Source of the DNA: Oscillospiraceae bacterium
GTDB lineage: Bacteria > Bacillota > Clostridia > Oscillospirales > Oscillospiraceae
NCBI GenBank assembly: GCA_902778285.1
Contig: CACYXC010000002.1
Location: forward strand, 1-56,700
Direction: 5' to 3'
DNA: 56,700 bases
The first letter of the stretch is position 1; each line of letters opens with the position of its first letter. The position numbers and the translations under genes are program-made. Positions 1 to 56,700 of this stretch are shown piece after piece. Under the pieces are notes generated by a model. It saw only the letters and a list, made by a program, of their open reading frames with translations, had not been told where the DNA came from and did not search any database.

Positions 1-1
1 C

Positions 2-376
2 AAGTCCACTTCCCCCGCCATGCAGAAGGGTCTGAACACCCTGAAGAACAAGGAGACCAACCTGAGCTCCCCCCAGAAGAGAGGCGTCTGCACCGCAGTC
101 CGTACCTCGACTCCCAAGAAGCCCAACTCCGCTCTGCGTAAGATCGCCCGTGTCCGTCTGACCAATGGTTATGAGGTCACCGCATACATCCCCGGTATCG
201 GTCACAACCTGCAGGAGCACTCCGTGGTCATGATCCGCGGCGGCCGTGTCAAGGACCTGCCTGGCGTCCGTTACCATATCATCCGCGGCACTCTGGATGC
301 CCAGGGCGTCACCGGTCGTATGCAAGGCCGCTCCAAGTACGGCGCGAAGAGACCCAAAGCTGCCAAGAAGAAGTAA
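2..376 (+). CDS. rpsL: 30S ribosomal protein S12, 5' end cut by the window
   Basis: S12 of the small ribosomal subunit, part of the decoding centre. The reading frame is open from base 2. The first residues visible ([10 protein letters not shown]) correspond to about residue 18 onward of the family, so roughly 17 N-terminal residues lie outside the window, and the ATG at 20 is internal. The family hallmark [10 protein letters not shown] is present; the first lysine there is the classic streptomycin-resistance position, and it is the wild-type Lys. [10 protein letters not shown] and the basic tail [13 protein letters not shown] are also intact. It is the first gene of the str operon, followed after 124 bases by rpsG. 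Confidence 0.97.
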
Positions 377-500
377 TTCCGACAAAGCGGCATTTTGCCC
401 TGTCGTTTATCTATATGTGTGGATAGACCCCGGGGCGCAACGGACGCATGCAGCGTTCGAGTACCTGTGATTCCATTTTTTAATGAAGGAGGGAAGCAAC

Positions 501-971
501 GTGCCCAGAAGAGGTAATGTTCCCAAGAGAGAAATTTTGCCTGATCCCATGTATAACAGCGTTCTGGTGACCAAGCTCATCAACGGCGTTATGCTCGACG
601 GCAAAAAGGGTGTTGCTCAGAAGGTCGTTTACGACGCCTTCGACATCATCAAGGATAAGACCGGCAAGGAGCCCCTTGATGCATTCACCGAAGCTATGAA
701 CAACATCATGCCGGCTCTGGAGGTCAAGGCCCGCCGTGTCGGTGGCGCGACCTATCAGGTCCCCATCGAGGTCCGGCCCGCCCGCCGTCAGACCCTGGCT
801 CTGCGCTGGCTGGTAGCTTATGCCCGCAAGCGCAGCGAGAAGACCATGAAAGAACGCCTGGCAGGCGAGATCATGGATGCATGCAACAACCTCGGCGCCT
901 CCGTCAAGAAGCGCGAGGATATGCACAAGAACGCAGAGGCCAACAAGGCTTTCGCGCACTTCAGGTGGTAA
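501..971 (+). CDS. rpsG: 30S ribosomal protein S7
   Basis: Primary 16S rRNA-binding protein that nucleates assembly of the 30S head. I place the start at the GTG at 501, giving 156 residues ([10 protein letters not shown]...), the usual S7 length. An AAGGAGGG ribosome site at 486-493 sits just upstream. The upstream in-frame ATG at 483 overlaps that ribosome site and would add six non-family residues. The body matches S7: [20 protein letters not shown] in the middle and the C-terminal NKAFAHFRW. It lies between rpsL and fusA, the standard str-operon order. Confidence 0.97.
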
Positions 972-992
972 TCCGTTTACCAGGAGTTTTCC

Positions 993-3086
993 ATGCCCAG
1001 AAAGTATTCACTTGAAAAAACGAGAAATATCGGCATAATGGCCCACATTGACGCCGGCAAGACCACGACTACCGAGCGTATCCTGTTCTATACGGGCGTC
1101 AATTACAAGCTCGGTGAGACCCATGAGGGTACCGCCACCATGGACTGGATGGAGCAGGAGCAGGAGAGAGGCATCACCATCACCTCCGCCGCTACCACCT
1201 GTTTTTGGCGCGACACCCGCATCAACATCATCGATACCCCGGGCCATGTGGACTTTACCGTTGAGGTCGAGCGCTCCCTGCGTGTGCTGGACGGATGCGT
1301 GACGGTCCTGTGTGCCAAGGGCGGCGTCGAGCCCCAGTCCGAGACGGTGTGGCGTCAGGCGGATCACTACAACGTGCCCCGCATGATCTACATCAACAAG
1401 ATGGACATCATGGGCGCCGATTTCTATCATGTGCTGGATATGGTACATGACAGGCTCAAGTGCAACGCCGTTCCCATCCAGCTGCCCATCGGCAGTGAGG
1501 ATGCGTTCAGAGGTATTATCGACCTTGTGGATATGAATGCGCGCATCTATTACGACGACCTTGGCAAGGACATGCGTAACGAGGAGATTCCCGAGGATAT
1601 GCGTGAGCTTGCGGAGGAGTATCGTGATAAGCTGCTGGAAGCGGTTTCCGACTTCGACGAAGAGATCATGGAACTGTATCTCGAAGGCGAAGAAGTGCCC
1701 GCGGACAAGATCCGCGCGGCGATCCGGAGGGCCACTGTCGCGGTGAAGATGGTTCCCGTGACCTGCGGCACCTCCTACAAAAACAAAGGCGTGCAGAAGC
1801 TTTTGGACGCGATCGTGGAGTATATGCCGTCTCCGCTGGATGTTCCGGCGGTGGAGGGCAAGAACCCCAAGAACGACGAGGTCGAAACGCGCGAGGCCAG
1901 CGATGAAGCGCCGTTCTCCGCGCTGGCGTTCAAGATCATGACCGACCCCTACGTGGGCAAGCTGGGCTTCTTCCGTGTCTATTCCGGTACCCTTGAGACC
2001 GGCAAGACCGTGATGAATTCCACCAAAGGTCAGAGAGAACGCATCGGCCGCATCCTGCAGATGCATGCCAACCACAGAGAGGATATCGACCAGGTCTGGT
2101 CCGGCGATATCGCCGCCGCGGTGGGGCTGAAGAATACTACCACCGGCGACACCCTCTGTGACGAAAAGCACCCCATCATCCTTGAATCCATGGAATTTCC
2201 CGATCCCGTCATTCGCGTGGCCATCGAGCCCAAGACCAAGGCGGGCCAGGAAAAAATGGCAATCGCCCTGCAAAAGCTGGCGGAGGAAGACCCCACCTTC
2301 AAGACCTATACGGACGAGGAGACGGGCCAGACCATCATCGCCGGCATGGGCGAGCTGCATCTGGAGATTATCGTGGACAGACTTCTGCGTGAGTTCAAGG
2401 TCGAGGCCAACGTGGGCAAGCCGCAGGTTTCCTATAAGGAGACTATCAAGCGTGCCGCAACGGTCGACACCCGCTACGCAAGGCAGACAGGCGGCAAGGG
2501 CCAGTTCGCCCATGTGAAGCTTATGATCGAGCCCAACGAGCCCGGCAAGGGCTATGAGTTCGTGAACAAGATCACGGGCGGCGCCATCCCCAAGGAATTC
2601 ATCCCCTGTGTCGATCAGGGCATCCAAGGCGCGATGCTCTCCGGCATTCTGGCTGGATACCAGGTGGTGGACGTGAAGGCCACTTTGCTGGACGGTACTT
2701 TCCACGAGGTCGACTCTTCGGAGCTGGCGTTTAAGATCTGCGGAAGCATGGCTTTCAAGGAGGCGTGCCAGAAGGCTGAACCCACCTTGCTGGAGCCTAT
2801 CATGAAGGTCGTTGTGACTGCGCCCGAGGATTACATGGGCGACGTGATGGGGGACATCAATGCAAGGCGCGGACAGATCACCGGCTCGGACATCCGAAAC
2901 GGCGCGGCGATCGTCGAAAGCCTCGTCCCGCTGTCCACCATGTTCGGTTACGCCACCGATCTGCGCAGCAAGACCCAGGGCCGGGCTACCTACAGCATGG
3001 AGCCCAGCCACTTCGTCGAACTGCCGAAGAATTTGCAGGAATCCCTTGTGAACAGTCGCTCGGGTTTTTCCAACGGTAAGTTTTAA
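993..3086 (+). CDS. fusA: Translation elongation factor G
   Basis: GTPase that catalyses ribosomal translocation. At 697 residues it is full length. The GTP-binding domain is intact: P-loop AHIDAGKTT near residue 18, switch II DTPGH and base-recognition NKMD. The later domains include [16 protein letters not shown] (domain II) and [10 protein letters not shown] (domain IV), and it ends ...RSGFSNGKF. The start ATG at 993 has the ribosome site AGGAG at 982-986. It lies 21 bases after rpsG and 37 before tuf, so the four genes are probably co-transcribed. The pattern is that of housekeeping EF-G, with no sign of a tetracycline-protection or fusidic-resistance variant. Confidence 0.98.
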
Positions 3087-3123
3087 ACAATCTTATTCTT
3101 TTTAATTTAGGAGGATTCCCATA

Positions 3124-4328
3124 ATGGCAAAACAGATGTACAACAGAAGCAAGCCCCACGTGAACATCGGCACCATCGGCCATATCGACCATGGCAAGAC
3201 CACCCTGACTGCTGCCATTACCAAGTACCTGGCTCTGCAGGGCAAGGCTGAGTACACCGATTACTCTTCCATCGACAAGGCTCCCGAAGAGAGAGAGCGC
3301 GGCATTACCATCAACACCGCTCACGTCGAGTATGAGACCGAAGCCCGTCACTATGCTCACGTCGACTGCCCGGGCCACGCCGACTATATCAAGAACATGA
3401 TCACCGGCGCTGCTCAGATGGACGGCGCGATCCTGGTTATCGCCGCTTCCGACGGCCCCATGGCCCAGACCCGCGAGCACCTGCTGCTGGCCCGTCAGGT
3501 CAACGTGCCCTCCGTCCTGGTCTTCCTGAACAAGTGCGATCAGGTCGACGACGAGGAGCTGCTGGAGCTGGTCGAGATGGAAGTTCGCGAGCTGCTTGAC
3601 TTCTACGGCTTCCCTGGCGATGACACCCCCATCATCCGCGGCTCTGCCCTGAACGCTCTGGTCTGCGAGTCCAACGATCCCAACGCCCCCGAGTATGCCT
3701 GCATCAAGGAGCTCATGGACGCTGTCGATACCTGGATCCCCACTCCCGACCGTAAGGCTGACCTGCCCTTCCTGATGCCCATCGAGGACGTGTTCACCAT
3801 CTCCGGCCGCGGCACTGTCGTTACCGGTCGTGTTGAGCGTGGCCGCGTGAAGATCGGCGACAAGGTCGAGATCGTTGGTCTGAAGGACGAGTCCACCGAG
3901 ACCACCGTTACCGGCACCGAGATGTTCCACAAGACCCTCGAGTACGCCCCGAGGCCGGCGACAATGTCGGCTGCCTGCTGCGCGGCATCGACAAGAAGTC
4001 CGTTGAGCGCGGTCAGGTCCTGGCTGCTCCCAAGAGCATCCACCCCCACACCAAGTTCACCGGTCAGGTCTACGTCCTGTCCAAGGAAGAGGGCGGCCGT
4101 CACACCCCGTTCTTCAACAACTATCGTCCCCAGTTCTACTTCCGTACCACCGACGTGACCGGCGTCATCACGCTGCCGGAAGGCGTTGAGATGTGCATGC
4201 CCGGCGACAACGTCGACATGAACGTCGAGCTGATTACCCCGATCGCCATCGAGAAGGGCCTCCGCTTCGCTATCCGCGAGGGCGGCCGTACCGTCGGCTC
4301 CGGTGTTGTCATCGGCATCAACGAGTAA
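3124..4328 (+). CDS. tuf: Elongation factor Tu, interrupted by an apparent frameshift
   Basis: GTPase that delivers aminoacyl-tRNA to the ribosome. The first 275 residues are canonical ([30 protein letters not shown]). The frame then shifts in the run of four C at 3947-3950. In the initial frame translation continues as junk to a stop at 4158, while the true C-terminus ([15 protein letters not shown] ... VVIGINE) continues in another frame to the TAA at 4326-4328. Removing two C restores an uninterrupted 400-residue EF-Tu, the usual length, with the family-like joint YAEAGDN. A sequencing or assembly error in an essential gene is the likeliest reading; a decayed duplicate with another tuf elsewhere is the alternative. 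Ribosome site AGGAGG at 3110-3115. Confidence 0.93.
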
Positions 4329-4340
4329 TCTGCTCTGAGC

Positions 4341-4378
4341 AAAAAAGACCATGGTGTGTTCGCGCCATGGTCTTTTTT
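4341..4378 (+). terminator. Intrinsic terminator of the str operon
   Basis: Perfect inverted repeat: AAAAAAGACCATGG at 4341-4354 pairs with CCATGGTCTTTTTT at 4365-4378 around a 10-nt loop. The stem is 14 bp including the A/U tract. It lies 12 bases after the tuf stop codon and could act in both directions. Confidence 0.93.
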
Positions 4379-4443
4379 ACATAATTCTGCATGATTCTCC
4401 GCTTTTTTTCGGGGAGAAAACCTTAAAAATGCAGAATTGGCCT

Positions 4444-4471
4444 TGCCTTTATGCGAGGCTTATGGTAAAAT
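4444..4471 (+). promoter_or_regulatory. Sigma-A-type promoter of the envelope operon
   Basis: TTGCCT at 4444-4449, 16-bp spacer, TAAAAT at 4466-4471 with the extended -10 dinucleotide TG at 4463-4464. It lies between the str terminator and the ATG at 4524, so the next four genes probably start a new transcript here. Confidence 0.6.
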
Positions 4472-4523
4472 CATTCCGTATGTATGTCTACATAACACCA
4501 CTGATTTTGAGGTTACTACCGCT

Positions 4524-5684
4524 ATGGATCAAGAAAAAGATGTGAAGGAGCTCTCGCCCGAGGAACTCAGAGAACAGAGAGAGCTCAGGCGCAGGAGGGC
4601 AAAAAAGAAGGCGCGCAGCCGCACGATCAACCGTATCTTCGGCTTCGTCCTCGCCACCGTCATCATGGCAGGCCTGGGCGGGCTCGCGCTGGAATACGTT
4701 CTGCTTAAGGGACCCTCGGAGACGCTGCGCAATACCTTTGCCATGACCATGTTCGAGACGCGGCGCTTTACCTGGATCCCGAACATCTTCCTGACCGAGG
4801 AGGAGGTCGCGGAGCTCAAGGCCACGCGCAACCAGCATGTGGAGGAGGAGTTTGACGCTTCTCTGATCTCGCTGGCAGTCGAAGAGGAGCAGCCTGCCGA
4901 CACAAACGACGGCCCGCAGCCCGACGCCTACGGTCTGGTCGACGAGGACGGCGACGGCATCATCATCGAGACCGTCCGCGGCAGCGGCTTTGTCGGCAGG
5001 ATGATCGTCGTCAAGGACCCGCACCGCGTCTTCGTCGGCGCCGCCAACCGGAACAGCGGCTACGGTCTGACGCTCGAGCAGATGTGCGAGAAGTACGGCG
5101 CGGTCGGCGGCATCAACGGCGGCGCGTTCGTCGACAAGAACGGCAGCGGCTTCGGCGACAAGCCCGACGGCCTCACGATCCTCGAGGGGGAAGTGCGCAA
5201 CGAGGGCTACGGCGCGGACGCCTTTGTCGGTCTGGACAAGAACGGCGTGCTGCATGTGGGCTATTATACCCTGGCTGACGTTCTGGCCTCGGAGATCACC
5301 GACGGCGTCTCCTTCGGTCCGGTTCTCATCATCAACGGCAACGTCACCGACTCCGGCAAGATCCCCAGCGGCGTCAATCCCCGCACCGCCATCGGCCAGC
5401 GTGCCGACGGCGCGATCCTGATGCTCGTCATCGACGGCCGACAGGTCCACAGCATCGGCGCCACCTATACCGATCTGGCCCGCATCATGGCCGACCACGG
5501 TGCGATCAATGCCTGCAATCTGGACGGCGGCTCCTCCTCCAGCATGTACTGCTACGGGGAGTATCTCAACAGCAGCTCTTCCGCCAACGGCGTGGCCCGC
5601 GCCCTGCCCGACGCGTTCCTGATCCGTCCTCTCGGGGCGGCGCAGGAGCACGCTTCCGAGGCGGACACGGCGGCGCAGCCCTGA
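4524..5684 (+). CDS. Membrane-anchored phosphodiester glycosidase (NAGPA/DUF2233-like) family protein
   Basis: Predicted 386 residues from the ATG at 4524, chosen because it follows the promoter at 4444-4471 directly; upstream in-frame codons to 4437 would overlap that promoter. Architecture: a very basic cytoplasmic head (RELRRRRAKKKARSR), one membrane segment (about residues 37-60), an acidic linker, then an extracytoplasmic NAGPA-type domain. Family signatures are GINGGAF, GPVLIINGN, NPRTAIGQ, VIDGR and LDGGSSS. Characterised members of the fold uncover GlcNAc-1-phosphodiester caps or act on exopolysaccharide and wall-polymer linkages, so an envelope-polysaccharide role is inferred. The short acidic C-terminal tail is not part of the domain. 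It is the first of four closely spaced genes. Confidence 0.85.
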   Translation: MDQEKDVKELSPEELREQRELRRRRAKKKARSRTINRIFGFVLATVIMAGLGGLALEYVLLKGPSETLRNTFAMTMFETRRFTWIPNIFLTEEEVAELKATRNQHVEEEFDASLISLAVEEEQPADTNDGPQPDAYGLVDEDGDGIIIETVRGSGFVGRMIVVKDPHRVFVGAANRNSGYGLTLEQMCEKYGAVGGINGGAFVDKNGSGFGDKPDGLTILEGEVRNEGYGADAFVGLDKNGVLHVGYYTLADVLASEITDGVSFGPVLIINGNVTDSGKIPSGVNPRTAIGQRADGAILMLVIDGRQVHSIGATYTDLARIMADHGAINACNLDGGSSSSMYCYGEYLNSSSSANGVARALPDAFLIRPLGAAQEHASEADTAAQP

Positions 5685-5698
5685 TGGAGGTATGAGAG

Positions 5699-6826
5699 AT
5701 GGCTAAAAGAAGAAGGAAAAACACGCATGGCGCCGGCGCCTATGCGGCGGCGCTGATCGTCTATGTGCTGGTCCTTGCGGTTGCGATCGTCTTCGGCCTC
5801 TCCCGCCTGTGGGAGTATGCCAAGACCATCGACGCGGTCGTCCCCGAGGCGACGATGGACGTCTACATCGAGCAGCTGAAGGACAACATCTGGGACGAGG
5901 GCATGGCACAGACCGTAGCGGCCATGCCGCACGAATTCCAGACCGACGCCGAGTGCGTGGATATCGTGCGCAATATGCTCGAGGGCGAGTGGAGCTATCG
6001 CCGCCGCCCGGGCAGCAGCGATGCCTCCGGCATCGTGGAGTACGACCTGATCTGCGGCAAAAACCTGATCGGCAAAGCGACCGTCGTGCGCGATGAGTCC
6101 AAACGCGGCACCATGCCCGATCTGCAGATCCCCTGGATCGTTCAGAGCAACGAGTTTTTCGTGGACGGACTGTATACTTCTCTGAAGGTCACGGTGCCGG
6201 AGAACTACACCGTGCGCATCAACAACGTGCCGGTGGGCGAGCAGTACATTACCGAGCGCGGCATCCACTACGACGTGCTCGAGCCCTATTACAGCCAGTT
6301 TGAGGGGCTGCCCACCAAGGTCACTTACGAGGTCCACAATATCTTCGGCGTGCAGCAGCCCGTCGTCTACGACGAGGACGGAAACATCTTTGTCTACGAC
6401 GAGTCCAAAAACGACATGCAGTATATCAAGCAGCCGCCGCAGGAGACCATGGTACGGCTGGAGGCTTTCGCCGTCGCATTTTCCGACGCGTACAAGCATT
6501 TCTCCGCCGGTACCGGCGATCCCACGGCCGCCATTGCCCGCCTCAACCCCTATATCATTCAGGGCAGCGATCTGGAAAAGCGCCTTTGGCTCGCACTCGA
6601 CGGCTACGACTGGGCCCACACGGTCTCCTATGAGTTCAACGGCGCGGTGCTCAACAGCGCCATCGACGTGGGCGGCGGTTACTATATTCTGGACGTCACG
6701 ACGGAGACAACGGTCGTCTACCCCAACAAGGGCGACAACGGTACGCTCCACGAATTCGGCGGACTGACCATCATCGCGCAGGACTTCGGAACGGAATACC
6801 GCGTGGTGACGGTGGAGAACTATTGA
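5699..6826 (+). CDS. Uncharacterised membrane-anchored extracytoplasmic protein
   Basis: 375 residues; ATG at 5699 with GGAGG at 5686-5690. Basic N-terminus (MAKRRRKN), one membrane helix at about residues 15-36, then an extracytoplasmic part. The extracytoplasmic portion reads as three segments: an alpha/beta stretch with EFQTDAEC (about 45-135), a beta-rich segment containing VTVPENYTVRINNVPVG (about 155-235, PEGA- or TcaA-like in flavour), and a C-terminal segment (about 255-375) that could be an NTF2-like fold. I do not recognise a named family. It lies 14 bases after the glycosidase gene and 13 before the glycosyltransferase, so an envelope role is suggested by context only. Confidence 0.8.
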   Translation: MAKRRRKNTHGAGAYAAALIVYVLVLAVAIVFGLSRLWEYAKTIDAVVPEATMDVYIEQLKDNIWDEGMAQTVAAMPHEFQTDAECVDIVRNMLEGEWSYRRRPGSSDASGIVEYDLICGKNLIGKATVVRDESKRGTMPDLQIPWIVQSNEFFVDGLYTSLKVTVPENYTVRINNVPVGEQYITERGIHYDVLEPYYSQFEGLPTKVTYEVHNIFGVQQPVVYDEDGNIFVYDESKNDMQYIKQPPQETMVRLEAFAVAFSDAYKHFSAGTGDPTAAIARLNPYIIQGSDLEKRLWLALDGYDWAHTVSYEFNGAVLNSAIDVGGGYYILDVTTETTVVYPNKGDNGTLHEFGGLTIIAQDFGTEYRVVTVENY

Positions 6827-6839
6827 TCGAGGTTCGACT

Positions 6840-7553
6840 ATGGCAGACAAGCTAAGCTGTCAGGAGAGGGTGGCAGTCATCCTGCCCTCCCTGGACCCTG
6901 ATGTGAAGTTTTCCCGCGTGGTGGACGGGCTTGTGGAAAACGGCTTTCAGCACATCGTCATCGTGGACGACGGCAGCGGCGCGGAGCATCAGCGTTTTTT
7001 TGAACAGGCCGCCCGTTATCCCCAGTGCACCGTGCTGCACCACGGCGTCAACAGGGGAAAGGGCCGTGCACTGAAAACGGCCTTCGACCATGTGCGAAGA
7101 GAGCTTCCGGAGCTCGAGGGCGTGATCACCATCGACGGCGACGGGCAGCACCTCCTGCCGGATATCGTCGCCTGCGCGGAGAGGATGCTGGCGGAGGGGG
7201 ACAAGGTGGTCCTCGGCTGCCGGGACTTTGACGCGCCGGGCGTCCCGCCGCGGAGCGTCGCGGGCAACAAGACCACCAACCGGCTCTTCAAGCTCTTTTA
7301 CGGCATCACCATCTCCGATACGCAGACGGGCCTGCGCGCCATACCGCGGCGTTTTCTGGACCGCTTCTGCGAGATGGAAGGGGAGCGCTTCGAGTACGAG
7401 ACCAATATGCTCCTGCAGATGAAAAAGCAGCACATCGTTTTTGTCGAGCAGCCCATCGCCACGGTCTACGACCCGGAGGACTACAGCTCCCATTACAACG
7501 CCTTCAAGGACTCGTGGCGCATCCTGAAGATCATGCTCAGAAACGGACGCTGA
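6840..7553 (+). CDS. Family 2 glycosyltransferase (polyprenyl-phosphate glycosyltransferase type)
   Basis: 237-residue GT-A fold enzyme without obvious membrane helices. Visible signatures: VAVILPS at the N-terminus, VDDGSG, NRGKGRALKTAF, the metal/nucleotide-binding DGDGQH, and NRLFKLFYGITISDTQTGLR typical of dolichol- or undecaprenyl-phosphate sugar transferases. The product would be a lipid-linked sugar at the inner membrane face. It starts 13 bases after the preceding gene and ends 3 bases before a GtrA-family gene. A GT2 plus GtrA pair usually makes a polyprenyl-phosphate sugar and flips it outward for decoration of wall or surface polymers. Confidence 0.92.
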   Translation: MADKLSCQERVAVILPSLDPDVKFSRVVDGLVENGFQHIVIVDDGSGAEHQRFFEQAARYPQCTVLHHGVNRGKGRALKTAFDHVRRELPELEGVITIDGDGQHLLPDIVACAERMLAEGDKVVLGCRDFDAPGVPPRSVAGNKTTNRLFKLFYGITISDTQTGLRAIPRRFLDRFCEMEGERFEYETNMLLQMKKQHIVFVEQPIATVYDPEDYSSHYNAFKDSWRILKIMLRNGR

Positions 7554-7556
7554 GCC

Positions 7557-7982
7557 ATGGGAAAGTTCAAACAGCTCATCAAGTATTCCCTCAGCTCGGT
7601 GGCCTCCTGGGTGATCGACAACGGCCTTTTCCTGCTGCTCAAGACGCTGCTGGGGACAAGGCTCGGCATGTCGGCCGACCTGGTGTGCACGGCCGTGGCC
7701 CGCGCGTTTTCCTCCTTTTTCAATTTCAACGCCAACAACAAGCTGGTGTTCGAGCATGAGGGGGGCTACGGGAAAGCGCTGCTGCGCTACTATTGCCTGG
7801 CGGTGCCGATCATGCTCTGCTCCGCCGGTCTCGTGACCCTTCTCGACCGCGCGCTCGGCGTCACGGCGCCGGCGCTCTCCACCGCGATCAAGATCTGCGT
7901 GGACGCGGTGCTGTTTCTGGCAAGCTATTCGATCCAGAAAAAATGGGTCTTTTCCCAGAATGAAAACAAAAAGGACAGCTGA
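7557..7982 (+). CDS. GtrA family membrane protein (polyprenyl-linked sugar flippase)
   Basis: 141 residues with four predicted membrane segments and the GtrA landmarks FIKY-like KQLIKYSLSS at the start, FNFNANNKLVF in the middle and KKWVF near the end. Family members translocate undecaprenyl-phosphate-bound sugars. It is encoded directly after the GT2 gene with a 3-base gap, which supports a joint role. The gene ends inside the 5' arm of the following terminator. Confidence 0.92.
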   Translation: MGKFKQLIKYSLSSVASWVIDNGLFLLLKTLLGTRLGMSADLVCTAVARAFSSFFNFNANNKLVFEHEGGYGKALLRYYCLAVPIMLCSAGLVTLLDRALGVTAPALSTAIKICVDAVLFLASYSIQKKWVFSQNENKKDS

Positions 7983-7998
7983 CAGGCTGTCCTTTTTT
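7968..7998. terminator. Bidirectional terminator between convergent genes
   Basis: AGGACAGC at 7972-7979 pairs with GCTGTCCT at 7986-7993, preceded by an A-run and followed by a T-run. It serves the envelope operon on the plus strand and, read the other way, the pseudouridine synthase gene whose stop is at 8006. Confidence 0.9.
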
Positions 7999-8005
7999 CT
8001 GTATA

Positions 8006-8632
8006 TTACGGCTTGGTAAAGTACGTCCAAGGCTCCTTTGCGGGCGGCGGCGCGGTGAAGTGCAGTTCCTTTCCGCTCGTCGGATGGAGAAAACGCAGCT
8101 CGCCCGACCAGAGAGCGGGCTCGCCCTCCCCGCCGCCGTAGCGCCGGTCGCCCAGCAGAGGCAGCTGCCGGGAGGCGAACTGCACCCGGATCTGGTGGGA
8201 GCGGCCGGTCAGCAGCTCCACGCGCACAAGGCTCAAGCCCTCGCGGGTCTCCAGCGTCTCAAAGCGAAGCACGGCCTCCCGCACGCCCCTGCGCATGCGT
8301 TTGACGACATAGCTCTTGTTCGTTTTGGCGTCGTGATACAGGAGATCGCGCATCTCGCCGCGCTCCGGCGCGTCGCCCCTGCATACGGCGAGATAGCGTT
8401 TTTCAAATCGGCCCCCGGCGATCTGCTGGGAGAGGGAGGCCGCCGCCTCTTTCGTTTTGGCATAGACCATCAGCCCGCCGACGGCGCGGTCCAGCCGGTG
8501 TACGCAGAAGATCCGAGGCGAACCTGTCTGCTCCCGCAGCAGCTCCGGCATCCCGCCCTCCTCGGACAGCACGCCCGCCGGCTTGACGCACAGGACGATC
8601 TGCCCGTCCTGATACAGGATATCCAGATCCAC
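8006..8632 (-). CDS. RluA-type RNA pseudouridine synthase
   Basis: Isomerises uridine to pseudouridine in rRNA or tRNA. The start is placed at a GTG (8632) because an optimal GGGAGGTGAT ribosome site lies immediately upstream; this gives 208 residues (VDLDILYQDG...), and the 42 residues readable upstream are unlike the family. The catalytic motif HRLDRAVGGL carries the Asp nucleophile at about residue 48, in place of the common HRLDxxTSG. RSHQIRVQFA and LLGDRRYGG complete the core. There is no S4 domain, so it resembles the short RluA/RsuA-like stand-alone enzymes; the exact target base cannot be told. Confidence 0.92.
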   Translation of the reverse strand: MDLDILYQDGQIVLCVKPAGVLSEEGGMPELLREQTGSPRIFCVHRLDRAVGGLMVYAKTKEAAASLSQQIAGGRFEKRYLAVCRGDAPERGEMRDLLYHDAKTNKSYVVKRMRRGVREAVLRFETLETREGLSLVRVELLTGRSHQIRVQFASRQLPLLGDRRYGGGEGEPALWSGELRFLHPTSGKELHFTAPPPAKEPWTYFTKP

Positions 8633-8692
8633 ACGATCACCTCCCAGCAAAACGATTCTACGATGATACGATGGGAAAAGCAAGCTTCTCTC

Positions 8693-8719
8693 TTGCCCGC
8701 GCCTGAAATTTGTGATAAT
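8693..8719 (+). promoter_or_regulatory. Possible promoter of the Na/Pi symporter gene
   Basis: TTGCCC at 8693-8698 and GATAAT at 8714-8719 with an extended -10 TG at 8711-8712. The spacer is only 15 bp, so the -35 match may be fortuitous and the extended -10 the main element. Confidence 0.4.
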
Positions 8720-8780
8720 ATAGTATTTGGTGGAAGTTGGGCTTTCGCCTGTTATCACATAGAACTATGGGAGTGATTCT

Positions 8781-10535
8781 TTGACGATATCCAATGTTTT
8801 TAGCCTGCTCGGGGGCATCGCGCTCTTCCTATTCGGCATGACCCTGATGGGCGACGGCCTGAAGACAGTGGCGGGCAACAAGCTGGAGCTGGTGCTCTAC
8901 CGACTGTCCGGCACACCGCTGCGCGGGATCCTGCTCGGCGCGGGCGTGACGGCCGTGATCCAGTCCTCGTCGGCAACTTCGGTCATGGTGGTGGGCTTCG
9001 TCAACTCCGGCGTCATGAAGCTGAACCAGGCCATTTCGGTCATTCAGGGCGCCCTGATCGGCACCAGCATCACCGGCTGGATCATCGCCCTGTCCAGCGT
9101 GGAGGGAGCGGGCTGGACCGCGCTGCTGTCCACCTCCAACCTCTCTGCGATGGTGGCCATCGTGGGCATCCTGCTGCGTATGTTCTCCAAAAAGCAGGTA
9201 CACCACCATGTGGGCGATATCCTGCTGGGCTTTGCGGTGCTGATGTTCGGCATGCACAGCATGAGCGGCGCCGTGGAGCCCCTGCGGGAGAACGCGCATT
9301 TCCTGCACCTGATGTCCAGCGTGTCCCATCCGCTGCTGGGCATTCTGGTCGGCGCGGCCTTTACCGCGATCCTGCAGAGCGCATCCGCCGCGGTCGGTAT
9401 TCTGCAGGCGCTGTCCATGACAGGCGCTATCACATTTGCCCAGGCCTATCCGCTGATCCTCGGCATTGCCATCGGCTCTTCGCTGCCGGTGCTGATGTCC
9501 GCCCTCGGCGCGAAAGCCGACGGACGCCGGGCCGCATGGTCCTATCTGATCATCGAGATCCTGGGCGTGCTGATTTTCGGCGTTTTGTACTATGTTCTCG
9601 ACGCCCTCTTCCATTTCGGGCTCGACACCTGGGTGGTCGGCACCTTCTCGGTGGCGCTGATCAACACGATCTTCCGCGCCGCCACTTCCTTTGCACTGCT
9701 GCCCTTTGACAGACAGATCGAAAAGCTGACGGTCGCCTTCATCAAGGAGAGCGAGGATGAGAAGACCCTGGCCGGCGAGCTGGACCGTCTGGACGAGCGC
9801 TTTCTGGAGCACCCGGTCCTGGCCGTGGAGCAGAGCCGCATGACAGTCAACGCCATGGCGCGCGCGGCGCGGGAGAACCTGCTGCGCGCGGTGGGCCTGC
9901 TGGGAGACTTCAACGAAAGTCACGCCCGCAAGGTGGAGCTGACCGAGGATCTGGTCGACCTGTATGAGGACAAGCTGGGCACCTACCTGGTAAGGCTCAA
10001 CACACACGAGCTCAATAAGGAGCAGAACGAGAGCGTCTCCAAGTATCTGCACACGCTCTCAGACTTTGAGCGTATCAGCGACCACGCCATGAATATCATG
10101 GAGGCCGCGCGGGAGATCCACGAAAAGAAGATCACCTTCTCCGGCGACGCGGAGCACGAGCTGAAGGTGTTGACTGCGGCCCTGACCGAGATCCTACAGC
10201 TTTCGGTCGATTCCTTCATCAACGAGGATCTGTCTCTGGCCTATCGGGTGGAGCCGCTGGAGGAGCATATCGACATCCTCTGCGACGAGATGAAGCTCAA
10301 TCACGTGGAGCGGCTGCAGCAGGGCGCTTGCTCGCTCAATGTCGGCTTCGTGTTCAACGACCTGATCACCAATTTCGAACGAGTGGCGGACCACTGCTCC
10401 AACATCGCCATCGCCATGATCGAGCTGCAGTCGGATGCGTACGACACGCACGGCTATGTCATCAGCCTCAAGGAGCTCCGCGCGCACGACTTTGACAAGC
10501 TTTACGAGGAGTATTCCGAAAAATACGATATCTGA
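8781..10535 (+). CDS. Na/Pi cotransporter family protein with C-terminal PhoU-like domain
   Basis: 584 residues. Start is a TTG at 8781 served by GGGAGTGAT at 8769-8777. The N-terminal half (about 1-310) is the duplicated Na/Pi symporter membrane domain with the two signature repeats VIQSSSATSVMV and ILQSASAAVG. The C-terminal half (about 330-580) is helical and PhoU-like (TVNAMARAARENLLRAVG; FERISDHAMNI; NFERVADHCSNI, the E-x3-D metal-binding pattern of PhoU repeats). The family takes up phosphate using sodium; the PhoU tail is thought to sense phosphate status. It is transcribed alone and followed by a terminator. Confidence 0.93.
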   Translation: MTISNVFSLLGGIALFLFGMTLMGDGLKTVAGNKLELVLYRLSGTPLRGILLGAGVTAVIQSSSATSVMVVGFVNSGVMKLNQAISVIQGALIGTSITGWIIALSSVEGAGWTALLSTSNLSAMVAIVGILLRMFSKKQVHHHVGDILLGFAVLMFGMHSMSGAVEPLRENAHFLHLMSSVSHPLLGILVGAAFTAILQSASAAVGILQALSMTGAITFAQAYPLILGIAIGSSLPVLMSALGAKADGRRAAWSYLIIEILGVLIFGVLYYVLDALFHFGLDTWVVGTFSVALINTIFRAATSFALLPFDRQIEKLTVAFIKESEDEKTLAGELDRLDERFLEHPVLAVEQSRMTVNAMARAARENLLRAVGLLGDFNESHARKVELTEDLVDLYEDKLGTYLVRLNTHELNKEQNESVSKYLHTLSDFERISDHAMNIMEAAREIHEKKITFSGDAEHELKVLTAALTEILQLSVDSFINEDLSLAYRVEPLEEHIDILCDEMKLNHVERLQQGACSLNVGFVFNDLITNFERVADHCSNIAIAMIELQSDAYDTHGYVISLKELRAHDFDKLYEEYSEKYDI

Positions 10536-10548
10536 CAAAACAAGGTAA

Positions 10549-10586
10549 GCAGGAGCTCTCCGAAACTGCGGAAAGCTCCTGCTTTT
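10549..10586. terminator. Intrinsic terminator after the symporter gene
   Basis: GCAGGAGCT at 10549-10557 pairs with AGCTCCTGC at 10574-10582, with an inner TCCG/CGGA extension, followed by TTTT. It lies between convergent genes. Confidence 0.85.
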
Positions 10587-10601
10587 GCGTTCGCAGGCGG
10601 C

Positions 10602-10865
10602 TTAGAACAGGATCTGATACAGGATCAGAAAAACCACGCCGGGCACGCCGAAGAAACCCGTGATCAGGGATGAAATCAGGTTGATCGGGATCGAAATGCC
10701 GATAAACTCACCGAAAAAGTTGAAGATAAACAGTACCACGAAGCCCAGCAGCGCGTTGAGCCCCAGCTTGAAGATCCAGCGGATCGGCGCCGAGAGGATC
10801 TTGATGAGCAGGATGATAAAGACCACCGTTGCGGCGATCATCAAAATACTGGAGAGAGTTTCCAT
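10602..10865 (-). CDS. BofA family protein (pro-sigma-K processing inhibitor type)
   Basis: 87 residues from the ATG at 10865, which has GAGGTGAA upstream; a longer in-frame reading to 10898 lacks a ribosome site. Two or three hydrophobic segments; the C-terminal stretch IPINLISSLITGFFGVPGV matches BofA well. In Bacillus, BofA sits in the forespore-surrounding membrane with SpoIVFA and holds back the SpoIVFB protease that activates sigma-K. BofA-like proteins also occur in clostridia with altered sporulation control, so function here is inferred from family only. It is monocistronic. Confidence 0.85.
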   Translation of the reverse strand: METLSSILMIAATVVFIILLIKILSAPIRWIFKLGLNALLGFVVLFIFNFFGEFIGISIPINLISSLITGFFGVPGVVFLILYQILF

Positions 10866-11331
10866 GCGTTCACCTCGATAATTTGCAGCGGGCGGCATAT
10901 ACTAAGCGCGGACGGTTTTCCGGGCGCGAGAGACAGAGAGCCGCCGGATGATTATCCTGTATTCTGATATAGAGATACATCCAAAACGGAAAATTGTCAA
11001 GCGGTCGGATGGACCGCGGGGCGGGGCACAGACGTGCCCCGCCCTTTGGCTGCGTCAGAAGAAGCTCGCACCGCTCCGTTTCCGTCATACATGACGAAAA
11101 CTGCGCTATGCTCCCTCCTTCTTCCTTTTCGTTTGAAAGCCGTTTCGCCATCAGATAATCATTATAACTGAAATCTGAAAACTGAAAAACTGAAAACTGA
11201 TTACTGCGGCTCTGCCGCTCCTTCGTAACCGTTGTGTTGTTGAAATTCCCGCTTTCCGGTGATAAACTACATAAGATATAATAGGTATGCTATACGATAC
11301 AAGATATAGTATTTGAGAAGGAAACGCATTT
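10866..11331. other. Intergenic stretch with a GC-rich hairpin and weak promoter elements
   Basis: About 460 bases without a convincing gene. It holds a perfect inverted repeat (GGCGGGGCAC at 11020-11029 with GTGCCCCGCC at 11034-11043, followed by CTTT), short irregular repeats of CTGAAAACTGA near 11168-11200, and an AT-rich run at 11268-11325 with TATAAT at 11277-11282 that may belong to the promoter of the topoisomerase gene. The one minus-strand reading frame here (10870-11151) has no family resemblance. Confidence 0.5.
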
Positions 11332-13326
11332 ATGAGCAAAAGCACCGCACAGTACGGAAACGACAGCATCGCCCAGCTCAAGGGAGCGGACCGCGTCCGC
11401 AAGCGCCCGGGCGTCATCTTCGGCTCGGACGGGCTGGACGGCTGCGAGCACGCCGTCTTTGAGATCCTCTCCAACGCGATCGACGAGGCGCGCGAGGGGC
11501 ACGGCAATCTGATCACGCTGACCTACTTTGAGGACAAGTCCATCGAGGTCGAGGACTTCGGCCGCGGCTGCCCGCTGGACTGGAACCCCAAGGAGAAGCG
11601 CTGGAACTGGGAGCTGGTCTTTTGCGAGCTCTATGCGGGCGGCAAGTACATGAACGCCGACGGGGGCGATTACGAGTATTCCCTCGGCCTCAACGGCCTC
11701 GGCTCCTGCGCCACACAGTATGCCTCCGAGTTTATGGACGTGACGGTCTGGCGCGACGACAGAAAGTATTCCCTTCATTTCAGGAAGGGCAAGCCCTGCG
11801 GGAAAAAGGGCGAGGAGTTGACGATCGAGCCGGCGGACCGGAAAAAGACCGGTACGACGATCCGCTGGCGGCCGGATCTTGAAGTCTTCACCGACATTGA
11901 CATCCCCGTGGAATACTTTGACGACGTGCTGCACCGCCAGGCGGTGGTCAACGCGGGCGTCACCTTCCGGCTGAAAATCCAGAAGGGGAGAGGCTTCGAG
12001 ACCCGCGACTACTGCTACGAAAACGGCATCATGGACTATGTGACGGAACTCGCAGGGGACGGGCCGCTCACCGCGCCCTACTTCATCTCCACCGAGCGAA
12101 AGGGGCGCGACCGCGAGGACAAGCCGGAGTACAAGGTCAAGATCTCCGCGGCCTTCTGCTTCTCCAACAAGGTAAACGTCCTGGAATATTACCATAACTC
12201 CTCGTGGCTGGAAAACGGAGGCGCGCCGGACAAGGCGGTCCGCAGCGCCTTCCTCTCCGGGATCGACGCCTACCTCAAGCAGCAGGGAAAATACCAGAAG
12301 AACGAGAGCGCCATCAAGTTTCAGGATGTGCAGGACTGCCTGGTGCTGGTCACAAACTGCTTCTCCACCCAGACATCCTATGAGAACCAGACCAAGAAGG
12401 CCATCAACAACCGCTTCATCCAGCAGGCGATGACCGAGTTCTTCAAGTCTCAGCTGGAGGTCTACTTCATCGAGAACAAGCCCGAGGCCGACCGGATCGC
12501 CGAGCAGGTGCTCATCAACAAGCGCAGCCGCGAGACCGCCGAGAAGGCCCGCCAGGGCATGAAGAAAAAGCTCTCCGGCTCCATCGACATCGCCAACCGC
12601 GTCCAGAAATTTGTCGACTGCCGCAGCAGAGACCCGGAGAAGCGGGAGATCTACATCGTCGAGGGCGACTCCGCTCTCGGCGCCTGCAAGCTCTCCCGGG
12701 ACGCGGAGTTTCAGGGCATCATGCCCGTGCGCGGCAAGATCCTCAACTGCCTGAAGGCGGACTACGTGCGCATCTTCAAGAGCGACGTGATCACCGATCT
12801 GATGAAGGTGCTCGGCTGCGGCGTGGAGGTCAGGGACAAACATACCAAGGACCTGTCGAGCTTCGATCTGAATAACCTCCGCTGGAGCAAGGTCATCATC
12901 TGCACCGACGCGGACGTGGACGGCTTCCACATCCGCACGCTGATCCTCACCATGCTCTACCGCCTCGTGCCGACGCTCATCCGCGAGGGCTACGTGTATA
13001 TCGCCGAGTCGCCCCTGTATGAGATCGAGAGCAAAGGGAAAACCTGGTTTGCCTATTCCGAGCGGGAGAAGGCCGAGATCGTGGAGAAGCTCAAGGGCGC
13101 GAAGGCCGCGATCAACCGCAGCAAGGGCCTGGGCGAGAACGACCCGGACATGATGTGGATGACCACCATGAACCCCGAGACCCGCCGTCTCGTCAAGGTC
13201 ATGCCGGAGGACGCCGAGCGCATGGCGCAGAGCTTCGATCTTCTGCTCGGCGACGATCTGGAGGGCCGCAAGAATCACATCGCCGAGTTCGGCGCGCAGT
13301 ATCTGGACCTTGCGGATATCTCCTGA
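11332..13326 (+). CDS. Divergent type IIA DNA topoisomerase, subunit B (GyrB/ParE-like)
   Basis: 664 residues. ATPase (GHKL) domain: RKRPGVIFGS, FEILSNAIDEA (catalytic Glu44, Mg-binding Asn48), DFGRGCP, LYAGGKY and YSLGLNGLGS, the last differing from the usual SGGLHGVG. TOPRIM domain: IVEGDSALGACKLSRDAEFQ near residue 443 and TDADVDGFHIRTL near 525. The C-terminal signature is RSKGLGENDPDMMWMTTM. With its partner it would pass one DNA duplex through another using ATP. It is clearly diverged from housekeeping GyrB or ParE, so I leave the symbol open; a topoisomerase IV role is the simplest guess. The partner subunit follows after a small membrane gene. Confidence 0.9.
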   Translation: MSKSTAQYGNDSIAQLKGADRVRKRPGVIFGSDGLDGCEHAVFEILSNAIDEAREGHGNLITLTYFEDKSIEVEDFGRGCPLDWNPKEKRWNWELVFCELYAGGKYMNADGGDYEYSLGLNGLGSCATQYASEFMDVTVWRDDRKYSLHFRKGKPCGKKGEELTIEPADRKKTGTTIRWRPDLEVFTDIDIPVEYFDDVLHRQAVVNAGVTFRLKIQKGRGFETRDYCYENGIMDYVTELAGDGPLTAPYFISTERKGRDREDKPEYKVKISAAFCFSNKVNVLEYYHNSSWLENGGAPDKAVRSAFLSGIDAYLKQQGKYQKNESAIKFQDVQDCLVLVTNCFSTQTSYENQTKKAINNRFIQQAMTEFFKSQLEVYFIENKPEADRIAEQVLINKRSRETAEKARQGMKKKLSGSIDIANRVQKFVDCRSRDPEKREIYIVEGDSALGACKLSRDAEFQGIMPVRGKILNCLKADYVRIFKSDVITDLMKVLGCGVEVRDKHTKDLSSFDLNNLRWSKVIICTDADVDGFHIRTLILTMLYRLVPTLIREGYVYIAESPLYEIESKGKTWFAYSEREKAEIVEKLKGAKAAINRSKGLGENDPDMMWMTTMNPETRRLVKVMPEDAERMAQSFDLLLGDDLEGRKNHIAEFGAQYLDLADIS

Positions 13327-13386
13327 CCCCGCCTGTTCGGCAGAGGACTTTCGGGATCATTTACCCATACAGAGAGGAGAAGCATT

Positions 13387-13689
13387 GTGAGACCAAACTA
13401 CGAAAGCAGCTTTGAGCGCGGCCAGACGCTGGTCCGCTACTGCCTCGCCGGCGCGATCGGCACCGGCGTGTGCGCGCTGTTCTTTACCAAACCAGGCACG
13501 CCGCTGAACATGGCGCTGATGTTCCTGTCCCTGGCGATGCTCTTCGGCATGGTCGTCTGCGCCGCCAGATTCTGCCGCTGCCCCCACTGCGGAAAAAGCA
13601 TCATCGGCGGTGCGCTGAAGGTCACGGTCTGCCCGCACTGCAGCCGCGATCTGCACAGCGGCAAGAAGGTCAAGAAATCCAGACGATAA
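13387..13689 (+). CDS. Small membrane zinc-ribbon protein between the topoisomerase subunits
   Basis: 100 residues from a GTG at 13387 with AGAGGAGA upstream. Two predicted membrane helices (about 16-34 and 41-60), then a CxxC...CxxC zinc ribbon (CPHC at 65-68 and CPHC at 82-85) and a very basic tail KKVKKSRR. The tail and ribbon would face the cytoplasm and could contact nucleic acid or acidic protein. No family recognised. It is 60 bases after the B subunit and 9 before the A subunit, so probably co-transcribed. Confidence 0.8.
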   Translation: MRPNYESSFERGQTLVRYCLAGAIGTGVCALFFTKPGTPLNMALMFLSLAMLFGMVVCAARFCRCPHCGKSIIGGALKVTVCPHCSRDLHSGKKVKKSRR

Positions 13690-13698
13690 GAGGCTTTT

Positions 13699-15939
13699 AT
13701 GGCTAAGAAGAAGGAAAGCGAAAGCAAAAAATACGACAATCCCAATGTGATGGGTCTGCGCGGCGGCGTGCAGGAGCAGCCGATCACCGAGACGCTGGAG
13801 CGGAATTTCATGCCCTACGCCATGTCGGTCATCGTCTCCCGCGCGATCCCGGAGATCGACGGCTTCAAGCCCTCGCACCGCAAGCTCCTCTACACGATGT
13901 TCAAGATGGGCCTGCTGGGCGGCAGCCGCACCAAGAGCGCAAACATCGTGGGCCAGACCATGCGCCTCAACCCCCACGGCGACGCTGCCATCTATGAGAC
14001 CATGGTGCGTCTTTCCGCGGGCTATCAGGCGCTGCTGACGCCCTTTGTGGACTCCAAGGGCAACTTCGGCAAGGTCTATTCCCGCGACATGTCCTACGCC
14101 GCCTCCCGCTACACGGAGGCGCGGCTCGCGCCGATCTGCGCGGAGCTGTTCCGGGACATCGACCGCGACACCGTGGATTTTGTCGACAACTACGACGGCA
14201 GCATGAAGGAGCCCGCGCTCCTGCCCACAGCCTTTCCCAACGTGCTGGTCTCTGCCAACTCCGGCATCGCCGCCGGCATGGCCAGCCAGATCTGCGGCTT
14301 CAACCTCGGCGAGGTGTGCGAGACCGCGGCGGCCTATCTGCGCGACCCGGAATGTGACCTCCACGCGACGCTCCCGGCGCCGGATTTTCCCACGGGCGGC
14401 GAGATCATCTACAACCGGCAGGAGATGGAGAGCATATACGAGACCGGCCGCGGCAGCTTCAGGCTGCGCGCCCGCTGGCGCTACCTGCAGAAGGAAAACA
14501 TCATCGAGATCTATGAGATCCCCTATACCACGACCTCCGAGGCCGTGATCGACAAGGTGGCCGAGCTCATCAAAACCGGCCGGGTGCGGGAGATCAACGA
14601 CATGCGCGACGAGACGGACCTGGGCGGTCTGCGCCTTGCCATCGACCTCAAGCGCGGCGCGGATCCCGACAAGCTCATGCAGAAGCTCTTCAAGCTCACC
14701 ACCCTGCAGGACGCCTTTCCCTGCAACTTCAACATCCTGGTCGCCGGCAATCCGCGGGTCATGGGCATCCGCGAGATCCTCGAGGAGTGGACGGCCTGGC
14801 GCATGGACTGTGTGCGCCGCCGGGTGTTTTTCGAGCTGCAGAGGAAACGTGAGAAGCTGCACCTGCTGCAGGGCCTGCAGCGCATCCTGCTGGATATCGA
14901 CCGCGCCATCGAGATCATCCGCGGCACCGAGCTCGAGAGCGAGGTCGTGCCGAACCTGATGATGGGCTTCGGCATCGACCAGGTGCAGGCCGAGTTCGTG
15001 GCGGAGATCAAGCTGCGCAACATCAACCGCGAGTACATCCTCAAGCGCACCGCCGAGACCGAGGCGCTGGAGAAGGACATCGCCGAGCTGGAGGCCACGC
15101 TGAACAACCGGCGGCGGATCAAGAGCATCATCATCGACGAGCTGCGCCAGATCCAGAAGAAATACGCCGCGCCGCGCCGGACCGCCGTCGTCTACGCCGA
15201 CGAGATCGAGGAGTTCGACGAGAGCGAGAACGTTCCGGATTACCCCGTGACCGTCTTCCTGTCCCGGGAAGGCTATCTGAAGAAGATCACGGCCCAGTCC
15301 CTGCGCATGAGCGGGGAGCAGAAGTACAAGGAGGGCGACGGTCCCGCTCTGACTTTCGAGGCCACGAACCGCGGCGAGCTGCTGGTCTTCACCGACAGGC
15401 AGCAGGTCTACAAGGTCCGTCTGAGCGACTTCGAGGACGGCAAGGCCTCCGCACTCGGCGTCTATTTGCCGGCAAAGCTCCAGATGGACGAGGGCGAGAG
15501 CGTCTTCACCGTGCTCGACCCGGGCGACTACCGCAAACATCTGCTGTTCGTGTTTGAAAACGGCAAGGCCGCGCGTGTGGAACTCTCGGCCTATGAGACC
15601 AAGACCAACCGCAGGAAGCTTGTGGGCGCTTATTCGGACAAGAGTCCGCTGCGTGCGCTGCTGGTGCTGGACGGCGAGACGGACGTGGTCTGCTATGCCA
15701 GCGACGGCCGCTGCCTCCTCTTCCACACGAGCCTTCTGCAGCCCAAGACCAGCCGGAGCACCCAGGGCGTGGGCGTCATGAGCCTCAAGGTGCGCAAGAC
15801 GCTTCTAAGCGCCGCTTTCCTGAAGGATACGCCCATTCAGAATCAGAGCCGCTACCGCGTACGCTCGCTGCCCGCTGCCGGCGCGCTGCTCAAGCCGGAG
15901 GACAAGGGCGAGGAGCAGATGTCACTGATCGAGGAGTGA
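13699..15939 (+). CDS. Divergent type IIA DNA topoisomerase, subunit A (ParC/GyrA-like)
   Basis: 746 residues. The breakage-reunion domain is intact: MSVIVSRAIPEIDGFKPSHR, KSANIVGQTM, PHGDAAIYETMVRL, and the catalytic pair Arg137-Tyr138 in ASRYTEAR. The coiled-coil/tower and gate region (EIIYNRQE ... RREKLHLLQG) is present. The C-terminal part looks like a shortened beta-pinwheel, without the QRRGGKG GyrA box that gives gyrase its supercoiling activity, so decatenation or relaxation is more likely. Quinolone-contact positions equivalent to E. coli GyrA Ser83 and Asp87 are Ala96 and Glu100. ATG at 13699; terminates 7 bases before yitT. Confidence 0.9.
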   Translation: MAKKKESESKKYDNPNVMGLRGGVQEQPITETLERNFMPYAMSVIVSRAIPEIDGFKPSHRKLLYTMFKMGLLGGSRTKSANIVGQTMRLNPHGDAAIYETMVRLSAGYQALLTPFVDSKGNFGKVYSRDMSYAASRYTEARLAPICAELFRDIDRDTVDFVDNYDGSMKEPALLPTAFPNVLVSANSGIAAGMASQICGFNLGEVCETAAAYLRDPECDLHATLPAPDFPTGGEIIYNRQEMESIYETGRGSFRLRARWRYLQKENIIEIYEIPYTTTSEAVIDKVAELIKTGRVREINDMRDETDLGGLRLAIDLKRGADPDKLMQKLFKLTTLQDAFPCNFNILVAGNPRVMGIREILEEWTAWRMDCVRRRVFFELQRKREKLHLLQGLQRILLDIDRAIEIIRGTELESEVVPNLMMGFGIDQVQAEFVAEIKLRNINREYILKRTAETEALEKDIAELEATLNNRRRIKSIIIDELRQIQKKYAAPRRTAVVYADEIEEFDESENVPDYPVTVFLSREGYLKKITAQSLRMSGEQKYKEGDGPALTFEATNRGELLVFTDRQQVYKVRLSDFEDGKASALGVYLPAKLQMDEGESVFTVLDPGDYRKHLLFVFENGKAARVELSAYETKTNRRKLVGAYSDKSPLRALLVLDGETDVVCYASDGRCLLFHTSLLQPKTSRSTQGVGVMSLKVRKTLLSAAFLKDTPIQNQSRYRVRSLPAAGALLKPEDKGEEQMSLIEE

Positions 15940-15946
15940 CGGAAGA

Positions 15947-16825
15947 ATGAAAGAACTGCAGAGCAAAAAGATCTTTCGGATAATCTGGAAGTACCTGATG
16001 ATCATGGTTGGGGCGGCGATCTACGCCGCGGCCTTCCAGTTTTTCCATTTCCCCAACGAGATCGTGGCGGGCGGCGTGACCGGTATCGCCATGATCATCA
16101 ACGCCATAACGCACTGGCCGGTCGGCGTCATGATCATCCTGATGAATGTGCCGCTGTTTCTGGTGTCCTGGCGGCATTTCGGCCTGGAGTTCATGCTCGC
16201 GTCCCTCGTGGGCATGGGCCTGTCCTCCGTGCTGGTGGATACCTTCTCGCTCTCAGGGCTGGTTCTGACGACAGACCCCATGCTCGCAGCAGTGATCGGC
16301 GGCGTCATCAAGGGCGCGGGCCTCGGGCTGATCTACTACTGCAACGGCTCCACCGGCGGCATGGACATCGTTGTCAAATTCCTGCGCCAGAAGTACAGCC
16401 ACATAAACTTCGGCACCATCATGCTCACCGTCGACACGGCAGTCGTCGTGGCCTACGCCATGGTGCTCGGTCAGTATCAGAGCGCCATGTACTCGATCAT
16501 TGCCATGTATGTTGTGACCAAGGTCGTCGACCTCTTCCTCTACGGCATCGACAACTCCGCGCTCTGCTTCATCATCAGCGACCAGAGCGCAAAGCTGACC
16601 GATGAGATCCTCTCCGGCACCGTACATAGAGGCGTAACGATTCTGGAGGGAGAGGGCGCCTACTCCCACGCCGAGAAGCACGTGGTCATGTGCGTGGTCA
16701 AGCGCACGCAGCTGCCCGAACTGCGCCGCCTGGTCAAGGGCGTGGACGAGCACGCCTTCTTCGTGGTGACAGACGCCAAGAACGTCTTCGGCAAGGGCTT
16801 TGAGAGCATTTCGGAGGTCCGCTGA
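15947..16825 (+). CDS. YitT family membrane protein (DUF161 + DUF2179)
   Basis: 292 residues. N-terminal part (about 10-190) has five or six membrane helices with the family phrase FPNEIVAGGVTGIAMII and, later, CNGSTGGMDIV. The C-terminal 100 residues form the cytoplasmic DUF2179 (ACT-like) domain: GVTILEGEGAYSHAEKHVVMCVV and a final FVVTDAKNVFGKGF. Function of the family is unsettled; a transport role has been suggested. It begins 7 bases after the topoisomerase gene and its stop overlaps the start of the next gene by one base (TGATG), indicating translational coupling. Confidence 0.92.
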   Translation: MKELQSKKIFRIIWKYLMIMVGAAIYAAAFQFFHFPNEIVAGGVTGIAMIINAITHWPVGVMIILMNVPLFLVSWRHFGLEFMLASLVGMGLSSVLVDTFSLSGLVLTTDPMLAAVIGGVIKGAGLGLIYYCNGSTGGMDIVVKFLRQKYSHINFGTIMLTVDTAVVVAYAMVLGQYQSAMYSIIAMYVVTKVVDLFLYGIDNSALCFIISDQSAKLTDEILSGTVHRGVTILEGEGAYSHAEKHVVMCVVKRTQLPELRRLVKGVDEHAFFVVTDAKNVFGKGFESISEVR

Positions 16826-18093
16826 TGAAACGCCTTGCCTGCCTTGCGCTGTGCTGCACGATGCTGTTTGCGCTGTGCGGCTGCGGCAGCATGTTCAGTG
16901 AGGAATATGTGGTGGTGGGCGAGTACACGCCTCCCGCGCCGATCAGCGATTCGGGCGAGGGCCGTATCACGGTCACGGACCTGTACGGACTGCGCCTGGC
17001 GCTGCTGGGGCTGGTCTCCGACGGCGTGCGGGAGAGCAGCATCGCCTTTGACGCGGACTACGAGGGCGAGATCAGCGAGGACATGGCCAGCGCCTGCTGG
17101 CAGGTCCGCACGCAGGACGCGCTCTGCGCCTATTGCGTGGAGAACATCTCCTATGATCTGACCAAGATCGTCAACTACACCGAGGCGCGCATCAGCATCC
17201 GCTACAGCGATGCGGTCTGCGCCCCTGAGGAAGTACTGCGCCGTACCTATTCCAGCGGCATGGACGAGCTGGTGCGGAAGATGATGACGGCGGGGGACAC
17301 GAGGCTTGCCGTGCTTATCAGCAGCAGCTATACCGGCGAAGAGGGCATGGAGGAGCTGGTCCGCAACGCCTACCGCGAGGAGCCGATCCTCTCGCCCCGC
17401 GCGCCGGAGATCAGCGTCATGATGCTCAGCGGCAGCGGCACGCAGCGCCTCTACGAGATCGACCTGGACTACGGGATGGAGGAAGCCGAGCGGCAGCGTC
17501 GGCTGGAGGAGCTGCACGCGCTCAGCCCCTTTGAAGGGATGGAGATCACGGGGCTGGACGAGGCGCATCGGGCGCTGGCCGCCACGCTGTGGCTTTCCGA
17601 GCACTGCGTCTATGATCCCGAGGGCAACAGCGATCTGTATTCTGCCCTGATCCGCGGATGCGCGGACGAGGAGGGCATGGCCTTCGCCTTTGTGCATCTT
17701 TGCACCCTGCTTGGGCTTGACTGCCGCATGGTCTACGGCCAGCGCAGCTGGGAGGATTACTGCTGGAACATCGTCAGCGTGGACGGGGATTATTACCATG
17801 TGGCCCCGGCTGTCTGCGCCGGCGGCGATCTGGACGGCGGCTTTCTGATCCGGGACGAGCTCATGTGGGAAGACTGCCGCTGGGATGTCTCGGCCTATCC
17901 GCCCTGCACTGGCGAGCTGAGCTGGTACTTCCTGCAGGTGCAGGACGGCCTGATCGAGCCGGAGCCTCCCGCGGAGGAGGAGACGGCGGAAGAGGCCGGG
18001 CTCTCCGGGGAGGAAACGCCGCAGGAGGGGATCATCGAAGCGGACGGGGAGGATGCGCTTCCCGCCGGAGAAGAGGAAGAAATAAATCCTTGA
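16825..18093 (+). CDS. Lipoprotein with a transglutaminase-like fold lacking the catalytic triad
   Basis: 422 residues. Type II signal peptide with lipobox LCGC (lipidated Cys20). Residues 250-370 align with clostridial transglutaminase-like domains: LYSALIRG, LCTLLGLDCRMVYG, WNIVSVDG and RWDVSAYPPC. The catalytic residues are gone. The usual CEGYA is EEGMA (Cys to Glu282), HAWN is YCWN (His to Tyr312), and HVDPTW is HVAPAV (Asp to Ala327). It would therefore bind rather than cleave or crosslink. The C-terminal 50 residues are strongly acidic. It overlaps yitT by one base, and its stop codon lies inside the -35 box of the tRNA promoter. Confidence 0.85.
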   Translation: MKRLACLALCCTMLFALCGCGSMFSEEYVVVGEYTPPAPISDSGEGRITVTDLYGLRLALLGLVSDGVRESSIAFDADYEGEISEDMASACWQVRTQDALCAYCVENISYDLTKIVNYTEARISIRYSDAVCAPEEVLRRTYSSGMDELVRKMMTAGDTRLAVLISSSYTGEEGMEELVRNAYREEPILSPRAPEISVMMLSGSGTQRLYEIDLDYGMEEAERQRRLEELHALSPFEGMEITGLDEAHRALAATLWLSEHCVYDPEGNSDLYSALIRGCADEEGMAFAFVHLCTLLGLDCRMVYGQRSWEDYCWNIVSVDGDYYHVAPAVCAGGDLDGGFLIRDELMWEDCRWDVSAYPPCTGELSWYFLQVQDGLIEPEPPAEEETAEEAGLSGEETPQEGIIEADGEDALPAGEEEEINP

Positions 18094-18117
18094 CAAGACG
18101 GCAGATTGTGGTATAAT
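18090..18117 (+). promoter_or_regulatory. Strong promoter of the tRNA pair
   Basis: Consensus TTGACA at 18090-18095, 16-bp spacer and TATAAT at 18112-18117 with extended -10 TG at 18109-18110. The upstream gene's TGA stop (18091-18093) is embedded in the -35 hexamer. Confidence 0.92.
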
Positions 18118-18130
18118 CCAATCTGCTGAC

Positions 18131-18206
18131 GCGGGCATAGCTCATCCGGTAGAGCGCCACCTTGCCAAGGTGGAGGTAGCGAGTTCGAGCCTCGTTGCCC
18201 GCTCCA
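18131..18206 (+). tRNA. tRNA-Gly (anticodon GCC)
   Basis: 76 nt including encoded CCA. Acceptor GCGGGCA pairs with TGCCCGC; anticodon stem CCACC/GGTGG encloses the loop TTGCCAA, anticodon GCC; the T loop is TTCGAGC. It begins about 13 bases downstream of the -10 element. Confidence 0.96.
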
Positions 18207-18208
18207 TA

Positions 18209-18245
18209 CAGGCCTATCGCTTCGGCGATGGGCCTGCTTTTTTTC
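18209..18245 (+). terminator. Hairpin with T-run between the two tRNA genes
   Basis: CAGGCC at 18209-18214 and TCGC pair with GCGA and GGCCTG at 18231-18236 around a TTCG tetraloop, followed by about nine T. It looks like a true terminator, so tRNA-Leu may depend on read-through or on its own undetected promoter. Confidence 0.75.
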
Positions 18246-18251
18246 ATATCT

Positions 18252-18334
18252 GCGGGTATGGTGGAATTGGCAGACACGCTGGATTTAGGTTCCAGTGGGC
18301 AACCGTGCAGGTTCAAGTCCTGTTACCCGCACCA
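18252..18334 (+). tRNA. tRNA-Leu (anticodon TAG)
   Basis: 83 nt including encoded CCA. Acceptor GCGGGTA pairs with TACCCGC; anticodon stem CTGGA/TCCAG encloses TTTAGGT, anticodon TAG; the long variable arm (TGGGCAACCGTG) is typical of a class II tRNA; the T loop is TTCAAGT. A lower-GC accessory block begins right after it. Confidence 0.96.
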
Positions 18335-18338
18335 TAAT

Positions 18339-18397
18339 GAAGCGGTTACCGATTTTGAACAAAATTATCAGAATCGATAACCGCTTCGCTCGTTTTT
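18339..18397 (+). terminator. Terminator-like hairpin after tRNA-Leu
   Basis: GAAGCGGTTA at 18339-18348 pairs with TAACCGCTTC at 18378-18387, extended by CGATT/AATCG, and is followed by TTTTT at 18392-18396. The loop is long (about 20 nt). Confidence 0.7.
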
Positions 18398-18509
18398 CCT
18401 TGATATTACTGGCTTTTTTGATATATACTATTGTCAGTGCTAAAACGAAACTTTTCAAATCCGCATATATAAAAAAACATGCCGGCAACTTTATATCAAC
18501 CGGCTATTA

Positions 18510-18908
18510 TCATTTTCTTCCCCAATAATTTGCTTCAAATTGTACTGGGGATTGATACTTGAGAGACGAATGTACTCTTTTGTTATTATAATAATAAATA
18601 TAACTGTCAACAGACTCCATGAAGTCATGTGCGCTCCTACACTGATGGCGATATAGTTCTTCTTTTTTGATGGTTGAAAAGAACGATTCAGCGACAGCAT
18701 TATCACACGGCCTTCCTTTGGCCGATAAAGACTGTTGCATTCCATTCCTCTTCAGAAGGCAGACAAACGATTTGGCAACATACTGTCCACCGTGGTCAGA
18801 ATGGAACACCAAACCTTTCTCTGGGTTTCTATATTCAAGTGCTTTCTTCACTGCACTGGAAACGAGTTGTTTTGATTGCCGTTGGGAAACGGTATAACCA
18901 ACTACCAT
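18510..18908 (-). pseudogene. IS3-family transposase OrfB, C-terminal remnant
   Basis: 132 residues corresponding to the C-terminal half of an IS3/IS150-type integrase core. The second catalytic Asp (FHSDHGGQY), the Glu (AESFFSTIKKEE) and the ending YYNNKRVHSSLKYQSPVQF are clear. The first catalytic Asp and the whole OrfA plus N-terminal OrfB are missing. Similarity stops abruptly at about 18908, next to the MerR promoter. It cannot encode an active enzyme. No convincing inverted-repeat ends could be placed. It marks a rearrangement junction on the left side of the accessory block. Confidence 0.88.
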
Positions 18909-18922
18909 TTCTATATTAAAGC

Positions 18923-18953
18923 TTGACTCTGTAGTACTACAATCCTGTAAGAT
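18923..18953 (+). promoter_or_regulatory. MerR-type promoter and operator
   Basis: TTGACT at 18923-18928 and TAAGAT at 18948-18953 are separated by 19 bp, the over-long spacer characteristic of MerR-activated promoters. Between them lies the perfect palindrome TGTAGTACTACA (18930-18941), the expected dimer site. Autoregulation of the following merR gene and its partner is inferred. Predicted transcription would begin near 18960, only about 7 bases before the start codon. Confidence 0.8.
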
Positions 18954-18966
18954 GGGGATATGAAAG

Positions 18967-19836
18967 ATGGAGAATAATTATTATCAGAGAAGCAAACTGG
19001 CAAATGTTCTCGGTATCAACAAAGAAACGCTGCGGTATTATGAGGATAAGCACATCATTGAGCCAAAACGTGATCCCAGTAACGGTTATCGTGCTTATGA
19101 CGGATATGATTGCCAGACCCTCATTTATCTGCGGATGCTGAGAGCATATGACTATTCTTTGGAAGATGCCACTTCGGCCAAGATCAGCTTCGGTGATAAA
19201 GCGTTTGAAGAAAAACTGCAGCAGAAGATCGCTCGCACTGAGGTCGAAATCCGTAAACTGAAAAGGGAGATGCAGCTCCTTGAAGATCTTCAGACGTTAT
19301 CACAGGCCTGGAGAGAAAACCGCTTCTTTATCCGTGTTGAAGAGTGGAACGAGGAGGTTTTCTTTCTTGAGCAATTGCATGGTTGGCTGCCGATCGTCGA
19401 TGAAGAGCGGAATCACAGCGTGAAGCTTCTGGCTGCTGAGCTTCCGATTTCTTTTTACGGGATGGTTTTAGACCGTAAGGCATGCGGAGATCAGATTCTG
19501 TCGTCTGACTGCAACGCGGATTCCAGCGGAATCTTCTGGCGGACTTCGGATTGTGATGTTTTACCGGAAAGTGTCCGCAACATCAAATGGGATCGCAAAT
19601 TCGGATGGAAAACGGTTCTGCATGGCGTTTTACAGTTCAGCAGAGACGATCCAGAGGAATTGATTGTGTTCAGGAAGATTCGTGAACTGTTGTCAAACGC
19701 AGATCTGGCTCAGGATTATGAGATTTCTTCCGATATTGCCGTAAGAATTCTGCCAGTCTCTTTACCATCGGCTGAAGAGTTTCTTGAAGTGATTATCCCC
19801 ATCGAAAAAAAGATTACGGAGGGTGAATCAGAATGA
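18967..19836 (+). CDS. MerR family transcriptional regulator
   Basis: 289 residues. Winged-helix MerR DNA-binding domain at residues 5-75 (KLANVLGINKETLRYYEDKHII ... GYRAYDGYDCQTLIYLRMLR, the canonical LRYYE motif). It is followed by a coiled coil (about 85-120) and a C-terminal 160-residue domain that may be a ligand-binding GyrI-like fold. The ligand is unknown. No metal-binding Cys cluster typical of CueR or MerR is evident. The gene overlaps the next by 4 bases (ATGA), so both form one unit behind the 19-bp-spacer promoter. Base composition is visibly more AT-rich than the flanking housekeeping genes. Confidence 0.9.
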   Translation: MENNYYQRSKLANVLGINKETLRYYEDKHIIEPKRDPSNGYRAYDGYDCQTLIYLRMLRAYDYSLEDATSAKISFGDKAFEEKLQQKIARTEVEIRKLKREMQLLEDLQTLSQAWRENRFFIRVEEWNEEVFFLEQLHGWLPIVDEERNHSVKLLAAELPISFYGMVLDRKACGDQILSSDCNADSSGIFWRTSDCDVLPESVRNIKWDRKFGWKTVLHGVLQFSRDDPEELIVFRKIRELLSNADLAQDYEISSDIAVRILPVSLPSAEEFLEVIIPIEKKITEGESE

Positions 19837-21803
19837 GAAAAGTATTGGCATTGCTGCTGACGGCTGTCATGCTGTTGTCATTATGCTGTGGGGTGGCAGG
19901 TGCAGAATCTACAGTGAAAGACGGCACTTATGAAGAAACTGTTTATGGAAACAACTTTACGATTCCGTTCAAAGTTGCGGTTACCTTCGAGAATAACGCC
20001 ATCACTGCAATTGAAGTGACTGACCGCGGTGGCGAATGGGCGGAATATGATGATTCCATTCTTCAGTCCGCGATAGACACCTTCATTCCGCGGATTATCG
20101 AGGCGCAGAGCATTGCTGTGGATGCAACGACCGGTGCGACACTGTCTTCTGCAGGTATTCGCAATGCTGTCCGCATGGCGATTGAAGAAGCCGGCGGTGA
20201 CGTGAAGGATTTCCAGATGAAGCCGGAAAAGAGCATGGAAACGGTTGTGATCGAGGGCTATGATGTCGTCGTTGTCGGCCTCGGTGCTTCCGGCGTCATG
20301 GCATACTGCAATGCCGCTGATGCCGGCGCAAGGGTTTTTGGCATTGATGCCGCGGCGAGAATTGGCGGTACATCCACGCAGACCAGCGGACCGATGGCTG
20401 TAAATCCCGCATCTGAAAGCGTGCAGAGTGGGGAGACTGTGGATGCAGAGGCTTTCAAAGCTCTCTGGAAGGAAGATACTGCCGGCGGTGCGAAGGACGA
20501 ACTGATCGATCTGATCGTGGACAGATCCGGTGAGACTCTCGACTATGCAATTAATGAGCTCGGATACTCGTTCTACCCGACCATGCCTTTCTTCTATCCT
20601 GATCTCGCGGTTTGGGCAACCTATAACTGTGAAGAGCAGTCGATCCACGATATGATGGTGAAAGCCATCGAAAGTCGCAAAGCACTGAACGATAAGAATG
20701 ACTACATGCTCGAACTGAAAGGGCATGAGATCCTCAAGGATGAGAATGGAGCGGTTGCCGGGGTAAAGGCTGTAGCCTATGATGGTACCACTTATGAAAT
20801 CCACGCGCCTTCCGTCATTCTTTGTACCGGCGGTTTCGGTGGAAACAGGGAGATGACGACGGAAGCTTACGGCTATCCGATCAGGCTGCACGGCATGTAT
20901 CAGAACGATGGTACAATGATAAAGGCGGCCATTGACGGCTTCAATGCCGGTACTTATTCCATGTCTTCAGCCGGCATGTGCCATTCGGGACGTACTGCTA
21001 ATCTGGTCCGGATCGAAGGCGTGACGCCCGGACATAATAAGGCTCTTTCTGCGATCGCAAACAACTATGATATTCTGGCCGTCAATGAAAATGGCGTGCG
21101 TTTTGCAAATGAAGCAGGCAGCATGACGGTTGCAGAAAATTACTGGCGTGGCGGAACAGAGTATTATTATGCGATCGTTGATCAGGCTTACATGGACGAT
21201 CTGAAAGAAAATGGATTTGACAGCGTGTATATGATGATCAATACTCAGGATTTCTCCGATTCCGCGTGGTATCCGTTTATTTCCGAAAATAATGAGTACG
21301 CGCTCCTCGAGAACGATCCGATCACGGATATGGATGCGTTGATCGAAGGCTCTATCGCGGCAAAGAATCTGTATAAGGCAAGTACGGTCGCAGAACTGGC
21401 CGAGTTGATCGGTGCGACAGAACTGAGTGCTTCGGTTGATGCGTACAACGCCTCCTGCGAGAGTGGTGAAGATACAGAATTCGGCAAGGGCGCGGAATTC
21501 CTGAGGAAAATCGATGAAGCCAGCGGTGCTGTCTATGCCATCAAGGCCGCACCTTATTGCTATAGTACCAACGGTGCACTGGATGTCAATGTGAACATCG
21601 AGGTGCTGGATGCTGACGGTAATGTGATCCCCGGCCTGTATGCGTGCGGCACGGATTCCATAGGAGTCTTGTTTACGGAAGAGACCGGCTACATTGACTA
21701 CGGTGGTGTTGCTCATGGCTGGTGCTTTACGTCCGGCAGGATCGCAGGTGAGAATGCCGCTGCGTATGGCATGCGGATGAACGAGACGGCAGAAGCTGCA
21801 TAA
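19833..21803 (+). CDS. Secreted FMN-binding FAD-dependent reductase (flavocytochrome c/fumarate reductase-like)
   Basis: 656 residues. Signal peptide 1-24 (cleavage after AGA). FMN-binding domain at about 28-115 with the flavinylation motif D97-A-T-T-G-A-T103, where ApbE would attach FMN to the final Thr. FAD_binding_2 domain from about 140 (VVVVGLGASG; TQTSGPM; ILCTGGFGGN; C-terminal YACGTDSIG and GYIDYGGVAHGWCFTSGRIAG). No haem-binding CxxCH motif. Relatives reduce fumarate, urocanate, cinnamates and similar acceptors outside the cell, often fed by flavin-based extracellular electron transfer. The substrate is not predictable; the co-encoded MerR suggests substrate induction. ATGA overlap with merR. 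Confidence 0.92.
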   Translation: MRKVLALLLTAVMLLSLCCGVAGAESTVKDGTYEETVYGNNFTIPFKVAVTFENNAITAIEVTDRGGEWAEYDDSILQSAIDTFIPRIIEAQSIAVDATTGATLSSAGIRNAVRMAIEEAGGDVKDFQMKPEKSMETVVIEGYDVVVVGLGASGVMAYCNAADAGARVFGIDAAARIGGTSTQTSGPMAVNPASESVQSGETVDAEAFKALWKEDTAGGAKDELIDLIVDRSGETLDYAINELGYSFYPTMPFFYPDLAVWATYNCEEQSIHDMMVKAIESRKALNDKNDYMLELKGHEILKDENGAVAGVKAVAYDGTTYEIHAPSVILCTGGFGGNREMTTEAYGYPIRLHGMYQNDGTMIKAAIDGFNAGTYSMSSAGMCHSGRTANLVRIEGVTPGHNKALSAIANNYDILAVNENGVRFANEAGSMTVAENYWRGGTEYYYAIVDQAYMDDLKENGFDSVYMMINTQDFSDSAWYPFISENNEYALLENDPITDMDALIEGSIAAKNLYKASTVAELAELIGATELSASVDAYNASCESGEDTEFGKGAEFLRKIDEASGAVYAIKAAPYCYSTNGALDVNVNIEVLDADGNVIPGLYACGTDSIGVLFTEETGYIDYGGVAHGWCFTSGRIAGENAAAYGMRMNETAEAA

Positions 21804-21903
21804 AACCTGTTTTGCGCAGGTTATAAGTAAGCGCTCAACAATCACCCGCCAATCGAGTAGGAGGGGCTGAGTCAGCCCCGACCTTGAAGCGGTTCCCTGA
21901 TAA

Positions 21904-21973
21904 TGCAACCCGCCTCAAAAAATGCATCCGGCTTCTTCAAAAGTGAAACCGGACTCATCGGATTTGAAACTCG
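21904..21973. repeat. Degenerate ~21-nt tandem repeats, transposon-end-like
   Basis: Three and a half imperfect units, TGCAACCCGCCTC (21904), TGCATCCGGCTTC (21923), TGAAACCGGACTC (21944) and TGAAACTCG (21965), spaced 19-21 bases. Multiple terminal repeats of this kind are known at the ends of IS21-family elements, but no istA/istB genes are present, so at most a solitary end remains. Upstream lies a small hairpin (GGGGCTG/CAGCCCC, about 21863-21880). Confidence 0.45.
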
Positions 21974-22033
21974 TTTTCTCCTGTGGTTTCATTTTGCTGG
22001 TCGCATTCTATCATTTTCAAATTACTAAGCCAC

Positions 22034-22127
22034 GTCAAAACAAGGCCGCAAGGTCATGTGGCGGCACAAGCACCGCCACATCGACCGGCGGCCTTGCTTC
22101 TATCGTTTCCGATCGTCATGTTTTGAC
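22034..22127. repeat. Nested inverted repeat, 94 bp
   Basis: Outer arms GTCAAAACA (22034-22042) and TGTTTTGAC (22119-22127) are perfect complements. Inside, CAAGGCCGC (22041-22049), GGTC (22052-22055) and ATGTGGCGG (22056-22064) pair with CCGCCACAT (22073-22081), GACC (22083-22086) and GCGGCCTTG (22088-22096) around an 8-nt loop, with only three unpaired bulge positions. No T-run follows, so it is not an obvious terminator. A small mobile-element remnant is one explanation. Confidence 0.6.
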
Positions 22128-22155
22128 TGTCCCGTAAGAGTTTACAATTTGTTTA

Positions 22156-22184
22156 TTGACAAATCTCAAAAACAAGAGTAAAAT
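22156..22184 (+). promoter_or_regulatory. Consensus promoter of a non-coding transcript
   Basis: TTGACA at 22156-22161, 17-bp spacer, TAAAAT at 22179-22184. There is no open reading frame of any substance downstream until after a terminator at 22437-22472. Confidence 0.85.
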
Positions 22185-22190
22185 CCGCGG

Positions 22191-22472
22191 TACTGGAGAT
22201 GGGCGGCATCCCATCGGTGTGATCGGCACCTTAACCCGCAGAGCATGACCAGTTTACTTGCGAGCCGCCGGCGGCTTGGCAGCCGGACGTTGGGCGGGCA
22301 ACAATCGTCAGAAACAATCCACTCACCACTATTTGACGAGCAACCGATTTTGACCTCCTGCAGGCAAAGCGCGCCCCCTGCATCTGGCGGTCACGGCACA
22401 TCCACTATTGATATCTAACATCATACGGATTGCTAAAGGCTCCTTCCTGCAATGCGGAGGGAGCCTTTTTTT
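22191..22472 (+). ncRNA. Candidate structured non-coding RNA (~280 nt)
   Basis: Bounded by a consensus promoter and a strong terminator, with no coding frame. The 5' domain is closed by ACTGG (22192-22196) with CCAGT (22249-22253), and contains hairpins GATGGG/CCCATC (22198-22203/22210-22215) and GGTG/CACC (22216-22219/22227-22230). A middle domain has alternative pairings CGGCT-TGGC-AGCCG near 22272-22285 and GTTG-GGCGGG-CAAC near 22289-22302. The 3' domain has TGACC plus TGCAGG paired to CCTGCA plus GGTCA (22351-22393). Size, context-independence and structure bring to mind the clostridial raiA-motif RNA, but I cannot verify that from memory; a covariance-model search would decide. Confidence 0.65.
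22437..22472 (+). terminator. Strong intrinsic terminator of the ncRNA
   Basis: AGGCTCC (22437-22443) pairs with GGAGCCT (22460-22466), extended inward by TTCC/GGAG, followed by seven T (22466-22472). The following 246 bases up to 22718 hold no feature I can name. Confidence 0.92.
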
Positions 22473-22718
22473 GCGCGAAGTCAAAAAGGATTGGAACCAC
22501 AGTCAGCAGCACCACTGTCACGAACAGGCGATTCGGCCCATCGGAGCGGCGATGCTTCTTATGGGCAGGTATCGGGACTATTCGCGTTCGAGCGGACGTA
22601 CAGAATCCGGAGACCTATGGACGGAGAATCGGGTCAGAGACCTGTATCGAACTTGACAGATATGGTATCGTAATTATAGAAGCTGAAAAAACAGAATTAC
22701 TTGATGGGAGAGATTCTT

Positions 22719-23804
22719 GTGCCGTTTCAAATCCTTCGAAACGATATTACTAAGGTCGAAGCGGACGCCATAGCCAACACCGCCAATCCGGAGCCCGTGA
22801 TCGGCGGCGGAACGGATTACGCCATTCATAAAGCGGCCGGGCCCGAGCTGCTCGAGGCGCGGAAACAGATCGGTGAGATCTGCACGGGGCAAGCTGCAGC
22901 TACGCCGGGTTATCGGCTTCCTGCGAAGTATGTATTGCATACCGTCAGCCCTGCATGGATTGACGGTCAGCACCATGAAGAGGAAGACCTGCGCAAGGCC
23001 TATGACGCCGCCCTGCAGTTGGCAGATAAGCTGGAATGCAAATCCGTGGCATTTCCGCTCATGGCAGCAGGCACCTATGGCTTTCCTCACGATATTGCGC
23101 TGTCTACAGCAATCCGGGCATTTACGGATTTTCTGATGGATCACGAGATACAGATCTATCTTGTGCTGTTCAACGCAAAAGCATTTGGTATAGCCGGCTC
23201 CATCTTCGACGACCTGAAAAGCTACATTGATGACAACTATGTCAGGGAGAGAACAGAAGAAGAGTATCAGATCGATGCGTTTCAAAGACCGGGCTTCTCC
23301 GCGGCGCGCCGGAGCAGGGTGGAGTTTCAGCGCCGCCGCAGGGAGAGAGAACGCGACAGGCAGGATTCCTGTGAGGGCAGCATCCTTCAGGCACCGATGG
23401 CAGATTCTTTGCCCTATGAAAGCTCCTCGTTGGATGATTTTCTTAAGCAGCGCGAAAAAACGTTCTCGGAGTATCTGCTGGATCTGCTGAAGGAGCGAAA
23501 CGGCAAAGACTCCGAAGTGTACAAAAGAGCGGAAGTCAGCAGGCAGCTGTTCAGCAAAATTCTTAACACTCCCGACTATCAGCCAACCAAAAGTACAGCC
23601 ATCCAGATCGCTCTGGGGCTGCAGTTGGATCTGGCGCAGACACAGAAGCTGCTTGCCAAAGCCGGCTACGCTTTGACGCGGAGCAGCAGGGCTGACCTGG
23701 TTGTACAGTATTATATTGAGCGTAAGATTTACAGCGTGACATTCATCAACGCTGCTCTGGACGACTGCGGCCTGCCGCTTTTGAAGACGGGATTCAGAGC
23801 GTGA
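22719..23804 (+). CDS. Macro domain protein with C-terminal helix-turn-helix-like region
   Basis: 361 residues from the GTG at 22719, chosen because GGGAGAG lies 6 bases upstream and the macro domain then begins at its usual place (PFQILRNDITKVEADAIANTAN). The macro domain (about 1-160) has NTAN, GGGTDYAIHKAAG and GTYGFP, the ADP-ribose-binding loops. A very basic linker follows (RRSRVEFQRRRRERERDR). Residues about 240-355 are helical and resemble an XRE-type HTH (RAEVSRQLFSKILNTPD ... TAIQIALGLQLDLAQTQKLL). It would bind or hydrolyse ADP-ribose adducts; the HTH suggests regulation or nucleic-acid targeting. A vWA gene follows. Confidence 0.88.
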   Translation: MPFQILRNDITKVEADAIANTANPEPVIGGGTDYAIHKAAGPELLEARKQIGEICTGQAAATPGYRLPAKYVLHTVSPAWIDGQHHEEEDLRKAYDAALQLADKLECKSVAFPLMAAGTYGFPHDIALSTAIRAFTDFLMDHEIQIYLVLFNAKAFGIAGSIFDDLKSYIDDNYVRERTEEEYQIDAFQRPGFSAARRSRVEFQRRRRERERDRQDSCEGSILQAPMADSLPYESSSLDDFLKQREKTFSEYLLDLLKERNGKDSEVYKRAEVSRQLFSKILNTPDYQPTKSTAIQIALGLQLDLAQTQKLLAKAGYALTRSSRADLVVQYYIERKIYSVTFINAALDDCGLPLLKTGFRA

Positions 23805-23830
23805 AAATGTCAACTCGGAATTGACCAACC

Positions 23831-23875
23831 CCCCTTTCCTTTGCGGTATCCTATGACCACAACAAAGGAAAGGGG
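23831..23875 (+). promoter_or_regulatory. Hairpin that sequesters the ribosome site of the vWA gene
   Basis: CCCCTTTCCTTTG (23831-23843) is perfectly complementary to CAAAGGAAAGGGG (23863-23875), 13 bp around a 19-nt loop. The 3' arm is the only Shine-Dalgarno-like sequence for the ATG at 23884. In a read-through transcript from the macro gene the site would be hidden. TTGACC at 23821 and TATCCT at 23847 could form a poor promoter (20-bp spacer) whose transcript would lack the 5' arm. Confidence 0.6.
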
Positions 23876-23883
23876 TTTGTTTT

Positions 23884-24531
23884 ATGAACAACAATCTGAC
23901 AGAAATCGTATTCATCCTCGACCGCAGCGGTTCCATGGCGGGACTCGAGGGCGACACCATCGGCGGATTCAACGCGATGGTGGAAAAGCAGAAAAAGGAA
24001 GCCGGAGAAGCGCTTCTCTCTACGGTCCTGTTCTCCGACGGCAGTTATGTGCTCTATGACCGCGCAGACATTCAGAAAGTTGAGCCGATGACGGAACAGC
24101 AGTATCAGGTCGGCGGTTGCACAGCCCTGCTGGATGCGATCGGCGGTGCCGTCCACCATATCGCGAACGTGCACAAGTATGCGAGAGAAGAGGATCGTCC
24201 GGGCAAGACGATCTTTGTGATCACCACGGACGGGATGGAAAATGCCAGCCGCGCCTATACCTATCACGAGGTCCGGCGGATGGTGAAACACGAGCAGGAA
24301 AAGTATGGCTGGGAGTTTTTGTTCCTCGGAGCGAACATGGATGCCATCACTGCCGCCGAAAGCTTCGGTATCAGAGCAGATCGCGCGGTGCGGTATAAAC
24401 GCGACAGCGCCGGTACGGAGCTGAACTATTCGGTCGTCAGCGAAACAGTGGCCAGGGTTCGCAGATGTGAGAAGATCAGCCCCGACTGGAGCGCGCCGAT
24501 CGAAGCCGACGTCAGGAAGCGCGGAAAGTAA
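23884..24531 (+). CDS. von Willebrand factor A domain protein
   Basis: 215 residues, essentially a single vWA domain, cytoplasmic (no signal or membrane helix). The metal-ion-dependent adhesion site is complete: DRSGSM (Asp13, Ser15, Ser17), the Thr in GGCTALLDAIG, and the Asp in TTDGMEN. Similar stand-alone vWA proteins occur in the TerY group of stress or phage-response clusters. Here the only partner is the macro-domain gene 79 bases upstream. Role inferred: metal-dependent scaffold for protein assembly. Function not known. Confidence 0.88.
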   Translation: MNNNLTEIVFILDRSGSMAGLEGDTIGGFNAMVEKQKKEAGEALLSTVLFSDGSYVLYDRADIQKVEPMTEQQYQVGGCTALLDAIGGAVHHIANVHKYAREEDRPGKTIFVITTDGMENASRAYTYHEVRRMVKHEQEKYGWEFLFLGANMDAITAAESFGIRADRAVRYKRDSAGTELNYSVVSETVARVRRCEKISPDWSAPIEADVRKRGK

Positions 24532-24574
24532 TAAGTGAAAAGAAGTGTCGTATCAGTTTCCTGAATGAATGACA

Positions 24575-24605
24575 GCAGCCGTGAGGCATCATGCCTCACG
24601 GCTGC
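24575..24605. terminator. Perfect 15-bp hairpin between convergent genes
   Basis: GCAGCCGTGAGGCAT (24575-24589) and ATGCCTCACGGCTGC (24591-24605). It probably ends transcription of the vWA gene, although the T-rich tract (GTTTTTC) starts only about 11 bases later. Confidence 0.6.
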
Positions 24606-24675
24606 ATTTGCGTCAGTTTTTCTATGCGTCAGCTATTCAGGAGAGCGCCTTGTGATTGACGGTACGGCGAATTGC

Positions 24676-27159
24676 TTATACCTTGCGGGCTGCCAGGTTG
24701 CCGGTCGCGATCGCATAGGCGATGTTGAAAGGCTGCTCGCAGTCGCCGACGGCGACGGCATTGTCGAGGCCCTCGATCAGATCGGTGTTGGGCAGCATAT
24801 CCAGCGCCTCGATCACCGTATCGCAGGGATACTCATACGCAATACCGGATTCGGCGGTGAAGGATACAAATCCGTCGCCGACGCCGGTGACCGTCGCGCT
24901 CGGGAAGAGGCGGCCGCCCGCCGAGTAGAAGGCCGTGCTGAGGAATTGCTTCATGTATGCGGAGTGCCCGTACTCGAAGTGATCCCGCGCCTCGGATGCG
25001 ATGAGCGTGACCTTCTTGCCCTGGCCGAGGAGCAGGATAGCCGTATCGACCGCCTGCGCGCCGCTGCCGAGGATGACCACGTCCTCGCCGATATTTCCGC
25101 CGAGAACATCTTCGATCGGCATGACCTTCGTCGCACCGACAGAGCTGAAGCCGCTGCTCGCGCGCTTTCCGCCGGCAGCGAGAATCACCGCGTCGGGTGC
25201 TTCGCTCTCGATGAGTTCCTTCGTGACCTCGGTGTTTAGAACGACCTCGACGCCTTTCAGTTCGCACTGTCTGGCAAGGTAGGCGCGCAGACGTCCGAGG
25301 TTCTCATGCGGGCCCTTGACCGCCTCGGCAAAGCCAAGCAGACCGCCCAGGCTTGCGCCCTTTTCGAAAAGCTTGACACTGTGGCCGCGCTCTGCGGCGA
25401 TACGGGCAGCCTCCATGCCGCCGGGGCCGCCGCCGATAACCATGACCTTCTTGGGCGTTTCTGCGGGAAGCGGATAGTAGCCCTCGGGCATGGACTCGCT
25501 GTAAGCACGGAAATATGCCGCGTTCACACGGCAGTGCTCCATATTGCAGCGGTCGAACGGGGTATCGAAGAAGCAATGCAGGCAGCGCGTGCAGGGGGCG
25601 ATCTCGTCGATGCGGCCCTCGCGCAGCTTGTTGACGTACTCGGGATCGACGCACAGCGGCCGGTTCATCATCAGGAAATCGACCTTGCCGTCCTCGATGG
25701 CCGCGTTGAACAGGTCGGGCGCAAGTGCGGGATCGTTGTAGGTCGCGCAGCCGACGGGGATGCTGACCGCGGCCTTGATCTTCGCCGCGATATCCAGCGT
25801 CAGGCCGACGCCGGAATTGTTGCCGCGGATCAGGCCCTGGAACTGCCTGTCGAAGTCGAGGCGGGTGCCGAGGCTGTTGTAGCCCTCCAGACCGCGGGCG
25901 GCGAAGTACAGGTCGCCGGCGAACTGGGTGATGTGCTCATAGCAGGGGCCGATACGGATGTGCAGGGAGTCCGCCCCGGCGGCCTCGAGCTCCTTCGCGA
26001 TGGCGACAGTCTCTTCGATCGTGTTGAAGCCGATGTTCTGGCCGACCATCTTGTCGTTCTCCTCGACGCCGTTGATCAGGCACTGCACGACAAAGTCCTT
26101 GCCGCATTTCTCCTTGATGCTGCCGATGAGCTCCTTGGCAAAACGAGTCCGGCTCTCGATCGTCTGCGGCCCGTACTCATCGGTGCGGTTGTTGCGGTAA
26201 CGGGTGAGGAAGGACGAGCCGAGGTTGTTGGCGGCCATGTTCAGCTCATACGCGTCGAAGCCGTACTCCTTCAGTTTCAGCGCGCAGTCGCTGATCTCCT
26301 GGATCCACTCCTTGACTTCCTCGGTACTGTAGTCGCCGATGAAGGGTGCGGTGTAGTCCATGGGGCCGACGGCACAGACCATCGTGCCGAACTGATATCC
26401 GACCTTCGCGCCGGCGGCATGCAGCTTGTCCAGCAGGGCCTTGACGTCATAGTCTTCCATCGGGTTCGTCGCGCCCTTGAAGCGAGTCCATGTGTCAGCA
26501 AAATCCTCGACCCAGATCACTTCCACACCGCCCTCGGCCATGCGCTGATAGAAGCCGATATACTCGTCGGGATTGTGGCGCATGAAGTTCCAGTTGAGCG
26601 CGGAGGTCTTGACCATTCTGTTGTGGATGGTGTGCGGGCCGAACTGCCAGTCGGTAAACAAAGCCGATTTGGAGAAGTCCGTGATGGAGTTCGTGAAACT
26701 CATTTCCTGGGGGTTGATGACAGCTGCGCCGCCCTTGCCAGGCTCCACGCCGAGCGCCTGGGCGAGGCATTCATTGACGCCCCTGCGGATGGCAGCGGTA
26801 TTCAGGCTTGCGCCGGAAATACCGTCTACCTCCGCGGTTCCGCCGGCTTCCGCGATGCGATTGCAGTATTCCTGCGCCGCGTCGGGCATCAGGGTGAAGT
26901 AGTCGTCGCCGGTGTGATCCAGAACCTCGAAGCTGACCTTGGTCACACCGCCCGCATCGATCTCACAGTCGACGCGGATCTTGGCAAAATCCGTGGTCTG
27001 GATGCTGCTGTAGCTGCCGGGGGTGAACAGCTTTTTCTCGCTCGCCTCAGCAAAGGCGACCGTACTGTTTGCGCCGAGGCCCAGTCCGGTCAGCGTCAAG
27101 GCGGCGGCGCCTGCCGCGCTCCCTTTCAGGAAGTCACGGCGCGTTAGTCTTTTGGCCAT
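24676..27159 (-). CDS. Tat-exported Old Yellow Enzyme-type reductase with FMN-binding domain
   Basis: 827 residues, ATG at 27159 with AAGGAGG upstream. Tat signal TRRDFLKG at 6-13, hydrophobic core, cleavage near AFA. FMN-binding domain at about 45-135 with flavinylation-type motif D112-G-I-S-G-A-S118 (Ser where Thr is usual). Then a TIM-barrel of the NADH:flavin oxidoreductase/2-enoate reductase family (about 155-500), a CxxC-type [4Fe-4S] cluster (CTRCLHCFFDTPFDRC, near 520), and a pyridine-nucleotide-disulphide-type FAD/NAD domain (MVIGGGPGGMEAARIAAERG; ILGSGAQAVDTA). The layout matches BaiCD/FadH/enoate reductases, but those are cytoplasmic. Export plus an extra covalent flavin suggests extracellular enoate or xenobiotic reduction. 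Confidence 0.92.
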   Translation of the reverse strand: MAKRLTRRDFLKGSAAGAAALTLTGLGLGANSTVAFAEASEKKLFTPGSYSSIQTTDFAKIRVDCEIDAGGVTKVSFEVLDHTGDDYFTLMPDAAQEYCNRIAEAGGTAEVDGISGASLNTAAIRRGVNECLAQALGVEPGKGGAAVINPQEMSFTNSITDFSKSALFTDWQFGPHTIHNRMVKTSALNWNFMRHNPDEYIGFYQRMAEGGVEVIWVEDFADTWTRFKGATNPMEDYDVKALLDKLHAAGAKVGYQFGTMVCAVGPMDYTAPFIGDYSTEEVKEWIQEISDCALKLKEYGFDAYELNMAANNLGSSFLTRYRNNRTDEYGPQTIESRTRFAKELIGSIKEKCGKDFVVQCLINGVEENDKMVGQNIGFNTIEETVAIAKELEAAGADSLHIRIGPCYEHITQFAGDLYFAARGLEGYNSLGTRLDFDRQFQGLIRGNNSGVGLTLDIAAKIKAAVSIPVGCATYNDPALAPDLFNAAIEDGKVDFLMMNRPLCVDPEYVNKLREGRIDEIAPCTRCLHCFFDTPFDRCNMEHCRVNAAYFRAYSESMPEGYYPLPAETPKKVMVIGGGPGGMEAARIAAERGHSVKLFEKGASLGGLLGFAEAVKGPHENLGRLRAYLARQCELKGVEVVLNTEVTKELIESEAPDAVILAAGGKRASSGFSSVGATKVMPIEDVLGGNIGEDVVILGSGAQAVDTAILLLGQGKKVTLIASEARDHFEYGHSAYMKQFLSTAFYSAGGRLFPSATVTGVGDGFVSFTAESGIAYEYPCDTVIEALDMLPNTDLIEGLDNAVAVGDCEQPFNIAYAIATGNLAARKV

Positions 27160-27300
27160 TAGTGTTCCTCCTTTTAAGTTTTATTATCGAAACAAGAGCG
27201 GGTCTCCTGTCTCTTCCGGCTGTGAAAACAAGAGGGATCTGGCTATTCCTTCCATTTCCATTATCGGTTTTTTGGAAAGAGACGATTCAAACGCGGATGC

Positions 27301-29232
27301 TCAGCGCGACGCGTCCGAAGCGGAGGCTGCCGGCCCGTTGTACCGGATGCAGAGCATCGTAAGGTCGTCGAACTGCGGCGCACTGCCGACAAATCGCTCC
27401 ACCGCGCCGGAAACCGTATCCATGATCTGCTCGGGAGAGCCGTTCTCGCCGCTGCGAAGCGCTTCGGTCATGCGCTCGGTGCCGAAAAGTACCTTTTCCC
27501 CATTGGTGGCTTCCGTCAATCCGTCGGTGTAAACAAATAGCTTCGCGCCGGGCTCCAGATCGATACTGACCTTTTTGTAGGCAGCGGAATCCAACGCGCC
27601 GAGAACCAGGCCGTGCTTTCCCTTGAGGAGCGAAAAAGAGCCGTCCGCATGCTTGAGCGCCGGGTATTCGTGGCCGGCGTTGGCGGTATCCAGCCTGCCG
27701 GTGGAGAGTTCGAGAATGCCGAGCCAGGCCGTCACAAACATCTCCTCGGAATTGCGGGAGCATATCTGCGTGTTGACCAGCTTCAGCGCTTTCTCGGGAC
27801 TCTTTTCGCCCATGGCCGCGTGCCGGATCTGATCCATGGCGACCATCATGAACAGCGCTGCCGGGATGCCCTTGCCGGACACGTCGGCGATGACGAGTCC
27901 CAGATGGTCCTCGTCGATGAGGAAGTAGTCGTAGAAATCTCCGCCCACTTCCCTGGCCGGCGTCATGGAAGCGCATAGATCAAATTCGCTGCGCTCCGGG
28001 AAAGCAGGGGATTCCTTGGGGAGGGCGCTCATCTGGATGCGCGTCGCGAGCGACAGCTCCGTGGCGATGCGCTCGTTTTCAAGCTCCAGCGCATGACGCT
28101 GCTCGACTGCGCTGACATAGTGCATTCCGAGCGACAGAATGTACATCACCAGCGCGCCGGCAGGCAGCCAGAGCGGATGCGTGATCAGGCCGAAGCGGTA
28201 GAGCAGGGCCGAAGCGGCAGTCGAGAGCAGAATGATCCCGACGCAGGCCGCGGCGCCGAGATCGGCCCGAAGCCGTACAAAAACGCATAGGGACAGCAGC
28301 AGCAGGACAAAGAGAACAGGCAGCTGGACCCGGTCGGGGACTTCTCGCTTGAAATTCTTTTCCAGAATGCTCTGGATGACATTGGCCTGGATCTCGAGCC
28401 CGTACATCTGGACGCCATGATCGATCGGAGTGAAATACGCGTCGTGGAAGACAGCCGCATAAGGCCCGATCAGGACGATCTTGCCGGCCCAGAAAGAGGA
28501 GGGGATCTCGCCGCAGATCAGTCTGGAGACGGAAAAGCCGTCATAGAAATCGCCGGGACGCCCCGTATAGGGGATGTAAAAAAAGCCCCTGCCGTCGACA
28601 GGGGGAGCCTTGATCTCCCTGCCCTGTCCCTCCAGGAAAAGACGCGCTGTCTCAAACGCCGCGGAGTATACCCGGTTTCCGTCCGGCTCAACGAAAAGAA
28701 GGGCGTGGCGCATCACGCCGTCCTGATCCGCCATGGCGTTGATATGACCCTGTGTGGTGTTGACGCGCAGGGTTTCATACGGCTGTTCATATCCGAGAAC
28801 GGCGGCGTCGTTCCGGGAGGCCGCGCGGCCGTTTTCCCAGGTGATCTCCTCACCGAAAACGGCCGCGGAAGCGGTGACCACGTTGCCCAGCCGCGCTGCG
28901 GCCTCCGCGAGCCTGTTATCCGCCTGCTCGTAAGAGTTGCCGGTATACAGCACGTCGATCGCCGTGACGGCGGGCAGGTTGTCCGGATCCGCTGCCAGCG
29001 CTTCCAGCGCATCGGCGATCACGTTCCGGCTCCAGGTGTTGTACGGCCCCAACGAGGAGAAGGACTCCTCGTCGATGCCGAACAGGACGATGTCCCCAGA
29101 GGTGGAGGACGGGCGCTGGAAGAGCCCGTCCTGCACCCACTTGTCCACCCGGCGAAGCACGCCCGCACCGATGACCGCTGTCACGAGGATCGCGCAGAGC
29201 ACGGAAAAAAGAACTTGTCGGTACTGTTTCAT
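27301..29232 (-). CDS. CHASE2 sensor with SpoIIE-type serine phosphatase output
   Basis: 643 residues. N-terminal membrane helix (about 7-25), extracytoplasmic CHASE2 domain (about 30-300; GDIVLFGIDEESFSSLG; AIDVLYTG; GKIVLIG), three closely packed membrane helices (about 305-395), then a PP2C-like SpoIIE phosphatase (about 410-635). Metal-binding signatures PAREVGGDFYDYF, LVIADVSGKGIPAALFM and LFVYTDGLTEA, with FDDLTMLCIRY, are intact. It should dephosphorylate an anti-sigma antagonist in response to an external cue, but no antagonist or anti-sigma gene is nearby. It starts 9 bases after the FecR/MBG gene, so they form one operon. Confidence 0.92.
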   Translation of the reverse strand: MKQYRQVLFSVLCAILVTAVIGAGVLRRVDKWVQDGLFQRPSSTSGDIVLFGIDEESFSSLGPYNTWSRNVIADALEALAADPDNLPAVTAIDVLYTGNSYEQADNRLAEAAARLGNVVTASAAVFGEEITWENGRAASRNDAAVLGYEQPYETLRVNTTQGHINAMADQDGVMRHALLFVEPDGNRVYSAAFETARLFLEGQGREIKAPPVDGRGFFYIPYTGRPGDFYDGFSVSRLICGEIPSSFWAGKIVLIGPYAAVFHDAYFTPIDHGVQMYGLEIQANVIQSILEKNFKREVPDRVQLPVLFVLLLLSLCVFVRLRADLGAAACVGIILLSTAASALLYRFGLITHPLWLPAGALVMYILSLGMHYVSAVEQRHALELENERIATELSLATRIQMSALPKESPAFPERSEFDLCASMTPAREVGGDFYDYFLIDEDHLGLVIADVSGKGIPAALFMMVAMDQIRHAAMGEKSPEKALKLVNTQICSRNSEEMFVTAWLGILELSTGRLDTANAGHEYPALKHADGSFSLLKGKHGLVLGALDSAAYKKVSIDLEPGAKLFVYTDGLTEATNGEKVLFGTERMTEALRSGENGSPEQIMDTVSGAVERFVGSAPQFDDLTMLCIRYNGPAASASDASR

Positions 29233-29241
29233 TCTTCATCC

Positions 29242-32200
29242 TCAGGGCTGATCGGACTCCTGTGATCCCTCCTGCTTCGGCTCCTCCTTTTCAGGCTCCT
29301 CCGCTTTCGGAGGCTCCTCCGCTTTCGAAGGCTCCTCCGCCTTCGGAGCTTCTTCCGTTTTCGCAGGCTCCTCTTCCTTCGGAGCTTCCTCTTCCGCCTG
29401 CGCCTGGGCGTCGTCTTCCGTCGATCCGGCTTCTGCAGGATCAGCAGCGGCCTCGGCGGCTTCGGACTGCTCCTCGCTCTCCGTGCCCTCCGCGCCGTCC
29501 GGGGCGGGTTGTGTCTCTTCGGGCTTCACGGCGTCGGGAACATCCTTCGGATCTGCCGCTTCGTCCGGGGAGGCGGGAACGGAGCCGCCGTCGGAGGTCA
29601 GGAATTTGCCGTCCTGGCTCTGGGTTTCGATCTCGTAATTGCCGCTGTTTCCGGTCTCAAAATCGTATACCGGGACAATGGAAAAGTCGGTGTCGTCTTT
29701 CAGCAGCGTCTTTCCTACGGTGATCCGATCGCCCCATTCCCAGGCGATCTGCCAGGTGTTTTCGCCGGTTTCCGTCACCTGATACATGACGGCGTCGACG
29801 TTCTTCACCTCAACCTTCAACCCGTAGCTTTCAATCATAACATCGTCGGTTGTAGCGGTATAGACGTCGTCCGCAATCAGGACAAGCTCGACCGGCTGCA
29901 CCGTCAGTGTCCCAAGCTCTTCGGTGATCACGTAGTTGTCCGGGTTGATGTCTCCCCAGTCGATGTTGTATGTATTGGGCGTGCTTCCGGCGTCGGTGAT
30001 CGTTCCGGTCGCGTGTACGACGGGTGTATAGCCTTCTACCCATGGCCCGGCATCGACACCCTGATAAACCAAGGGCGCGCCGTTGTAAACTCTGTCGGCG
30101 GAGCCGGTTTTGATCGTGACCGCTACGGGCGTCACTTCCAGCGCGCCGGGCTCTGCCGTGACCGTGTAGTTCTCGCTCCTGGTCTCGCCCCAGTCGATGG
30201 TATACGGATTCTCCGCAGTTCCCGCATCCGTGATCGTGCCGGTGGCTGTGACGGTGATCATGTCGCCGCCGACCAAGCCATCAACCTTGACGACCTCGGC
30301 GCCGTCCAGGGCCACACCGTCGAACTCCTTGGAGGCGCTCGCCGTGATCGTCAGCTCTGCGGGCTGGATCTCCAGACTGTTGTAGACATATGTGATCTCG
30401 TAGTTGTCCTCGTTCCCCGCGCGGAAATTGCGCTCCGGCTCAAAGGTCCAGGAGCCGGCGTCTTTGTATCCCTTTCCTTCCAGAACGAGCTCAGCGCCGC
30501 CGGGCAGTTCGAAGATGAAGAAGTAATCGGATTCCGTCTCCTCGTCCGCTTCCGATTTGACCGGATCCGTTTTTTCATCCGCGCCGTCAATGGACGCCTC
30601 GATCCATTCGGGGTAATAGATGTCGCCATTGTATGTTTCAACCGCGCCTTCCTCTCCGGTCGCCTCTCCGGTATCCGGGTCGATGATGCTTTCCCCGTGG
30701 AAGCCAAGATCGAACTCCACCGGAAGCGGATTCACCGTCAGCGTGCCGCTCTTCATGACGACTTTTGTGAATTTGCCGGTCACATCATTGTTGTTCTCGT
30801 CAAGGATCATGTACGAGGTGATGCTGTTTTCGCTGCTGCCGGCGTCTGTCTGGCTGCCGGAAACGCTGGCCCTGACCTTGTAGCCGGAGGGCAGGCCTTC
30901 GGCTGTCACGGCGCCGGCCGTCAGAGGCGTGCCGTCGTAGGTCTTCTCGGCGGAGGCCGCAGTCAGCGTGACCGTGCTCTTCGGCTCCGTGACCGTCAGG
31001 GTGCCGAGATTCTCATAAACTGCATAGTTTCCGCCGTTTGCGCTGCCCCATTGGATGGAATAGGTGTTGCGCGCGGAACCCGGATCCGTAATGGAGCCGG
31101 TCGCCGTCACCGAAGCGGTCTCGCCATTGACGAGACCGGAGAGGCTCGCCGTGGAATTTGTCAGCGGTCTGCCGTCGTATTCCTTTTCGGCTGAGCCGGT
31201 CGTGACCGTGAGCGCAGCGCGGTACACCGTCAGCGTACCCAGCTCTTCCGCGACTTCATAGTTGTCCTTGTTCGCGCTTCCCCAGTTGATGACATAGGTG
31301 TTGAGGCTGGTCCCGGCGTTGGTCTGGCGGCCGGTGGCCGTCACCCGGATCGACTCGTCCACGGCGGGACAGGTGTAGAATGCCTCCTCGCTTCCGAGGG
31401 CCCTGTTGTTGTAATCGGTGATCTCCGTATCGATGGTGATCTTCACATTGCTGAGGTTCTGCATCAGGCGCTCCGAGTCCGCCTCCGGGATCTGCAGACC
31501 GGCCTCCACGACGGTGGGATCCTCCGAAGAGGGCTCCGGAAGCTCAGCGATAAGCTTCTTGAGAAGATTATAGTTCCATCCGGTATCCTTGCAGGCCTGC
31601 TGCAGGAGGGCCGGGTTAGCCGCATAAATGCGCAGCAGCTCCTCGGGAAGCTCGTCTTCGCGCAGGTCCTCGATCTTCAGTTCGATGCTCTGTTCGCCGT
31701 CCAGATCGGAGAGGAAGATCGACAGCTTCTGACCGGCCCGCAGCTGGAGCTCGCGCCTCTCGCCGGTAAGCGGGTTGGCAGCGTTCACCCATATGACGCC
31801 GCAGAGCCCGTACAGGGTCTGGCTGTCAAATACTGCGCTCTCGGCCGTTTCTGTGACGACCCAGGCGGTATTGCGCCACGGCTGCTGCCGCTCCTCAGCG
31901 CCCCTGTAGAAGGTGACGTACGCCTCCGGGTTCGTCAGGGGCCAGCCGTCATAGACCTTCGCGGCACTTCCGGTGTGGATGATGAGGGGAGCGGGCACCA
32001 CCAGAAGGGTGCCGCTGACCTTCTCCACATTCGTAAAGTGGCGGGTGATATCCTCGCCGCTCTCGTTGTAGATGGCGTAGAACGATATGGGGTTTTCGCT
32101 CTCGCCCGCGTCCGTGCGGCTGCCGCCGGCTTCGGCCCTGACACGGAGGCCTTCGGGAAGGCCGCTGACAAGAACGTCCGTGCTGCGATTCAGCGCCCGA

Positions 32201-33078
32201 CCGTCATAGTATTTGCTCGCGCTCTGCGCGATAAGGGCAACAGGGGCGTCCCATGTCCAGTCGCCGTCCGCGGAGAAGTCGGCTGCGGTGCCGTCGATCA
32301 GACCGGGGCAGGCCCGATTGACGCGCTCAAGGACAGCGGGATCGCTTACCACCTGATTGCGTACAAAGCCCTGAATATCCTCCGGCGTAAGAGCGGAGAC
32401 CGCGGGAGCCGGGATCCCGTCCGCATCTTCGCTGTATTCCGGCACCGTGGCCTTCTGCCCCGCATCGACGGCGAGGGACTGCTCCCTGCCCGCGTCGTCG
32501 AGATAGGTGATCTGCGCAGTTCCCTCCAGCACGCCGACCTGGGAGATGGCGACGATGCTGCCCTTTTCGGGGGAGAGCACGCTCAGATCCACCGTCTCCA
32601 GTCCGACCGCTTTCCCATCGGTGACAGGTTCGTTGGAGACATACACGATGGTGCCGCGAATACCGACGATCATGGTGGAGGTCTCGATGTCCATGGTCTC
32701 GTTCGCGCCCAGCTTATCGCTCACATCCAGGAAGAGCCTGCCCTCGGTGAGCGTCATCGAGACAGAGCCGGACTGCTTTTCAAACGCCACGCCGGTTTTC
32801 TCATCCAGCGTGACGATGCGGCCGTCGTCCAGCCCCACGGAGGCGGAGCTCTCCTCGGCGGTCTTCATGGTCTCGCCGCTGTCGAAGCGGGCGTCGGCCA
32901 TGACCGCGCGGGCGCTGCCCGCGGCGTCCTGGATGTCCACCGTCCCCTCATAGTGGAGCAGGCGCATCGTCGAAGCGGTGTAAGACTCCGCGAGGGCGGT
33001 ACCGCTGAGCATGCCGACCAGAAGCACGAGTGAGATCATGCATGCGAAGAATTTCGTGAAGAAGCTGTGTTTTTTCAT
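29242..33078 (-). CDS. Large secreted FecR-domain protein with MBG-type repeats
   Basis: 1278 residues. Signal peptide 1-31 (cleavage after ALA). FecR domain at about 35-175 (STMRLLHYEGTV; LTEGRLFLDVS; MIVGIRGTIVY). From about 270 to 1150 a series of about eight beta-sandwich repeats of MBG flavour, most carrying S(A)xKxYDGxPL, T(I)TDAGSxxNTY.I.WG and NYxVxxELGTLTV. One unit (near 840-935) is more divergent. The last ~110 residues are a Pro/Glu/Ala/Lys tail with repeats of KAEEPxKAEEP. No LPXTG, SLH or anchoring helix is seen, so the tail may contact the wall or the protein may be released. Ribosome site GAGGGGG. Likely partner of the CHASE2 phosphatase. Confidence 0.9.
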   Translation of the reverse strand: MKKHSFFTKFFACMISLVLLVGMLSGTALAESYTASTMRLLHYEGTVDIQDAAGSARAVMADARFDSGETMKTAEESSASVGLDDGRIVTLDEKTGVAFEKQSGSVSMTLTEGRLFLDVSDKLGANETMDIETSTMIVGIRGTIVYVSNEPVTDGKAVGLETVDLSVLSPEKGSIVAISQVGVLEGTAQITYLDDAGREQSLAVDAGQKATVPEYSEDADGIPAPAVSALTPEDIQGFVRNQVVSDPAVLERVNRACPGLIDGTAADFSADGDWTWDAPVALIAQSASKYYDGRALNRSTDVLVSGLPEGLRVRAEAGGSRTDAGESENPISFYAIYNESGEDITRHFTNVEKVSGTLLVVPAPLIIHTGSAAKVYDGWPLTNPEAYVTFYRGAEERQQPWRNTAWVVTETAESAVFDSQTLYGLCGVIWVNAANPLTGERRELQLRAGQKLSIFLSDLDGEQSIELKIEDLREDELPEELLRIYAANPALLQQACKDTGWNYNLLKKLIAELPEPSSEDPTVVEAGLQIPEADSERLMQNLSNVKITIDTEITDYNNRALGSEEAFYTCPAVDESIRVTATGRQTNAGTSLNTYVINWGSANKDNYEVAEELGTLTVYRAALTVTTGSAEKEYDGRPLTNSTASLSGLVNGETASVTATGSITDPGSARNTYSIQWGSANGGNYAVYENLGTLTVTEPKSTVTLTAASAEKTYDGTPLTAGAVTAEGLPSGYKVRASVSGSQTDAGSSENSITSYMILDENNNDVTGKFTKVVMKSGTLTVNPLPVEFDLGFHGESIIDPDTGEATGEEGAVETYNGDIYYPEWIEASIDGADEKTDPVKSEADEETESDYFFIFELPGGAELVLEGKGYKDAGSWTFEPERNFRAGNEDNYEITYVYNSLEIQPAELTITASASKEFDGVALDGAEVVKVDGLVGGDMITVTATGTITDAGTAENPYTIDWGETRSENYTVTAEPGALEVTPVAVTIKTGSADRVYNGAPLVYQGVDAGPWVEGYTPVVHATGTITDAGSTPNTYNIDWGDINPDNYVITEELGTLTVQPVELVLIADDVYTATTDDVMIESYGLKVEVKNVDAVMYQVTETGENTWQIAWEWGDRITVGKTLLKDDTDFSIVPVYDFETGNSGNYEIETQSQDGKFLTSDGGSVPASPDEAADPKDVPDAVKPEETQPAPDGAEGTESEEQSEAAEAAADPAEAGSTEDDAQAQAEEEAPKEEEPAKTEEAPKAEEPSKAEEPPKAEEPEKEEPKQEGSQESDQP

Positions 33079-33100
33079 ATTGGCCCCCTCAGATAGTGAT

Positions 33101-33270
33101 AATAATGATTATCGCATGGAGAAAACAATCGACTTTTCGATTGTCTTCTCCGCCAAACGACACGTTTGGCGGCAAATGATGGGTTCCATCATTTGCGCGA
33201 TGCTCATTGCAATGAATATATGGTAAAACAGCAGAGCTGTTCTGCTGAGCAGCAAAGCTGCTCGGCGAAA
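33101..33270. repeat. Multi-hairpin intergenic repeat, copy A
   Basis: Copy A shares its 5' end (AATAATGATTATCG...ATGG.GAAAAC) with copy C and its central core (GCTCATTGCAATGAATAT, 33202-33219) with copy B. Successive hairpins: AGAA.ACAATCGA/TCGATTGT.TTCT, GCCAAACG-ACA-CGTTTGGC, GCAAATGATGG/CCATCATTTGC, CAGCAG/CTGCTG and GAGCAGC-AAA-GCTGCTC. The 3' end is diverged after about 33270. It lies just upstream of the FecR/MBG gene. Confidence 0.75.
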
Positions 33271-33622
33271 CGCCGCGAGCGGAATCTTGATCGCGCTGCG
33301 GTTTTCACAAAACGCGAGCAGCGTCCGGCGCGATGTCGGAACGAAGAAGCAGCATTCCACCCATCATGTTCCTAAGTCTGTGTATACACTATAACATAAT
33401 ATGTCAAAAGCTTCAAGACGATATCTTGTACAAAGGGAAATAAAAAACACCGGGAAACTGCCCGCACTTTTCGCCTGTGATGAGCAGATCGCCGCTGTGC
33501 CGCCTTTTTTCCGGGCAGCGCCGTTTTGACTTGCAGACCGGGAGCGCGGCCATTTGCGGAGGGTATGATCTGCGGTACATAAAAATGCCTGCAGGTCATA
33601 CGGCCTGCAGGAAATTTCTGGA
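33271..33622. other. Intergenic stretch without a recognised gene
   Basis: About 350 bases. It holds an inverted repeat CCTGCAGG (33588-33595 and 33604-33611) that, read on the minus strand, is followed by a T-run and could be a terminator. There is also a short AT-rich tract near 33380-33420. No reading frame with family resemblance. Confidence 0.4.
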
Positions 33623-33651
33623 TTGTAAGCTCGGACTGTTCATGGTAAAAT
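33623..33651 (+). promoter_or_regulatory. Promoter of the 41-residue membrane peptide gene
   Basis: TTGTAA at 33623-33628, 17-bp spacer, TAAAAT at 33646-33651 with extended -10 TG at 33643-33644, the same TGGTAAAAT found at 4463-4471. Confidence 0.6.
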
Positions 33652-33684
33652 TCTATCGCAGATTTCAAATGAGGAGAGATGACG

Positions 33685-33810
33685 ATGGACTATCAACAGG
33701 TAAAAGAACGCGTTGAAAGAGAGTCCCGGGCGCTGCCAAAAATAGTGGCGAAAGCAGGGATCGAGATACTGATACTTATCATTGCGCTCATTTTCCTCTC
33801 TCGATCATGA
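33685..33810 (+). CDS. Small single-pass membrane peptide
   Basis: 41 residues, ATG at 33685 preceded by GAGGAGAGATGACG. Charged N-terminal half (MDYQQVKERVERESRALP) and a hydrophobic C-terminal helix (IEILILIIALIFLS). It has its own promoter (33623-33651). Its last codons and TGA stop coincide with the beginning of repeat copy B, so the C-terminus may have been set by insertion of that element. No family recognised; real small protein or remnant are both possible. Confidence 0.5.
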   Translation: MDYQQVKERVERESRALPKIVAKAGIEILILIIALIFLSRS

Positions 33811-33952
33811 GCATCGGGCGAATGATTCTTTGAGTCATTCGCCCGATGCTCATTGCAATGAATATATGGCAAAACAGCCCCGTTGTTTTGCTGCGCCGCA
33901 AAGCGGCGCAGCGAAAAGCTTTTTGGCTTTTCGCCATCCTATCGTCATGATA
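33809..33952. repeat. Multi-hairpin intergenic repeat, copy B
   Basis: Begins with a perfect 17-bp hairpin (GAGCATCGGGCGAATGA with TCATTCGCCCGATGCTC), then the shared core GCTCATTGCAATGAATAT, then GCTGCGCCGC-AAA-GCGGCGCAGC and GCGAAAAGC/GCTTTTCGC, ending ATCGTCATGATA. Compared with copy C it lacks the first two hairpins. Confidence 0.75.
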
Positions 33953-34049
33953 AGGGCATCAAATGTGACAATGCGGCAGTCTCTGACGGTAAAAAAGTGA
34001 AACCGCTCCGGTCCTACCAAAAGCCGCACGGCGACCGGCAGCAAACACC

Positions 34050-34087
34050 AAAAAGCAGGAAATCCTTGCGGGATTTCCTGCTTTTTT
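34050..34087. terminator. Bidirectional terminator
   Basis: AGCAGGAAATCC (34054-34065) pairs with GGATTTCCTGCT (34071-34082), flanked by A5 and T6. It ends the metallophosphoesterase gene on the minus strand, about 150 bases past its stop. The sequence in between shows nothing further. Confidence 0.88.
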
Positions 34088-34233
34088 GCGGCCGGCCTGC
34101 AGCTGGCGAAGCTCCGCTTCGCTCGAATCTGCGGAAGGGAAGCCCGGCCTCCTGCGGCGCCGCTCCATGCGGGAAAAAGACAGACCGGCGGCTGAACACG
34201 GATCAGCTCTCCCGGAGGATTATCCTGCCGGTT

Positions 34234-35559
34234 TTACCACGACAGAGAGAAGCCAGCCAGGAGAGGAGACGTCGTTTCGATCAGTTCCCGGAGCCACCAG
34301 CCATAGGCATAGCCCTCCGAACTGCGAAGGAAATAAGGATAGCCGGGCGCCGCAAGCAGATCCTCCCTGTTTTCATGCAGGCTGCCCTGCCAGAAGGAGT
34401 CCATCGTGCGATAGAAGAACTCTGCGGCGAGCGCTTTTTCCTGACTGCTCAGCGGATTTTTGACGCACATGTCGTCAACGGTCCGGACAGAACTCCGGTA
34501 CAGCTCGTCCTGCTGCCACTGGGCAAAATGGAGAAGGATAGGGTCGGCGCTTCCGCTTTCGGCCGCCCAGGCATCCACGTCGATCCGCCGCGGGGTGTAG
34601 ACGATCTGCTTATCCGAAAGATCCAGAACGCCGTATGCCGTCGGGTAAGCGAGAAGGTATTCGGTCAGCAGCTCCGTCAGACCCTCCTCCTGATACACGG
34701 AGCGAATGTGCTGGTGACCGCTGAGATATAGAGGGACCTTATATTGCCGCAGGAGAGAGGCGAAGCGATCCCCGTTCTTCAGGTAGTAGCCCGTCCTTTC
34801 GGGATTACGGCTCACTTCCGGGAGCAGATTATAATGCCCCGCCGCCAGAACATGATAATTCCTCTCAGCCGCCTCCTGCAGCAGACCCTCGACCCACTGC
34901 AGCGTGCTGCCCGCAAGGAATGCGGTCTCGAAATCGGGGCGGTGTGAGGCGGGAAGATCGATCGAGCCGATGGAGTACCCGGCCGTGTCCATCATCAGGA
35001 TCATCAGATCCCCCCGAAGGACGCAGTAACTGAGAGAAGCGCGGTCCCGACTGTGGGCCTGCTGATAGCCGAAATCCGCATACAGCTCGGCAAATCCTGT
35101 CTGCGTGACCGGCGCGAGATCGTGATTGCCCGGCAGCACATAGATCGCCAGCCCATCCTCCCGAGCCCGACTGAGCTTCTCGATCAGCGCCCTGTGGTGT
35201 TCCGCCTTCCCCGCGTTGCACAGGTCGCCGGTGAGAAGGAGAAGCTCCGCGCCCTGCTGTCGGCAGTCCCGGAGCAGGGCGTCGACAAGCTCCTGATTAT
35301 AGGCGGCCTCATAGGGCTCCGCGCTGCCCGGACGGAGTTCCGGGTCGAAGTGAAGATCGGAGGCGATCGCGATACGGAGGCCTTCCGATTCCGGCAGAGG
35401 GGGAAAAGAGGGGACAACGGCGGACACCGCCGCTCCTGAAGCCTGCGTACTGCAGGCGAGAAGAAAGAGCGAAAGGCAGGCGGCCAGCACGAAAGCCGCC
35501 AGGCGGAGAAAGCCTGAGGGATGGGCCGGCTTCCCTGCCCTGTGACCAGTATCATTCAT
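34234..35559 (-). CDS. Calcineurin-like metallophosphoesterase lipoprotein
   Basis: 441 residues from the ATG at 35559, which has GGAG upstream; an in-frame ATG ten codons earlier lacks a ribosome site. Lipoprotein signal with lipobox LLAC and then STQAS. The dinuclear metal site is complete: ASDLHFD, LTGDLCNAGK, LPGNHD, GHYN and GHQH. The family cleaves phosphomonoesters, phosphodiesters or cyclic nucleotides outside the membrane; the substrate is not predictable. It stands alone between a terminator and a divergent gene. Confidence 0.9.
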   Translation of the reverse strand: MNDTGHRAGKPAHPSGFLRLAAFVLAACLSLFLLACSTQASGAAVSAVVPSFPPLPESEGLRIAIASDLHFDPELRPGSAEPYEAAYNQELVDALLRDCRQQGAELLLLTGDLCNAGKAEHHRALIEKLSRAREDGLAIYVLPGNHDLAPVTQTGFAELYADFGYQQAHSRDRASLSYCVLRGDLMILMMDTAGYSIGSIDLPASHRPDFETAFLAGSTLQWVEGLLQEAAERNYHVLAAGHYNLLPEVSRNPERTGYYLKNGDRFASLLRQYKVPLYLSGHQHIRSVYQEEGLTELLTEYLLAYPTAYGVLDLSDKQIVYTPRRIDVDAWAAESGSADPILLHFAQWQQDELYRSSVRTVDDMCVKNPLSSQEKALAAEFFYRTMDSFWQGSLHENREDLLAAPGYPYFLRSSEGYAYGWWLRELIETTSPLLAGFSLSW

Positions 35560-35603
35560 AGTTTTGCTCCAAGCGTCTGGGATAATCATTTAGAACAAGA
35601 TCG

Positions 35604-35639
35604 AATCAAATGTGAAAAGTGCAAATCAAATGTGAAAAG
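35604..35639. repeat. 16-bp direct repeat, two copies 20 bp apart
   Basis: AATCAAATGTGAAAAG at 35604-35619 and again at 35624-35639, just upstream of the minus-strand phosphoesterase gene. The spacing of two helical turns fits a tandem regulator site, but this is only a suggestion. Confidence 0.5.
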
Positions 35640-35813
35640 CTGCCTGCTTTTTGTTGTCCGAAAGCGCAGGACAAGACCCCCTTGCGGTTTGGGCGGAAAG
35701 AGATTCGGGACACTTGTTGTCCTGCCGCACACGGAATCAGCAAGCGCAGCGCAGACCGGCGGCCTGAAAGCTCCGCGCCGCACGGCTGAGCGCGTTTTGG
35801 GCGCGCTTATGGC

Positions 35814-35842
35814 TTGCAGGCGTTTTCGCTTTATGGTATTGT
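35814..35842 (+). promoter_or_regulatory. Promoter of the iron-sulfur flavoprotein gene
   Basis: TTGCAG at 35814-35819, 17-bp spacer, TATTGT at 35837-35842 with extended -10 TG at 35834-35835. The leader to the start codon at 35970 is about 120 bases and shows no clear structure. Confidence 0.55.
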
Positions 35843-35969
35843 GTTCTGGGAAAGATTCAAACGACCTTCTTCGGAGGGCAAAAAAGCAGTGTCCTTGAGA
35901 CTAAGGAAAACAGTCAGGCAAGCACACGCTGCGCAAAAAGAGGAAATGACAAAAGAAAGGGAGATTCAA

Positions 35970-36599
35970 ATGCCGAAAGTATTATTGCTCAACGGAAGTC
36001 CTCATGCGAAAGGCTGCACCGCCACCGCGCTGGAGGAGATGATCGGGGTTTTTGAGCAGGAGGGGATCGAGACCGAACTGATCCAGGTCGGCAATCAGAG
36101 CATCCGGGGCTGCATCGCCTGCGGCAGCTGCGCCCGGACCGGGAAATGCGTCTTCAACGACCTCGTCAACGAGACGGCCGCGAAGCTGAAAGCGGCTGAC
36201 GGGCTTGTTGTCGGCAGCCCCGTCTACTTCAGCTCGCCCAACGGAAGCATCCTCTCCTTCCTGGACAGGCTGTTCTACAGCTCGGGTGAGACCCCCATGA
36301 ACGACAAAGTTGGCGCCGCCGTCGTCTCCTGCCGCAGGGGAGGCAATACGGCAAGCTTCGACGTGCTCAACAAGTATTTCAGCATCAGGGGGATGCCGAT
36401 CGCCACCAGTACTTACTGGAATCAGGTGCACGGCTTTTCGGCGGAGGATGTCAGGAAAGATCTCGAGGGGCTGCAGACCATGCGCAATCTGGCGCGCAAC
36501 ATGGTATTCCTGATCCGGGCCATTGCGGACGCAAAGGAGAAATACGGAGTTCCGAAGATGGAGCGGTCGTCGTTTACCAGCTTCCCGGACGGGAAATAA
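35970..36599 (+). CDS. NADPH-dependent FMN reductase / iron-sulfur flavoprotein
   Basis: 209 residues from the ATG at 35970, preceded by AAAGGGAG; the longer in-frame reading upstream overlaps the promoter. Flavodoxin-like fold beginning KVLLLNGSPHAKGCTATAL. The cluster CIACGSCARTGKC fits CX2CX2CX5C, the compact [4Fe-4S] motif of archaeal and clostridial iron-sulfur flavoproteins. GLVVGSPVYFSSPNGS is the FMN-phosphate region. The family passes electrons from ferredoxin or NAD(P)H to acceptors such as oxygen species or quinones. It is transcribed alone. Confidence 0.9.
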   Translation: MPKVLLLNGSPHAKGCTATALEEMIGVFEQEGIETELIQVGNQSIRGCIACGSCARTGKCVFNDLVNETAAKLKAADGLVVGSPVYFSSPNGSILSFLDRLFYSSGETPMNDKVGAAVVSCRRGGNTASFDVLNKYFSIRGMPIATSTYWNQVHGFSAEDVRKDLEGLQTMRNLARNMVFLIRAIADAKEKYGVPKMERSSFTSFPDGK

Positions 36600-36678
36600 A
36601 ACGCTTTTGTACGAAATCCGGCCTTTTCCCAAAGCTTCACAAGCAGGCTGCGCAGCTTCAGCGTGAAACGGATGCGGC

Positions 36679-37092
36679 TCAGCGGAATTGACTCTGCGGA
36701 GATCCCGGCATGATCTGCATCAGCTCGATCCTGACTCCGTTCGGGTCCCTGACCCAGGCCTGCCAGTTGTGATCTGCCCCCTGCACCGGCTCCGAGTCAA
36801 TGGGGAAGCCGGCGCCGCGGATCGTTTCCACCGCGGTTTGAATATCGTCCACCTCGAAACACAGATGGTTGAATCCGATCAGGGCGTCATGCCAGGGCTT
36901 CTCCTCCGTTCCGCCGTAGAAAAGCTCTATAAACTGGCCGGGGTGAACGCCCAGATAAACGATCCAGGGAGCGCCGGTTTCAGGATGCCGGAGCTCAAAA
37001 GCCTTCCGAAAGCCGAGCGCCTGCGTATAAAACCGAACAGACTCCGGCATGTCCCTGACCGTAACGGCCGTATGTGCGGTACCGATGATCAT
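36679..37092 (-). CDS. VOC family (glyoxalase/bleomycin-resistance fold) protein
   Basis: 137 residues, ATG at 37092 with GGAGG upstream. Two beta-alpha-beta-beta-beta modules: HTAVTVRDMPESVRFYTQALGF ... FIELF and FNHLCFEVDDIQTAVETIRGAG ... RIELMQ. The metal-ligand pattern His...Glu...His...Glu of the lactoylglutathione-lyase branch is present (His7, Glu in FIELF, His in NHLCFEV, Glu in RIELMQ). Substrate unknown; isomerase, epimerase or dioxygenase activities all occur in the superfamily. It is followed 44 bases upstream in transcription by the Gfo/Idh/MocA gene, so both may be one operon. Confidence 0.88.
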   Translation of the reverse strand: MIIGTAHTAVTVRDMPESVRFYTQALGFRKAFELRHPETGAPWIVYLGVHPGQFIELFYGGTEEKPWHDALIGFNHLCFEVDDIQTAVETIRGAGFPIDSEPVQGADHNWQAWVRDPNGVRIELMQIMPGSPQSQFR

Positions 37093-37136
37093 GTAAAATT
37101 CCTCCTTACAGTGAGTTTTCGCTTGGTGTAACGCAC

Positions 37137-38237
37137 TTATTCATAAAACGCCCGGGGAACGGGACAGCCGGTCGTCATGGCCTGAAACGTCCCGCTCTCG
37201 CCGCTTTTCAGCATCCCCTGCAGCACTTCAAGGACATGCAGCCCGAGTTCCTTCGAGGTGCGGAAGCCCGGATCGCCGCTGAGGATCGCGGCGGCCATTT
37301 CCGAGGCGCCCAGCCCCCGCTCGTTTTCACAGTACGGATTTCCCGCCGGAAGCGCTTCAAAAGCGTCCGGTGCGCCGAAGTCCAGAATGTTGGGAAGAAA
37401 GCGCACTGTCCCTCCGAAGCCGTTCGGATCGGTGAGGTACAGCATGCCTTTGGTGCCGAGAAGAATGAAGTTGGGCTGCTCCTTCGTGTTGGAGTCACCG
37501 TTGAGATGGATGGTTCCCGTAATCCCGCTTTTCATGCGAAGGATCGCGGACACCTCACTCTCATTCGGAGAATCGAACCATTGCCCGTATTCCGGGGTGC
37601 CCGGGATGATGTTTTTGTGTCTCGGATAGGGGGCGCGGACAAAAGCGGCCGTCTCCGCGACCGGGCCCAGCAGGCTGACCAGCGCGGTAAGATAGTAGAC
37701 GCCGAAGTCCAGGCAGATCCCCGCGCCAGGTAAACGGCCGATCGGGAAGAGGCTGAGAAGAATGTCGTTGTTGCGGTTGACGGTGGCCGAAAAACCGGTG
37801 ATGTCCCCCAGAATGCCCTGATCCAGCGCCCGTCTTGCCGACTGAAGGGAGGAGCCGAGGAAGGTGTCCGGCGCGCTGCCGAGATACAGCCCCTTCCGAT
37901 CGGCGAGCCGGCACAGCGCGCGGGCGGAATCGAAGGAATCCGTTATGGTCTTCTCGGTATAGACATGCTTGCCCGCCTCGAGAGCCCTTCTCGTGATCTC
38001 TTCATGCGAACCCACGGGAGTCAGATTGACGATCATCTCGATCTCCGGGTCAGCGAGCATTTCGTCCGCGGAGCAGGCCTCAAGACCGTAGCGGGCCGCC
38101 TTCTCCCTCGCTTTTTCCAGATGACGCGCTGCTACGGCTTTCACGCGGAGATTATCGAATTTGCCGGTCATGTTCTTGAGATAGATGTCGCTGATAGCGC
38201 CGGCGCCGACGACGCCGACGCAGATTGTTTTTTTCAC
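37137..38237 (-). CDS. Gfo/Idh/MocA family NAD(P)-dependent oxidoreductase
   Basis: 366 residues, GTG start at 38237 with GGAGTGAT upstream. N-terminal Rossmann fold (ICVGVVGAGAISDIYLKNM), the NAD-site segment MIVNLTPVGSHEEITRRALEAGKHVYTEKT (EKT instead of the usual EKP), and the C-terminal alpha/beta domain (GAGICLDFGVYYLTALVSLLGP). Family members oxidise sugars, inositols or their derivatives; the specific substrate is not readable. It is divergent from the D-aminoacylase gene. Confidence 0.9.
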   Translation of the reverse strand: MKKTICVGVVGAGAISDIYLKNMTGKFDNLRVKAVAARHLEKAREKAARYGLEACSADEMLADPEIEMIVNLTPVGSHEEITRRALEAGKHVYTEKTITDSFDSARALCRLADRKGLYLGSAPDTFLGSSLQSARRALDQGILGDITGFSATVNRNNDILLSLFPIGRLPGAGICLDFGVYYLTALVSLLGPVAETAAFVRAPYPRHKNIIPGTPEYGQWFDSPNESEVSAILRMKSGITGTIHLNGDSNTKEQPNFILLGTKGMLYLTDPNGFGGTVRFLPNILDFGAPDAFEALPAGNPYCENERGLGASEMAAAILSGDPGFRTSKELGLHVLEVLQGMLKSGESGTFQAMTTGCPVPRAFYE

Positions 38238-38359
38238 GGGTGATCACTCCGTTTGCTCTATGATACCCCCCAGTTTACAATACGGGAGAGGCGCTTGACA
38301 AGCAGTTTTTGAGAAGAGAGAAAGCTGTTTTGCCTGCAGAAGCGGAAGCGCTTTTCCTG

Positions 38360-38388
38360 TTGCCTGCGCCGAGAGCGTATTGTATAAT
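38360..38388 (+). promoter_or_regulatory. Promoter of the D-aminoacylase gene
   Basis: TTGCCT at 38360-38365, 17-bp spacer and a perfect TATAAT at 38383-38388, 39 bases before the start codon. Confidence 0.8.
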
Positions 38389-38426
38389 ACTTGCATCATG
38401 CAAAACCGAAAAAGGAGGGCGCTCAA

Positions 38427-40007
38427 ATGAAAACGCTGTTCAAAAACGCGGAGATCTATGACGGCAGCGGCGGCAAGCCGTATGTCGGGGATGTGCTGAT
38501 CGAGGACGACGTGATCGTCAGGGTCGGGGAAGAGATCGACGAGCAAGCGGACAAGGTGGTCGATCTGTCCGGTTATCAGCTCTGTCCGGGCTTTATCGAC
38601 GCCCACTCCCACAACGATTTTTTCTATGATCGCGATGACGCGGAGAAGTACTTCAGACCCTTTATCGAGCAGGGGATCACCACGCAGATCACCGGCAACT
38701 GCAGCTTTTCGCCCTTCGGCGCGGAGAAAGACACGCCTTATCGGGACAAGCTCGGCGGCGGGCTGTTTGACGCGCTGCATCCCGGCAGCTTCGCGGAATT
38801 CAAGGAACGCGCCGAGGGCAGGCTGTATGTGAACATCGCCCCCCTGATCGGCCAGGGCAGCATCCGCGCGGGCATTGCCGGCTATGACCCCGCCCCGTTC
38901 ACAAAAGAGCAGATAGAAAAAGAGCTCTCTTTTGTGAGGGAAGCCATGGAGGGCGGCGCGTTCGGCGGCTCCTTCGGCTTTATGTACGAGCCCGACCGCT
39001 ACGCCGCCGAGGACGAGATCCTTGCCTTTGCCGGAGAGGTCGCGAAGTATGACGGCATCGTGACGATCCACCCGAGGGCCTGCTCGATCGTGAGCGCGGA
39101 TTATCCGCTGCTGACGAAGAAATCCCATCTCGAAATGGGCCTCGACGAGGCCGTGGATATCATGAAGCGCTCCGGCTGCAGGCTGGAATACAGCCATCTC
39201 ATCTTCACCGGTCAGAGAAGCTGGAGGCTGCTCGACAAAATGCTGGCCACGTTCTACCGCGAGCGCAGGAACGGAGGGGATATCGCCTTCGACAATTACT
39301 CGTTCCATTACGGGGCCTCCGTGATCACCGTCGTATTCCCCGAGTGGTACGCGCAGCTGTCCAAAGAGCAGGCGGCCAGCCCGATCAACCGCTTCAAGCT
39401 CCAGCTCACGATCCTGATGTACCGCAAGGTGCTCGGCATCGACTGGGACGATATGGTCGTCGCCTATATCTCCGACGATCACCCGGAATATGAGGGGAAG
39501 ACGATCCCTCAGTGCGCGGCGGAGGAGGGGCTCTCCAATCTGGATATGTATCTCAAGCTGGTCGATCTTTCCGACCGCGCGGGAAGCATCTATCTCGGAA
39601 AGTACTACAACGCCGAGATCGTCCGCAGGCTGATGGAGGACGAGCTGTCCGTATTCATGACGGACGCGTGGGTCGAGGAGAAGGGACTGCAGAATATCGC
39701 CGCGTTCCAGACCTTCCCGCAGTTCTTCGTCCTCGCGAAGAAATACGGGATCCCGACCGAGAAAATCGTGCACAAGATGACCGGCAAAACGGCCGAGCGC
39801 TACCGCATCCCCGAAAGGGGCTTTATCAGGCCGGGATATAAGGCGGACCTGACGGTGATCGATCTTGAGAACATGCGCGTCGATGAGCAAAAGCCCGACG
39901 CAAGACCGCAGGGGATCGCCGCCGTATACGTAAACGGCCGCGCCGTGCTGGAAAACGGCGAATACATCGGGGGACGCGCGGGAAAGGTCCTGCTGAAAAG
40001 GAACTGA
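38427..40007 (+). CDS. N-acyl-D-amino-acid deacylase family amidohydrolase
   Basis: 526 residues from the ATG at 38427 with AGGAGGG upstream; the 12 residues readable before it are not family-like. A metal-dependent TIM-barrel hydrolase: GFIDAHSHNDFF (HxH), GNCSFSPFG (the Cys/Asn loop of D-aminoacylases, normally GNCGFSP), TIHPRAC, YSHLIFTG and FMTDAWV (Asp catalytic region). The final beta-sandwich (PGYKADLTVIDLENM, VYVNGRAVLENGEYIGGRAGKVLL) is typical. It would hydrolyse N-acyl-D-amino acids or related dipeptides. Long insertions around the active site make a different substrate possible. Confidence 0.9.
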   Translation: MKTLFKNAEIYDGSGGKPYVGDVLIEDDVIVRVGEEIDEQADKVVDLSGYQLCPGFIDAHSHNDFFYDRDDAEKYFRPFIEQGITTQITGNCSFSPFGAEKDTPYRDKLGGGLFDALHPGSFAEFKERAEGRLYVNIAPLIGQGSIRAGIAGYDPAPFTKEQIEKELSFVREAMEGGAFGGSFGFMYEPDRYAAEDEILAFAGEVAKYDGIVTIHPRACSIVSADYPLLTKKSHLEMGLDEAVDIMKRSGCRLEYSHLIFTGQRSWRLLDKMLATFYRERRNGGDIAFDNYSFHYGASVITVVFPEWYAQLSKEQAASPINRFKLQLTILMYRKVLGIDWDDMVVAYISDDHPEYEGKTIPQCAAEEGLSNLDMYLKLVDLSDRAGSIYLGKYYNAEIVRRLMEDELSVFMTDAWVEEKGLQNIAAFQTFPQFFVLAKKYGIPTEKIVHKMTGKTAERYRIPERGFIRPGYKADLTVIDLENMRVDEQKPDARPQGIAAVYVNGRAVLENGEYIGGRAGKVLLKRN

Positions 40008-40165
40008 TCCGGGTTTTGAACATCTGCCCGGTCCTCACACGAATGTCTGATAGAATGCTTTATACGAATCTCAAACAGAAGCCATGAAGTCTATCCGGCA
40101 AAAGATGTTCAGTCGATGCATACAGACAGCTGTCTGGAAAAAACAAAACGCAGTGGAGACGCACT

Positions 40166-41035
40166 ATGGGTGATTTGCCGGGCGATTCGATCCGGATCGC
40201 CAGAGAATACATGGATTCCCTGCTGGTGGAGAGCCGGCTGATCGGGGCGAAAAAGCCGTCGACCTCTTTTGCCTTTCTCGGGGAGCGCTTTGAAACGCCC
40301 ATCATGACGGCGGCGCTCAGTCACATCGACCTCGCGGGAATGGCGGAAGGGGCCAGAAGGGCCGGCGCGGCTGTTTCCGTCGGCATGGGCGGCAATGAGA
40401 TCCTCGGGGCGGTACTCGATACCGGCGCAAAGGTGATGAAGATCATCAAGCCTTATGCGGATCACGAGCAGATATTCAGCAGGCTCCGCTTCGCGGAGGA
40501 GCATGGCGCGATGGCGGTGGGAATGGATATCGAGCATTCGATCCACGCCGGCGATCCGGCGCCGGACAACATCCTCGGAATGCCCATGAAGCTGCCGACG
40601 CCCGAAGAGCTCCGCAGCTTTGTACGGTCGACGAAGCTGCCCTTTTTCATCAAGGGCGTATTGAGCGTACAGGACGCCTTGAGGAGCGCGGAACTGGGAT
40701 GCGCCGGAATCATACTGAGCCACCATAACGGGCTGATGCGCTATGCGGTCCCTCCGGTCAGGCTGCTGCCGCGGATCAGGGCCGCCGTGGGCGAGAGGCT
40801 CCTCGTCATCGTCGACGGCGGTATCGAGAGCGGATTCGATGCCTTCAAGGCGCTGGCCCTCGGCGCGGATGCCGTCAGCGTCGGCAGAGCGCTGATGGAC
40901 CCGCTGAAAGAAAACGGAGCCGAGGGCGTCAGGGCGAAGCTGGAAGAAATGACGGCGCAGCTGCAGGCGATGATGTACAGGACGTCCTCGTGCGACCTGA
41001 AGCATATCGATCCCACGCTTATCTGGGAGAAATAG
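40166..41035 (+). CDS. FMN-dependent alpha-hydroxyacid oxidase/dehydrogenase relative (short form)
   Basis: 289 residues, ATG at 40166 with AGTGGAG upstream. The TIM-barrel of the lactate/glycolate oxidase family is recognisable: FETPIMTAALSHIDL, FIKGVLSVQDALRSAELGCAGIILSHHNG, LLVIVDGGIESGFDAFKALALGADAVSVGR. It is about 60-70 residues shorter than the usual enzyme. The motif SNHGGRQ is SHHNGLMR, so the catalytic His is kept but the substrate-binding Arg three residues later is displaced. It may oxidise another hydroxyacid, or be a lactate-family enzyme with altered specificity. It follows the aminoacylase gene by 158 bases. Confidence 0.85.
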   Translation: MGDLPGDSIRIAREYMDSLLVESRLIGAKKPSTSFAFLGERFETPIMTAALSHIDLAGMAEGARRAGAAVSVGMGGNEILGAVLDTGAKVMKIIKPYADHEQIFSRLRFAEEHGAMAVGMDIEHSIHAGDPAPDNILGMPMKLPTPEELRSFVRSTKLPFFIKGVLSVQDALRSAELGCAGIILSHHNGLMRYAVPPVRLLPRIRAAVGERLLVIVDGGIESGFDAFKALALGADAVSVGRALMDPLKENGAEGVRAKLEEMTAQLQAMMYRTSSCDLKHIDPTLIWEK

Positions 41036-41155
41036 GAGAAGTCTTCCCTGACAGGAGTTTCCGATCCATATATAGTTATTGATTTAGTTATTGATTCTCC
41101 CGCAGCGAAAGCCCCGGCAGAATTATGCAAAATAAAGGCGGAGTGAAAGAAAAGC

Positions 41156-43336
41156 ATGATCAACAATAAATCTCTGGGCAGAAAAATCCTTCGCGCCATG
41201 ATAGCGCTTGTGATCGGCCTGCTTCTGGTTGCGGGCTCCATCTTTGCGCTTACGATGAAGAAAAGCTCGGATACGCTGGCTTCGTCCAATCAGAGCCTCA
41301 ACAAGACCATCGGGGAAAAATCCTCGGCCTATATGACCGAGCAGTCCCAAAAACGAATGCTGGAGCTTGCGGGGGAAAAAGCGGAGATCGCCGATCAGAT
41401 CTTCCTCGAATTCGAGCGTGGAGTATGCGTCGCGGCGTCTGTTGCCGAGGAGATCTACAACAACCCCGGGCAATACGCCCCGAGGACCGTGCCGCTGCCC
41501 GACCCGAAAAAGGATGGGGAGCTGAGTATTCAGGTCCTCTATTCCGCGCAGACGGACCCGACGGATCCCGAAATCGTGGAAGAGCTTGAACTGATCGGCA
41601 ATGTGCAGGACACGCTCATGGCCGTTAACGCCAGCCAGAACAATATGGCCTCGCTCTATGTGGCGACGGAATCCGGTTTTATGGTACAGGCAGACTTCAT
41701 CCCGGCCAAAAAGTTCGATGACGCCGGAAACCTCATGCCTCTTGAGGCGAAAGAGCGCCCGTGGTATCAGGGCGCGGCGGAGACCGGCAAGCCTTATTTC
41801 ACGCCCGTCACAAAGGATGCGCACACGCCGCGCCTCGGAATCATGTGCGGCGTGCCGATCTATGTCGGGGACAAGCTGATGGGCGTTGCCGGCGCGGGCA
41901 TGTATCTTGACGATTTGGAAAATCTGGTCCGAAGCGTGAATCTGGGAGAGAGCAGCAACGCCTGCATCATCAACAGGCGCGGTCAGGCCCTGTTTTCCAC
42001 ATACGCCGAGGGTACGCTTGCCGCCGTCACCGATGCGGAGGACCTTCGGCTGTCCGGGGACGCGGCGCTCGCCGAAATGGCCGAGAGCGCGGTCAACGGG
42101 GAGACGGGCGTAACGCTGCTTTCTCTGGACGGAGTCATGAGTTATGCCGCCTATGCTCCGATGAAGACCGTCGGCTGGTCAATGGTCGTGTTTCTCGCAC
42201 GGGAGGCAGTGGAGGCGCCGACGAATCAGCTGCTGGCCGGCATCGATACGATGACGGACAAGGCCTTTCAGGACGCGACAAGCTACAGCAGGAAGGCCAA
42301 CATCCTGCTGCTGTGGCTGCTCGGGGCCGCGGTGCTGATCGCGCTGGGCGTGTCCGTGGCTCTTTCCAATCAGATCGTAAAGCCCATCCGTCTGCTCACG
42401 CAGGAAGTCCAGTCCATGCACGGGGACAATCTGGACTTCAGCTGGGACCTCGATACCGGTGACGAGACCCAGATGCTGGCCAATTCCTTCCAGTCGCTGA
42501 CGCAGCGCATGAAGGAGTACATCCGGGAAAATGAGACCATTACCGCCGAGAGAGAGCGCATCAGCACCGAGCTGTCTCTGGCGACCCGGATCCAGGCTGC
42601 GATGCTGCCGAGCATCTTTCCGCCCTTTCCCAACCGTTCGGAGTTTGATATTTACGCCGCTATGGAGCCGGCGAGAGAGGTGGGCGGAGACTTTTACGAT
42701 TTCTTCCTGATCGACGACGATCATCTGTGTCTGGTCATCGCCGACGTCTCCGGCAAAGGCGTTCCGGCGGCCCTGTTCATGATGATCTCCAAGATCATCC
42801 TGCAGAGCTGTGCCATGCTGGGCAAATCACCGGCGGAGATCCTGACCCGGACAAATGATGCGATATGCTCCAACAATGACGAGGAAATGTTCGTCACCGC
42901 ATGGGTGGGCATCCTGGAACTGTCTACGGGAAAACTGACAGCCGCCAATGCGGGGCATGAATACCCCGCGGTCAAACAGCCGAACGGCCGCTTTGCGCTT
43001 TTGAAGGACAGGCACGGCTTCGTGATCGGAGGCCTTGCCGGCGAAGTATATACGGAATACGAGCTCCAGATCGCTCCGGGCTCAAAGCTGTTCCTGTATA
43101 CGGATGGCGTTACGGAGGCGCTGGGAGGCGACAGCGCCCATGAAATGTTCGGCATCAGGCGTATGCTCGACGCGCTCAACAGGGACCCGGAGGCATCTCC
43201 CCGGAACGTCCTGATGCAGGTCCGCCGCGCGCTGGATGGCTTTGTGAGGGATGGGGAGCAGTTCGATGACCTGACGATGCTCTGCTTCGAGTACAAGGGG
43301 AGAGGGGAGCGGCCGCGCGAAGATACGGATGAATGA
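41156..43336 (+). CDS. dCache-HAMP sensor with SpoIIE-type serine phosphatase
   Basis: 726 residues. Membrane helix at about 13-33, a large extracytoplasmic double-Cache sensor (about 35-370; RPWYQGAAETGKPYFTPV and LMGVAGAGMYLDDL are typical), second membrane helix (about 380-402), HAMP linker (about 403-455; NQIVKPIRLLTQEVQ), short coiled coil, then a SpoIIE PP2C domain (about 480-715; PAREVGGDFYDFF, LVIADVSGKGVPAALFMM, LFLYTDGVTEALGG). The catalytic domain is closely similar to that of the CHASE2 phosphatase at 27.3-29.2 kb, so the two are paralogues with different sensors. An adjacent antagonist gene is absent. A 12-bp tandem repeat (41074-41097) precedes it. Confidence 0.92.
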   Translation: MINNKSLGRKILRAMIALVIGLLLVAGSIFALTMKKSSDTLASSNQSLNKTIGEKSSAYMTEQSQKRMLELAGEKAEIADQIFLEFERGVCVAASVAEEIYNNPGQYAPRTVPLPDPKKDGELSIQVLYSAQTDPTDPEIVEELELIGNVQDTLMAVNASQNNMASLYVATESGFMVQADFIPAKKFDDAGNLMPLEAKERPWYQGAAETGKPYFTPVTKDAHTPRLGIMCGVPIYVGDKLMGVAGAGMYLDDLENLVRSVNLGESSNACIINRRGQALFSTYAEGTLAAVTDAEDLRLSGDAALAEMAESAVNGETGVTLLSLDGVMSYAAYAPMKTVGWSMVVFLAREAVEAPTNQLLAGIDTMTDKAFQDATSYSRKANILLLWLLGAAVLIALGVSVALSNQIVKPIRLLTQEVQSMHGDNLDFSWDLDTGDETQMLANSFQSLTQRMKEYIRENETITAERERISTELSLATRIQAAMLPSIFPPFPNRSEFDIYAAMEPAREVGGDFYDFFLIDDDHLCLVIADVSGKGVPAALFMMISKIILQSCAMLGKSPAEILTRTNDAICSNNDEEMFVTAWVGILELSTGKLTAANAGHEYPAVKQPNGRFALLKDRHGFVIGGLAGEVYTEYELQIAPGSKLFLYTDGVTEALGGDSAHEMFGIRRMLDALNRDPEASPRNVLMQVRRALDGFVRDGEQFDDLTMLCFEYKGRGERPREDTDE

Positions 43337-43481
43337 AAGATCGGGCTGACCCGGACCGATTTCCTCTGCGCTCGGCGCTTCGGGGCGCGGGCGCGCCGTC
43401 ACGTTCTGAATCTGCGGACAGATTGTGCAGTATGTCGGTGGAAAAACATGGATATCCCTTTACACCGTGCACACCGTCTGC

Positions 43482-43683
43482 TATAATGATCATCGGATGG
43501 CGAAAACGATCAAGGATTCGATTGTTTTCGCTGCCAGACGACAAGTTTGGCAGCGAATGATTCATGAATCGTTCGTCCGGTGCTCACAGCAATGCATATA
43601 CGGCAAAACAGCCATGCTGCTTTCCTGCGCCGCAAAGCGGCGCGGCGAAAAGCGTTCTGGCTTTTCGCCATCATATCGTTATA
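43482..43683. repeat. Multi-hairpin intergenic repeat, copy C (most complete)
   Basis: About 202 bp. The left end TATAATGATCATCGGATGGC and the reverse complement of the right end, TATAACGATATGATGGC, are alike, so the element has imperfect terminal inverted repeats. Inside are five consecutive hairpins: GCGAAAAC/GTTTTCGC, CTGCCAGAC/GTTTGGCAG, CGAATGATTCATGAATCGTT (near-palindrome), CGCCGC-AAA-GCGGCG and GCGAAAAGC/GCTTTTCGC. No coding capacity. It lies between the phosphatase and HU genes. Confidence 0.78.
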
Positions 43684-43728
43684 CTCAAAGCGAAGGAACC
43701 CAAAATAAACAAAAAGGAGCCTTGAAAA

Positions 43729-44001
43729 ATGAACAAAACCGAACTGATCAAAAAAGTCGCCGCCGAGAATGAGCTGACCCTGAAAGAAGCCACGGCCGTC
43801 GTTAACTGCGTGTTCAACAGCATCATGGATTCCCTCGCCGCCCGCGAGCCCGTATCCATCTTCGGCTTCGGCAGCTTCAGCTGCAGGCACCGTGACGCCC
43901 GCCAGGGCCGCAACCCCGCGACGGGCAAGACCATCAAGATCAAGGCGAGCAACACGCCCGTATTCAAGGCTGCGTTGGCCTTCAAGGAGAAAGTGAACTG
44001 A
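43729..44001 (+). CDS. hup: HU family DNA-binding protein
   Basis: 90 residues, the standard HU length. MNKTELIKKVAAENELTLKEA at the N-terminus, GFGSFSCRHRDARQGRNPATG across the beta arms (Pro of the DNA-kinking tip in RNPATG) and the C-terminal PVFKAALAFKEKVN. It binds and bends DNA non-specifically as a chromosome-compacting dimer. AAAGGAG precedes the ATG. It is monocistronic, followed by a very strong terminator. Confidence 0.97.
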   Translation: MNKTELIKKVAAENELTLKEATAVVNCVFNSIMDSLAAREPVSIFGFGSFSCRHRDARQGRNPATGKTIKIKASNTPVFKAALAFKEKVN

Positions 44002-44093
44002 AACGGCGGAGTCCTGCGCCGCGGTACGGGAAGGATACAGGAAACAGGGATTGTCACAAATCCGAACCGAAGCGGTAAAACGGACAATAGACA

Positions 44094-44137
44094 GCATTCC
44101 CCCTGATGCGGAAAACTGCATCGGGGGGAATGCTTTT
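44094..44137 (+). terminator. Intrinsic terminator of the HU gene
   Basis: 16-bp stem with one G-U pair: GCATTCCCCCTGATGC (44094-44109) with GCATCGGGGGGAATGC (44118-44133), 8-nt loop, then TTTT. Confidence 0.9.
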
Positions 44138-44159
44138 GCCGGGAAAAGACGAGAACATG

Positions 44160-44202
44160 AAGGCACCGCCGTTCCGATTCCGCATCGGAACGGCGGTGCC
44201 TT
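44160..44202 (-). terminator. 19-bp perfect hairpin, probable terminator of the regulator gene
   Basis: AAGGCACCGCCGTTCCGAT (44160-44178) and ATCGGAACGGCGGTGCCTT (44184-44202) with a 5-nt loop. It lies 48 bases past the minus-strand stop of the AraR-type regulator. The T-run is weak, so function is inferred from position and stability. Confidence 0.6.
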
Positions 44203-44249
44203 GTAACGGTAATGAAATGAAAAGAGGGGAGCGCTTCTTCTTTTTGCCC

Positions 44250-45314
44250 TCAGCTGCTCTCTTTTTCAACAAGGTACCAGGGGATGTGCTCCGAGGCGCA
44301 GCTCTCGCCGCGCATGTGGCGGAACAGCAGCTCCGCGGCGGAGCGGCCGACGTTGTACGGCCCGTGGGAGAGGGAGGTGATGCGAGGGCTCGACATCTCG
44401 CTGTACTGGCTGTTGTCGAAGCTGACGACGGCGACGTCGTTCGGGATGGACAGGCCGCGTTTTGTCAGATGCGCCGCGAGACGCGAGGCGATCTCGTCGT
44501 TATAGCAGACGACGGCGCTGCAGCCGGAGAGGATCTCGTTGATCCGCACCTCGGCGAAGCCGTCCTTCAAGAAGCGGTCCTTCTGATCGGTGCTGTACCA
44601 GAGGATGCTGTTGTCGTCGGGGGGAAGGCCGAGTTCCTGGAATGCGTCGAGATAGCCCGCAAAGCGCTGCAGGCCCTGGATATCGTCGTGCTTGAAGATC
44701 CCGGCGATCTTCCGGTGCCCCTTCCGGTACAGGTACTCGACCAGCATCCTGCAGCCTGCGGCGTTGTCGTCCAGCACGGACAGCGTATCCTGCAGCTGAT
44801 CGTAATTGCCGTGCATGAACACGAGAGGGACCCCTTTTTCGATCAGCTGCTGATAGAGCCTGAGGTTGGGATTGGGAAGGCCGGTCTTGGTGCCCTCCAC
44901 CAGCACGCCGTCGAGCTGCTCCAGCCCGAGCAGCGTGTCGAGGATCTTCCGCTCATTGGCAAACTGGTTCTGCGTGGCAAAGAGGAGAGGGACGCTGTTG
45001 TTTTCCGAGCAGACAGCCTCGATCTCGCGCAGGATGCTGGGGAAAATGTAGTCGCTGATATAGGTCGTGACCACGGCGATGGACAGCCTGCGGTTTGCCG
45101 CCTGCTCCCGATGCTCGCGGATGTGCGAGCCGCTGCCCTGCCTCCTGTCGATCAGCCGCTCGGACTCCAGAAGCGAGAGCGCCTGGCGCACGGTCTGCCG
45201 GCTCACCCGGAACTGCGCGCACAGCGCCTGCTCCGTGGGGAGGGTTTTCTGATAGACCCCGTCGCGGATGCCGGCTCTGAGCGCCTCGGCCACCATCTGG
45301 TATTTCAGGTTCAA
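44250..45314 (-). CDS. GntR-HTH/LacI-effector hybrid regulator (AraR type)
   Basis: About 354 residues. The start is uncertain between two TTG codons: 45314 lies 9 bases from the AAGGAGG site and is preferred to 45320, which is only 3 bases away. N-terminal GntR winged helix (LPTEQALCAQFRVSRQTVRQALSLLESERLIDRRQGSGS), then a periplasmic-binding-protein-like domain (about 80-350; LSIAVVTTYISDYIFPSI, GVLVEGTKTG, SVLDDNAAGCRMLVEYL, FDNSQYSEMSSPRITSL). This fusion is the AraR architecture, which represses arabinose genes until L-arabinose binds. It is divergent from the CUT2 sugar importer, the likely target. Confidence 0.9.
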   Translation of the reverse strand: MNLKYQMVAEALRAGIRDGVYQKTLPTEQALCAQFRVSRQTVRQALSLLESERLIDRRQGSGSHIREHREQAANRRLSIAVVTTYISDYIFPSILREIEAVCSENNSVPLLFATQNQFANERKILDTLLGLEQLDGVLVEGTKTGLPNPNLRLYQQLIEKGVPLVFMHGNYDQLQDTLSVLDDNAAGCRMLVEYLYRKGHRKIAGIFKHDDIQGLQRFAGYLDAFQELGLPPDDNSILWYSTDQKDRFLKDGFAEVRINEILSGCSAVVCYNDEIASRLAAHLTKRGLSIPNDVAVVSFDNSQYSEMSSPRITSLSHGPYNVGRSAAELLFRHMRGESCASEHIPWYLVEKESS

Positions 45315-45496
45315 GAGCAAATGCCTCCTTCCCCGATGCCTCCAATTGTTCTAAATTGATTATACCCAAGGAAACGATCACTTTCAATACAAATCTTCAG
45401 CGCTGCGGAGAAAAACGGGCGTCGCCCGCTGAAATACAGGAAAAATTGTGCAAAGCGACGAGCTTTCAAGCACAGATAATCGCGGCGCAGAAGTTG

Positions 45497-45510
45497 CGAA
45501 AACGTTTAAT
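45497..45510. promoter_or_regulatory. Possible catabolite-responsive element (cre)
   Basis: CGAAAACGTTTAAT matches 12 of 14 positions of the CcpA cre consensus TGWAARCGYTWWCW. It is about 110 bases upstream of the -35 box of the sugar importer operon. Catabolite control is plausible but unproven. Confidence 0.4.
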
Positions 45511-45619
45511 TTCATTCAAATACTGAAAGAAATGCTGGATTTGTATGGTTCCGGCACAAAAGATACGAAAATTAGTATTGTCCAAGGGGTAGAAATCATC
45601 GTTCTGTCTGTACAAACCG

Positions 45620-45648
45620 TTGACTTTCGTATGGAATGGCAGTATCAT
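45620..45648 (+). promoter_or_regulatory. Promoter of the CUT2 sugar importer operon
   Basis: TTGACT at 45620-45625, 17-bp spacer, TATCAT at 45643-45648. A TGTACAAA half-site reminiscent of AraR operators lies just upstream (45609-45616). Confidence 0.7.
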
Positions 45649-45660
45649 GATAGCATCAAG

Positions 45661-45676
45661 TCCGAACAAATTCGGA
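45661..45676. promoter_or_regulatory. Candidate repressor operator
   Basis: Perfect inverted repeat TCCGAA-CAAA-TTCGGA positioned just downstream of the predicted transcription start and before the ribosome site at 45692-45697. A repressor bound here would block transcription; the divergent AraR-type regulator is the obvious candidate. Confidence 0.5.
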
Positions 45677-45706
45677 TCACTAAAAATGAAAGAGAGGCTA
45701 AACTGT

Positions 45707-46690
45707 ATGAATCGTAAACTTATTGCGCTGCTCCTCGTGCTGGTCATGGTCTTCGCGTTCACGGCTGTCAATGCTTTCGCCGACGACGACCTGATCAAAG
45801 TTGGCATCATCAACCTGGACCCCTCTGAATCCGGCTATCGTCAGGCCAACGTTAAGGACCTGAACGACACCTTCACCAAGGACAACGGCTACGACGCCAC
45901 CTTCGTCACCGCTCCCACCGCCGACAAGCAGCTCGAGGCCGCCAGAGCCTTCATCACCGATGAAGTCGAGTACATCCTGGTCTCCGCCGCTGAGACCACC
46001 GGCTGGGATGAGGTCCTCGAAGAGGCTCAGGAAGCCGGCATCAAGGTCTTCCTGTTCGACCGCATGATCGACTGCGATCCCAGCCTTTACACGGCTGCCG
46101 TCGTCTCCGACATGCGCCTTGAGGGCGAGACCGCTGTCGCCTGGCTCGAAAGCCTCGGCCTTGAGGAGTACAACATCCTCCACATCCAGGGCCAGCTCGG
46201 TTCTGCCGCTCAGATCGGCCGCAGCGATCCTCTGACCGAGAAGTGCGAGGCTGCTGACAACTGGAACATCGTTCGCGAAGGCACCGGCGGCGACAGCTGG
46301 GATCCCAACGAGGCCCGCAAGATCGCCGAGGCCGCCATTGACGCCGGCGAGTCCTTCAACATCGTCTACGCCGAGAACGACGGCATGGCCGACGGTGTTG
46401 TCCAGGCTCTGGACGCCAAGGGCATTACCCACGGCATTGACGGCGACGTGATCATCATGGGCTTTGACTGCAACAAGTGGGCCCTTGAGAAGGTGTTCAG
46501 CGGCGAGTGGAACTACGACGGCCAGTGCAGCCCCTTCCAGGCCGGCGTGATCGATGAGATGATCAAGACCCTTGAGGCCGGCGGCGAGATCGAAGGCCTG
46601 AACGAACTCAACCAGATCATCTCTGTCGAGAAGGGCTTCGACGCCATGACGATCTGCCGTCAGGACATCCTCACCTACGGTCTCGGCTGA
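45707..46690 (+). CDS. Furanose-type sugar ABC transporter substrate-binding protein (YtfQ-like)
   Basis: 327 residues from the ATG at 45707, with GAGAGG upstream; longer in-frame readings overlap the promoter. Signal peptide 1-24 (cleavage after AFA). Periplasmic-binding fold of the CUT2 class. The pattern SESGYRQA ... ATGW (here TTGWDEVLEEAQEAGIKVFL) FDRMID ... SLYTAAVVSDMRLEGETAVAWL follows E. coli YtfQ, which binds galactofuranose and arabinofuranose. It is probably tethered or released since no lipobox is seen. A GC-rich hairpin separates it from the ATPase gene, fitting higher expression of the binding protein. Confidence 0.9.
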   Translation: MNRKLIALLLVLVMVFAFTAVNAFADDDLIKVGIINLDPSESGYRQANVKDLNDTFTKDNGYDATFVTAPTADKQLEAARAFITDEVEYILVSAAETTGWDEVLEEAQEAGIKVFLFDRMIDCDPSLYTAAVVSDMRLEGETAVAWLESLGLEEYNILHIQGQLGSAAQIGRSDPLTEKCEAADNWNIVREGTGGDSWDPNEARKIAEAAIDAGESFNIVYAENDGMADGVVQALDAKGITHGIDGDVIIMGFDCNKWALEKVFSGEWNYDGQCSPFQAGVIDEMIKTLEAGGEIEGLNELNQIISVEKGFDAMTICRQDILTYGLG

Positions 46691-46733
46691 TCCGGCTCAG
46701 CTCATCAGCCCGCAAACAAAACATTGGCAAACA

Positions 46734-46776
46734 GCGCGGTGTGGAGCAGTGGAGAAATCCGCGGTCCGCACCGCGC
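46734..46776 (+). terminator. Attenuating hairpin after the binding-protein gene
   Basis: GCGCGGTG (46734-46741) pairs with CACCGCGC (46769-46776), extended by GG/CC, followed by CTTCTCTTT. It probably terminates part of the transcripts or protects the upstream mRNA end. Confidence 0.55.
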
Positions 46777-46815
46777 CTTCTCTTTACAGACTGAAGTGAC
46801 AGAGGAGCTGAACGG

Positions 46816-48321
46816 ATGCAGAACGAAATTGTTTTGACCATGCGCGGGATCTGCAAGTATTTTCCGGGCGTGAAAGCGCTGGAAAACGTGGATTTTACCC
46901 TGCGCAAAGGAACGATTCACGCGCTGATGGGGGAAAACGGCGCGGGCAAATCGACGCTGATCAAAGTCCTGACCGGCGTGTACCCCATGGATGCGGGCGA
47001 GATCCGGATCGAAGGGATCGATCATCCCGTCGTCGTCCACTCCCCGCAGGAGGCGCAGAGCTACGGCATCAGCACCGTGTACCAGGAGATCACGCTCTGC
47101 CCGAACCTCACCGTGGCGGAGAACATGTTCATCGGCCGCAGCAAGGGCAGAGGCGTCGACTGGAAGGCGATGGAGAAACGCTCCGGCGAGCTTCTCGACA
47201 GCCTCGGGATCCCCGCCCGGCCCAGACAGCAGCTGGGCAGCTGCTCTCTCGCCGTTCAGCAGATGGTCGCCATCGCCCGCGCGGTAGACACCGAGTGCAA
47301 GGTCCTGATCCTGGATGAGCCGACCTCTTCTCTGGACGACAAGGAAGTCGAAATGCTCTTCGCGCTGATGCGGGACCTGAAGGCCAGAGGCGTGGGCATC
47401 ATCTTTGTCACGCATTTTCTCGAGCAGGTCTACGCGGTCAGCGATCAGATCACCGTCCTGCGCAACGGCCAGCTCGTCGGCGAATATGCGGTCAGGGACC
47501 TGCCGCAGGTGAAGCTGGTGGAGAAGATGATCGGCAAGGATCTGGAGGATCTGTCTGTCATCAAGAAACACGCGCCGCCCGCGGGAGAGAACAGCGTGAA
47601 CTACTACGAGGCCGAGAATCTCTCCAGCAGCGAGAGCCGCCCCTTCGATTTCCATATCGCCAGGGGCGAGGTCAACGGCTTTACCGGCCTGCTCGGCTCC
47701 GGACGCAGCGAGAGCGTGCGCGCCATCTTCGGCGCCGATCCCGCCACGGGCGGTACGGTCCGTGTCGACGGAAAGCATGTGAAGATCAGTAAACCGCTCG
47801 ACGCCATGAAGCACGGCATCGGCTACCTGCCCGAGGACCGCAAGCGGGACGGCATCATCGCCGACCTCTCCGTGCGGGACAACATCACCCTCGCGCTGCA
47901 GGTGGTGAAGGGAATGAACCACCCCATCTCCCGGGCCAAAGCGGAGGCCTTTGCGGACGAGTACATCAAGGCGCTCGATATCAAGACCGCCTCTTCGGAT
48001 ACGCCGATCAAATCCCTCTCCGGCGGCAACCAGCAGAAGGTCATCCTGGCCCGCTGGCTGCTGACACACCCGCAGTACCTGATCCTTGACGAGCCGACGC
48101 GCGGCATCGACGTCGGCACCAAGACCGAGATCCAGAAGCTGGTGCTGAAGCTGGCGGAGGAGGGAATGAGCATTACCTTTATTTCCTCGGAAATCGAGGA
48201 GATGCTGCGTACCTGCTCGCGCCTGATCGTCATGCGCGACCGCAAGATCGTGGGCGAGCTGACAGGGGACGAGCTTACGCAGGAACATGTCATGAAGACG
48301 ATCGCGGGAGGTGAGCAGTGA
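46816..48321 (+). CDS. CUT2-family sugar ABC transporter ATPase, two ABC domains (YtfR/RbsA-like)
   Basis: 501 residues. Two fused nucleotide-binding domains. The N-terminal one has an intact Walker A (GENGAGKST), Q-loop (VYQEITLCPNL), a signature with weak fit (LGSCSLAVQQMVAIARAV) and Walker B (LILDEPTSSLDD). The C-terminal one has a degenerate Walker A (GLLGSGRSES), an intact signature (LSGGNQQKVILARW) and LILDEPTRGID. This asymmetry is normal for RbsA/AraG/MglA/YtfR. It energises the two membrane subunits that follow. Confidence 0.95.
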   Translation: MQNEIVLTMRGICKYFPGVKALENVDFTLRKGTIHALMGENGAGKSTLIKVLTGVYPMDAGEIRIEGIDHPVVVHSPQEAQSYGISTVYQEITLCPNLTVAENMFIGRSKGRGVDWKAMEKRSGELLDSLGIPARPRQQLGSCSLAVQQMVAIARAVDTECKVLILDEPTSSLDDKEVEMLFALMRDLKARGVGIIFVTHFLEQVYAVSDQITVLRNGQLVGEYAVRDLPQVKLVEKMIGKDLEDLSVIKKHAPPAGENSVNYYEAENLSSSESRPFDFHIARGEVNGFTGLLGSGRSESVRAIFGADPATGGTVRVDGKHVKISKPLDAMKHGIGYLPEDRKRDGIIADLSVRDNITLALQVVKGMNHPISRAKAEAFADEYIKALDIKTASSDTPIKSLSGGNQQKVILARWLLTHPQYLILDEPTRGIDVGTKTEIQKLVLKLAEEGMSITFISSEIEEMLRTCSRLIVMRDRKIVGELTGDELTQEHVMKTIAGGEQ

Positions 48322-48322
48322 G

Positions 48323-49399
48323 ATGAAGAAAAAGAACAGTTCCTCTTCCGGTCTCGGACAGCTGCTGATCCCGTTGGTCGCGCTGGGCATCCTGATCGTG
48401 TTCAACCTCTTTCGGGATATCAGCTTCTTCTCCATCACCATGCGCGTCAACAACAGCGGCAACAGCGTGCTGGCCGGCAATCTGATCAGCGTCATCGACA
48501 GCGCGAGTGAGCTTGCGATCATCGCCATGGGCATGACGCTCGTGACCGCGGCCTGCGGCGGCCAGGATATCTCCGTCGGCGCCGTCGGCGCGATCTCCGG
48601 CGCTGTGTTTGTCAAGGTCCTGCAGGGCATGGGCAGCATCACGGTAAGCAGCGTGATCATCGGCCTCGTGCTCTGCTGCCTGGCAACCATCGTCTTCAAG
48701 CTCTTCAACGGCACCCTCGTCGCCGTGTTCCGCATCCAGCCCATGATCGCGACGCTAATCCTCTATTCCTGCGGCCGCTCGATCGCCTACTGGATCAACG
48801 GCGACGCGACGCCTCAGCTCAACAGCCCGATCATCAGCTCCATCGGCATGACGATCCCGGGCATCCCGATCCCGACGCCGATCTTCGCGGTGCTGCTGGT
48901 GGGTCTGCTGCTGTTTCTGGTGTTCAGGTTCACCAGCCTCAGCCTCTATACCCAATCGGTCGGCATCAACGCGAACGCGGCGCGCCTCAACGGCATCAAC
49001 CCGACCTATATCAAGCTTGTGAGCTTCATCCTGCTCGGCGTCTGCGTCTCCGTCGCGAGCATCATCGGCGTGTGCCGCCTGGGGCAGCTCAACCATAAGA
49101 CCCTGCTGGTCGACATCGAGATGGACGCGATCCTCGCGGTGGCCATCGGCGGCAACAACCTCGGCGGCGGCCGCTTCAAGCTGATCGGGAGCATCCTCGG
49201 CGCCTATATTATCCAGATGCTGACCACCACTCTGTACGCCATGAATGTGGCGCCGGTCAATGTCAAGGCCTATAAGGCGATCGTGATCATCATAATCGTG
49301 GTCGCGGGCTCGCCGGTGGTCAAGAGCAAGCTCACGGCGCTGTGGAACCGCATCCGCTCCGGCGGGCCTCAGAACGCACAGAAAGAGGGGGTGAGCTGA
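48323..49399 (+). CDS. Sugar ABC transporter permease (YtfT-like)
   Basis: 358 residues from the ATG at 48323; the GTG at 48311 overlaps the GGGAGG ribosome site. Eight to ten membrane helices, BPD_transp_2 family, with MGMTLVTAACGGQDISVGAVGAISG and the conserved cytoplasmic loop YTQSVGINANAARLNGINP. It begins one base after the ATPase stop codon. It is the first of two different permease genes in tandem, the arrangement of ytfT-yjfF rather than the single rbsC of ribose systems. Confidence 0.93.
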   Translation: MKKKNSSSSGLGQLLIPLVALGILIVFNLFRDISFFSITMRVNNSGNSVLAGNLISVIDSASELAIIAMGMTLVTAACGGQDISVGAVGAISGAVFVKVLQGMGSITVSSVIIGLVLCCLATIVFKLFNGTLVAVFRIQPMIATLILYSCGRSIAYWINGDATPQLNSPIISSIGMTIPGIPIPTPIFAVLLVGLLLFLVFRFTSLSLYTQSVGINANAARLNGINPTYIKLVSFILLGVCVSVASIIGVCRLGQLNHKTLLVDIEMDAILAVAIGGNNLGGGRFKLIGSILGAYIIQMLTTTLYAMNVAPVNVKAYKAIVIIIIVVAGSPVVKSKLTALWNRIRSGGPQNAQKEGVS

Positions 49400-50518
49400 A
49401 TGGCGGACAAGAACCGCGGTGCGCGCATCCGGCAGAGAGAGCCGCTGACCGACGCGCAGATGCTGATGTTCATCAGTATCGGCATTTTCGCCGCCATGTA
49501 CCTTGCGGCAATGCTCACGCTCAAGGGCGGCTTCCTGAAGCCGCAGCAGATCTTTGACCTGCTCAACGACAACGCGGCGCTGATCATCATCGCCTGCAGC
49601 CTGACGATCGTCATGATCGGCGGCGGCATCAACATCAGCGTCGGCGGCGTGATCGGCCTGACCGTCATGAGCTGCGCGCTGTTTCTCAACAAGGTCGGCG
49701 TCGAAAGCAGCTTTCTCAGCATCCTGCTGACCTTCCTGCTGGCGCTGGGGATCGGCCTGGGCTTCGGCCTGCTGCAGGGCTTTCTTGTCAGCTATCTGGA
49801 GATCCAGCCCTTTATCGTGACCCTTGCGGGCATGTTCCTTGCCCGCGGCCTGACGACGATCCTCTCGGTAAACCCCGTGAAGGTCCAGCATGAGGCCTTC
49901 CTGGCGCTGGTCAAGACAAAGCTCAAGATCGACTGGCTCGGCTACACGGCAAAGAACGGCAACCTGATCCCGGCCAAGATCGAGATCGGCGCGATCGTGG
50001 CGATCGCCGTGGTGGTTCTGATGTACCTGATGCTCCGCTATACGAAGCTCGGCCGGAGCATCTACGCCGTGGGCGGCAACCGGCAGAGCGCGCTGATGCT
50101 GGGCATCAACGTCAAGCGCAGCATCTTCTGGAGCTATGTGATCAGCGGCCTGCTCAGCGGCCTTGCGGGCTTCGTCTTCCTGATGCACAAGCCCGCCGGC
50201 AACGCGAGCGTCGCCATGCGCGGCGAGATGGACGCGATCGCGGCCTCCATCATCGGCGGCACGCTGCTCACCGGCGGCGTCGGCAACGTCATCGGTACGC
50301 TCTTCGGCGCCATGATCCTCGCGACGATCCAGAAGATCATCGCGCTCAGCCCTCTCAACGCCTCCTGGTGGCAGGAGATGGCCAACGGCGCCATGCTCGG
50401 CTTCTTCATCATCCTGCAGAGCGTCGTGCTCTCCGCGCGCAGCAGGGGCAGGGCAAAGCGTCTCACCAGAGAGAAGGCGGCGCCGCAGCCGCCCGAGGAC
50501 CCGCCGCCGTCTGCATGA
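49400..50518 (+). CDS. Sugar ABC transporter permease (YjfF-like)
   Basis: 372 residues, ATG at 49400 directly after the preceding stop, with GAGGGGGTGA upstream. BPD_transp_2 family: IIIACSLTIVMIGGGINISVGGVIGLT, YTKLGRSIYAVGGNRQSALMLGINVKR, GTLLTGGVGNVIGTLFGA. The basic, proline-rich tail is cytoplasmic. It would pair with the YtfT-like subunit as a heterodimeric channel. Terminator follows. Confidence 0.93.
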   Translation: MADKNRGARIRQREPLTDAQMLMFISIGIFAAMYLAAMLTLKGGFLKPQQIFDLLNDNAALIIIACSLTIVMIGGGINISVGGVIGLTVMSCALFLNKVGVESSFLSILLTFLLALGIGLGFGLLQGFLVSYLEIQPFIVTLAGMFLARGLTTILSVNPVKVQHEAFLALVKTKLKIDWLGYTAKNGNLIPAKIEIGAIVAIAVVVLMYLMLRYTKLGRSIYAVGGNRQSALMLGINVKRSIFWSYVISGLLSGLAGFVFLMHKPAGNASVAMRGEMDAIAASIIGGTLLTGGVGNVIGTLFGAMILATIQKIIALSPLNASWWQEMANGAMLGFFIILQSVVLSARSRGRAKRLTREKAAPQPPEDPPPSA

Positions 50519-50551
50519 CACGCTGCGCTTTCAACCGATATATGGCAATGC

Positions 50552-50582
50552 AAAAAGGACATCCTTTCGGATGTCCTTTTTC
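50552..50582. terminator. Bidirectional terminator between the two sugar operons
   Basis: AAAAAGGACATCC (50552-50564) and GGATGTCCTTTTT (50569-50581) around the tetraloop TTTC. It separates the convergent CUT2 and arabinofuranosidase operons. Confidence 0.92.
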
Positions 50583-50625
50583 GTTGCCGGAAAGCGGCGG
50601 GAGACTGCCGCCTGCCGTCATGGAT

Positions 50626-53002
<2,377 letters not shown>

Positions 53003-53003
53003 G

Positions 53004-53918
53004 TCAATCCTCCTTCTTGAAAAAGCCCATGGCGAACAGCTGGATCAGGTTGACCGCCAGCACCAGACCGAGCAGCACAAGACCCACGGCCGAAGCCATG
53101 CCCATGTTGTTCTTGTAGAAGCCCATCAGATACATATAGCCGACGATCGTCCTGCCGACGCCGCCGGGGTTGTTCTGCGCCCACAGCGCCACGGACTCGG
53201 TAAACATCGCAAAGCCGCCCAGCACCGTGATCGTGATCACGTAGATCAGCACAGGCTTGATGCCGGGCAGGGAGATGTGGAAGAACTGCTGAACGGAGTT
53301 GGCCCCGTCGATTTTCGCGGCCTCGTAGAGCTCGCTCGGGATCGACTGCAGGCCGGAGATGTAGTAGATGATGTTTACTCCCATCCATCGCCAGAGGGTC
53401 AGCAGGATCAGAACGAAATTGCCCGTGTCTGCGAACATCAGCCAATCCTTGGCCGGCTGCCCGAAGAGTGCCAGCAGGCGGTTGGCGGGCGCGGTCTCCA
53501 GCGTGCCGAAGGCGAGGCGGAACACGATGCCGACGACGATGGTCGAGGTCAGCGCGGGGATAAAATAGAGCGATTTAAAGAAGCTCGGGAACTTGACGCT
53601 CCCGGAGTTTAAGATCACAGCAAAGATCAGCGGAACGATCGTCAGGACGACGACGTCCCAGAAGGCGTAGCGGAAAGTCGTCATGAGGGCCTGCTTGAAG
53701 TTGCGGTTGAACATTTTCTCGTAGTTCTTGGTACCGATGAACTCCACGCTGTTCGGCCCGTCGATCTTCTGAAAGCTCATCAGGATCGTGGTGATGAAGG
53801 GGTAGAGATAGATGACCAGAAAAAAGATCAGGAAAGGCGCGATGAAGATATAGGGGACTACCTTGGGATTGGTAAAGAAGCCGCGCTTGAGAAGGGGCGT
53901 TTTCCCGTTTTCGGACAT
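53004..53918 (-). CDS. Carbohydrate ABC transporter permease (CUT1, MalF/AraP-like)
   Basis: 304 residues, ATG at 53918 with GGAGG upstream. Six membrane helices (FIAPFLIFFLVIYLYPFITT at the start) and the EAA loop EAAKIDGANSVQQFFHISLPGI. It follows the binding-protein gene after a hairpin-containing gap of 94 bases. Confidence 0.95.
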   Translation of the reverse strand: MSENGKTPLLKRGFFTNPKVVPYIFIAPFLIFFLVIYLYPFITTILMSFQKIDGPNSVEFIGTKNYEKMFNRNFKQALMTTFRYAFWDVVVLTIVPLIFAVILNSGSVKFPSFFKSLYFIPALTSTIVVGIVFRLAFGTLETAPANRLLALFGQPAKDWLMFADTGNFVLILLTLWRWMGVNIIYYISGLQSIPSELYEAAKIDGANSVQQFFHISLPGIKPVLIYVITITVLGGFAMFTESVALWAQNNPGGVGRTIVGYMYLMGFYKNNMGMASAVGLVLLGLVLAVNLIQLFAMGFFKKED

Positions 53919-53948
53919 GTTATCGCCTCCAGGAATTCTGTATCAAAG

Positions 53949-53978
53949 CAGCCGGGACGGACGAAGCCGCCCCGGCTG
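53949..53978 (-). terminator. Hairpin after the CUT1 binding-protein gene
   Basis: CAGCCGGG (53949-53956) and CCCGGCTG (53971-53978) with further pairing inside. There is no strong T-run on the minus strand, so partial termination or mRNA stabilisation is more likely than full termination. Confidence 0.5.
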
Positions 53979-54012
53979 GGTTCAGGGTCGCATCTCTGCG
54001 GGAGAAAGGAGT

Positions 54013-55293
54013 TTACATGATCGCGTCGCGCAGCTCCTCGGCGCAGGCATGGGCGATCTCTGCCGGATCGCCGCCGCCTATCACAAGGTCATAGGCCATC
54101 TCGTTGCGGACAATGTCGGCCGCCGCAGGGAAGTATTCCGTCAGACAGGTGTCGGGGATGTCGTCCAGGATGGTCTTGAGCATATCGAAGATGGTGTCGT
54201 CATAGTAGTCGAAGAACTTGTTGGGCGCCTTCATCTCCTCGGAACCGTAGACGTCGGTCATGATCGGGTCGAAGCCGAGGATCAGCCAGGTGTTCACACA
54301 GCCCTCGAAGCTCAGCGTCGCATAGGCGAGCCACTCCTTGGCAATGTCGACGTGCTCACTGGTCTTCACGACCGCGGTGCCGGTGCCGCCCATCTGCGCG
54401 GACTTGTGGCCGCCGTCAGACCACAGAGGCATCGGGGCGACCTTCATCTTGCCGGCCAGGTCGGGCATGTAGTCGGTGAAGCGGTTCAGATACCAGAAGG
54501 GCATGGAAACAGAGGCGCAGTTGCCGGCGTTCATCCAGCCGTAGTACTCCTCGGAGTGATGGTTGCCGCCCGGGCAGGCGACGGCCGTGCCGTCGTCCAG
54601 CATGCTCTTCATAAAGGCCAGGGTGTCGATGACGACCTGCTCGTCCATGCGGACCTCATTGTCGGGGGTGAGCCAGTCGCCGCCGTGCTGATTGACCAGC
54701 GGATAGATGCTCCAGCAGTCCTTGGACTCCCAGGTGCACATCGGCTTGCCGGTCTTCTCCAACACGACCTTGCCGGCCTCATGATAATCGTCCCAGGTCT
54801 TGATGTCTCTGTAGTCAATGCCGGCCTCTTCCAGGATCTCGGTATTGTACCACACGATGCACGCGCCGATGTGGTGGTCGATGCCGTAGTACTTACCGTC
54901 CTTGGCATAGTTGTTGAAGCGGCTCATGACCAGGTGGTCCTGCATAGGCTCAACGATGTCGTTCAGATCGGCCAGCTGGATGTCGCCCTTGAGGTAGTTG
55001 GCGAACATGTTGATCTCGATATCGACGATATCGGGAGCGCCTTCGCCGGTCTGCAGGGCGATGGTCAGCTTGTTGTGCATATCCTCATAGGGATATACCT
55101 GCATGTCGATCTCCAGCTTGGGGTTGTCGGGGTTGGCGTTCCACTTGTCCAGCATCTCCTTGTAGAGCTGGGTATGGAGCTCCTGGAAGGTCCACAGCGT
55201 CAGGTGGATCGGTTCTTCCTCTGCAAACGCCGTCGTGATGCCGAGGCTCGCGAACATGGCGATTACCAGGATGATGGCCAGCAGTTTCTTCAC
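54013..55293 (-). CDS. Extracellular sugar-binding protein (CUT1, family 1)
   Basis: 426 residues. Signal peptide 1-24 (MKKLLAIILVIAMFASLG..., cleavage after AFA). Type I solute-binding fold: LTLWTFQELHTQLYKEMLDKW, PDIVDIEINMFANYL, YGIDHHIGACIVWYNTEILEEAGI, IKTWDDYHEAGKVVLEKTG. Context with GH51 points to arabino-oligosaccharides as ligand. No lipobox. AAGGAGG precedes the ATG. It is the first gene of the four-gene operon. Confidence 0.93.
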   Translation of the reverse strand: MKKLLAIILVIAMFASLGITTAFAEEEPIHLTLWTFQELHTQLYKEMLDKWNANPDNPKLEIDMQVYPYEDMHNKLTIALQTGEGAPDIVDIEINMFANYLKGDIQLADLNDIVEPMQDHLVMSRFNNYAKDGKYYGIDHHIGACIVWYNTEILEEAGIDYRDIKTWDDYHEAGKVVLEKTGKPMCTWESKDCWSIYPLVNQHGGDWLTPDNEVRMDEQVVIDTLAFMKSMLDDGTAVACPGGNHHSEEYYGWMNAGNCASVSMPFWYLNRFTDYMPDLAGKMKVAPMPLWSDGGHKSAQMGGTGTAVVKTSEHVDIAKEWLAYATLSFEGCVNTWLILGFDPIMTDVYGSEEMKAPNKFFDYYDDTIFDMLKTILDDIPDTCLTEYFPAAADIVRNEMAYDLVIGGGDPAEIAHACAEELRDAIM

Positions 55294-55346
55294 GTTTAAG
55301 TCCTCCTTTAAAATAGTGTTACGATTTCCCTTTCGGGCTTATCTAT

Positions 55347-55375
55347 ATGTTATCGTTAATTTGTGCAAAAGTCAA
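55347..55375 (-). promoter_or_regulatory. Promoter of the CUT1/GH51 operon
   Basis: Minus strand: TTGACT (55375-55370), 17-bp spacer, TAACAT (55352-55347). The spacer contains TTGTGCAAA on the plus strand (55361-55369), close to a palindrome (TTTG-TG-CAAA with the preceding T), a candidate site for the divergent LacI regulator. Confidence 0.75.
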
Positions 55376-55509
55376 TACTTTTTTGCGGGAAAAATCGTCG
55401 GGATTAGTCATACTCACCAAGCGATTGCGATTGACGCTTGTAATTTCTCCACGAATGATTTATCATAGGAACAGATAAAGGTTTATTTTTGACGGAAGAG
55501 GGGAAGGAA

Positions 55510-56532
55510 ATGAGCTCGCCGCGCGTAACGCTGAAGGATATCGCCCTCGCCTGCGGCTACTCCGCCAATACCGTCTCCCGCGCGCTGCGAAACGACGCCA
55601 TGCTGTCGGAAGCGACGCGCGGGCTGATTCGGGAGACAGCCAAAAAAATGGGCTACATCCCCAACACCATGGCCTCGTCTCTGCGCTCCGGGCGCAGCAG
55701 GATGATCGCCGTGATCGTCAACGACCTGCACAACCAGCACTACTGCGACCTCATCAACCGCATGGACGCTGCGCTGCGGCGGGAGAACTACACGCTGATG
55801 ATCTTTTGCATGCAGCTTGACGATTCGCTCGCGGAGAAGCTGATCCACTCGGCGATCTCCCTGTCCGTGGACGGGATCCTGTATTTTCCCTGCTTCGGGC
55901 AGCAGCACTATGTCGAGTACATGATCGACAACCGCATGCCCTTCCTGCTGCTGGACCGCCGCCTGGACAACGTGGAGGCGGACCTTGTCCGCAACGACGA
56001 CGAGCAGGGCGGCTATCTCGCAGGGCGGCATCTGGCGGCGCTGGGCCACAGACGATTCCTCTTCCTCTCCGGTGTGGAAAAGAGCAGCTCGCAGGTGGAC
56101 CGTCTGGGCGGCTTCCTGCGTGCGCTCGACGACTGCGGCATCCCGCGGGAGAACGTGCGGATCGTCCCCGGCGCCGCGGTGGAGGACGCCGTCGCGCATG
56201 AACGGATCGGGGAGCTTGTTTTCCCGATGGACTATTCCGCCATCGTTTCCTTCCGCGACGAGGTCGCCTATCCGGTCATGCAGGTGCTGCGGGAGTGCGG
56301 CGTATCTATTCCCGAGGATGTTTCGATCATCAGCTTTGACAACCTCCGCGGCACCGATCCTACCCGCCCTTTCCTGACAAGTATCTACACCGACGGGCAG
56401 AACATCGCCGAGCTCGGCGTAAGGATGCTGCTTGAGCGAATCGCGGACCCCGAGCTTCCGCCGCGAAACATGATCCTCCCCGTGAGGATCTTCGATCAGG
56501 GTACAACGGCCCCGCCGAAACCCGCGCCATGA
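55510..56532 (+). CDS. LacI family transcriptional regulator
   Basis: 340 residues from the ATG at 55510 (GAGGGGAAGG upstream); an in-frame TTG at 55489 lacks a ribosome site. LacI HTH at residues 6-25 (TLKDIALACGYSANTVSRAL) with the hinge ASSLRSGRSRMIAVIV, then the sugar-binding domain (NDLHNQHYCDLI, DGILYFP, LLDRRLDNVEADLV, RNDDEQGGYLAGRHLAALGHRR, ISFDNLRGTDPTRPFLTSI). It is divergent from the CUT1/GH51 operon and probably controls it. Confidence 0.94.
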   Translation: MSSPRVTLKDIALACGYSANTVSRALRNDAMLSEATRGLIRETAKKMGYIPNTMASSLRSGRSRMIAVIVNDLHNQHYCDLINRMDAALRRENYTLMIFCMQLDDSLAEKLIHSAISLSVDGILYFPCFGQQHYVEYMIDNRMPFLLLDRRLDNVEADLVRNDDEQGGYLAGRHLAALGHRRFLFLSGVEKSSSQVDRLGGFLRALDDCGIPRENVRIVPGAAVEDAVAHERIGELVFPMDYSAIVSFRDEVAYPVMQVLRECGVSIPEDVSIISFDNLRGTDPTRPFLTSIYTDGQNIAELGVRMLLERIADPELPPRNMILPVRIFDQGTTAPPKPAP

Positions 56533-56548
56533 ACCGGGGCACAATGGC

Positions 56549-56580
56549 AAAAACGGGCATCCGAAGGGATGTCCGTTTTT
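56549..56580. terminator. Intrinsic terminator after the LacI gene
   Basis: AAAAACGG (56549-56556) with CCGTTTTT (56573-56580) and inner GCATCC/GGATGT around a GAAG loop; a T-run closes it. Confidence 0.9.
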
Positions 56581-56658
56581 GCACGGCTCTGCCGCGGTCA
56601 CCTTAGTGTAAAATAGATGTAGGAAAAATAAAGACAGAGGGCACCTCAAAGTGGTTTA

Positions 56659-56700
56659 ATGAATTCACCACAAACCATTAGCCACAAGAAAGAGGTGTCC
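56659..56700 (+). CDS. Start of an ORF cut by the window end, unidentified
   Basis: ATG at 56659 opens a frame of 14 codons (MNSPQTISHKKEVS) to the window edge. No clear ribosome site. It lies within inverted-repeat sequence (GGCACCTC at 56640-56647 opposite GAGGTGTCC at 56692-56700; GTGGT opposite ACCAC), which could be the end of a mobile element. Too short to identify. Confidence 0.25.
   Translation, partial: MNSPQTISHKKEVS

Follow-up and report, generated by a model that had tools for sequence, protein, structure and literature searches.

Among described systems, the type III toxin-antitoxin systems come closest to the RNAs reported here. In those parts of PMC5086642 that deal with their layout, they are bicistronic, with a terminator between a tandem pseudoknot RNA and an endoribonuclease gene, and three families are described. 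In AbiF systems (PMC12373285), a non-coding RNA lies beside an abortive-infection protein. Like the RNA reported here, the raiA motif (ModT, RF03072) is pseudoknotted, clostridial, about 200 nt in length and encoded by a free-standing gene. Drum RNA (RF02958) has, to our knowledge, no known function; two papers that matched its name in the literature searched concerned boron clusters and structure prediction. Here we analysed an RNA gene in a 56,700-nt stretch of Oscillospiraceae DNA (the window) together with its relatives. Sequence and covariation indicate that, like a type III locus, it encodes a pseudoknotted RNA flanked by a promoter and a terminator of its own. Unlike one, it holds a single module, with no direct-repeat family in 21780-22760, and is followed directly not by a toxin gene but by a macro-domain gene.

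The stand-alone RNA gene occupies positions 22156-22472 of the window on the forward strand and consists of a promoter, about 280 nt and a terminator (Table 1). Its promoter was the top match on both strands in a scan of 21400-23000, and the position of the -10 box places the expected transcript start at about 22191-22195. No open reading frame of at least 60 aa overlaps 22185-22407 on either strand; three frames of that length begin within the 3′ end of the RNA gene. The automated terminator scan missed the hairpin at 22435-22468, and the terminator was read from the inverted repeat and the seven T. A second copy lies in the window's genome (G000:C3:28596-28742). Among 61 distinct copies from the genus, all carry a sigma-70 promoter with at most three mismatches in twelve positions 6-10 nt 5′ of the core, compared with 14 of 61 when each upstream sequence was shuffled once, and 59 have a terminator 3′ of the core (5 of 61 when shuffled). 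The preliminary description, made from the letters alone, had proposed this promoter, an ORF-free stretch of about 280 nt and a strong terminator, and all three were borne out. The distance from core start to T-run divides the copies into two classes, a short one (145-206 nt), to which the sister on G000:C3 belongs, and a long one (223-298 nt), to which the window copy belongs. A leader peptide or other reading frame was rejected, because the core holds no ORF of at least 60 aa and core lengths, which range over 146-160 nt in alignment A1 with an H1 loop of 5 or 6 nt, vary by increments not divisible by three.

Table 1. Features of the RNA gene in the window (compensatory pairs are those changed on both sides).
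Feature	Position	Strand	Description and support
Promoter	22156..22184	+	-35 TTGACA 22156-22161, 17-nt spacer, -10 TAAAAT 22179-22184; 11/12 sigma-70 match
Conserved RNA core, one module	22195..22352	+	R1 match 150.2 bits, E 1.1e-38, the window sequence being one of the 14 copies from which covariance model R1 was built; alignments A1, A3
Helix H1	22198..22215	+	GATGGG/CCCATC, 22198-22203 with 22210-22215; 4/6 pairs compensatory, 100% cells paired
Helix H2	22216..22230	+	GGTG/CACC, 22216-22219 with 22227-22230; 2/4 pairs compensatory, 100% paired
PK1 5′ strand	22222-22226	+	ATCGG, loop of H2
PK2 5′ strand	22235..22239	+	CCCGC, partner GCGGG 22294-22298 in H6 loop; 97.1% paired, 2/5 pairs compensatory
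Hairpin H4	22243..22261	+	92.7% cells paired, 1/5 pairs compensatory
Helix H5 (with PK3)	22264..22286	+	CCGGC/GCCGG, 22268-22272 with 22282-22286; 4/5 pairs compensatory
PK3	22264-22266 with 22273-22275	+	GCC/GGC; 98.1% paired, no change on both sides
Helix H6	22289..22302	+	GTTG/CAAC, 22289-22292 with 22299-22302, loop bears PK2 3′ strand; 3/4 pairs compensatory, 100% paired
Helix H7, variable stem	22305..22339	+	TCGTCA/TGACGA; 6/6 pairs compensatory, 69% cells paired
PK1 3′ strand	22344..22348	+	CCGAT, pairs with H2 loop; 98.8% cells paired among genus copies
Extra 3′ domain of long form	22351..22434	+	hairpins 22351-22393 and 22395-22434; single-sequence fold, z -1.7
Intrinsic terminator	22435..22472	+	AAAGGCTCCTTCC/GGAGGGAGCCTTT then T7; inverted repeat 22435-22447/22456-22468

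Of the 62 genus copies collected, 35 were aligned to R1 (alignment A3) to assess covariation. Copies with an insert or without the 3′ part (L101, L104, L115 and L116) were excluded, and L108 and L113 were included although they had failed a 3′ pattern filter. Standard pairs filled 94.5% of 1451 cells. Both-side changes, for which the preliminary description had proposed looking in an alignment of homologues, occurred in 22 of 43 pairs, a count equalled in 0 of 500 shuffles; the alignment was fitted to nested helices and so favours them, and the pseudoknots lie outside the model. The covariation score was 0.263 against 0.113 in shuffled alignments (0/500) and at most 0.050 when the alignment was slid. 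For PK1 no pair changed on both sides within the genus, and such changes are found in the nuclease-linked relatives described below. At its outermost pair nine cells were treated as gaps; inspected by eye, they show G-C in place of A-U in the L102-type copies and in L112. The compact relatives L111 and L113 have alignment gaps in place of H4. Covariation supports a core RNA that is heavily pseudoknotted.

Folding energy alone is weak evidence for a structured RNA: the whole RNA including the terminator has a z of -2.1, and the core, in which pseudoknots are unscored, has +0.4. The extra 3′ domain folds no better than 10 of 200 shuffles; 17 long copies were aligned. All three pairs of complementary segments singled out in the preliminary description are present in the window. 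GATGGG/CCCATC is the conserved helix H1, and TGACC...GGTCA closes a 3′ hairpin of the long form, with similar hairpins visible by eye in other long copies. The third, ACTGG/CCAGT, is by eye unkept in relatives, and a helix formed by it was rejected.

Several copies depart from the common form. In L101 and L104 an insert of about 70 nt, seen by eye, separates H2 from the AACCCG segment. L115 and L116 (G099) are without H6, H7 and the PK1 tail, keep promoter and terminator, and are probably decaying, judged by eye. A GATCGCGAC-type hairpin recurs 3′ of the core in L102-L110 and several long forms (by eye). L079 was kept in alignment A8 despite a 3′ end that differs from the rest.

Of 60 relatives searched at the DNA level, 12 genomes carried the element, all of the window's own genus. 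R1, built from 14 copies, matched 50 of 102 genus genomes at E<=0.01 with 1-3 matches each, or about 49 once a chance match by eye is discounted (L120 in G003, E 0.0022); among the better genomes of the genus the RNA is present in 14 of 34. L120 and L114 (G138), by eye coding-like chance matches, were dropped before the locus counts, and a second weak R1 match in G015 (C34) is not in the locus set. When 295 genomes sampled across the order were searched, R1 matched two, namely the window's own and G138, the latter by chance as judged by eye. In a collection of named sequences, 49 stretches hold the exact motif. Those titles that name a site mention the rumen, omasum or abomasum; RUG in genome names stands for rumen genomes. 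The taxon titles are Oscillospiraceae, Ruminococcaceae, Clostridiales, Clostridia or Eubacteriales, mostly on metagenome-assembled entries. A viral origin was rejected, as the exact core pattern occurred in 0 viral contigs and the window RNA had no match in the phage and plasmid collections.

Neighbouring genes mostly vary, the widest neighbour cluster being shared at 8 of 62 loci. Common neighbours occur within small groups of copies, chiefly the clade L102-L110. Because promoter and terminator are conserved, the core covaries and the neighbours mostly change, the proposal in the preliminary description of a stand-alone functional RNA is strongly supported.

A second covariance model, R2, was built from the 35 genus copies only and searched blind outside the genus. 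Among 300 genomes of the family four matched, three of the genus and one outside it (G599; L122, E 1.6e-9). Among 391 genomes of the class three matched, one of them the window's own and two outside the genus (G714 and G680; L123 and L124, about 2e-9). All three outside relatives have a PBECR4 gene within about 75 nt downstream, a link beyond what the preliminary description could see when it read this sequence as an RNA. PBECR4 is PF18813, 'phage-Barnase-EndoU-ColicinE5/D-RelE like nuclease4' in Pfam; the genes at L122 and L123 matched it at E 3.6e-30 and 2.2e-27, and L124's place was found in the PF18813 search. On the PBECR4 proteins Pfam reported only PF18813, apart from one weak match, and the comparison with solved structures gave no convincing relative (best E 1.3). 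At the PBECR4 loci PADLOC gave only a weak MTase_II match, with no ToxN, CptN or TenpN model among the matches. PF18813 genes are present in 2 of 102 genus genomes (3 genes) and in 8 of 196 class genomes (10 genes, E<=1e-6); two PBECR4 loci lie on the record of Erysipelothrix phage phi1605 and one on a plasmid record, and three single-protein scans of viral contigs confirmed none.

A third model, R3, was built from L122, L123, L129, L130 and L132. Searches of individual loci with it took in 19 loci in one round and ten in another. It matched upstream in 8 of 16 PF18813 loci (L129, L130, L132, L133, L134, L142, L143 and L169; E 2e-33 to 8e-9), of which L129, L130, L132 and L134's place, which is that of L123, were training sequences and L133 is a near-identical twin of L134. 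Untrained confirmations came from L142 (5.1e-16), L143 (7.8e-9) and L169 (4.4e-16). L147, L148 and L159 were found by R3 itself, and Pfam confirmed their PBECR4 genes. Over the 391 class genomes R3 found 25 places in 23 genomes. When 17 PBECR4 proteins were compared with these places by tblastn, an intact gene was seen alongside at 6, three of them training places or the twin, a fragment of 93 aa at 1 and none within the flanks at 18. Of these last, by eye, about 6 are probably chance matches inside genes and 12 are RNA-like. Orphan RNAs are thus common, the window RNA among them, and one genome, G904, has three. At L151 the start resembles a broken PBECR4 gene by eye, and tblastn gave no match at E<=1e-3.

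A terminator precedes 11 of 17 PBECR4 genes of all kinds (31 of 340 when shuffled). Between RNA and gene it was found in 5 of 10 R3-type loci tested, the other five having, by eye, a hairpin that lacks four consecutive T. Promoter-like boxes upstream of the PBECR4-linked RNAs were seen by eye only.

The PBECR4-linked RNAs have two modules in tandem, each combining a pseudoknotted hairpin with an A-rich linker, for example AGAAAAA. Each module runs from a short segment, PKa, through a hairpin and a hairpin of the form GNNG-loop-CNNC to the linker, from which order L143 deviates slightly. Where two modules are present, the pairing partner of loop 1 is the segment that follows the linker, that of loop 2 is the first PKa, and that of the H2 loop is the tail; the one-module RNA of the window has a single loop, whose partner is the first PKa. 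At seven loci these long-range pairings are complete (PK1 41/41, PK2 28/28, PK4 28/28), and when strands were swapped between loci 181 of 240, 140 of 168 and 106 of 168 positions, respectively, still paired; the segments were set by eye, which favours pairing, and the swap is the only control. New PK1 compensations in the two-module RNAs are AACTGA/TCAGTT and GACTGG/CCAGTC. A fuller check on five loci aligned with MAFFT gave both-side changes in 17 of 34 pairs (0/500 shuffles); the number of further pair types was not above shuffles (357/500), and the helix 107-109/119-121 was only 47% paired.

We then compared the two groups of RNAs. R3 recognised five of the eight genus copies given, L111 at 2.6e-7 (the match begins 31 nt before the core), L033 at 3.5e-4, and L113, L102 and L112 at 0.007-0.014; it missed L110, L118 and L051. 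On the window RNA it scored 7.3 bits with an E of 0.063 in 3 kb, behind a chance match at 0.029. In the other direction, R2 recognised 2 of 18 further R3-type loci, both weakly; it was weak on L129 (1.2e-4), L130 (9.6e-4) and L132 (0.0088), and found near nothing on L142 and L143. Because L123 has a near-identical H1-H2 sequence, the pairing scheme is shared and R2 found its matches blind, the genus RNAs and the PBECR4-linked RNAs very probably form one family.

Drum RNA also occurs upstream of PBECR4 genes, at L140 with 88.9 bits and at L139 with 43.0 (gathering score 43); matches below the gathering score were found upstream of PBECR4 at L136 and L141 (34.4 and 33.8 bits). The scan against drum and the rest of Rfam covered 12 PBECR4 loci, with L133-L135 as well as L142, L143, L159 and L169 outside it; by eye L135 resembles L140. 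Drum had no match at the R3-positive loci scanned with cmscan (5 in one scan and 14 in another), nor had R3 at the drum RNAs; what drum and the R3-type RNAs share is the position upstream of PBECR4. L131 and L138 have an RNA-like sequence before PBECR4 that matches neither R3 nor drum, perhaps a further RNA partner.

The PBECR4 loci resemble the type III layout. As in ToxIN, CptIN and TenpIN, tandem pseudoknotted modules with A-rich linkers lie upstream of a predicted nuclease gene, at half of the loci tested with a terminator between; by analogy the protein would be toxic and the RNA would neutralise it. In contrast to the described families, the protein is PBECR4 and not one named ToxN, CptN or TenpN, and the modules, which are independent H-type units in type III RNAs, here pair with each other and, by 5′ hairpin and tail, into what the pairing scheme predicts to be a closed ring. 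AbiF systems share with the PBECR4 loci the position of an RNA next to a protein, which here is PBECR4. We tentatively propose, at somewhat short of an even chance, that the family is the antitoxin of a new type III toxin-antitoxin family built on PBECR4 nucleases and served by at least two RNA classes including drum, that its antitoxin would be a closed ring of interlocking pseudoknots in place of independent units, and that orphans such as the window copy may serve across rumen bacteria and other Clostridia in an anti-addiction or anti-phage role. If PBECR4 pairs are toxin-antitoxin systems, type III gains a new toxin family and a new antitoxin architecture, and the orphan RNAs become a testable case of RNA-based anti-addiction. 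Its position upstream of PBECR4 would also suggest a possible function for drum RNA.

For the window RNA itself, we give about even weight to its being an antitoxin-like orphan, retained most likely as a means of neutralising PBECR4-type nucleases that enter from outside. At PBECR4 loci the RNA would bind and block the nuclease, which perhaps cuts its RNA into units. The window RNA would be a one-module orphan member without a toxin gene, and after transcription would close on itself, its H2 loop pairing with the 3′ tail and its H6 loop with CCCG. So closed, it may be a compact mimic of the antitoxin unit that titrates PBECR4-type nucleases arriving on mobile elements, acting in trans as an anti-addiction or immunity RNA, which we consider its most likely use. 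No partner is demonstrated for it, because no PBECR4 gene was found near the RNA or elsewhere in its genome and only 2 of 102 genus genomes have one; a trans PBECR4 partner in its own genome was rejected on the strength of the PF18813 search, the assembly being 89% complete. A tblastn search for PBECR4 in 71 genus RNA neighbourhoods gave one weak match (E 0.005).

The main rival to this trans-neutralisation is a separate cellular role: a free-standing RNA with a job of its own, as scaffold or trans regulator, that shares ancestry with the nuclease-linked RNAs and is no longer, or never was, an antitoxin. We regard this as rather unlikely. It would fit the retention of the RNA, with intact promoter, terminator and structure, in about half of a genus from which PBECR4 is nearly absent, the orphans elsewhere, sometimes several per genome as in G904, and the added 3′ domain of the long form; however, the patchy presence even among good genus genomes and the mostly differing neighbours are unlike housekeeping RNAs, and the three closest outside relatives all adjoin PBECR4. 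That the RNA is kept in half of the genus almost without PBECR4 would also agree with its serving as antitoxin to some other, unrecognised toxin whose gene lies elsewhere in that organism's genome. This we consider improbable, as no neighbour family occurs at more than 8 of 62 loci and the type III systems described in the relevant parts of PMC5086642 are bicistronic.

A cis-acting leader or riboswitch is disfavoured already, and we think it very improbable. The next gene downstream on the same strand does encode a macro domain (PF01661, E 6.5e-34), and could be the target of such a leader; yet the RNA gene ends in its own terminator, as do nearly all copies, the downstream gene differs in relatives and often lies on the opposite strand, and no downstream gene is conserved, as would be looked for in a riboswitch or cis-leader. 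The macro-domain half of the macro/vWA gene pair seen in the preliminary description was confirmed; the vWA matches of the gene after it stayed under their cut-offs.

Identity with raiA or another Rfam family is next to negligible, for although ModT is of similar size, is a free-standing gene with its own promoter and, in the text of PMC11706538 on its structure, has two pseudoknots, RF03072 gave no cmscan match at the locus at E<=5 (its cut-off being 101.3 bits) and no match to any Rfam family reached gathering score at the RNA. The resemblance to raiA suggested in the preliminary description was thus not upheld; the window RNA is further set apart by its patchy distribution, and RF03072 rose above its cut-off in 0 of 40 relatives, its 17 weak matches including no known copy of the window RNA. 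The Rfam search that had also been proposed there was run with Rfam 15: at gathering scores cmscan of the whole window reported only two tRNAs, and within 21900-22700 there were two weak matches, each lying on the terminator hairpin (E 0.62 and 1.1). No match over gathering score was found at the RNA in six genus copies (L105, L111, L112, L113, L053 and L118), where the nearest was anti-hemB with 30.6 of 49.5 bits in the 3′ part of L111, nor in the RNAs of L122, L123, L129, L130 and L132 or 14 R3 loci. By these sequence comparisons the family of the window RNA is absent from Rfam 15, which, as far as that release goes, supports the earlier suspicion that it may be undescribed. PBECR4 had no mention in the literature searched, weak evidence of absence as most subscription journals lie outside its scope; in the same literature no pairing of an RNA with PBECR4 was found among the matches listed for type III systems, antitoxin RNAs and nucleases. 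Both the family and its pairing with PBECR4 therefore appear undescribed in the sources searched, and the present analysis offers, for an RNA family outside Rfam 15, a structure backed by covariation and a tie to nuclease family PF18813.

On the phi1605 record the RNA-PBECR4 pairs L142 and L169 lie between res-subunit and recombinase genes, near both ends of the 90-kb record, and one of the two copies has an in-frame stop by eye. At L071 (G034:C57) a short and a long form of the genus RNA stand in tandem on one strand, the matches being 454 nt apart start to start. In the window, a palindrome at 22038-22099 flanks the RNA gene; it has three weaker relatives in the genome, with 78%, 73% and 75% identity over 56-67 nt, and is perhaps a dispersed palindromic element.
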